A DNA stretch of 38,955 nt, taken from positions 1 to 38,955 of the forward strand of contig JAAYRQ010000135.1 of assembly GCA_012518685.1 (NCBI GenBank). Reading direction: 5' to 3'. The notes beneath the pieces are model-generated. The model saw nothing but the letters and a program-made list of their open reading frames with translations, was not told the DNA's origin and searched no databases. A program made the translations under genes and the position numbers. This DNA comes from Syntrophomonadaceae bacterium. Its GTDB lineage: Bacteria; Bacillota; Syntrophomonadia; Syntrophomonadales; Syntrophomonadaceae. Positions 1-38,955 of this stretch are shown piece after piece (positions within the stretch are counted from its first letter, which is position 1; each line of letters begins with the position of its first letter).

Positions 1-77
1 GGTATTACCGTAAAGAAAAAAGCTATAATTAATGAATAAGCGATTAAATTAAGTTTCTTAGTCCTTTTTAAAGTCAT
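1..77 (-). CDS. N-terminus of a membrane or secreted protein (MTLKRTKKLNLIAYSLIIAFFFTVI...), truncated by window edge
   Basis: ATG at 77..75 on minus strand preceded by GGGGAGGA Shine-Dalgarno; hydrophobic N-terminus; open to window start. Confidence 0.5.
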   Translation of the reverse strand, partial: MTLKRTKKLNLIAYSLIIAFFFTVI

Positions 78-258
78 TTATGAAAATCCTCCCCATAATT
101 TATCTATAAAAACATCTTTCGATTACAAATGAAGACTTAATATATTATATCGCTATTTACCAGATAATTCTTTACTAATCGCCCTTAATATTAGCTGCCT
201 ATAACTAAACTTTACTAGAAATCCTGCCTTTTTTTATCCTAATCCAGCCTTTTTATCA

Positions 259-513
259 TTCCACACTATGTCATCCTGAACTCTCCACACTATGTCATCC
301 TGAACTCTCCACACTATGTCATCCTGAACGAAGTGAAGGATCTTCCCCCCACACTGTGTCATCCTGAACTCCCCACACTGTGTCATCCTGAACGAAGTGA
401 AGGATCTTTCCCCCCTATGTCCGTTTTAAGATTCTTCGCTGCCGCTCAGAATGACAAGGAAGCTAACACTCAGAATGACAAGGAAGCTAACACTCAGAAT
501 GACAAGAGGGGGT
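259..513. repeat. REP/MITE-like repeat cluster: five gtcatcctgaac(gaagtgaaggatct) units followed by inverted-type units (agattcttcgctgccgctcagaatgac, then two more ctcagaatgac)
   Basis: Repeated units read directly; left units and right units are in opposite orientation. Confidence 0.85.
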
Positions 514-544
514 AATCTAAAAATCACCCCCTCTTTATTTAATA

Positions 545-2173
545 CTATTGCTTCATTTTAGCTAATTCCTCTTGTTTTAAAGCATTACGCATAGGTTTAC
601 CTACGCTTGTACGAGGTAGTTCATCAATAAACTCCACATGAGTCGGCACCTTGTAAGGTGCTAGACTTTCACGGCAGTGTGATTTCACTTCATCCTCGGT
701 CATTTCTTCACCTGCTTTTAGGATGACAAAGACCTTAGGAGTTTCACCCCGTTTTTCATCTGGGATACCTATGGCACAGGCATCCAGTACCTTAGGATGG
801 GTATAGAGGACTTCATCAATTTCCCGACAAAAGACATTAAAACCGCTACACAGTATCATATCCTTCTTCCTATCGACAATGGTAATAAAGCCATCTTCGT
901 CCATAGTAGCAATATCGCCTGTATAGAGCCAGCCATCCCTAAGGGCTATCGCTGTTTCTTCAGGATTCTTCCAATAAGCTTCCATTACTTGAGGACCCTT
1001 AGCTATTAACTCACCAGGCTCACCAGTAGGCATATCCTTACTACCCTCTTCCAAATCCACAATACGAATGTCTACATCAGGCCAAGGTATTCCTACACTT
1101 CCTACTATTCTCTTAGTAAACATAGGGGTACAGGTTAATACATTAGAAGTTTCTGATAGGCCATATCCCTCTGTAATGGCAGCCCCAGACAATTCCTCAA
1201 ACCGCTTAATCCCTTCTACAGCCAAAGGTGAAGAACCACATATCATAGCCTTAATATTCCTGATTTTAGATTTACTTACATCAGGATGGTTATTAAGCCC
1301 ATAAATCATAGCTGGAACAGCCGCAAAAAAGTTAGGCTCATGTTCATTAATATTTAACAATAATCCATTAGGACTAGGATCATTAACTACTATTACATTG
1401 CCTCCTGCTACCATATTAATATTAATACTAGTATTAAAGCCATAGATATGATAAAGTGGCATAGCACACATTATTCGCATATCTGAAAACTTTTCATAAG
1501 GCGGAGAGAACCAATAGGCATCTTGCCAAGCCATCGCTTCTAAGTTGGCATTACTTAACATACAGCCTTTAGCCAATCCCGTTGTTCCACCAGTATATTG
1601 AAGCATGGCCAAATCATCTGACTTAACATCTATCTTAGGTTCTACTGCCTCACCTTTATTTAAGAAGTCAGCATAATTTATTATCTTATCTGTATTTTCT
1701 AGCTTACTATTAGTTTTAGAATCAACTACTACTATCAACTTAATCATAGAACCATCCGACTTAGCAACTTCTACGACCTTATCAGCAAAACGATCCTCTA
1801 CAAAAACTATGGAAGTTTCACTGTCTGAAAATTGATGAGTTAATTCTTTGACGGTGTACATGGGATTGGTAGGAACAATGGCGGCACCAATTTTGTAACA
1901 AGCTTGAAGAAGTATTACATACTCTACTAAATTAGAAGTCATTAAGGCAATCCGATCACCTTTTACATAACCAGTTGCTATAATGGCATTAGCCACTTTT
2001 TGTGCCATTTCATTCGCTTGGGCATAGGTTAATTCTTCATTAGCCCATATTAAATAAGGCTTATCTGGTTGTTTTACCACCCATTCATTAAAATAGTCCT
2101 TCATAGCCTTACCTGGATAATCAATAGATTTTGGCACTCCTTCGTCATAATACTTATACCAGGGTCTATCCAT
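545..2173 (-). CDS. Long-chain fatty-acid--CoA ligase / AMP-dependent synthetase
   Basis: 542 aa; AMP-binding motif YTGGTTGLAKG, GYGLSETS, GWLYTGDIATMDEDGFITIVDRKKD, C-terminal PRTSVGKPMR. Confidence 0.93.
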   Translation of the reverse strand: MDRPWYKYYDEGVPKSIDYPGKAMKDYFNEWVVKQPDKPYLIWANEELTYAQANEMAQKVANAIIATGYVKGDRIALMTSNLVEYVILLQACYKIGAAIVPTNPMYTVKELTHQFSDSETSIVFVEDRFADKVVEVAKSDGSMIKLIVVVDSKTNSKLENTDKIINYADFLNKGEAVEPKIDVKSDDLAMLQYTGGTTGLAKGCMLSNANLEAMAWQDAYWFSPPYEKFSDMRIMCAMPLYHIYGFNTSININMVAGGNVIVVNDPSPNGLLLNINEHEPNFFAAVPAMIYGLNNHPDVSKSKIRNIKAMICGSSPLAVEGIKRFEELSGAAITEGYGLSETSNVLTCTPMFTKRIVGSVGIPWPDVDIRIVDLEEGSKDMPTGEPGELIAKGPQVMEAYWKNPEETAIALRDGWLYTGDIATMDEDGFITIVDRKKDMILCSGFNVFCREIDEVLYTHPKVLDACAIGIPDEKRGETPKVFVILKAGEEMTEDEVKSHCRESLAPYKVPTHVEFIDELPRTSVGKPMRNALKQEELAKMKQ

Positions 2174-2349
2174 TATAAAACGCCTCCTTTAAATAATTTT
2201 CACTTTCTTGTCAAGAATTTCTGTAATTTGCTACAAAAAATACTCCTTTCTTAATTCTGCCAGATTATTAAGTAATTTATAAATTCACTAAAAGAAAAAT
2301 AAAACCCTGCTTAAAAAAACTAATAGGCATAATTAATAATTATTATTAG

Positions 2350-2391
2350 CCATAAAAAAAAGCCCCAACTTATATGTGGGGCATTATTGGT
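2350..2391 (-). repeat. 42-bp direct repeat copy 1 (ccataaaaaaaagccccaacttatatgtggggcattattggt), contains a Rho-independent terminator
   Basis: Identical to 3200..3241; minus-strand GCCCCACATATAAGTTGGGGC followed by a T8 tract. Confidence 0.95.
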
Positions 2392-2421
2392 GGGGATATT
2401 TGCTAATCTTTAATAGAATCC

Positions 2422-2820
2422 TTAGCAAAATTCGTCTATAAACTCTCTAGGGGTTAAAATTTTAGGTTTTTCTAGCTTCAGCTCCCCAAAATCCTTATCA
2501 CCCGTAATTAATATATCTACATCCTCAATTATAGCCGTATATAATACTGGGTAATCCATCTCATCCCTAATTTCAAAAAGTCCTTCTTGTATTATGTCTG
2601 GGGTATATACTAGTTCAAAGGGAAAAGCCATTAGGAATTCGTCAACATATTTCATCTTATTTTTAAATCTTCTATTGACAACCTGTTTTAGTTCAGAAAC
2701 GACATAAGAGGATAGGACTAATTTATCCTCATTTAGTATTTTTTCAATCATTTTGTTTAAGGTCAAGCTGTTCAAAACAATAGCTGAAATTAATATATTC
2801 GTATCTAACATTATCCTCAT
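2422..2820 (-). CDS. PIN-domain putative toxin (VapC-like ribonuclease)
   Basis: MRIMLDTNILISAIV start, ...ILITGDKDF motif; partner AbrB gene directly upstream. Confidence 0.85.
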   Translation of the reverse strand: MRIMLDTNILISAIVLNSLTLNKMIEKILNEDKLVLSSYVVSELKQVVNRRFKNKMKYVDEFLMAFPFELVYTPDIIQEGLFEIRDEMDYPVLYTAIIEDVDILITGDKDFGELKLEKPKILTPREFIDEFC

Positions 2821-2823
2821 TTT

Positions 2824-3093
2824 TTACTCCTTATTTCTTTCAGCTTGTATTTCTTTTCTAACATCCTTGACTAAATTAACCACATCATCTTCGTTTTTTA
2901 GTCCTAGCCTTTCAGCTTCCCCTGCGAATTCATCTTGAATCTTTTTTAGGGCTAACATGGCTGAATTTGCTATCAACATATTACCGTCTTTTTCTATAAA
3001 TACGACTTTATCGCCTTCTTTAAGATTTAATTTTTTCCTTATATTAACTGGTATGGTCACTTGTCCTTTTGACATTACTTTGGCAATTTCCAT
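2824..3093 (-). CDS. AbrB/MazE-family antitoxin (SpoVT-AbrB domain)
   Basis: MSKGQVTIPVNIRKKLNLKEGDKVVFIEKDG is a classical AbrB swapped-hairpin motif. Confidence 0.9.
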   Translation of the reverse strand: MEIAKVMSKGQVTIPVNIRKKLNLKEGDKVVFIEKDGNMLIANSAMLALKKIQDEFAGEAERLGLKNEDDVVNLVKDVRKEIQAERNKE

Positions 3094-3199
3094 TTTTGCA
3101 CCCCCTATATATCCTACTTATCCTACTTATCCTGCTATCAGTATATACTATTTTATTTAAGAAATCTATATCTACGCTGTTTGATAGTAAAATATAGTT

Positions 3200-3241
3200 C
3201 CATAAAAAAAAGCCCCAACTTATATGTGGGGCATTATTGGT
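3200..3241 (-). repeat. 42-bp direct repeat copy 2 with terminator, downstream of the 954-aa protein gene
   Basis: Exact copy of 2350..2391. Confidence 0.95.
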
Positions 3242-3249
3242 TAATATGT

Positions 3250-6114
3250 TTATTCTACTACTACATAGATTCCCTTTTTATTCGTGGTAAAACTTACCTT
3301 AGCATTAAGTAAGTCCTTAGTAAATGCTTGTGCAAACCACTGACGATAATCCTCATCATAGCGTAAGACTTTAATTCGTTGCCCATCGCTGTTTTGATAG
3401 GGTATTTCTACCTGTGCATAATTAAAATCTATATTTTCTCCGCCTATTTCTATAAAGGGCGATAAAAAGTTACTATTAAGCATGCCCCGCTTTAAAGTAG
3501 GTATTAGACTCGGTTCAGCCCGCCCTAGTCTTAATTCCACCTCATCATTATTATAGGCATTATCATTAGGTTGTAGCTGATAAACTGACACATTCGCCCA
3601 TCGAGAAGTAGTATATAGCCAAGTGGTATTTTGCCAGTTCCTCGGCAACCTAATTTTTCTGACTAAGACATCCTCACCCATTAAGTCATCTAAGTCTAAA
3701 TCTATATAGCTGCTATTGTACCTAGCATTTAAGATTAGAGTATCAGCATTAGTTTTCACTGAGGAGACTACATCCCCCACCCTATATTCCCCTTTTACCC
3801 TAATGCCATCTTCAGGCATGGGCATAGATGATGCCTTAACCACGCTGAAACTGCCGTAAATAGTTTGGCTATATATTTCATTATCATTTTTAATAACTAA
3901 AATATTATATAAACCCGGTTTTAGTTTATCCCTACCCCGAGGTAGAAAAACTTCTAGGTAGTATTTCCCATCTTGCTCCTTTAGCCTAACCTCATAAGCC
4001 TTAATGTCATTGAACTTTACATCAATATTACTGCCTACAAAATAATCACCATAAATTAAAATAGGCTCCCTAACATCATAATCTTCCGCAATACTGCCTA
4101 TAGAGATGTCAGTTATCTGTGGGGAACCAATCGTGCCAAAGCTCCACATAATCAAGTCATTGCCGACCCCTTCAGGATAATATACCAGACCACTAGGTAC
4201 TTCGACATTATAATTAGCCTGAGCTAATAATTTTCTGACTGGAATGTATAGGCTTGCTGTACCTGCCTCTTTTCTAAATAAATATCTTTCAATAAATGCC
4301 TCCCTTTCCTCACTAGTTAATTTTGAGGCATATTCTAATAAATCTCCATCTAGCATAGTCTGCCTACTCCCACCTACGGCAAAAATATCTGTCAAGTGCA
4401 TTTTACCAATTAAGGAAGAATCATAAGTAAGCCCCCCATCATCCGCAAAGACTACCCTTAAAAAGTAGCGTTCCTTACCATTAATCGATTCAGGCTTAAA
4501 TGCTTGCTCATCCACTATTTCCCCTGTGGGATGTAAACTAATTACCTTAGGTTTCTTATATTCCTTGATTGGTTTAATAGTAACTTTTAACCAATCACCC
4601 GTATCGCTTCGCCAAGCAATAACTATTTCCTCTAGCAAGTCCCCACCAGCTAGTAGAGGCACTGGCAGAAAGTCCCCTTCTAAGGTGACTAATTCGGGAT
4701 TTTGCTCCCCAGCCTTAATAATAAAACGCGGATCACTATCTGCTATATTTTCGGGTAGTTCAAATAATAAGTAGCCAGTAGTATTTATGTCATATACTTT
4801 CTGAGCTACTGTCACAAAGCTATCCGCATAATTAAGCCTAATTATGCCCCCACTTTGACTAATTAAATTATCTTTTGTAATAGTAGTAGCATCCTTAGCT
4901 TTTAATTCCCCTGTTGGCACACTTGCATCACTATATATTATTTTAGTATCTGGATGGTATATAGAAGGGTGCAGTTCTAGCTTAGCAGAATATACTTCAG
5001 CCCTTTTGAAGAAATCATCCGTTTTCAAAACAGGTTTAATACTTACCCTTTGCCAAACATTCTCCTCAGCCCCCTCTTCTTGCCAGGCTACTTCTATTTC
5101 TCTATATATAGGATTAGTTTTGGCATTATAAGGAAACTTTTCATTGACTAATAAGGGTACAGCAATGCCTGTATAATCAGTTTCAAAAAAATATGCTTCC
5201 TTGTTTTCTGGCTTGATAATTAACTTACTTATATCTTTTTCCGTTTCAGTTAGGAAAACTATTATTCCATGGTTTTCATAAACAGAATCCTGTACCTTAG
5301 CTAGACTATCCGCATAATTAAGGGTAAGACTAGCAGCTTGCTGCACTAATAAATCTGTGGAAGTTATTTTCAAGGGGGTAGTGGCATCTGCCATGGTTAA
5401 GATACCTGTTTTTCCTCCTATGTCACTGTAAATATTATCATTATCATCATACATTAAGGGGCTTAGCTTTAGATCTGCCGCGGGATGGGTTTTGCTTAAA
5501 ATTGTATCTGCTGACGAGACAGGCAGAATATTAAGTTTTGTCCACCCGTAATTTTGTGTTTCCCAGGCAATAGATATCTCCTGTAGGGGATTATCCTTAT
5601 AATGATGGTCTTTGCTTGTATCTGCGATTAAGGGTATCCACACCCGATTATCATTGGCCTTGTGGGCAGTATAAACACCCTTAATATTAGTTATTAGGTT
5701 AAAATTGCCTTCACCTAGCCTTATATCATTTATTATTATCCCTATTTCCCCATATACTCCATCTGTAATTTCACCTGTATAATAGACACTTTCACTTACC
5801 ACTAATTTACCGATAATGTCCGCATTAGGAACCAGTAATTGTCCTCTGTGGTTTATGTATATTTCTTCAAAATTATAGTCAGTTATATCCGATAGTTCTA
5901 CTATGGTTATTTCGTTATCCATATAAGCAGAGGCAGTTTGCCAGATGTTAGCTAAGTTATCACTAGCCACTGCAGGTGGTAGGGTTCCTATATTTACCAA
6001 GCCCATCATGAAAAAGGCTAGGGTGATTAGGGCTATATATTTGGATTTGATTAGTCGCATAGCTTCAACTCCTAATAAGATTTGTAACTTAATATTAATT
6101 ATCGGGATTCTCAC
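3250..6114 (-). CDS. Large predicted secreted/surface protein with internal tandem modules, unknown function (start may be the internal Met at 6060)
   Basis: 954 aa; MRLIKSKYIALITLAFFMMGLVNIGTLPPAVAS signal peptide-like; recurring ...NYADS... / ...EI.IAW......W.K..I.P. modules. Confidence 0.75.
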   Translation of the reverse strand: MRIPIINIKLQILLGVEAMRLIKSKYIALITLAFFMMGLVNIGTLPPAVASDNLANIWQTASAYMDNEITIVELSDITDYNFEEIYINHRGQLLVPNADIIGKLVVSESVYYTGEITDGVYGEIGIIINDIRLGEGNFNLITNIKGVYTAHKANDNRVWIPLIADTSKDHHYKDNPLQEISIAWETQNYGWTKLNILPVSSADTILSKTHPAADLKLSPLMYDDNDNIYSDIGGKTGILTMADATTPLKITSTDLLVQQAASLTLNYADSLAKVQDSVYENHGIIVFLTETEKDISKLIIKPENKEAYFFETDYTGIAVPLLVNEKFPYNAKTNPIYREIEVAWQEEGAEENVWQRVSIKPVLKTDDFFKRAEVYSAKLELHPSIYHPDTKIIYSDASVPTGELKAKDATTITKDNLISQSGGIIRLNYADSFVTVAQKVYDINTTGYLLFELPENIADSDPRFIIKAGEQNPELVTLEGDFLPVPLLAGGDLLEEIVIAWRSDTGDWLKVTIKPIKEYKKPKVISLHPTGEIVDEQAFKPESINGKERYFLRVVFADDGGLTYDSSLIGKMHLTDIFAVGGSRQTMLDGDLLEYASKLTSEEREAFIERYLFRKEAGTASLYIPVRKLLAQANYNVEVPSGLVYYPEGVGNDLIMWSFGTIGSPQITDISIGSIAEDYDVREPILIYGDYFVGSNIDVKFNDIKAYEVRLKEQDGKYYLEVFLPRGRDKLKPGLYNILVIKNDNEIYSQTIYGSFSVVKASSMPMPEDGIRVKGEYRVGDVVSSVKTNADTLILNARYNSSYIDLDLDDLMGEDVLVRKIRLPRNWQNTTWLYTTSRWANVSVYQLQPNDNAYNNDEVELRLGRAEPSLIPTLKRGMLNSNFLSPFIEIGGENIDFNYAQVEIPYQNSDGQRIKVLRYDEDYRQWFAQAFTKDLLNAKVSFTTNKKGIYVVVE

Positions 6115-6184
6115 TACAATCCTTTAAAGCACCTAGCCGCCATCAGGGATATTCTAGCTGAATTTAATAGGTAAATAGCCAGAA

Positions 6185-6206
6185 TTATTTATGATAGGGT
6201 TCATTT
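6185..6206. repeat. 22-bp direct repeat (ttatttatgatagggttcattt), att-like copy distal to rlmH
   Basis: Exact copy of 8790..8811, the last 22 bp of rlmH. Confidence 0.9.
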
Positions 6207-6294
6207 TAATTCTTTTAACCCCATAGATATCAAATATCCTTAATTATTGTTTGTTAAGATAGTTAAAGATACCTTAGTGGGTGCCTTTAAGATC

Positions 6295-6555
6295 TTATTT
6301 TATATTTATTGTACTACATTTAATTCCATTTCTTGTAGAACTGCCTTTGCCCCTACAAGGAGGACACCAACTTTGTATTCCATCTGGGTTATTCTTTGTA
6401 ATTCTATGATCTGTATAACCAAAATCATCACAATGATAGAAGATATGTTCTTCCCCATTGCTAGTAGAACAATTAGGGCAAGATTTTAGTTTCCCATCTA
6501 CACTGTACTGTGCTACTTCGAGAGATCTTAAACATACTTTACAATAACCCACCAT
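6295..6555 (-). CDS. Small Cys-rich zinc-ribbon protein of unknown function in the R-M island
   Basis: 86 aa with C-x2-C, C-x2-C, and C-x2-C pairs (CKVC, CPNC, CPPC). Confidence 0.6.
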   Translation of the reverse strand: MVGYCKVCLRSLEVAQYSVDGKLKSCPNCSTSNGEEHIFYHCDDFGYTDHRITKNNPDGIQSWCPPCRGKGSSTRNGIKCSTINIK

Positions 6556-6591
6556 CTTCCCATCCCCTTTTTTTATATTACTTTTGTAAAT

Positions 6592-7872
6592 CTAAACCTG
6601 CAAACCTAGAATCCAATCAATCCACGCAACAATGGATGATGCCCTCCTATAAAAAGTATCCTCCGATTTTACATTATACAGATTACTGTTCTTCATAATC
6701 TCTACAATTTCCCTTTTCCCCGGCATTTCCCCATCAGTTATACATTTTTTAAATACTTGATTAAATGCTTTATGTTTTAAAATTAACTCCATAAACTTTA
6801 ACTGCCTTGGCTTATATTTTAATCTAAATAGTCTTTGTCCTTCATCAGTTAATGAAAATATTATTTGCCTATTTTCTGTTCTCTTCTGAATCAAACCTAA
6901 GTATCTACCTGCATCAGTATAATAGTTTGTTTGTCTCGGATCGAAATCATAATTTGTGGTAATTTCTTCCCTAGTGAAATCGTTCTCATTTAGCAATTCA
7001 CAAAGATTAATAACCCTTTTGAAGTTATCGGCCTGTGGAAATGGAATCTTTGGCTCTACTATTAATTTTATTTGCTGAAAAACTTGTATTATATCTTCTA
7101 AGCTAATTTCCGTTTGTTCTATACTATAATTTTTCTGTTTTAATAAAATTAGTGAGTTATAATTATTAGGTTCCCCAAAATCATATTCATAGAACGAAAA
7201 AATACCATTAGAATAGGTTAGAAACAAGGATTTAACCTTTTTGCTAATACTATTACTCCACAACCTATAAGGGTAATATAATTGTCTAACTAAGAAATCA
7301 TCTGAAATAGAATTTTTCGCTTCTATAAGTGCTAAGGTTTCCAACCCTTCATAACCCCCATCTATTTCTATTTGGGAGTTAGCAACATTAACACTCACAT
7401 TAGTCTTTGTCCTTGTGTTCATAATATTAAAATTAAAAGAGTTAGAGCTCATTCTGCCACTAACAGTCGGTAAAATCTCCTCATCTCCCATAAAGTCAGC
7501 TAATATACCTGAAACATAAGCACAGTTTAAGGCAGTTGCTTCACTCGTAATATTTTCAAAATCAATACTCTCGATATGGGTTGGAAATGGGAATCTTATT
7601 ACATCTGAATTAATCTCTTCAAAGTTTTTATAAGCCTCAAAGTGTGATATTAAATAGCTTCCTCTTGTAATTGGCAAAATGGACAATTGATTATCCGTAA
7701 ATATTTTAGGTAAGTTCTTCTTATGATCGAACTTAGTCATTAACCTTGCTTCCCTAAACTCGTTGATCTGTTCTGAGGCTATTTCAAAGATGGCGTTTTT
7801 TTCAATATTGTTTAGGATATTATATTTATCAAATAATTCTTTCCAAGCCTTATTGTTTTTTGTATTACTCAT
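6592..7872 (-). CDS. Putative type II restriction endonuclease with C-terminal winged-helix-like region
   Basis: 426 aa; EIDGGYEGLETLALIEAKN resembles PD-(D/E)XK D...ExK; overlaps the downstream end of the adjacent adenine methylase gene by 8 bp. Confidence 0.65.
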   Translation of the reverse strand: MSNTKNNKAWKELFDKYNILNNIEKNAIFEIASEQINEFREARLMTKFDHKKNLPKIFTDNQLSILPITRGSYLISHFEAYKNFEEINSDVIRFPFPTHIESIDFENITSEATALNCAYVSGILADFMGDEEILPTVSGRMSSNSFNFNIMNTRTKTNVSVNVANSQIEIDGGYEGLETLALIEAKNSISDDFLVRQLYYPYRLWSNSISKKVKSLFLTYSNGIFSFYEYDFGEPNNYNSLILLKQKNYSIEQTEISLEDIIQVFQQIKLIVEPKIPFPQADNFKRVINLCELLNENDFTREEITTNYDFDPRQTNYYTDAGRYLGLIQKRTENRQIIFSLTDEGQRLFRLKYKPRQLKFMELILKHKAFNQVFKKCITDGEMPGKREIVEIMKNSNLYNVKSEDTFYRRASSIVAWIDWILGLQV

Positions 7873-8701
7873 AGTTTCTCACCAATACCTCATCAACCTC
7901 TCCCCTCATATCACCTTTTGAATTTATAGCTCGTTTTGCTTGAACGGTTTCTATTTTATAATCTTTATAAAGTTCTTTTATGAAATTAGTTGCTGAGTTA
8001 GAAAGCAAAAATTTTACATCTCTATCATTTAGCTTATCACATAATTTTTTAAGTCTAATCTGCTCATTTCTATCAAATCCACCTTTGTCATACCCTGTAA
8101 AGTTGGAACTATCTGAAACTGGATCATAGGGTGGATCAAAATAAACGAAACTACCCCTTCTTATGCCTTTAACTGCTTCCTCAAAATCACCACATCTAAA
8201 AGTAATATTAGCCTTATTAAAATAATTACTAACAGCCTTTAAGGTTATGGCATTAACAAAGTCAGGATTTTTATATTTTCCAAAAGGAGCATTGAATTCT
8301 CCTTGTTGATTTACCCTAAATAGCCCATTAAAACAAGTCTTATTCAAGTAATGTATTCTTGATGCTCTTTCAATATCCGTTAGTTTCTCATATCTTTCTT
8401 TATCTCGATCAAGTTCCCTTATTTCATAAAAATAATCTGAGGTGTTTTCGTGATTTTGAAGATCCTCGATTAGTTCATCAACATTATCTTTTATAACTTT
8501 ATATAGATTAATTAATTCTTCATTAATGTCATTAACAACTGCCTTTTTTCGTTGTAGATGAAAAAAAACTGCCCCACCACCCAGAAACGGTTCATAGTAT
8601 GTCGATATTTTATCTGGAATGTATTTTTCAATCTCTGGCAATAATTGCCTTTTGCCCCCTACCCATTTAACGACAGGGGCAACAAGTGGATTTCTTTTCA
8701 T
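7865..8701 (-). CDS. DNA adenine methyltransferase, Dam/DpnM (D12 class) family
   Basis: KWVGGKRQLLPEIEKYIP, YYEPFLGGGAVFFHL and FVYFDPPYDPVSDSSNFTGY motifs. Confidence 0.95.
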   Translation of the reverse strand: MKRNPLVAPVVKWVGGKRQLLPEIEKYIPDKISTYYEPFLGGGAVFFHLQRKKAVVNDINEELINLYKVIKDNVDELIEDLQNHENTSDYFYEIRELDRDKERYEKLTDIERASRIHYLNKTCFNGLFRVNQQGEFNAPFGKYKNPDFVNAITLKAVSNYFNKANITFRCGDFEEAVKGIRRGSFVYFDPPYDPVSDSSNFTGYDKGGFDRNEQIRLKKLCDKLNDRDVKFLLSNSATNFIKELYKDYKIETVQAKRAINSKGDMRGEVDEVLVRNYE

Positions 8702-8789
8702 TAAGCTTCCACCCCCATTATTTCTCTTTACATTGTATCAAAAATAGTGAGAAAATAGCACCCTTAATGGATTTTACAAAAATATGAAG

Positions 8790-8811
8790 TTATTTATGAT
8801 AGGGTTCATTT
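8790..8811. repeat. 22-bp direct repeat, 3' end of rlmH
   Basis: Minus-strand AAATGAACCCTATCATAAATAA encodes the ...NEPYHK* terminus of rlmH. Confidence 0.92.
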
Positions 8812-9269
8812 CTTAATATTTTAAAACTTCGATATATCTGCTCTACCAAAATCATAACCGCCATTTGATGTGGAAATGTCATAGCTGAGAAGGAATAAGT
8901 CGCATTAGCCCGCAATTTTACTTCATTAGCCACCCCATAAGAACTGCCGATAATAAATATTAGCCGTTTTTTACCTGATAAATTATACTTTTCTAATTCT
9001 CGAGCGAATTTTATCGAACTTAAAGTCGTGCCTCCTATGTCTAATAGGATAACAATATCGTCTGCAGTAATATTTTTTAGTAGTTTTTGCCCTTCCTTAG
9101 CCAAGGCATTAGTAATTTCCTTTTTATTCGCATTAGGGCTTAGCTTTTCCTCAAAACCATCCACTAATTCCGTAGCCATATAAGGATTAAGCCTTTTTAA
9201 GTATTCATTAATACCTGCTAAATAGAAAGGTTCTCTTATTTTCCCTACTGAATATAGGTAATATTTCAT
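8790..9269 (-). CDS. rlmH: 23S rRNA (pseudouridine1915-N3)-methyltransferase RlmH
   Basis: 159 aa SPOUT protein; [14 protein letters not shown]..., [30 protein letters not shown]. Confidence 0.97.
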   Translation of the reverse strand: [159 protein letters not shown]

Positions 9270-9290
9270 AAAAAACTCCTATTTTCCTTA

Positions 9291-9327
9291 AAAATAAAGC
9301 GTTCCTTAGCTAAGAAACGCCTTTTTA
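9291..9327 (-). terminator. Rho-independent terminator after murA, upstream of rlmH
   Basis: GCGTTTCTTAGCTAAGGAACGC hairpin followed by TTTATTTTT on minus strand. Confidence 0.75.
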
Positions 9328-9343
9328 CTAAATTATTATATTT

Positions 9344-10603
9344 TTAGGAAACTTTCGCTCCAAGGTTAGTCAATTTTTCTCTAACATTTTCATAGCCTCT
9401 AAAGATATGGATGGCATCTTCTATTTTCGTTTCACCCTCAGCAGCCAATGCCGCTAGTATTAAGGCAGCTCCTGCCCGTAAATCAGTAGCCTTAACGGTC
9501 GTGCCGTGCAAGTAATCTACTCCTTCCACTACAGCCGTATGTCCTTCAACCTTAATTTTAGCACCCATCCTTTTTAATTCATCTACTATTTGGAAACGGT
9601 TTTCAAATACATTTTCTACTATTACACTCGGTCCTTCTGCCAAACATAAGAGGGCCATCATCTGTGACTGCATATCAGTAGGAAAACCTGGATAAGGTAG
9701 GGTTTTGATGTCTATAGGATTAATAGCTTGCCCTGCCTTTACGATTAAGCCACTATCTGTATTTTCTACTAAGGCACCTGTTTCTTGTAACTTTGCTATT
9801 ACTGGATGTAAGTGGGTAGGGATAACATTTTCTATCAATATTTCCCCTTTTGTAATTGCGGCTGCTATCATAAAAGTACCTGCCTCAATACGGTCAGGGA
9901 TAATACTGTATCTTCCACCTATTAATTCATCTACCCCTTCTATTTTAATCACATCAGTACCAGCCCCTCTAATCCTAGCTCCCATAGAATTGAGGAAGTT
10001 AGCCAAATCTACTATTTCTGGCTCTTTAGCAGAGTTTTCTATAATCGTAGTACCCTTAGCCTTAGCAGCCATCATGATAATATTCTCTGTGGCTCCTACA
10101 CTAGGAAAATCTAAATAAACACTAGCGCCAGTAGGGTTTTTAGCATTAGCATAGATGTAGCCATGTTCTATCTGTATTTCTGAGCCTAGTGCCTGTACTC
10201 CTTTTATATGCAAATCCATAGGACGAGAACCTATATCACATCCCCCAGGTAGGGAAATAATCGCTTCCTTTTGTCTGCCTAACATGGCCCCTAAGAATAG
10301 GTTAGAGGCCCTTAGCATTTTGGCTAATTCATAAGAAGTCTTAGTTTTTAAAGAACTATTGGGCGGACAAATAGATAGACTGCCATCTGGTCGCCAATGA
10401 GTAGTAACACCGATATCGTTAAGGATTTTGTCCATTATTTCCACATCTCGAATACGGGGCAGGTTATCTAATATAACTTCCCCCTCTGCTAGGATGCTAG
10501 CTGCCATTAATACTAAGCCTGCATTTTTAGCACCACTTACCCGAACCTGTCCTAACAGGGGATAGCCCCCTTCTATTTGTAAAGCACTTAGCAAAATACA
10601 CAC
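9344..10603 (-). CDS. murA: UDP-N-acetylglucosamine 1-carboxyvinyltransferase
   Basis: 419 aa; GYPLLGQVRVSGAKNAGLVLMAASIL, LPGGCDIGSRPMDLHIKG, FPTDMQSQMMAL. Confidence 0.96.
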   Translation of the reverse strand: MCILLSALQIEGGYPLLGQVRVSGAKNAGLVLMAASILAEGEVILDNLPRIRDVEIMDKILNDIGVTTHWRPDGSLSICPPNSSLKTKTSYELAKMLRASNLFLGAMLGRQKEAIISLPGGCDIGSRPMDLHIKGVQALGSEIQIEHGYIYANAKNPTGASVYLDFPSVGATENIIMMAAKAKGTTIIENSAKEPEIVDLANFLNSMGARIRGAGTDVIKIEGVDELIGGRYSIIPDRIEAGTFMIAAAITKGEILIENVIPTHLHPVIAKLQETGALVENTDSGLIVKAGQAINPIDIKTLPYPGFPTDMQSQMMALLCLAEGPSVIVENVFENRFQIVDELKRMGAKIKVEGHTAVVEGVDYLHGTTVKATDLRAGAALILAALAAEGETKIEDAIHIFRGYENVREKLTNLGAKVS

Positions 10604-10611
10604 CTCTCGCC

Positions 10612-11450
10612 CTAATAGTTTTTTTCTAACATATTATAAAAATCATTAATAAATGTATGATACTTTTTACCTGTAGCCTTTTCTAGGGCATTTGCCATAG
10701 AATTACCTTGACCTAAATATTCCAAGGTTAAAAAAATTTTGTCCTCACCATAATTATCTACCAAATACTCTACTAATTGCAAGGATTCCCAATAAGCTAT
10801 GGATTGATCTAATTTATCGAAACTTTTTTCTAAGTCTTTTATCTCATAATAGTTAAAGGGTTTCCCTTAACAAAAGGATTATCGAACTGAAAACTAGTCA
10901 CCCTTTTTTCTACATACTGGGCAACCCCTTCTGTCCACCAACGATTATAGTTGCCCTTAGTAAGGTCATCAATTAATAAATGAGCAAATTCATGCACCAT
11001 AGGTCCTTCTCTGTAAAATTCATCCTCTAGCTTATAAGTAAGCCAAGCCCCAGGTGATAATATACGGATAGAACCCGCCCAATACACCCCCATAGCTTGT
11101 TCATTCTTATCCCAACCAAAACTTTGAGCCAAGCTTTCGGTATCAGGATACACTACAATGGTAGTCTTCTTGTCTGGACTATAGGCGAATATCCTAGTCA
11201 CTTCTAGATAGCTTCTATCAGCTGCGGCAGCTATTTCATCAATATATTGAATATCTTCGTCACTATACTTAATTATGAAATACTCTGATTCAACGGTATT
11301 AAAGCTAGCCGTTCGCCAACTAATTTCTTGTCCTACCATAGCCCGCATTACAGCTTGACTATTTTTAGTAATAATGAACAAAATTATTAAGCCTATTATT
11401 AAAATTAAGCCTAATGCCTTGGGTGAACTGATATCTCTTATCCCCAACAT
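10612..11450 (-). pseudogene. Peptidase MA-like zinc metallohydrolase (HEFAHLLIDD) interrupted by a -1 frame change near 10857-10863
   Basis: Annotated ORF stops at 10839; the -1 frame continues as KPFNYYEIKDLEKSFDKLDQSIAYWESLQLVEYLVDNYGEDKIFLTLEYLGQGNSMANALEKATGKKYHTFINDFYNMLEKNY* to 10612. Confidence 0.75.
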
Positions 11451-11520
11451 AACATATCACTCCCCTTAGTAATTAATTATACTATCAATCATCTAAGGAA
11501 AGGATAAGTAAATAATGGTA

Positions 11521-12429
11521 CTATTCTTTGAGATATTCTGTTACTGCCATACCTGCTACAACCCCGTCACCTACGGCAGTTGCTACCTGTCTAGCAGTTT
11601 TAACCCTAATATCGCCTGCAGCATATACCCCAGGCACAGCAGTTTCCATATTTTCATTAGTAGGGATATAGCCATCTACGGTTTCTAAAAAGCCTGCTAA
11701 AAATTCTGTAGCTGGCACTAATCCTATGCTGACAAAGACCCCTTCTACGGATAGATCTTCCTCTTGCCCAGTATTAACATCTTTTAAAACCAGACTTTCC
11801 ATAAGGCTATCACCTTTTATACTGCTTACAACCTTATTAAGCTTTAATTCTATATTATTAGTAACCTTCATCTTGTCTATGGCAGTTTGATTAGCCCTAA
11901 AGCCTTCCCTGCGGTGTACCAAATACACCTTATCGGCAATATCTGCTAAATACAAAGCCTCCTTAACCGCTGAATCCCCACCACCTATTACTGCTACCTT
12001 AGCATTCCCAAAAAAAGCACCATCACAAGTAGCACAATAAGACACACCGCGACCGATAAACTCATCCTCGCCTAACACTCCTAACTCTCGTCGCTTAGCA
12101 CCTACGGCTATAATAATCGCCCTAGTCAAATACTCTTTACCAGAGCTAGTAATGATTTTCTTACCTTCAGCTACCTCTTCTATACTAGCGACTTCATCCA
12201 TCTCTATTTCCGTTCCGAACCTTTCAGCTTGTTTACGGAAATCCTCCATTAAATCAACCCCATTAACTCCAAAAGGAAAACCAGGATAATTATCTATTAA
12301 GTCAGTCTGGGCTGTATTCCCTCCTATTACACCCTTTTCTAGGATGAGGGTTTTTAACTTAGCCCTACCTGTATAAATAGCAGCACTAAAGCCTGCGGCT
12401 CCACTTCCTATTATTATAACATCATACAT
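11521..12429 (-). CDS. trxB: Thioredoxin-disulfide reductase
   Basis: 302 aa; GSGAAGFSAAIYTGRA, CATCDGAFF redox motif, VPGVYAAGDIR. Confidence 0.96.
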   Translation of the reverse strand: MYDVIIIGSGAAGFSAAIYTGRAKLKTLILEKGVIGGNTAQTDLIDNYPGFPFGVNGVDLMEDFRKQAERFGTEIEMDEVASIEEVAEGKKIITSSGKEYLTRAIIIAVGAKRRELGVLGEDEFIGRGVSYCATCDGAFFGNAKVAVIGGGDSAVKEALYLADIADKVYLVHRREGFRANQTAIDKMKVTNNIELKLNKVVSSIKGDSLMESLVLKDVNTGQEEDLSVEGVFVSIGLVPATEFLAGFLETVDGYIPTNENMETAVPGVYAAGDIRVKTARQVATAVGDGVVAGMAVTEYLKE

Positions 12430-12520
12430 AGTTAATACTCCTTTCTTAGTAAGCCTTTTTACAACTTAATGTAACTCACTCTATTATGTGTAACTTTTTA
12501 CTATTTTACTAGCAAACAGA

Positions 12521-12550
12521 AAAACCCTGACCCTATGCGGTCAGGGTTTT
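12521..12550. terminator. Strong bidirectional Rho-independent terminator
   Basis: aaaaccctgacc-ctatgc-ggtcagggtttt perfect 12-bp stem. Confidence 0.9.
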
Positions 12551-12559
12551 AATTATCTT

Positions 12560-13909
12560 CTAACGCAGATATGATAAGGGGTTTTTAAAGCTACCACCTG
12601 CTAAGACCTCAAAATGCAAGTGGGGTCCCGAGCTTCTACCTGTAGAACCCACTGTAGCAATATTTTCTCCCTTCACAACCCTTTGTCCAGTTGAAACATT
12701 AATACTATTACAATGGGCATATCTTGTAACTATGCCGTTACCGTGGTCAACAATAACAAAATTGCCATATCCACCTTGCCAACCTGTAAAGGTAACATAA
12801 CCCGAATCAGCAGCTCTAATAGGAGAACCTAATTTTGTAGCTATATCTATGGCAGTATGTGCACTTCTATACCCATTAGTAATACTGCCCGAGGTCGGCC
12901 AATCCAAAGCCCCTGAACCTACTACTGGGGAGCCACCACGGGAAGCAACTGTTACGGCACTACCTTTGACGATAATTTTGTCTATCGCCTTTTCTAAAAC
13001 AGTTTCTTTCGTGATTTCCCTTTCTTCAATAATTCCATTTATTTTAGTTGCTTTATAGGCTATTTGTTTTTGCCCATCCTTGCCATTTTGCTTAATCCTA
13101 ATAGTGGTCGTCGAATTTTTGTCGGTTTCTACTACAGTCTCAAAAGGAATGGCTTCTACCTTTTCCCCCTCTACCTTAGCCATAACATTAAGATATGGCT
13201 TGCTTTTAACTAAAATTAGTTCCTGTCCTAAGGATAAGTCCTCTTTAGTTAAGCTATTGGCTTTAACTATTTCATCCACATACATATCATTGCGACGAGC
13301 TATAAGCCATAAGGAATCGCCTTCTTCGACTATGTATTTTTCGGGATTTTTAGTGCCAGTAGTAATTAAGGTATAAGCGTCTTCTGGAGACATTACCTCG
13401 TCAACTTCCACCATTTTTTCAACTATTTTTACCTTTTCCACAAAAGCTAATTCGACTAGCTTTTCACCTTCATCTTGTTCTTCATAAGTGCTTTTGATTT
13501 CTTTTAGCAGCTTTTCGGCTTGGGCACTGTTAGTTACATAAGCAATAGCTTCCCCTTTTACTTCTAAGCCAACTGCCATAGTTTTAAACTTCAAGATTTG
13601 CTGGAACTCTTTTTCCAAATCAGCCGTCTTAATAATAGCTGACTTTTTAACTAGGCTTCTTTTAAATTCAATATTATTAGCTAGTTCTAGTTTCTTAGCA
13701 CAGTTTTTCTCTTCAGCCAGCTTGATTTCATTAATAGTTTTTTCAGCCTGGCTTTTATTAGTAACTGCAAACTTCTTCTCACCATCAACTACTACTGAAC
13801 AAGCTGGGGTCTTAAAAACAAAGGCCCATAATAAGCTAGCTATTAAAACTAAGCTAATACCTATAATAATAGGAGTAAGTCTAGCTTTATTCTGCATTAA
13901 ATATTCCAT
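12560..13909 (-). CDS. M23-family peptidoglycan endopeptidase with LysM and G5-like domains
   Basis: YIVEEGDSLWLIARRNDMYVDEIVKANSL (LysM); HTAIDIATKLGSPIRAADSGYV...GRSSGPHLHFEVL (M23). Confidence 0.93.
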   Translation of the reverse strand: MEYLMQNKARLTPIIIGISLVLIASLLWAFVFKTPACSVVVDGEKKFAVTNKSQAEKTINEIKLAEEKNCAKKLELANNIEFKRSLVKKSAIIKTADLEKEFQQILKFKTMAVGLEVKGEAIAYVTNSAQAEKLLKEIKSTYEEQDEGEKLVELAFVEKVKIVEKMVEVDEVMSPEDAYTLITTGTKNPEKYIVEEGDSLWLIARRNDMYVDEIVKANSLTKEDLSLGQELILVKSKPYLNVMAKVEGEKVEAIPFETVVETDKNSTTTIRIKQNGKDGQKQIAYKATKINGIIEEREITKETVLEKAIDKIIVKGSAVTVASRGGSPVVGSGALDWPTSGSITNGYRSAHTAIDIATKLGSPIRAADSGYVTFTGWQGGYGNFVIVDHGNGIVTRYAHCNSINVSTGQRVVKGENIATVGSTGRSSGPHLHFEVLAGGSFKNPLSYLR

Positions 13910-14011
13910 AATTAATAATACTCTCCATAAATATTTAATATTTTAATCAATTTCTTTTATTCTATGTCTAATCTTAAAATTCCTGCTTATAAAATAACTT
14001 TCAACAAATAT

Positions 14012-15382
14012 TTAGCCGATTTGTTTAAGTAAATCTAAAAAAATCGCACCTTCTAGTCTGTTTTTATGCATAATACAGGAAATATTATCAGGCTTATTTA
14101 AAGAATTAGTCGCTTTTAAATTATTAGCGTGACAACCACCTCCACAAAAAAATCTCGCCCAACATCTTTGACATTCTGCTTTATTAGCTAAAGTATGCTG
14201 ACTAAAGATGTTTTTAATATTATTGTCTAGGGACCTGTCAATAACATTCCCCATATAATAATCCTTTTCCCCGACGAATTGATGACAAGGATATATATCA
14301 CCTTCGGGGGTAACTACTATATATTCAACCCCTGCCCCGCAACCAGTCTGTCTTTTTGCGATACAGGGACCTTTTTGCAAGTTAAGATTATAATGAAAAA
14401 AACTAATCTCTTGTCCTGCCCTATAATATTCTAATAGTTTTTTAGTAAGATTATCATATTCAGCTAATACTTGGGGTAAGTCTTCCTCCCTAATAGCATA
14501 TTCATCATCACCTATGGCAGGTTCTAAGGATAAAGAGTTAAAGCCTAAATCAACTATATGTGCTAAGTCTTGACTAAAATCAAGATTATCCCTAGTAAAA
14601 GTACCTCTAATATAGTAGCTACTAGGATTACGGTTCAGCATTTCTTTAAAATTAGGCAATATCGTATTATAGGTACCTTCACCCTCGGGGGTTACCCGAT
14701 TCCTATCATTAGTTTCTGGTCTGCCATCCAGACTTAAAATTATACTTATGTTTTCAGTTATTATGTAATCTATAATCTCTTCATCTAATAAAACCCCATT
14801 AGTAGTTAGGGTAAAATTAAAAACCTTATCCGTATTTTGCTCGATTTCCCTAGCATAGCTTACGATTTCCTTTACTACCGCAAAATTAAGTAAGGGTTCC
14901 CCACCGAAAAAATCCACTTCTAAGTTCCTTATCCCCTTACTTTCCTGCACTAAAAAGTCTATCGCCCTTTTGCCGATTTCAAAAGGCATTAAGGCAGGCT
15001 TCTGCCCAAAATTACCCTGACTAGCAAAACAATACTTACACCTTAAATTACATAAATGAGCTATATTTAAACATACAGCCTTAACTGTCATCTGGCTATA
15101 ATCAATATATTCATTACAAGGCTCCGTAAATATAGCCCCATCTCCATAGGTTATTAACAACTCTTCCATGACCTTAAAGGCTTCCTCACCATACTTAAAA
15201 GTACAAAATTCCAAAGCTCGGTAAAAGTCGCCTTCATACTTAATTAAATTATTAATATAAGCAAAAGCTATTTCATCTAATAAATGAATGGCACCACTAT
15301 TAACATCTAGTAGTATATTATAGTCTTCATATTGGTACAAATGGATATTAGCAGTAAAATCATATCCTGCCAAACTATGCAT
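14012..15382 (-). CDS. scfB: SCIFF-peptide maturase: radical SAM/SPASM thioether-forming enzyme
   Basis: CNLRCKYCFASQG (CX3CX2C), SPASM-type Cys clusters ...CGAGVEYIVVTPEGDIYPCHQFVG...CQRCWARFFCGGGC; adjacent SCIFF precursor. Confidence 0.93.
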   Translation of the reverse strand: MHSLAGYDFTANIHLYQYEDYNILLDVNSGAIHLLDEIAFAYINNLIKYEGDFYRALEFCTFKYGEEAFKVMEELLITYGDGAIFTEPCNEYIDYSQMTVKAVCLNIAHLCNLRCKYCFASQGNFGQKPALMPFEIGKRAIDFLVQESKGIRNLEVDFFGGEPLLNFAVVKEIVSYAREIEQNTDKVFNFTLTTNGVLLDEEIIDYIITENISIILSLDGRPETNDRNRVTPEGEGTYNTILPNFKEMLNRNPSSYYIRGTFTRDNLDFSQDLAHIVDLGFNSLSLEPAIGDDEYAIREEDLPQVLAEYDNLTKKLLEYYRAGQEISFFHYNLNLQKGPCIAKRQTGCGAGVEYIVVTPEGDIYPCHQFVGEKDYYMGNVIDRSLDNNIKNIFSQHTLANKAECQRCWARFFCGGGCHANNLKATNSLNKPDNISCIMHKNRLEGAIFLDLLKQIG

Positions 15383-15427
15383 TAACAGTTGCCTCCTATG
15401 AAAATAAAGGGCTAGGCCCCTCGTTTC

Positions 15428-15565
15428 TTAATTTTTACAGACCTGATTACCTACAGTACAAGAAGTCTTACAAGCCGATTGGCAAGATGTTGCACATTCA
15501 CGGCAGTTAATATTTTTATCATTTTTTAAGTTAGGTCCTACTATAGTTTTAATATGTTTTTGCAT
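15428..15565 (-). CDS. scfA: SCIFF RiPP precursor (six Cys in forty-five residues): MQKHIKTIVGPNLKNDKNINCRECATSCQSACKTSCTVGNQVCKN
   Basis: Hand-translated small ORF absent from the ORF track; exactly 45 aa with six Cys; CATSCQSACKTSCTVGNQ matches the SCIFF family core. Confidence 0.95.
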   Translation of the reverse strand: MQKHIKTIVGPNLKNDKNINCRECATSCQSACKTSCTVGNQVCKN

Positions 15566-15632
15566 TATGAACTTCCTCCTTCCTTTTAGCTATTAAGTAA
15601 ATATATGATTTTTAATATAAAGTCTAAGTATT

Positions 15633-15665
15633 AGGTTCACTTCGTTCACACTTCTTTAATGGAGC
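15633..15665. repeat. 33-bp direct repeat copy 1 (aggttcacttcgttcacacttctttaatggagc)
   Basis: Exact copy at 15689..15721, which overlaps the tRNA-Gly 3' end. Confidence 0.9.
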
Positions 15666-15688
15666 ACCCTCTGGGCACCACTGATCAC

Positions 15689-15721
15689 AGGTTCACTTCG
15701 TTCACACTTCTTTAATGGAGC
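15689..15721. repeat. 33-bp direct repeat copy 2
   Basis: Exact copy of 15633..15665. Confidence 0.9.
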
Positions 15722-15790
15722 GGAAGACGGGGGTCGAACCCGCGGCACCTGGCTTGGGAAGCCAGTGCTCTACCACTGAGCTACTTCCGC
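15716..15790 (-). tRNA. tRNA-Gly(CCC), CCA encoded
   Basis: GCGGAAGTAGCTCAGTGGTAGAGCACTGGCTTCCCAAGCCAGGTGCCGCGGGTTCGACCCCCGTCTTCCGCTCCA folds as a cloverleaf; anticodon loop TTCCCAA. Confidence 0.93.
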
Positions 15791-15800
15791 ATCAATTTAA

Positions 15801-15829
15801 ATTCTAAAACAAAATTTTAACTTGGTCAA
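15801..15829 (-). promoter_or_regulatory. Sigma70-type promoter for tRNA-Gly
   Basis: Minus strand TTGACC-17 bp-TAGAAT just upstream of tRNA. Confidence 0.65.
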
Positions 15830-15840
15830 TTTGCGTTTAT

Positions 15841-17754
15841 TTAACCTATTTTACCAAAAACATAAGGATATGCTTCATATACATATTTAATCGGGATTAT
15901 TTCCACCCCTGACATTTTATTAGAAATATCATATTTATTACTATCAGGGATTAAGACTTTTTTAATACCTGCTTGTTTGGCACCATTTATTTTTTCATAT
16001 ATAGCCCCCACAGGCTTTATACCTCCTTGGATGCTTAATTCTCCAGTAATAGCTACATCTTGTCTAATGGGTTTATTCTTAATCGCACTTAACAAAGCGA
16101 GATAAATAGCCGCCCCAGCCGAAGGGCCATCTACCTTGCCTCCCCCCACAATATTAATATGTAAGTCGTAATGGTTAATATTAATGTTTTTTTCCTTGCG
16201 TAAGACCGAAGCTGCATTAAATACAGAGTCTTTTGCCATAGAGCCTGCCGTATCATTAAACCTAATTCTGCCTTCTTCATTAGATTCGCTTACAAATGCT
16301 ATACTTTCTATCTCAATTAGGCTGCCTTGGTAGGCGGCTGCACCTAAGCCAAATATTTTGCCCACTTCCGAATTAGGGGAGGCCTTATTAATTACAATAG
16401 GGGTCAAGCGGCTACTTCTAATCGCCTCCCTAATATGACTAGAGAATACCTTAATTTTCCCAGCATTATTAATTTTCGTATTTCCCTCATTGATGGCTAG
16501 GGAATAAGCATCTACTAATAGCTTATTAGCAGACCTGCCATCAACCGCATAAAGACTAATGATATCAGCTATATCATCCGCAATGTCAATATTAAGTTTA
16601 TCAGCAGACAGGCTAACAATTTTCTTAATGTTATCTGTTGACAAGGGTTCAAAATATATTTCCATACATCTCGACCTAAAAGCAGGGTTTATATCTTCTT
16701 TGCCGCGTGTAGTAGCTCCAATTAAAATAAAATCAGCAGGAACCCCCCTATCAAACATTTGCTTAATATATTTTGGCACCCGTTCATCGTCGGGGTCATA
16801 ATAAGAGGATTCAAAATAAACTCGCTTATCCTCCAAAACCTTTAATAATTTATTTTGTAAAATATAATCCATATCCCCTATCTCATCAATAAACAAAATA
16901 CCCCCATGGGCCTCTGATACTAGACCTAACTTGGGTTCGGGAATTCCGTCATTTGCCAATTCCTTCTTAGCACCTTGATAAATGGGGTCATGTACTGAAC
17001 CTATCAAGGGATTCGTAGCCTCCTTCACATCGTGGCGGAGGGTGGTCCCATCAACCTCGATAAAGGGAGCCGCCTGGCTAAAGGGATTAGAATTCCTGCC
17101 CTTTACAATTTCTAGAGCCAGTCTAGCACAAGTAGTTTTGCCAACTCCTGGGGGGCCATATAGCAAAATATGTTGGGGAAAAGGGGTGTTAAGCTTAGAT
17201 ATTAGAGATTTTATAGCATTTTCTTGTCCTACGATCTCCTTTAAGCTATTAGGTCTTAGCAGTTCCAGAGCCGATTTACTAAGGGAGCTATTCTCCATCT
17301 TTTCTAACTGGCTGAATTTTCTAAAGGTTAGGGCATTTTCGCAGTTAGTATTTTTTTCTTTTAAAACCTGTAGCCTTATTTCTTCTACATATTCAGCATA
17401 GCTTGCGGTAATTTTTTCATTAATTAGCTTATTTAATTCTTCCTCTACAGCCCTTTTAGCATATTTTTCCGCTATTAGTTCTTCTAATTCCTCAAGCAGT
17501 ATGGGGATGTCTATACTTTCCAGTTTAGAAGATTTACCTAACAAGACTTTTTTAATAGCCATTAGCCTATCACCTAGGTTACTAGAACTTATCATATCTA
17601 AGACTTCTAACTTAGAAGCTATGATTATAAATTCCTGAGTCCCGTAAAATTTTTCCACATTCTCATATAAATTATCTATCCGCCATAATATTTGTTGGTC
17701 ATCATCGGTAAATGATTTTGATTTTAGTCTCCATTGCTTCACTAAATACGGCAC
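15841..17754 (-). CDS. lonC: Lon-family ATP-dependent protease LonC (sporulation-type)
   Basis: 637 aa; HILLYGPPGVGKTTCARLALE Walker A, GGILFIDEIGDMD Walker B, VDGPSAGAAIYLALLSAI catalytic Ser. Confidence 0.9.
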   Translation of the reverse strand: MPYLVKQWRLKSKSFTDDDQQILWRIDNLYENVEKFYGTQEFIIIASKLEVLDMISSSNLGDRLMAIKKVLLGKSSKLESIDIPILLEELEELIAEKYAKRAVEEELNKLINEKITASYAEYVEEIRLQVLKEKNTNCENALTFRKFSQLEKMENSSLSKSALELLRPNSLKEIVGQENAIKSLISKLNTPFPQHILLYGPPGVGKTTCARLALEIVKGRNSNPFSQAAPFIEVDGTTLRHDVKEATNPLIGSVHDPIYQGAKKELANDGIPEPKLGLVSEAHGGILFIDEIGDMDYILQNKLLKVLEDKRVYFESSYYDPDDERVPKYIKQMFDRGVPADFILIGATTRGKEDINPAFRSRCMEIYFEPLSTDNIKKIVSLSADKLNIDIADDIADIISLYAVDGRSANKLLVDAYSLAINEGNTKINNAGKIKVFSSHIREAIRSSRLTPIVINKASPNSEVGKIFGLGAAAYQGSLIEIESIAFVSESNEEGRIRFNDTAGSMAKDSVFNAASVLRKEKNININHYDLHINIVGGGKVDGPSAGAAIYLALLSAIKNKPIRQDVAITGELSIQGGIKPVGAIYEKINGAKQAGIKKVLIPDSNKYDISNKMSGVEIIPIKYVYEAYPYVFGKIG

Positions 17755-17770
17755 GATTTACCTCCTAGTA

Positions 17771-18217
17771 TTATTCTGATGCAACTAGGACCTTAATTTC
17801 TGCGGAAATAGAGGGGTAAATTTTAATAATTACAGGATATTCGCCTATATGTTTTATAGGCTCCTTTAAGTCAACCTTCTTACGATCAATATTGACTTTA
17901 AGCTGTCTTTCTATGTTTTGGGCAATTTCCTTAGCAGTTACAGCCCCAAAAAGCTTGTCACCAGAACCTACCTTAGCCTTAACCTCTATGGTCTGACCGT
18001 CAATTTTAGTTTTTATGACTTTAGCGGCTGCCTTTTCCTTTTCTTTAATATTTTTAATTTGTTCTTTCTTTTCTAGATTCTGCTTTAGACTAGATTTGGT
18101 AGCCTCAATGACTAAGCCTTTAGGAATTAAAAAATTCCTCGCATACCCATCGGATACCTCTTTAATTTCGCCCTCATTTCCAAGGTTCTTTACATCTTGT
18201 AATAATATAACTTTCAT
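17771..18217 (-). CDS. rplI: 50S ribosomal protein L9
   Basis: [36 protein letters not shown]. Confidence 0.98.
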
Positions 18218-19201
18218 TTATACATCCTCACTTTCTATTCTTAGCTTGCGATAATCTAGTAACCCATCAAATAAGCCAAAAACACTTAAGAAAAAAACTA
18301 GGGACAAGGGAAATATAATCGCTAAAAATACTAGCAATGCTATTAACCACTTCTTTCTAAATAATTGTTTCTGGCGAAAGATAAATATTAAGGCAGCTAA
18401 GCCAAAATACATAGTTATAGGTAATAATATCACTAATAGATTAGAGCCTATATAATAGATGAAGGATATATTTTCTCGACCTATCAACCATAGGATTAAC
18501 CCCGCTATAGCAAGCCATGCTAGTTGCCAGGGCATTATTTCCTTAATGTATGGTCTTTTCTTTAGACGACTAATATTTCTTTTTAGGCTCACCCTAGCCG
18601 CTAAAAGCAGCATGAAAAATACTACCAAAACCGCTTGCAAGTAGTAAAGTGCAGGTAGGTGATAAGATATTACCTTAACAATATTATAAACCCTAGCTTC
18701 AAAATCGGCCTTACTTATGCCTCTTTTCTCGTAAAATTCAAACATGCCTGATTCATCATATTCTTGTATGCTAATTGCTACACTGGCAGTTAACTGCTCT
18801 TCAAAATCTTTAAGCCCTATATTACCATCTTCTAAGTATAAGGCTCCTAGAAATATAGATACACCCAGAAAAGCCGTAATAATTCCCCATTTTTGTAATG
18901 CATAATATCCCTTATCTTCATAAGCTAATAAGCCGATAACTAGTATAGCTAAGCCATAAAAGGATAGATAATAAAATAAAGTAGTAAAACTAGTTAGATA
19001 AGCTAGTACCCCAAGATTAAGCAGAAAAATAACTAAAAAATTAAGCTTCTCTAGGTAAAGGCTACTTATTATTAGGGTCGCACCCCAGAAAATAGCTATA
19101 AAAAACACCCAACCAATAAAATTAGCCATTAGGAAAGAAAAAGTTATAGAAATTATAGCAAAAATAAGTATATGCAAGAAATCACCTCTTATGACCTTCA
19201 A
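18218..19201 (-). CDS. DUF2232 / YybS-like integral membrane protein
   Basis: 327 aa, multiple hydrophobic segments, position between rpsR and rplI. Confidence 0.75.
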   Translation of the reverse strand: MKVIRGDFLHILIFAIISITFSFLMANFIGWVFFIAIFWGATLIISSLYLEKLNFLVIFLLNLGVLAYLTSFTTLFYYLSFYGLAILVIGLLAYEDKGYYALQKWGIITAFLGVSIFLGALYLEDGNIGLKDFEEQLTASVAISIQEYDESGMFEFYEKRGISKADFEARVYNIVKVISYHLPALYYLQAVLVVFFMLLLAARVSLKRNISRLKKRPYIKEIMPWQLAWLAIAGLILWLIGRENISFIYYIGSNLLVILLPITMYFGLAALIFIFRQKQLFRKKWLIALLVFLAIIFPLSLVFFLSVFGLFDGLLDYRKLRIESEDV

Positions 19202-19496
19202 AATAATTTAATAAACTTGATAAATCCCCATACCATTCTTCTAATTCATGTTCTTCACTTATTTGACTTTTTAGCTTGCTTTTAATTTTAGCATCTATGC
19301 TAGCAAAATTAAGTCCTAACCTTTTGCCTAATAAGTAAGCAATCATAATAATTGTAGCTAATATATCACTTAGGGTATCTGCATTAGTTTTTAGCAGTGA
19401 TTTAAAAAGCAGGGCCACCCCTTCTAATAATTCAGCTTTTAACCATTCTATAGTTCGTAAATTTTTAGCAATATCTATTTCCCTTATTTTGCCCAT
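19182..19496 (-). CDS. MazG-like family protein
   Basis: MGKIREIDIAKNLRTIEWLKAELLEGVALLFKSLLK...; syntenic position after rpsR. Confidence 0.7.
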   Translation of the reverse strand: MGKIREIDIAKNLRTIEWLKAELLEGVALLFKSLLKTNADTLSDILATIIMIAYLLGKRLGLNFASIDAKIKSKLKSQISEEHELEEWYGDLSSLLNYFEGHKR

Positions 19497-19563
19497 CTAT
19501 CTATCACCTCTTTAGGAAATATTCTACATTTACCTTAATTTCCCTTTTCCTAAAGATATAAAT

Positions 19564-19590
19564 AAGCCCTCTTAATTTAGAGGGCTTATA
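19564..19590 (-). terminator. Rho-independent terminator after rpsR
   Basis: AAGCCCTCTAAATTAAGAGGGCTT hairpin. Confidence 0.7.
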
Positions 19591-19599
19591 TTTTTGCTA

Positions 19600-19833
19600 T
19601 TATTCAGATGTGTAAGGTAAAAGTGCCATAACCCTTGCCCTTTTGATTGCACTAGTTAGTTGCCTTTGGTGTAGGGCACAATTACCTGTAATTCTTCTAG
19701 GTAGGATTTTCCCTCTTTCGGTAACATATCTTCTTAATTTGGGAAGATCTTTATAATCAATGTGTTCTACTTTATCAGCACAAAAGTTACATTGACGCCT
19801 TCTTTTACGCCTATCTTTTTTCACCATTTTCAC
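19600..19833 (-). CDS. rpsR: 30S ribosomal protein S18
   Basis: [67 protein letters not shown]. Confidence 0.98.
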
Positions 19834-19839
19834 TCCTTA

Positions 19840-20283
19840 CTAAAATGGTATTTCATCATTACCATCCCTATCAACTATGTCTATATCCTCAAGACTAACT
19901 TCCTTGCCTAAATCTTTCCAATCATCGGGGGCATTGTCTGCACTACGGCTTGAACCAGCAGAAGCACCGCCCTGACCTCCTCTATCTAAAAACCGTACAT
20001 CGTCAGCTATAATTTCAGTCACTTTACGCTTTATCCCATCTTGTCCTTCATAAGTTCTAGCTTGTAAGCGACCCTCTACCGCCACTAGCCTGCCTTTGCC
20101 CAAATAGTTAGCACAATTCTCTGCCAAGCCACGCCAAGTAACGATATCAAAAAAATCAGCTTCATCCTTATTATATTTTCTTTGTACAGCCAAAGAAAAC
20201 CGACATACCGCCGTACCATTAGTAGTATATTTGAGTTCAGGATCTCTAGTAAGTCTGCCTATCATAATAACACTATTTAACAA
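19840..20283 (-). CDS. ssb: Single-stranded DNA-binding protein
   Basis: MLNSVIMIGRLTRDPELKYTTNGTAVCRFSLAVQR...; acidic tip DGNDEIPF. Confidence 0.98.
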   Translation of the reverse strand: MLNSVIMIGRLTRDPELKYTTNGTAVCRFSLAVQRKYNKDEADFFDIVTWRGLAENCANYLGKGRLVAVEGRLQARTYEGQDGIKRKVTEIIADDVRFLDRGGQGGASAGSSRSADNAPDDWKDLGKEVSLEDIDIVDRDGNDEIPF

Positions 20284-20310
20284 TACATTCTCCCCCTTAC
20301 CGCCAGAGAT

Positions 20311-20604
20311 CTATTTTTCATCTTGACGAATAATTATATGACGCAAAAATTTATCAGATAGTTTAATAACCCTATCTATTTCTTGAGCTGTTTCAGGTTG
20401 TCCTTTAAAATACCATAGACTATATACGCCTTCCGTATAATCTTCAATACTATACGCTAGGCGTTTTTTGCCCCAACCGTCAGCCTCATTAACGAATTCC
20501 CCAGCAAAATCAGCTATGATTTGCTTAAGTCTTTCCTTAGTTTCAGCTAAATCTTCTTCGGTTAAGTCTGGTTTTAATATAAACATAAGCTCATAAGTGC
20601 GCAT
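20311..20604 (-). CDS. rpsF: 30S ribosomal protein S6
   Basis: MRTYELMFILKPDLTEEDL...GWGKKRLAYSIEDYTEGVY. Confidence 0.97.
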   Translation of the reverse strand: MRTYELMFILKPDLTEEDLAETKERLKQIIADFAGEFVNEADGWGKKRLAYSIEDYTEGVYSLWYFKGQPETAQEIDRVIKLSDKFLRHIIIRQDEK

Positions 20605-20624
20605 CGTTACACCTCCTCCCTACG

Positions 20625-20690
20625 GACTATACCTATAAATAGGTACGGCCCCGACTTTAGACGGGGCAGGGACTTCAACTGATTATAGCA
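20625..20690 (-). promoter_or_regulatory. Structured rpsF leader, candidate S6:S18-binding autoregulatory element
   Basis: Two tandem hairpins on minus strand: GCCCCGtctaaagtCGGGGC then CCG followed by TACCTATTTATAGGTA, directly upstream of rpsF. Confidence 0.4.
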
Positions 20691-20740
20691 AATAACCTAA
20701 CACATTGGCAAGAAAGTTTTTATATTAGAATAATTCATCC

Positions 20741-20959
20741 TTATAATTTACCCTTTACTAGTAAGCTAATAAGTGATGATACAGGTTTTTCTATAATATA
20801 AGTGTCATTAAACAAGGCTTTTAATATAGCTATAGGCTCAGGCGATGTAGGGCTTTTTTTAAAAGCTATGATGCAAAAATGTTCTTCTTTAGGATTAGAA
20901 TTAATCCGGACCAAATCTCCCTTAGCAAAATTCCTGCCTGCTACTAACTTTAGCCTCAT
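20741..20959 (-). CDS. Hypothetical protein, 72 aa
   Basis: ORF MRLKLVAGRNFAKGDLVRINSNPKEEHFCIIAFKK... in minus-strand gene series. Confidence 0.45.
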   Translation of the reverse strand: MRLKLVAGRNFAKGDLVRINSNPKEEHFCIIAFKKSPTSPEPIAILKALFNDTYIIEKPVSSLISLLVKGKL

Positions 20960-21031
20960 CCCCTTCTACCCCCTCTTTTGCTAAAATATTACTATATAAT
21001 ATGCACAAAAGAAGTAAATAGTTAGGTTTAT

Positions 21032-21217
21032 TTATTCGATTACTTTCACCATACGCTTTTCAAATTCTGACCTAGATAGCATGACAATACGATTACAGCC
21101 TTGACATTTGATTTTAATATCGGCTCCCATCCTGATAACTTCCCAATTATAACTGCCACAGGGATGAACCTTTTTCATTTTCACGATATCGCCTAATGCA
21201 AAAGCCTTCCTAACTAT
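21032..21217 (-). CDS. DUF951-like small zinc-ribbon protein; start codon unclear (no ATG/GTG/TTG before the conserved region)
   Basis: Hand translation (V)KIVRKAFALGDIVKMKKVHPCGSYNWEVIRMGADIKIKCQGCNRIVMLSRSEFEKRMVKVIE*. Confidence 0.75.
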   Translation of the reverse strand: MVRKAFALGDIVKMKKVHPCGSYNWEVIRMGADIKIKCQGCNRIVMLSRSEFEKRMVKVIE

Positions 21218-21229
21218 TTTTACCGCCCC

Positions 21230-22273
21230 CTATTTGCTAATACTTAGTTTTATCGGACTAAAAGCATCTTCTACTACTCTGCCTATTATAGAAAAGTAAC
21301 TATTAGCCTTATCAAAGACCCTTATTAAGTGAGCTAGCCTATCTTCGGGAACTGATATTAATAGCCCCCCTGCCGTTTCAGGCGTATATAAAAGATCAAT
21401 AATTATAGGATCTATTTCAGCAGTAGTTTCTACATAAGGGGCTAAGTAATCCCGATTCGTATAAGCACCCCCAGGAATAAGTCCCATACTGGCATAGTCA
21501 TAAACTCCAGACATATAAGGCACACTATTAGTAAATAGCTTTACCTGCACATTACTGCTATAAGCCATTTCAAATAAATGTCCTAATAAGCCAAAACCAG
21601 TTATATCAGTTACTGCATTAACTCCTATATCAGCAAAGTTATCTACTGCATCTTTATTAAGCATAGTCATCCATTTGGTAGCTTCATTATATTCTTCAGC
21701 TTTTGCTAAGTCAGCCTTAATCGCCGTAGCTATAATGCCATTTCCAATCGGCTTAGTAAGCAAGAGCACATCACCTGCCCTCGCATTAGCATTGGTCAAT
21801 AATTTTTGCGGATGGACGATACCTGTTACAGATAAACCATATTTGGGCTCATTATCATCAACCGTATGACCTCCTACTAAGAAAGCCCCTGCTTCCTCAA
21901 TTTTACTTAAGCCCCCTGCTAAAATAGACTTCAAAATATTGAAATCTTCACATTCGGGAAAACAAACTATATTCATAGCTAATAGAGGTTTGCCACCCAT
22001 AGCATATATGTCATTAAGGGCATTAGTAGCCGCAATTTGCCCAAAGGTAAAGGGATCGTCAACCATAGGGGTGAAAAAATCCATAGTTTGAATTAAAGCA
22101 GTCTCATCATTAAGCTTATAAACACCTGCATCATCCCTAGTGTCAAGGCCTACTAATAAATTAGGATGGCTAGCCACCTTAAGCTCACTTAGTATTTGTT
22201 CTAGGGCACCCGGCCCTATCTTAGCTGCTCATCCAGCTGCCCTAACCATTTGGGTTAATCGCACCTTACTCAT
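21230..22273 (-). CDS. selD: Selenide, water dikinase, selenocysteine-containing (in-frame TGA at 22229-22231)
   Basis: [52 protein letters not shown]...; the tracked ORF 21230..22177 is an N-terminally truncated version. Confidence 0.97.
22202..22231 (-). promoter_or_regulatory. Bacterial SECIS-like hairpin directly downstream of the selD UGA
   Basis: TGA-10 nt-TAGGGC-CGGGT-GCCCTA (perfect 6-bp stem). Confidence 0.75.
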
Positions 22274-22322
22274 AAATCTTACCCCCACCATATTTTAATA
22301 ATCCTTAAAATCCAACTAATAT

Positions 22323-23708
22323 CTAAGCTAGAAAAGATTGCATAAAACCTAAATAAGCACGATAGGCCATATAGACATCTGCTTTACTAGTAACTTCAAA
22401 AGGAGAATGCATAGAGAGCACCGCCACCCCTAAATCAACTACTTCCATGCCATACCAGGACATATATTGGGCCACCGTTCCGCCACCACCTATGTCAACC
22501 TTACCTAATTCGCCAACTTGCCATAGGACATCATAGTCGTCAAAAAGCCTGCGTATTTTAGCCAAAAATTCTGGATTAGCATCATTAGAACTAGACTTTC
22601 CACGCGAACCAGTATATTTAGTTAATACAACCCCCCTAGACATAAAGCTATTATTAAGCTTTTCAAATACTTCTGGATAATTAGGGTCAAAAGCCGCATT
22701 AACATCAGCAGAGAGGGCATAAGAATTAGCTAGGGTTTGCCGTACCTTAAAATAATCCTTTTCCCCCATTTTGGTAAATAGCTCGGCTACTAAATTTTCT
22801 ATTAATAGCGATTGTAAGCCTGTATTACCTGTACTGCCTATTTCCTCTTTATCGACAAATAAGCAGATAGCAGTAGTCTGGGGATTTTCTACTTCTAGAG
22901 CCGCCCTTAAAGAGGTATAGGCACAGACCCTATCATCTTGTCCATAGCCGCCTATCATACTCCTGTCAAATCCCACTTCCCTAGCCTTAAAAGCGGGTAC
23001 TAGCTGGAATTCAGCACTAGCAAAATCATCATTTTCTATATTATATTTTTCTTGCAATATTTTCATTATGTTAGCCTTTACGGGGTCACTATGGGCATCC
23101 TTTAGGGGATAATTACCTATTAAAACATTTAGATCCTCACCCTTAATAACCTCACTAGCCTTTTTCTCCATTTGATCCTTAGCCAAATGAGGTAATAAGT
23201 CGGAAATAGTAAATACCATGTCATCGGCCTCTTCGCCAATAACCACCTTAACATTTTCTCCAGATTTCTTGCATACTACCCCGTGTAAAGCTAGGGGAAT
23301 AGTGACCCACTGGTACTTTTTAATCCCCCCGTAATAATGAGTTTTAAAGAGTGCTTGCCCATCAGCTTCGTATAAAGGCTGAGCTTTTAAATCAATACGG
23401 GGTGAGTCAATATGTGAGGCCACTATATTAGCCCCATCTTCTAGCGGATTTTCCCCCATGACAATTAAGGCACATATCTTATCCTTTAGCTGATAAACCA
23501 ACTTATCCCCAGCTTTAATCTGCTTAGCATCAGCAATATCTATAAAATTGTGGTTTATTGAAGTTTCCACAATGTATTCTACTGCCTCCCTTTCTGTTTT
23601 AGCTAGATTTAAGAAAGTAAGATATTCCTTATTAATTCCCTCCAACAAATCCAACTGATTTCTATCTAGCTTATCCCAAGCAGATTTAAGCTTATCTGTT
23701 TTTTCCAT
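22323..23708 (-). CDS. M18-family aminopeptidase
   Basis: 461 aa; NIVASHIDSPRIDLK, FVDKEEIGSTGNTG, AVLSMHSPFEVTSKAD. Confidence 0.95.
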   Translation of the reverse strand: MEKTDKLKSAWDKLDRNQLDLLEGINKEYLTFLNLAKTEREAVEYIVETSINHNFIDIADAKQIKAGDKLVYQLKDKICALIVMGENPLEDGANIVASHIDSPRIDLKAQPLYEADGQALFKTHYYGGIKKYQWVTIPLALHGVVCKKSGENVKVVIGEEADDMVFTISDLLPHLAKDQMEKKASEVIKGEDLNVLIGNYPLKDAHSDPVKANIMKILQEKYNIENDDFASAEFQLVPAFKAREVGFDRSMIGGYGQDDRVCAYTSLRAALEVENPQTTAICLFVDKEEIGSTGNTGLQSLLIENLVAELFTKMGEKDYFKVRQTLANSYALSADVNAAFDPNYPEVFEKLNNSFMSRGVVLTKYTGSRGKSSSNDANPEFLAKIRRLFDDYDVLWQVGELGKVDIGGGGTVAQYMSWYGMEVVDLGVAVLSMHSPFEVTSKADVYMAYRAYLGFMQSFLA

Positions 23709-23775
23709 TCCTAATACCTCCTAATAAAAAATACTAATAATATCCTTATATTAACCTACTGTTAAATTAGCTATA

Positions 23776-24393
23776 CTAACCTATAGTAGTGATAATTACT
23801 TGAAGCAAATAATTAGCAATCACTGAGCTAACTATTAAATTATAAGCTATAGTCGCATAAATCAAGCCAATTTGGCTTAATAACTCTAAAATAGGAGTGA
23901 GCAACCTTAATAATATTAAAAAAATGAGGAAGTTCTTCAAGGTAAATAATATGGCACCCAAAGTTTTATTAAAAAAGGATAAAAATCCTATAGAAAATAG
24001 CTTACCTATAAAAGACCAGATGACCTTTAATATTATGAAAGTCACTATAAAAATGATAGCAAAACTAATAATCACCAAGCTTGTGCAAACTAACTTATCC
24101 CTTAAATCCAGAAAATAAGTTTCTAAGGGTAGGGCATAAGTAAATAAACTAGTTTCGACAACCAAGGCTGGTAGGGTCCATTTTTCATAGATTATTTCAG
24201 TTAATAGTTCATTTAGGTTAAAATTATAATTTAGATAGATAAGCAAATCACTGTAAAATAAAATACCTAAAACAATCGCTATAATTACACTGGTAAAACC
24301 ACTTACCGCCTTAATAAAGCCTTTTTTAAAACTACTAACTAAAGTTACTAAGAAAAATAAAATAATAATATAATCTAATATATTAAAAGCCAT
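23776..24393 (-). CDS. CvpA-family membrane protein
   Basis: NILDYIIILFFLVTLVSSFKKGFIKAVSGF... with several TM segments. Confidence 0.7.
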   Translation of the reverse strand: MAFNILDYIIILFFLVTLVSSFKKGFIKAVSGFTSVIIAIVLGILFYSDLLIYLNYNFNLNELLTEIIYEKWTLPALVVETSLFTYALPLETYFLDLRDKLVCTSLVIISFAIIFIVTFIILKVIWSFIGKLFSIGFLSFFNKTLGAILFTLKNFLIFLILLRLLTPILELLSQIGLIYATIAYNLIVSSVIANYLLQVIITTIG

Positions 24394-24574
24394 ATTAAAT
24401 ACCTAATAATTCCTTTATTTCTGATTATAACATAGTAAGTTTTTAGCTAAAAATAATAAATAATAATACTAGGCCACCAGCTATAACTATGATAAATACA
24501 GTTTTTACTTGCTATTTAGCACTTTTTAGGGTATATCAAAAATAGCCATTTAAAAATTAATCGAAGGAGTAGTC

Positions 24575-25156
24575 ATGGATTTTATACAAAACTTTAGCAA
24601 CATATCTGCCATAACCTCATATATTGAAGATTTTGGACTATTAGCACCATTAATTGCCCTTTTCTTATTTGTCATACAAGCAGCTCTGCCTGTCTTTCCT
24701 TATATTATATTAGCATCAGTAGGAGGCATATTGTTTGGCTTTAAGCTAGGAGTTTTCTTAGCTTGGTTTGGAGCTTTATTAGGAGCTTCCCTGGCATACT
24801 GGTTCTGCCGCCTAACTGCATCCGATAAAATTATAAACTTCTTAAATAGGCATTTTAATTACGATGTGACCAAAGTAGATGAAGAATTAGCCTTTTTTAG
24901 CATCGTTATTGCCCGCATAATTCCTGTAGTACCAACACCATTAATCAATGCTGTCGCTGCTTTTGGCGGAGTAGGCTTTCCGACCTTCTTCGTTTCCTCG
25001 GCTATCGGGAAAATACCGTCGGCAGTCTTATACACAGGTCTAGGAATCTGCTTATTCAACCCCGAAGATATTAAATTAACCCTCGTAATTATAGGTCTTA
25101 TCATAGCCTTAGTAGTAGGGGGACGCTATTTTGCGAAAGGTAGGATAAAAATATAA
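24575..25156 (+). CDS. DedA/SNARE-associated (TVP38/TMEM64) family membrane protein
   Basis: VIQAALPVFPYIILASVGGILFGFKLGVFLAWFGALLGASLAYWFCRL...; RIIPVVPTPLINAVAAFGGV. Confidence 0.85.
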   Translation: MDFIQNFSNISAITSYIEDFGLLAPLIALFLFVIQAALPVFPYIILASVGGILFGFKLGVFLAWFGALLGASLAYWFCRLTASDKIINFLNRHFNYDVTKVDEELAFFSIVIARIIPVVPTPLINAVAAFGGVGFPTFFVSSAIGKIPSAVLYTGLGICLFNPEDIKLTLVIIGLIIALVVGGRYFAKGRIKI

Positions 25157-25195
25157 ACTCGCTCTTAAATAAATTAAAAGCGAGTCGAATTTTTT
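25157..25195 (+). terminator. Rho-independent terminator after the DedA-family gene
   Basis: ACTCGCT...AGCGAGT hairpin followed by T-rich tract. Confidence 0.65.
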
Positions 25196-25201
25196 CTTTA
25201 T

Positions 25202-25299
25202 TGGCGGAGGCGTGTGCGAATCGAACACACCAACGACAGGATCACTGCCGCACGGCTGGATTTGAAGTCCAGGCGGCCCACCAGGACCGATCCGCCTCC
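25202..25299 (-). tRNA. selC: tRNA-Sec (UCA anticodon), 98 nt, CCA encoded
   Basis: GGAGGCGGATCGGTCCTGGTGGGCCGCCTGGACTTCAAATCCAGCCGTGCGGCAGTGATCCTGTCGTTGGTGTGTTCGATTCGCACACGCCTCCGCCA; CTGGACTTCAAATCCAG anticodon arm, long variable arm. Confidence 0.97.
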
Positions 25300-25318
25300 C
25301 TAAAGTATTTCCCACAAA

Positions 25319-25347
25319 ATTATATCTTGCCCCAGCTTAAATGTCAA
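25319..25347 (-). promoter_or_regulatory. Perfect consensus sigma70 promoter for selC
   Basis: Minus strand TTGACA - 17 bp - TATAAT, about 20 bp upstream of the tRNA 5' end. Confidence 0.85.
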
Positions 25348-25371
25348 TTTAACTAAGGTTTCCAACTATTC

Positions 25372-26031
25372 CTAGTCTTCGTAATCCCTAGCTATAACTG
25401 ATTCAATATAATAGCCTCTTTCCTTTAATTCCTCTACTAGATCTTCGTATTCTAAGTCTTCTATTCTGATAATTACTTTATGCCCATCCATTTTCTTATC
25501 ATAATATACGACCGTATTTAGAATATTCATATCCTTTTTAGCTATCAACCCTGTAATATCTGCTAATACTCCTGGTTTATCTGGGGCATATAAGTCTATT
25601 CTGGTATGGGGTTTATATACTCCTAAGATTTCTATTAAGGATTCAAATAAGTCCGTTTCTGTAATAATACCTACTAGTTGCCCATCTTCTACTACTGGCA
25701 AGCCACTAATAGTATGGGTTCGCATCATCTTAGCTGCGGTTTCGATATAAGCATCTGGGGAAACCGTAATTAATTTTAAGTTTTTCGGTAATATATCTTT
25801 AAGCTTGGTCTTAGCTAATAAGTAATTAAGCTCATGAATACTTAATGAGGTCGCAGATGAAGGTGAGGCTTGATTTAAGTCAGTTAAGGTGATTATGCTC
25901 ACTGGCTTACCCTTATCCAATACTGGCAACCTTCTTATATCGTTTTCCTTCATTAATCTGAATGCTTCGTTAATACTAGTATCCATACTTACTGTAATAA
26001 CATTTTTGGTCATCCGTTCTTTAACCTTCAC
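25372..26031 (-). CDS. CBS-domain pair plus ACT-domain regulatory protein
   Basis: MKVKERMTKNVITVSMDTSINEAFRLMKENDIRRLPVLDKG (CBS x2) and RIDLYAPDKPGVLADITGLIAKKDMNIL (ACT). Confidence 0.9.
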   Translation of the reverse strand: MKVKERMTKNVITVSMDTSINEAFRLMKENDIRRLPVLDKGKPVSIITLTDLNQASPSSATSLSIHELNYLLAKTKLKDILPKNLKLITVSPDAYIETAAKMMRTHTISGLPVVEDGQLVGIITETDLFESLIEILGVYKPHTRIDLYAPDKPGVLADITGLIAKKDMNILNTVVYYDKKMDGHKVIIRIEDLEYEDLVEELKERGYYIESVIARDYED

Positions 26032-26052
26032 AAATAATTCCCCCTATCTATA

Positions 26053-26757
26053 TTACCCACCTAAATAAGCCTTTTTAACAGCTTCACTATGCATTAATTC
26101 TTGGGCACTACCTTCTAATACTATTTTACCAGTTTCAAGGACATAGGCCTTATCCGCAATCGAAAGTGCCATATGAGCATTTTGTTCTACCAAAAGTATG
26201 GTAGTACCTTTTTCATTAATATCCTTAATAATCGCAAAAATCTCTTTGACTAGTAATGGTGCCAATCCCATAGAGGGTTCATCCATTAAGAGCAACTCTG
26301 GTCTAGCCATTAATGCCCTACCTATAGCTAACATTTGTTGTTCCCCACCAGATAAGGTACCAGCTAACTGTTTCCGCCTTTCTTTTAAACGGGGGAATCT
26401 AGTAAATATATTTTCTAAATCACTTTGCTTTTCTTTTTTATCAGTTCTCAGATAAGCACCCATTTCTAAGTTTTCCAGAACAGACATAGTAGAAAAAACC
26501 CGTCTGCCTTCGGGTACTTGTGATATCCCTAAGCCCACTATTTTTTCTGGAGGTATTTTTACCAAGTCTTTACCCTTAAAGATTATATTCCCGTTTTTAG
26601 GTCTTAATAAGCCTGAAATAGTTTTAAGTGTAGTGGTTTTTCCTGCCCCATTAGCACCAATTAAAGTTACGATATTACCTAGTTCAACATCTAAAGATAA
26701 GCCTTTTAAAGCGTGTATAGCTCCATAATAAACATCAACATTATTAACTTTAAGCAC
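26053..26757 (-). CDS. livF: Branched-chain amino acid ABC transporter ATP-binding protein
   Basis: GANGAGKTTTLKTISGLLRPKNG, LSGGEQQMLAIGRALM. Confidence 0.95.
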   Translation of the reverse strand: MLKVNNVDVYYGAIHALKGLSLDVELGNIVTLIGANGAGKTTTLKTISGLLRPKNGNIIFKGKDLVKIPPEKIVGLGISQVPEGRRVFSTMSVLENLEMGAYLRTDKKEKQSDLENIFTRFPRLKERRKQLAGTLSGGEQQMLAIGRALMARPELLLMDEPSMGLAPLLVKEIFAIIKDINEKGTTILLVEQNAHMALSIADKAYVLETGKIVLEGSAQELMHSEAVKKAYLGG

Positions 26758-27524
26758 TATCCTACCTCCTCACCTAGATAAGCTTCGATAACCTTCTTAT
26801 TACCCCTTATTTCTTCAGGTTTTCCCTCCGCTATAAGTTGGCCATAGTCAAGAACATAAATCCTTTCACAGACACCCATTACTAATGACATATCGTGTTC
26901 AATTAAAAGTATGGTAAGATTAAATTCCTCTTTCAACCTTTTAATTAACTTCATTAAATCTTGGGTTTCATTAGGATTCATACCCGCCGCTGGTTCATCT
27001 AAAATTAGCAGGGTAGGATGAGTGGCTAAGGCTCTAGCCACCTCAAGTCTTCTTTGTTCACCATAAGGCAAATTCGAGGCAATTTCATCTTTTTTATCCT
27101 TTAAATTAAAAATATCCAAAAGTTCTATGGCCTTATTTTCAAGGGCTTTTTCACCCTTAAAATAGCTGGGCAACCTCAAGACCGTTGCTAACATACTATA
27201 TGGTACATCCTTGTGTAAGGCTATTTTCACATTATCTAATACCGTAAGATCATTAAATAACCTGATATTTTGGAAGGTTCTAGCTATACCCTTTTTACAA
27301 ACTGTGTAAGGTGGTAAACCTTGAATTTCTTCACCCTTAAAGATTATATCCCCTTCATCTGGCTTATAGACACCTGTTATAAGGTTAAACATAGTAGTTT
27401 TACCTGCCCCATTAGGACCTATCAAGGCGATTAGTTCATTTTCTTTAATTTTTATACTAACATCTAAAACCGCACTTAAGCCGCCAAAAGCTTTATTTAA
27501 TTTGTTAATTTCTAATAGACTCAC
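26757..27524 (-). CDS. livG: Branched-chain amino acid ABC transporter ATP-binding protein
   Basis: GPNGAGKTTMFNLITGVYKPDEG; LPYGEQRRLEVARALATHPTLLILDEPAAGMNPNET. Confidence 0.95.
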   Translation of the reverse strand: MSLLEINKLNKAFGGLSAVLDVSIKIKENELIALIGPNGAGKTTMFNLITGVYKPDEGDIIFKGEEIQGLPPYTVCKKGIARTFQNIRLFNDLTVLDNVKIALHKDVPYSMLATVLRLPSYFKGEKALENKAIELLDIFNLKDKKDEIASNLPYGEQRRLEVARALATHPTLLILDEPAAGMNPNETQDLMKLIKRLKEEFNLTILLIEHDMSLVMGVCERIYVLDYGQLIAEGKPEEIRGNKKVIEAYLGEEVG

Positions 27525-28474
27525 CTTTTTTCACCCCAAATCTTGCCGAAACTCCGTATGGTTAATTCCTTATTCCCCATTAAGCCTTGGGGCCGGTAAA
27601 TCATAACTAATATTAATATTAAAGCATAAATAATCATTCTAACCGCTGGAAATGCCTGTAAGGCTGCGGTTAATACGGTTATAAATATGGCTGCTATAAT
27701 GGCACCTGTTGTACTACCTAAGCCTCCTAAGACTACCATAACTAAAATATCAAATGATTTTAAGAAGTTAAAAGTCTCGGGTTTAATGATATAAAAATAA
27801 TGACCATATAAGCCCCCAGCTAACCCTGCAAATAAGGCTCCGATTACAAAAGCTAAAACCTTATAGTTAGTAGTATTAACCCCCATAACCTCAGCTGCTA
27901 TTTCATCTTCTCTAACCGAAATAATTGCCCTACCATAGCTAGAATTAATAATATTTTGAATAATAATAACAGTTAAAATTACCGAACCAAAAAGCCAAGC
28001 CCAATTAGTCTGTTTCGCTATGCCAGATATGCCTGCAGGGCCTCCGACATAGTCAATATTTTGCAAAAGAACCCGAATAATTTCTCCAAATCCTAAAGTT
28101 GCAATAGCCAAATAGTCGCCTTTTAACCTTAAAGTAGGCACCCCGATAATAAAACCAGCAATTGCAGCTCCTAAGCAACCACCTATTAAGCCAATAATAA
28201 GGGGCAATTCAAAATAATTAGTAATTACCACTGAAACATAAGCACCTATAGCCATAAAGCCAGCATGACCTAAAGATAGCTGTCCTGTAAAACCATTAAT
28301 AAGGTTAAGGCTAACAGCGAGTATAATATTAATACACATAGAAGTTAGAGTTATTTCATAAAACCTATTTAGAATCCCTACATTTAACATATACTGTACT
28401 ATGGTAAAAATAGCCGCTAATATAATTACATTTATAATAAACTGGCTTAGCTTATTCTTTAAAATCTTTTTCAT
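27521..28474 (-). CDS. livM: Branched-chain amino acid ABC transporter permease
   Basis: NLINGFTGQLSLGHAGFMAIGAY; ALILILVMIYRPQGLMG. Confidence 0.95.
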   Translation of the reverse strand: MKKILKNKLSQFIINVIILAAIFTIVQYMLNVGILNRFYEITLTSMCINIILAVSLNLINGFTGQLSLGHAGFMAIGAYVSVVITNYFELPLIIGLIGGCLGAAIAGFIIGVPTLRLKGDYLAIATLGFGEIIRVLLQNIDYVGGPAGISGIAKQTNWAWLFGSVILTVIIIQNIINSSYGRAIISVREDEIAAEVMGVNTTNYKVLAFVIGALFAGLAGGLYGHYFYIIKPETFNFLKSFDILVMVVLGGLGSTTGAIIAAIFITVLTAALQAFPAVRMIIYALILILVMIYRPQGLMGNKELTIRSFGKIWGEKR

Positions 28475-28482
28475 CTAATCAC

Positions 28483-29373
28483 CTACACTTTTTCGCCAGT
28501 ATTTTTGCCAAATATACCAGTAGGCTTAACCAAAAGAATCAATATTAAGACCCCAAATACTACTGCATCTCGATACAAGCTATTACCATATCCACTAACT
28601 AGGGTTTCTAAAATCCCAATTAAAAAGCCACCTACCATAGCCCCAGGAACAATTCCGATGCCACCCAAAACAGCCGCTACAAAAGCCTTTAGCCCTGGCA
28701 ATATACCCATAAGCGGATTAATTGTACTATAATAAATCCCTACCATAATTCCTGCTGCTGCAGCTAGGGAAGAACCAATAGCAAAGGTAATTGAAATCGT
28801 ACGATCTACACTAATACCCATTAATACTGCGGCATCCCTATCTAGGGATACTGCTCGCATAGCTTTTCCTGTTCTAGTTTTTCTAATAATAAATTGCAAA
28901 ATAGCCATTAAAATAAGTGCTGAAACAAAAATAAAGACATCCTTATTAGAAATAGATAAACCTGCAATCAAATAATCTTTAGTTTGAAAAGCAGTTTGAG
29001 GAAAGATTCTTTGTTGGGGGGATAAGAAAAATACTGTTGTATATTGTAAGAAAAGTGAAACCCCTATCGCAGTAATCAGGGCTGCAATACGGGTCGCCCC
29101 ACGCAAGGGACGATACGCTATTTTCTCAATTATAACCCCTAAAATCGCACAAGCTATCATAGCAAATAACATAGCTACAATAATATGGCTGCCAAAAACG
29201 CTGATAGAAAAAAAACCTACATAAGCACCTACCATCATGATTTCCCCGTGGGCAAAGTTAATTAATTTTATAATTCCATAAACCATGGTATAACCCAGTG
29301 CTATAAGTGCATATATTGCCCCTAAAGATAAGCCATTTATCAATTGTTGCATAAATTCCAGCAATGTTGCCAC
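28483..29373 (-). CDS. livH: Branched-chain amino acid ABC transporter permease
   Basis: QLINGLSLGAIYALIALGYTMVYGIIKLINFAHGEIMMVGAY. Confidence 0.95.
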   Translation of the reverse strand: MATLLEFMQQLINGLSLGAIYALIALGYTMVYGIIKLINFAHGEIMMVGAYVGFFSISVFGSHIIVAMLFAMIACAILGVIIEKIAYRPLRGATRIAALITAIGVSLFLQYTTVFFLSPQQRIFPQTAFQTKDYLIAGLSISNKDVFIFVSALILMAILQFIIRKTRTGKAMRAVSLDRDAAVLMGISVDRTISITFAIGSSLAAAAGIMVGIYYSTINPLMGILPGLKAFVAAVLGGIGIVPGAMVGGFLIGILETLVSGYGNSLYRDAVVFGVLILILLVKPTGIFGKNTGEKV

Positions 29374-29380
29374 TTCCTTT

Positions 29381-29418
29381 TAAAAAATGCAAAGGAAGGG
29401 TAGCTAGTCCCTTCCTTT
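29381..29418 (-). terminator. Hairpin/terminator between livK and livHMGF
   Basis: AAAGGAAGGG-ACTAGCTA-CCCTTCCTTT perfect 10-bp stem followed by GCATTTTTT. Confidence 0.75.
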
Positions 29419-29429
29419 ACCTTGCTATC

Positions 29430-30674
29430 CTATGGTTGAATTCTGGTATTCATGGTTTGTTGACCATCAACAGATTCAATAATTACCACACCTTTAACAG
29501 GGTTATGTTTTTCGTCAATACTCATAGTTCCAGTAACACCTTCAAAATCCTTAACCTTTTCTAAAGCTTGTTGGATTTTTTGAGGATCAGCTTCACCAGC
29601 ATCTTTAATAGCTTGAACTAATAATAGGACTGAGTCATAACCTAAGGCTGCAAAAGCGTCTGGTTCTTTGTTATATTTCGCTACATAACTTTCTACAAAT
29701 TCTACTACTTTAGGGCTTTCATCTTCTACAGAATAGTGGTTAGTAAAATAAGTCTTATTTAAGTTAGCTGCACCAACTACATCTACTAAGTCAGGTTAAT
29801 CCCAGCCATCTGGTCCGCCTATTGGAGCAGTTATGCCTAGTTCACGAGCTTGTTTAATTAAAGGAGCAACTTCTTCATAATATCCAGGAACATAAATAAA
29901 ATCTGGGTTAGCACCTTTTATTTTCGTTAAGGTACCCCTAAAATCTCTATCGCCTTTTACAAAGCCTTCTTCAATTATTATTTTGCCACCTTTAGCAGTA
30001 AAAGTTTTTTCAAAATACTCAGCTAGGCCTTTAGCATAATCGCTAGAAGCATCTTTATAAATAGCTACATTTTTAACTTCTAAGTTATCAGCTGCAAAAT
30101 CAGCCATAATTCTACCTTGGAAAGAGTCACTATAACATACTCTAAAGATATAATCCTTAACACTACCGTCTTTTTCTAAGGTAATATTATCTGCAGTAGC
30201 AGCTGGAGCAATTAAAGGAATCTTATTTTCCATCATCATAGGAGTACTACCCGCTACATTACCACTTGTTAGAGGTCCGATTTGGGCAACTATACCTTCA
30301 TCAGCTAAGGAGGCACTAACACTCATAGCTTCATCAGGAGTAGACTTACAGTCCCTTACTACTGCTTGTAACTCTTTACCCAATACCCCACCTTCAGCAT
30401 TAATGTGTTCGATGGCTAATAAGGCACCATCTCTAGCATTAGTACCATAACTAGCTACTGCACCAGTTAATTCAGCATTGATACCTACCTTAATAGTGTC
30501 CCCACCTTTTTTCGCCCCATCACCTGCAGAGTCTCCGTCCCCCCCACAGCCTACTGCCAAGATGCTTAGCATAAACATCATCAAGACAATTAGAGGCAGC
30601 TTCTTACCAAATCTCATAAACATCCTCCTTAAAATTATTTTTATTTCCTCACGCCATATTTCGACATGAAACAT
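29430..30674 (-). pseudogene. livK: Branched-chain amino acid ABC transporter substrate-binding lipoprotein interrupted by an in-frame TAA at 29796-29798
   Basis: N-terminal ORF ends ...GGPDGWD*; same frame continues PDLVDVVGAANLNKTYFTNHYSVEDESPKVVEFVESYVAKYNKEPDAFAALGYDS...VVIIESVDGQQTMNTRIQP* to 29430. Confidence 0.88.
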
Positions 30675-30727
30675 AATTACTAAAGTTCTCTATCGAAGCT
30701 AAATCATCCTGCTAAAAAGCTAAAAAT

Positions 30728-32626
30728 TTATAGCTTAATCCGCACATCTCCTACCCTTCTCGTAAAGCGTATTTTATCATAATATTCTAGCCAAGGTAGG
30801 GCATATTTACGAGAAGTATTAAACAAATCCCTAGTAGTGCCTAAGGTTAATTCCTTTTCTTGAGCAAAATATTCATTTAACAGATCCTTACCTTTTTCAA
30901 CAGCACTGTTAGCACATATTATATCGGGACTAAGCCTAATCAGCCTTTCTTGCCCTAATAAGTAATTAATAATTTCCATAAATTCATCTTCACTAACCTT
31001 TAAGCCACCCTTTACATCTGTAAGGGCAGGTGGTGAGAAAAGATTATCTTCAAAAAGCACCATAATTTTAGCTATTATTTCCGCTTCTTGCTGATTAGGT
31101 AGAGGCTCATGACTAGCTAATTTAAGCATATTATTTTGACTAGTTAAGATTTGTTGACCTTCTAAAAAACTCAAAACTAAGTTAAAAGACTTACTATTAA
31201 TAGTGTTAAAATGCCTACTACGCATATCCTCTTTAGGATAACCTAACCTTAAAGGAAAGCGTTTATGGAAGTCACTAATATTATCGGTAATAACAGTAGT
31301 GATTAAATCCAGAGCAAAACTACTAATATACTCGCCTTTTCGCAAGTCAATAATGCTATCCTCCGCCAATAATAGATTAAGACCTTCTTCTATTAATTCC
31401 ACAGTATTGCCCGTTCTTTTAGCCAGCTCATCCTTAGAAAAAATAAGATAGGGATTAGATTCCATCTCTTGCAAAATTACCTCTTCTAAAGAGCCTTCTT
31501 CCTTCATGGCTAATTGTTCTAAGACATCCTCTTTAAATCTTTTTTGTTTAGGTGCATTAGAATCAATGATAACCCCTCCCCCAATAGTTGTCACTGGAGA
31601 ATAGTACCGTATGACAAAAGGATCGCCTTTATAACATACGACAGGTTTTTCCATAACTATCTGGGCATAGGCTTCCTCTCCACCCCTTAATTCATCACGA
31701 TCTAACAAAACCACCCGACCTAATACTTCATCAGTACCTAAATGAAATCTAATTCTACTCCAGTTACTAATAACCCTTTTTGTAGATTTAATTAAATGAA
31801 GTTTCGTATCTACACGATAAGTAGCTTGTAAAAAGTTGGGACTAGTTAACCAATAGCCCCGATTAATATCTGCCACCTCTATGCCTTGTAAATTAACCGC
31901 CACCCTGTTGCCAGCATAAGCAGTAGGCACTTTTTCATTATGTACTTGTAAGGTTCTGATTCTAACTAGCCTGTCTGCAGGCATTATCTGGATTGTATCA
32001 CCCACATTAAGCTGTCCCGACCATAAGGTCCCTGTTACAACCGTACCAAAACCCGAGATAGTAAAAACCCTGTCAATAGGCAGTCTAGCTTGCCCTATGA
32101 GGGGTTTTTCTTCTATGTCTTGAGTTAGTTCTTCAATGACATCTAATAATTCTGGAATTCCCTCTTTATTTAAAGCTGAAACACTAACAATAGGAGCCTC
32201 TCTTAAAATAGTGTCAGCCAAATATTCCTTTACTTCTTCCTCCACTAAAAAAAGCCATTCCTCATCAACCAAGTCCTTTTTAGTAATAACTACAATACCC
32301 TTACTTATACCCAATAACTCTATTATATCTAAATGTTCTTTAGTTTGGGGCATAATACTTTCATCAGCGGCTATAGTAAGCAAAACAATATCAATGCCAA
32401 AAGCTCCAGCTAACATATGCTTAATAAATCTTTCGTGTCCAGGCATATCAACAATAGCCGCCTTTTGGCCATTAGGTAAGGCAAAAGGGGCAAAACCTAA
32501 TTCTATAGAAATCCCCCGTGCTTGTTCTTCTTTTAAGCGGTCCGTTTCAATACCTGTTAAGGCTTTAACTAAAGTAGTTTTACCGTGGTCAATATGTCCA
32601 GCCGTACCGATTACAATTCTTTTCAT
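30728..32626 (-). CDS. selB: Selenocysteine-specific translation elongation factor
   Basis: 632 aa; MKRIVIGTAGHIDHGKTTLVKALTGIETDRLKEEQARGISIELGFA; C-terminal winged-helix repeats. Confidence 0.97.
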   Translation of the reverse strand: MKRIVIGTAGHIDHGKTTLVKALTGIETDRLKEEQARGISIELGFAPFALPNGQKAAIVDMPGHERFIKHMLAGAFGIDIVLLTIAADESIMPQTKEHLDIIELLGISKGIVVITKKDLVDEEWLFLVEEEVKEYLADTILREAPIVSVSALNKEGIPELLDVIEELTQDIEEKPLIGQARLPIDRVFTISGFGTVVTGTLWSGQLNVGDTIQIMPADRLVRIRTLQVHNEKVPTAYAGNRVAVNLQGIEVADINRGYWLTSPNFLQATYRVDTKLHLIKSTKRVISNWSRIRFHLGTDEVLGRVVLLDRDELRGGEEAYAQIVMEKPVVCYKGDPFVIRYYSPVTTIGGGVIIDSNAPKQKRFKEDVLEQLAMKEEGSLEEVILQEMESNPYLIFSKDELAKRTGNTVELIEEGLNLLLAEDSIIDLRKGEYISSFALDLITTVITDNISDFHKRFPLRLGYPKEDMRSRHFNTINSKSFNLVLSFLEGQQILTSQNNMLKLASHEPLPNQQEAEIIAKIMVLFEDNLFSPPALTDVKGGLKVSEDEFMEIINYLLGQERLIRLSPDIICANSAVEKGKDLLNEYFAQEKELTLGTTRDLFNTSRKYALPWLEYYDKIRFTRRVGDVRIKL

Positions 32627-32645
32627 ATAATATATAACTCCTTTT

Positions 32646-34046
32646 TTAGGTTAAAACATTTTTAATTAAGTCGGGAATCAGACTAATATCTTCATCTAAG
32701 ATAGTCCTCATACTAATTATCAACCTATCGGCTTGTACCCGCCCCACTAGTGCAGGTTTATTAAGTCTTAATTTTTTCAACAAACCATCAATATGTATAT
32801 CAGTAAACTGAATCTCTACCCCCACCCCTGATATTTGTTGACCAGGATAAGAACCGCCACCTATCATATCTTCTAATTCTATAACTTTTATAGCCTTAAT
32901 AGCTTTATTATCAGCTAAAGATTCTTCTAAAAGTTGCCTTAGAGTATTAGCCTTGTTTAATAAAACATTAAAACCAACACTAAGCATAGCAATCGTAGGG
33001 ATATTCTCTATAGGCTTACCAGCCAAATACTCTATTAAAGTCCCTTCTAAGGCAGCAATAGTTAGCTTATCAACCCTAAGTGCCCTGGTAAGCTGGTTTT
33101 TTTTCATCTCTTCCACATATTTCTTCTTCCCCACAATAATCCCCGCTTGTGGTCCACCTAAAAGCTTATCCCCACTAAAGGTTAAAATATCCACACCCGA
33201 AGCCACACAGGATCTTACCAGTGGTTCATCTGCTAAGCCAAAGCCGCTTAAATCATATAATACCCCACTACCCAAGTCGTGCATTACGGGGAGATTTTGA
33301 GCTTGTCCCAGCCTTACTAAATCGGCTATAGCTACTTCTTCAGTAAAACCCACAATTTTATAATTAGAAGTATGGGCGGCAAAGAGTAAGCTAGTATCCT
33401 CAGTGATAGCAGACTTATAATCACTTAAATAGGTTTTATTAGTAGTGCCAACCTCAACTAAGTTCGCCCCACTTAACTTCATAACTTCTGGAATTCTAAA
33501 AGCTCCTCCTATTTCTACCAGTTGCCCCCTAGAAACTATGACCTCCCTGCCATTAGCCATAGTATTAAGCCCTAATAAAACTGCTGCCGCATTATTATTC
33601 ACCACTAAGGCAGCTTCTGCCCCTGTCAATTCTACTAACAATTCTTCAATATGGCTATAACGAGAACCCCTCTCACCCTTAACCAAGTCGAATTCCAGAT
33701 TATTGTAACTAGTAGCCATTCTAACTAAATAATCTAGGGCATTTCTACTGAGCAGAGAGCGTCCCAGGTTCGTATGTAGGACTACCCCAGTTCCGTTAAT
33801 TACTTTATGTAGGCTACCAGCTGTTTTTACCGTTATTATTTCATTAACAGATTCTAATATTAGATTAGTTATATCAGTTCTACTATAGGTCTTATCTTGG
33901 TTTAATAGTAATATTTGCCGTACTTCATTAATAGCTTGCCTAACTGTGCTAACCATAAACTCCCGATTGTAAGTAAGGACCTGTTCTTGTATTAATTCTA
34001 TATTAAGTAATTCATCTACGGAAGGTATATTTTTAAGACTAGTCAT
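32646..34046 (-). CDS. selA: L-seryl-tRNA(Sec) selenium transferase
   Basis: 466 aa; KVINGTGVVLHTNLGRSLLS, LTFSGDKLLGGPQAGIIVGKK (PLP Lys). Confidence 0.97.
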   Translation of the reverse strand: MTSLKNIPSVDELLNIELIQEQVLTYNREFMVSTVRQAINEVRQILLLNQDKTYSRTDITNLILESVNEIITVKTAGSLHKVINGTGVVLHTNLGRSLLSRNALDYLVRMATSYNNLEFDLVKGERGSRYSHIEELLVELTGAEAALVVNNNAAAVLLGLNTMANGREVIVSRGQLVEIGGAFRIPEVMKLSGANLVEVGTTNKTYLSDYKSAITEDTSLLFAAHTSNYKIVGFTEEVAIADLVRLGQAQNLPVMHDLGSGVLYDLSGFGLADEPLVRSCVASGVDILTFSGDKLLGGPQAGIIVGKKKYVEEMKKNQLTRALRVDKLTIAALEGTLIEYLAGKPIENIPTIAMLSVGFNVLLNKANTLRQLLEESLADNKAIKAIKVIELEDMIGGGSYPGQQISGVGVEIQFTDIHIDGLLKKLRLNKPALVGRVQADRLIISMRTILDEDISLIPDLIKNVLT

Positions 34047-34080
34047 ACTTTCCTCCTATATTAAAAATAAAAATCCATTA

Positions 34081-35151
34081 TTAATAGTATAATTCTCTTA
34101 AGATGTCTTTTGTAGCCTTATATATTAAAGCCAAGATAATAATTAGTCCTAATAGCCCAAAAAGCGGATAGACTACCCCTACCAACACCGAAAAATCTAT
34201 CCTGGCCAAAGGTAGGGCTAATATTAAGGATAATAGCAGACAAAACTTATAATTTAATTTTGTAAAATAGGCCAACCTTTGGCTAAAGCCGTAAGTATTT
34301 GCTAAAGCAGTGGTCAAAATTCCCAACCATAATACAAAAGTATAAATATACTTAGCAGACCGAGAAATTTCCCCAGCTACAAAAAGCATGGGCACCTCAT
34401 AGCTTAATACCAGTGGTAAATACTTGCTAAGGGCTAGGTAAGTAAGCAATAATAAAAGCCCTAAAACTAAGCCACCGCAGATACCACCATATACCCCCGT
34501 TCTTTTTGAACTTAAGGATTGATAAGCTACTAAAACAACTAAGGCATAGGCAAAGTTATAACCCACATATAAAAGACTATAAAATAAAGAATAGCCCATA
34601 GGATAACTAGATAAGAGCCTCCAACTTCCCGAAACATTATTAAGACCAGTAAAAAAACTTGCATAAGAGCTGATGCCCAATATTAAGATTAGCTTAATCG
34701 GCACTAAAATATTAAAAGAAAAGACTAAACCTTTCTTGCCTGCTAAAAGAAAAAAAACTACTAATAAAAAGGCTAACCAGATACCTAGATTTTTAGGTAA
34801 AAATAAATGCTCCACGAAAACCGCCCCACTAGCAGATAACATAGTACTAATACCTAAAAACAAAAATACCGCCAAGCCAACATCTATAATAGCTAAGACC
34901 CTACTACTAAATAGAAGTCCTAAGATTTCTTGATAAGTTGAGGCCTTTTCATAATGGGCTACATATAAAAGTAGCCCACCTAAGAAAGCAAAGCAAATAG
35001 TAGCTATAATTATACCTATTAGACCATTAGCACCAAATCTTACAAAAAACTGGCCTATTTCTTGTCCAGAGGCAAAACCAGCCCCAACCACCGCCCCAAT
35101 ATAGGCAAAAACGATTAAGAAAACTCCCCTTATTTTATACCTCTCCCCCAT
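34081..35151 (-). CDS. YkvI-like multi-pass membrane protein (transporter-like)
   Basis: FLIVFAYIGAVVGAGFASGQEIGQFFVRFG...; about 10 hydrophobic segments. Confidence 0.75.
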   Translation of the reverse strand: MGERYKIRGVFLIVFAYIGAVVGAGFASGQEIGQFFVRFGANGLIGIIIATICFAFLGGLLLYVAHYEKASTYQEILGLLFSSRVLAIIDVGLAVFLFLGISTMLSASGAVFVEHLFLPKNLGIWLAFLLVVFFLLAGKKGLVFSFNILVPIKLILILGISSYASFFTGLNNVSGSWRLLSSYPMGYSLFYSLLYVGYNFAYALVVLVAYQSLSSKRTGVYGGICGGLVLGLLLLLTYLALSKYLPLVLSYEVPMLFVAGEISRSAKYIYTFVLWLGILTTALANTYGFSQRLAYFTKLNYKFCLLLSLILALPLARIDFSVLVGVVYPLFGLLGLIIILALIYKATKDILRELYY

Positions 35152-35263
35152 TTTCCCATTTCTACTTAATTACTATGCGAAAAGCTTAAATATAAGGCAT
35201 AAAAATATTCCCAAATGTCCAAAATAAGTAAAGACGAGAAAAATTATTGGGAGGTATAGGTCT

Positions 35264-35866
35264 TTGCTAAATATGAGCACTAACAATATAAATAAAGAAT
35301 ACTCTTACCATTATAAGGAACCATTAGCTTTTTCCAAAATAGAAGGGGCTATTTATTCCCACATATTAGAGGCCAGCCCGAATACACCCAGGAAAATTAT
35401 CTACCTATGCATTGGTACAGATCGGGCCACAGGGGATAGCTTAGGTCCCTTAGTGGGCACCCGCTTAAAATCATTAATGCCTAATGGCAATATATATGGT
35501 AACTTAGAAAATCCAGTCCACGCTAACAATCTCGCTACTACTATGGAAGATATAAAATCAACCTATATTAATCCACTACTAATAGCCATAGATGCTAGCT
35601 TAGGTAACGCACATCGTATCGGCTTTATTAATGTTAAAAGGGGTAGCCTCAAACCAGGAACAGCTTTAAAAAAGGATTTACCTGCTGTAGGAGATTTCTA
35701 TATTTCTGGAGTAGTAAATGTGGGAGGGTTCTTAGAACAAATGGTCTTACAAAATACTAGACTTCATCTAGTATATGATATGGCAAATGTAATCGCCAAA
35801 AGTATATATTTAGCTAATTATCATTATGAAAAATATAAAAAAGAAAATTTGTCCCCGATAAATTAA
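35264..35866 (+). CDS. yyaC: Spore protease YyaC
   Basis: IYLCIGTDRATGDSLGPLVGTRLK, NLENPVHANNL, IAIDASLG, GDFYISGVVNVGGFLEQMVLQNTRLH. Confidence 0.93.
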   Translation: MLNMSTNNINKEYSYHYKEPLAFSKIEGAIYSHILEASPNTPRKIIYLCIGTDRATGDSLGPLVGTRLKSLMPNGNIYGNLENPVHANNLATTMEDIKSTYINPLLIAIDASLGNAHRIGFINVKRGSLKPGTALKKDLPAVGDFYISGVVNVGGFLEQMVLQNTRLHLVYDMANVIAKSIYLANYHYEKYKKENLSPIN

Positions 35867-36135
35867 ATAAGCTTCTTTTCTTTTTGCCTGCATACTATTA
35901 TGAAAAGTCTTTTTTGCGTACAGAATTAGTATGCTTATCAAAGCATCTTTCATAATTATCTTTTCGTTTTTCCCCTTCTATCTCAATAACGAAAGTTTTC
36001 ATTCACCTTATATTCCCTTAGTAGTGCTTAATTTTGCCCATATTTTTTTTCAATACAAAAATTCTACAGGAATTATTGATAGACAAATAGAAGTAAAAGA
36101 TAGCTATTAACATTATATTTTTAGGAGGATAAAAG

Positions 36136-37506
36136 GTGGGAGATATTTCCGAATCAGAAAAAGTCGTCATTTCCATTGCACCAGATAAAATGTCAGCTTA
36201 TGTTACTATTAATATTCCTTCAAACGAAAGGATAGAAGCTGAAGAAATCTATCTACAGTTAGAAAACGCTGGAGTTACCTATGGTATAGCTACTGAGACA
36301 ATATCCCAGTTATGTCATAGCCCCCATAATATAAAAAAGCAAATTATCGCCCAAGGAATTCGTTCGACTCCTGGACAAGATGCTATTATAACTTATTTTT
36401 ATGAAAGACCAGAGCTGAAACCGCAATTAACCGAGGATGGTAAGGTTGACTACTACGAATTAGGTAATATTATCGAAATAGAAATGGATGATATTATTGC
36501 GGAAAGAATCCCTGCCACAGAAGGAAAAGCTGGCTATAATGTAAAAGGAGAGATTCTTAACCCCATGCCTGGCAAAAACGCCAGCTTTAAAACAGGTAAA
36601 GGAATAGTAGTAGATAATAATAAGGCTTATGCTGAATATGCAGGGGCATTAGACTGGACAGAAGATAAAGTTTCCGTTAGCAAGTTAATGCTTGTAGATA
36701 AGGACATTGACTTTTCCCAAGGAAATATTGATTTTCCTGGTAAAGTTAAAATAAAGGGCAGTATTAAAAGCGGTTTTACAGTTGTCGCCGAAGAAGATAT
36801 AGAAGTAATAGCTAGCATAGAAGATGCTGAAGTTATTTCTACTAAAGGTTCTATATATGTTCATGGTGGAGTACTTGGCAATGGTAAAGCTAGCCTGCAG
36901 GCTAAAAATCATGTAGAAGCAAAATTCATCCAAGGGGCCAATATTAAAGCTGGAAAAAACATTATTGCTAATGAATATATTCTACACTCCAATATATCTG
37001 CTGGAAATGCTGTTTTAATTCAAGGATTAAAAGGTCGTTTATTGGGAAAAAACGAAATTGAAGCTGGAGCCAAAATTAGTGTTAACTCTGTTAAGTCCCC
37101 TGAAGGACTTAATTTAACCGTACAGGGTATTGATCGTAATAACATTTATATTAGAATTAAAGAACTTAACGAAAAAATTAATGAACTAGATGCAAAAATG
37201 TTGTCACATTCTATTAAAATCAGGTTTTTAGTAGAAAAAAAGGACCCTACTTCCCAAAAGGAATTAGAAAGGATATTGCGTCAATATACTCCTATGATGC
37301 AAGAACTAGAAGAATTAAAGGAGGAACGCCTATCTTTAGCTAATATGTTAAGATCAACCAGAGGAGACGGAATGATAGAAATACATAGCCAAGTTAATGA
37401 TGATATATCTTTTTTTATAAAAAAAGAACAAGTTAAACTCACCCAACCGCTTAAAAATGTTACTATGTATTTTGACCATAAAGAAAAACGCATTGTTATT
37501 TTATAG
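36136..37506 (+). CDS. FapA (DUF342) family protein
   Basis: 456 aa; RIPATEGKAGYNVKGEILNPMPGKNASFKTGKGIVVD and beta-helix repeats; GTG start with AGGAGG upstream. Confidence 0.9.
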   Translation: MGDISESEKVVISIAPDKMSAYVTINIPSNERIEAEEIYLQLENAGVTYGIATETISQLCHSPHNIKKQIIAQGIRSTPGQDAIITYFYERPELKPQLTEDGKVDYYELGNIIEIEMDDIIAERIPATEGKAGYNVKGEILNPMPGKNASFKTGKGIVVDNNKAYAEYAGALDWTEDKVSVSKLMLVDKDIDFSQGNIDFPGKVKIKGSIKSGFTVVAEEDIEVIASIEDAEVISTKGSIYVHGGVLGNGKASLQAKNHVEAKFIQGANIKAGKNIIANEYILHSNISAGNAVLIQGLKGRLLGKNEIEAGAKISVNSVKSPEGLNLTVQGIDRNNIYIRIKELNEKINELDAKMLSHSIKIRFLVEKKDPTSQKELERILRQYTPMMQELEELKEERLSLANMLRSTRGDGMIEIHSQVNDDISFFIKKEQVKLTQPLKNVTMYFDHKEKRIVIL

Positions 37507-37525
37507 GAACTAGAGGTGACTTTTT

Positions 37526-38955
37526 TTGCATGACCTTATGCAGATATCTGAAATAATCAATTCTAATCTTATCTATAGTGAAATAATGAATCGATTTGGG
37601 CAATTATATAAGCCACAAGATGCCTTATTACTAATACCTACCAAGGATGAAAGTGGTAATTTAGAGGTAGTAGAGGTTATAGGGAAGCTGCCAAATTCGC
37701 TTCTTTACAAGCCAACACAGCTTGTGTCAGATAATTCTTCAGAACCGTCTATCTTAGCCAATTACCATAATTCTATTGAAATATCCAACACTGAAGGAAA
37801 ATTGTTGGCCTATTTTTCATTTACTTTGAAAGATTCTTTTACATTTAACGAAGTTGAGGCTAATAATTTTATCCAAGAGACAAGCAGTTTACTAGAAATT
37901 AAGCACGCAGTTGATGCATTACCCAGTTTAATCAAAACCCAATCTAAATTGAAATATCAACTAAGTTTTTTTTCTAACACTATTAATAATATATTTGAGC
38001 CCTATAGTATAGATATGCTCATACAACTATACATGGAAATCATTTCAGAAATGTTCCTTCTACCTTCTGCCATAACTTTAATTTCTGATGGCGAAAGATA
38101 TTGCCCGCTTTATGCTAAAGGTATTAATGTAAAAGACTGTAGTGAATTTGCAATAGATGTCAGTCCCTTTGAAAATAATAGACAATTAGCCACCTACCCT
38201 CACCTTGTCGTTGAACTAACCCCCGATATAATAGGCGAGGAAAACTACGCTAGATTAATTGAAAAAGGTGCCTATTTGATATCACCTATAACTTGGGAAA
38301 ATACCAACTACCTAATTATTTGTATATCGGGAAGTGACTATAAGTTTGACAAATCTGATAAAGTCAGCCTTATGGCATTAAACAATATTATTAACCATGC
38401 CATACAATTTAATAGCACTAAAAATAGCCTTATACAAAACAATAATGCCCTAGACAAAAGAATTTTCCAGCTGACTAGCATTTATCAAGCAAGTCAATTC
38501 ATCTTTTCCGAAAATGAATTAGACAAAACCCTAGCTGTATCATTAGATATGTTAATGGAAATATTTCAATCAGAAACAAGTGCTGTCATATTAAAAAACC
38601 CACTTGAAGATAGCTTTAAATTAAAAAGGATCAAATCAGTTAATAATATAGAAAATATGCACTATACTTTCGTCAAAACAGCAGGAACAAAATTAGCCAG
38701 CCCCATAATAGTTGATTATACGAATCAAGAAGATAAAGAGACCTTCCTGCAATTATTTCCAGAAATGAGCCAGCTAGAAAATAAACTTCAACCCATTATA
38801 ATAGCCCATTTAAGGTCTGACGACGATTATTATGGTTTTATTAGCTTATCTAATCGCGTAACAGGAGAAGTTTATAGTGATGAGGATAAAGAATTACTCA
38901 CTTTGCTGCTAGCCTCTATATGTATTGCCATAGAAAATAGCCTAATCTTAAATGA
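37526..38955 (+). CDS. GAF-domain-like sensor protein, 3' truncated by window end (absent from the ORF track)
   Basis: TTG start after AGAGGTGAC; open frame of 476 codons to the end; GAF-like ...YYGFISLSNRVTGEVYSDEDKELLTLLLASICIAIENSLILN. Confidence 0.75.
   Translation, partial: MHDLMQISEIINSNLIYSEIMNRFGQLYKPQDALLLIPTKDESGNLEVVEVIGKLPNSLLYKPTQLVSDNSSEPSILANYHNSIEISNTEGKLLAYFSFTLKDSFTFNEVEANNFIQETSSLLEIKHAVDALPSLIKTQSKLKYQLSFFSNTINNIFEPYSIDMLIQLYMEIISEMFLLPSAITLISDGERYCPLYAKGINVKDCSEFAIDVSPFENNRQLATYPHLVVELTPDIIGEENYARLIEKGAYLISPITWENTNYLIICISGSDYKFDKSDKVSLMALNNIINHAIQFNSTKNSLIQNNNALDKRIFQLTSIYQASQFIFSENELDKTLAVSLDMLMEIFQSETSAVILKNPLEDSFKLKRIKSVNNIENMHYTFVKTAGTKLASPIIVDYTNQEDKETFLQLFPEMSQLENKLQPIIIAHLRSDDDYYGFISLSNRVTGEVYSDEDKELLTLLLASICIAIENSLILN

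Follow-up and report, generated by a model that had tools for sequence, protein, structure and literature searches.

The exact recurrence of the end of rlmH beyond a set of restriction-modification (R-M) genes in a Syntrophomonadaceae bacterium raises the question of how these genes arrived at this position and whether they move as a unit. The window, i.e., the whole stretch of 38,955 nucleotides analysed here, is contig 78 of a host assembly of 188 contigs (1.93 Mb). The initial annotation had described the locus as an SCC-like island at the rlmH 3' end without a recombinase of its own, and this description gained support from a copy of the same unit in Tissierella praeacuta and from recurrent tandem arrays of rlmH tails in other genomes. 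We regard it as highly probable that the locus is a non-autonomous SCC-like islet of the "pseudo-SCC" type, whose site-specific insertion at the rlmH 3' end would have been catalysed in trans by a Ccr-type recombinase.

An R-M islet between two copies of the rlmH tail

As had been claimed, the window contains two exact copies of the last 22 bp of rlmH, AAATGAACCCTATCATAAATAA, on the minus strand at 6185-6206 and 8790-8811, and matches were obtained in 0 of 100 dinucleotide shuffles even when 3 mismatches were allowed, so that a repeat of this length is not expected by chance. The rlmH gene is coding-intact, ending in ...NEPYHK*, and the islet begins immediately after its stop codon, with three compact co-directional ORFs filling nearly all of the 2.6 kb between the two tail copies (Table 1). 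As in SCC, integration is at the 3' end of rlmH/orfX and the direct repeats contain the integration-site core, TATCATAA being present in both copies; the internal ccr gene complex of SCC is absent. The GC content of the islet was 31.6% versus 36.0% in the remaining window, and the ratio of observed to expected GATC sites was 0.40 across 65 kb of host DNA versus 1.1 in the islet, contrasts that fit a foreign origin, with small numbers. A third copy of the 15-bp repeat core was observed elsewhere in the genome, on contig 8; it was rejected as an att site because it lies inside a queD-like reading frame, and it is attributed to chance.

Table 1. The islet, its boundaries and its target gene in the window.
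Feature	Position	Strand	Evidence
rlmH, host target gene	8790..9269	-	Pfam SPOUT_MTase 7e-50, NCBIfam RlmH
Proximal att copy, rlmH terminal 22 bp, AAATGAACCCTATCATAAATAA containing TATCATAA	8790..8811	-	Exact repeat
Non-coding left end of islet	8702..8789	-	Tissierella homology from about 8758
Dam/DpnM-like D12-class N6-adenine DNA methyltransferase (MTase)	7865..8701	-	Pfam, TIGR00571, PDB
Type II restriction endonuclease (REase), DUF6996-DUF6997-DUF7226	6592..7872	-	PADLOC, Pfam, motif
Short zinc-ribbon ORF (86 aa), putative third gene of the islet	6295..6555	-	Zn_ribbon_8 below cut-off
Element-side half of distal site	6207..6260	-	Conserved with Tissierella by alignment
Distal att copy, exact 22-bp rlmH tail, islet right end	6185..6206	-	Repeat; Tissierella homology stops

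Domain searches and motif inspection bore out the proposed content of the interval, namely an adenine methylase, a PD-(D/E)XK-like protein and a zinc-ribbon ORF. The MTase matched Pfam MethyltransfD12 (2e-76) and TIGR00571 (1e-97), and since its best PDB match was M.DpnII (2dpm, 3.5e-82), a GATC specificity is predicted for it; the low GATC frequency of the host is compatible with this specificity and no proof of it. The REase (426 aa), whose start overlaps the MTase stop, matched PADLOC REase_II (5e-128) and Pfam DUF6996/6997/7226. Its assignment as a nuclease is supported by a PD-(D/E)XK motif (D171 ... E184-A-K186 plus Q197) that is invariant across 11 homologs and by its proximity to the MTase: of 12 homologous loci inspected, 10 had an MTase gene next to the REase gene, and the remaining two held truncated or split REase fragments. 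Adjacent and jointly conserved MTase and REase genes, as expected of a Type II R-M system, are thus present. The pair resembles DpnII/MboI-type (GATC) R-M systems in its MTase-REase arrangement and in an MTase closest to M.DpnII among solved structures, whereas its REase is a member of a different family (DUF6996/6997/7226, PADLOC PDLC03513), distinct from the DpnII nucleases. No solved structure with a sequence match to the REase was found, and a single-sequence AlphaFold model of it (pLDDT 41) was useless. The zinc-ribbon ORF, with a sub-threshold zinc-ribbon match in the window, was 88% identical in Tissierella and absent beside the more distant REase homologs examined. Those homologs, at 52-72% in the sampled genomes, lay away from rlmH tails, which indicates that the two R-M genes spread in other ways as well. 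A phage or plasmid vector was rejected, since no plasmid or phage record covered most of the islet (plasmids matched parts of the MTase and REase, phages the MTase alone) and islet relatives were not found in viral contigs.

No recombinase ORF was found between the two repeats, which agrees with the earlier statement that neither ccrA/B/C nor any other integrase lies inside the islet. A genome-wide search, which the initial annotation had proposed, detected one large serine recombinase and two tyrosine recombinases in the host assembly, none of them recognizable as rlmH-targeting. The large serine recombinase gene, on contig 169, is convergent into and overlaps the tmRNA gene, so its target is most likely ssrA; it was rejected as the mobiliser of the islet, with no evidence of action at rlmH. 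With 304 and 314 aa, the tyrosine recombinases have the size of XerC/XerD and may correspond to them.

The same unit in a distant host

To look for an empty site, as the initial annotation had suggested, we compared the rlmH ends of 38 loci from relatives in the family and order, each with 0.4-19 kb of downstream DNA covered. No duplicate tail was present downstream, save two isolated hits with 2 mismatches, and the single tails in these 38 relatives show that the repeat is no family trait. Downstream gene order was not conserved, however, and no strict empty-site allele from the same genus was among the data. For instance, one relative (G013) carried an acyl-CoA ligase within 7 kb downstream of rlmH in opposite orientation. 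Another genome (G075), with two rlmH tails on two contigs, was rejected as an islet because it holds two full rlmH genes and is likely a mixed bin.

When the endonuclease was used as a query against 84,980 species genomes, the only close relative was found in Tissierella praeacuta DSM 18095 (REase 92% identical in amino acids). The two islets were 91% identical over 2,584 bp of ungapped nucleotide alignment (MTase 93%, REase 92%, zinc-ribbon 90%), while the flanks outside the unit were unrelated and the rlmH genes of the two hosts were 40% identical. The 11-kb Tissierella contig carries, in order, its own rlmH, a MntA/HepT-type toxin-antitoxin, an ARMT1-like gene, an rlmH 3' relic (3374-3668), the MTase-REase-zinc-ribbon module and a further rlmH-tail copy, GAACCTTATCATAAGTAA; like the window islet, this copy is devoid of a recombinase. 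Homology between the window and Tissierella runs through the distal TATCATAARTAAT and then ends, and this distal boundary is the only one that coincides exactly. At the proximal end, homology starts about 32 bp from the rlmH stop in the window, whereas in Tissierella 1.2 kb of other DNA separates the rlmH relic from the module. Third codon positions accounted for 44 of 61 differences in the MTase and 73 of 104 in the REase, an excess which indicates that both genes have been under selection and kept functional since the copies parted. Collectively, the presence in two distant hosts of one recombinase-free unit that adjoins rlmH, shares its distal boundary and has unrelated flanks is hard to explain otherwise than by site-specific integration, and the 2.6-kb package very probably moves by site-specific insertion.

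rlmH-tail islets and their att sites across the phylum

The initial annotation had called for a check of other genomes of the clade for different cargo at this site, and in the phylum at large such islets were indeed found. A search of 399 genomes of the phylum with the degenerate rlmH tail GARCCNTAYCAYAARTRR detected tandem same-strand tails, in two or three copies 1-12 kb apart and nearly all starting at rlmH, in 11 other genomes, and an order-level sample added about 30 further loci. In total, 51 tail-bounded islets were delimited in 42 loci (the window, Tissierella and 40 others), with sampling confined to spacings up to about 18 kb. A large serine recombinase was present in 15/51 islets, all of 5.0-17.4 kb, while 36/51 had none (median below 4 kb, 27 of these being 0.8-4.8 kb); the recombinase profile was built for this analysis and may miss fragments. 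The best NCBIfam match of the rlmH-adjacent recombinases was CcrB (7e-94 in L112 and 1.5e-114 in L135), and we call them CcrB-like rather than CcrB since these scores are far below the family cut-offs. The L135 gene is convergent, running into the rlmH tail, and the recombinase-bearing L112 islet includes R-M genes. The islets had originally been proposed to form a "convergent or related" class of rlmH-targeting elements; the CcrB-best recombinases and the dyad arms of the att sites fit relatedness better, and convergence less so.

Cargo of the recombinase-free islets was varied. Several hold one defence system (Thoeris, Hachiman, AbiU or R-M). Among the genes identified were those for a TIR protein together with Thoeris ThsA/ThsB (L106), a lone AbiU/AIPR gene (L107), a NERD nuclease (L108), Hachiman HamA/HamB (L110), GmrSD-type genes (L111), DarTG (L113, a locus with two rlmH copies), RES toxin-type genes (L188) and RhuM-family genes that are PADLOC candidates (L179 and L190), and other recombinase-free islets hold transporters, a GGDEF protein or nitroreductase-like genes. 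The longest protein had a convincing PADLOC match in 7/24 non-redundant small islets, compared to 0/20 single-copy rlmH neighbourhoods (1/20 when a sigma-54 ATPase cross-match is counted; one-sided Fisher P = 0.009, or 0.011 if cross-matches are included in both groups). This defence enrichment of small islets is only suggestive, because the 20 controls were drawn from other taxa than the islets and a same-locus control gave 1/10.

SCC and ECC att sites have been described as a TATCATAA core with inverted repeats (PMC6222049). Among the islets, copies other than the rlmH end usually bear (A)CGGT right before GAACC; CGG stood at positions -4 to -2 in 32/51 distal copies versus 3/42 first copies, the three exceptions being copies without rlmH-like upstream sequence. 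Together with ACCGTA, the (A)CGGT half forms the dyad TACGGT-GA-ACCGTA, and several subtypes have longer arms (AAAACCTCATTT...ATGAGGTTTT, TTTTTGCCTCTTAA...AGGCAAAAA and GTTTACC...TGGTAAA), and the layout of many element-side half-sites is of the kind described for ECC/SCC. Exact tail repeats, as in the window, were seen in 9/51 islets and are not rare.

The distal site of the window (AAAATGAACC, agreeing with its own rlmH; ACGGTGAACC in Tissierella) has AAAAT in place of the usual (A)CGGT and no long flanking arms, the common arms of other rlmH islets, e.g., AAAACCTCA...TGAGGTTTT, being absent. An imperfect 8-bp dyad, ATGGGGTT/AACCCTAT, could be read by eye at this end (ATAAGGTT/AACCTTAT in Tissierella), and it is weak. 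The deviation may reflect drift in an old immobile copy or a different recombinase subtype. Since the (A)CGGT half-site is missing, present-day mobility of the window islet is doubtful, and the islet is possibly immobile now.

Origin and meaning of the islet

In the preferred reading, attB, formed by the last codons of rlmH, would have been joined with the matching att site of the incoming unit, so that the rlmH tail was swapped for an equivalent one (...EPYHK*), the gene survived and the old tail was displaced to the distal end. The unit probably passed through a circular intermediate, with a predicted circle junction of TATCATAAATAA joined to CTTCATATTTTTG, and excision would leave a restored rlmH junction with the distal flank of TATCATAAATAA followed by TTCTGGCTATTTACC. 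Judging from the homology of the sites and of the recombinases at rlmH in other genomes, the likeliest catalyst is a large serine recombinase of the Ccr type, which would have come in trans from a larger rlmH-targeting element no longer present. Once in place, the R-M genes probably protect the host by restriction, and they may also stabilise the islet as an addiction module through post-segregational killing.

Of the options first offered for the element, namely that it is non-autonomous, mobilised in trans or a remnant, we thus favour a non-autonomous unit with presumed mobilisation in trans, and a remnant is kept as a rival that we consider possible though rather unlikely. According to that rival, an autonomous SCC-like element integrated with its ccr-like recombinase, which was deleted later; islets with a large serine recombinase do exist at rlmH (15/51), some with R-M genes (L112), the degenerate distal site of the window suggests age, and att-bearing remnants have been described in Enterococcus (PMC6222049). 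However, the Tissierella copy is also recombinase-free, which would require loss before the spread or twice, no recombinase fragment was found in the 2.6 kb nearly filled by three genes, and the smallest islets are all recombinase-free, those with a recombinase never being shorter than 5.0 kb.

Integration of the islet by a tyrosine instead of a serine recombinase, as in tRNA-type or guaA-type islands, is improbable. A 22-bp block of exact identity has the typical length of tyrosine-integrase overlaps, and the window site is without the serine-type dyad arms seen elsewhere; nevertheless, the recombinases found by rlmH tails in our survey, which was not systematic for tyrosine integrases, were large serine recombinases, the two tyrosine recombinases of the host resemble XerC/D (by size only), and TATCATAA is the Ccr core (PMC6222049). 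Still less probable is placement of the R-M genes by homologous recombination or transformation, with the repeat as a by-product of a tandem duplication of the rlmH end: longer rlmH duplications occur, as the Tissierella relic and the two rlmH copies in L113 illustrate, but the repeat in the window is only 22 bp, many hosts without close relationship have islets that end at rlmH tails, and with rlmH genes of such low identity and unrelated flanks (no shared flanking DNA was found outside the att copies of the window and Tissierella) there would be nothing to recombine with. The AT-rich, low-complexity sequence and the further chance occurrence of a 15-bp core in the genome would speak for a fortuitous repeat next to a normal chromosomal R-M operon, but the probability of this is negligible, given that the shuffles yielded no match and that the same boundary is found in Tissierella.

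It is already known that SCC-like rlmH elements, including tandem composites with conflict genes, occur in Bacillota (PMC10061031, PMC6222049). The window islet is not SCC proper, as it has no ccr; it has the rlmH site and att repeats with neither ccr nor mec, by which pseudo-SCC elements are defined, and such ccr-less elements are known in staphylococci (PMC6243372). It shares with staphylococcal pseudo-SCC and SCC composites the rlmH 3' target, TATCATAA direct repeats, the lack of a recombinase, conflict-gene cargo including R-M genes and occurrence alone or in tandem (PMC6243372), and differs in its host from another Bacillota class, its size of only 2.6 kb, its lack of SCC homology regions and att arms unlike the common Ccr-type arms. 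In 2023, SCC-like elements were reported downstream of rlmH in many Bacillota, with tandem composites, rlmH-end repeats and R-M cargo, the second end of the composites being recognised from its similarity to the terminal ~12 bp of rlmH (PMC10061031). The window islet is like these composites (Bebel et al.-type CcPol) in its position downstream of rlmH, the tandem arrangement and R-M cargo, whereas CcPol elements encode a polymerase-SSB, a helicase and a site-specific recombinase (PMC10061031) and the islet has three ORFs only, none of them Pol-SSB, helicase or large serine recombinase. The ECC described in 2018 (~32 kb, ccrAB, ~50-bp att repeats) is likewise similar in its rlmH 3' end, TATCATAA core, att dyad symmetry and variable cargo, and dissimilar to a 2.6-kb islet with a 22-bp repeat and no ccr (PMC6222049). 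Our literature search, outside which most subscription journals fell, returned no papers that treat recombinase-free islets with one system each as a size class or that describe them from syntrophic Clostridia.

What is special to the window islet is therefore its host lineage, its nature as a recombinase-free unit shared across lineages and the small size class to which it belongs. The same recombinase-free R-M unit at one att site in two distant hosts amounts to a natural experiment, and it speaks for a spread of small defence modules by SCC-type integration even when the unit itself has no ccr. We further propose, tentatively and as a notion that is more doubtful than the origin of this islet, that rlmH in Bacillota hosts a cassette economy, in which recombinase-free units of 0.8-5 kb, each with one conflict system and one att site, are captured, arrayed in tandem and passed between distant lineages by the Ccr-type serine recombinases of other, larger elements at this site. 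If so, it would be integron-like in function, with a serine recombinase and a gene end whose coding is left unchanged as its basis, and the window islet would be one such cassette, common to Tissierella. If the small size class holds, rlmH 3' ends could serve as an index to defence and toxin-antitoxin systems, novel ones among them, whose limits are given to the base pair in genomes where SCC is not looked for.

Host DNA beyond the islet

Immediately downstream of the distal att copy, which bounds the 2.6-kb restriction-modification islet, the window encodes a protein of 954 aa that appears to carry a signal sequence and for which searches of Pfam and NCBIfam gave no match, and then, about 3 kb from the copy, a toxin-antitoxin pair that has no additional rlmH-tail copy as a boundary. 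GATC was strongly under-represented in host DNA (window, L004 and host contig 169, L036), with 60 sites observed against 152 expected, and was not under-represented in the islet (10 observed, 9 expected). The window also carries a tRNA-Sec gene; the host organism therefore likely uses selenocysteine, and in-frame TGA codons may consequently be read through.

Features with coordinates in the window and in other loci
Locus	Position	Feature
Window	2422-3093	PIN-domain toxin and AbrB-type antitoxin
Window	3250-6114	954-aa protein
Window	25202-25299	tRNA-Sec gene
L036 (host contig 169)	212-2596	542-aa CcrB-like large serine recombinase, convergent with the tmRNA gene and overlapping its 3' end, and two adjacent small genes
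L113 (G172)	7671-15247	7.1-kb islet with DarT and DarG, flanked by two rlmH copies
L146 (Tissierella praeacuta DSM 18095)	1252-3668	Second islet: MntA/HepT-type pair and ARMT1-like gene, then rlmH relic

A probable ssrA island in the same genome

The recombinase on contig 169 is adjoined by two small genes resembling a RelE/ParE-type toxin-antitoxin pair. This locus is probably an ssrA-targeted island with a recombinase of the CcrB-like kind, lying within the islet's own host genome.

rlmH tails and composite arrays elsewhere

Several rlmH-tail sites per genome were observed remote from rlmH (L118-L120 in G083, L122, L123, L128-L130, and L132 in G409), with the element-side (A)CGG half-site either present or absent, and such sites could represent ectopic integrations or copies derived from circles. 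At L113, one of the two rlmH copies possibly carries a frameshift, and an additional tail-bounded islet of 0.8 kb contains two small genes resembling a MazEF-type pair. The Tissierella rlmH locus is a composite array. Within the order of genome G198 (L171-L200), the rlmH tail pattern was detected in 146 of 151 genomes, about half of which held at least two copies, and rlmH is a major island site in this order.
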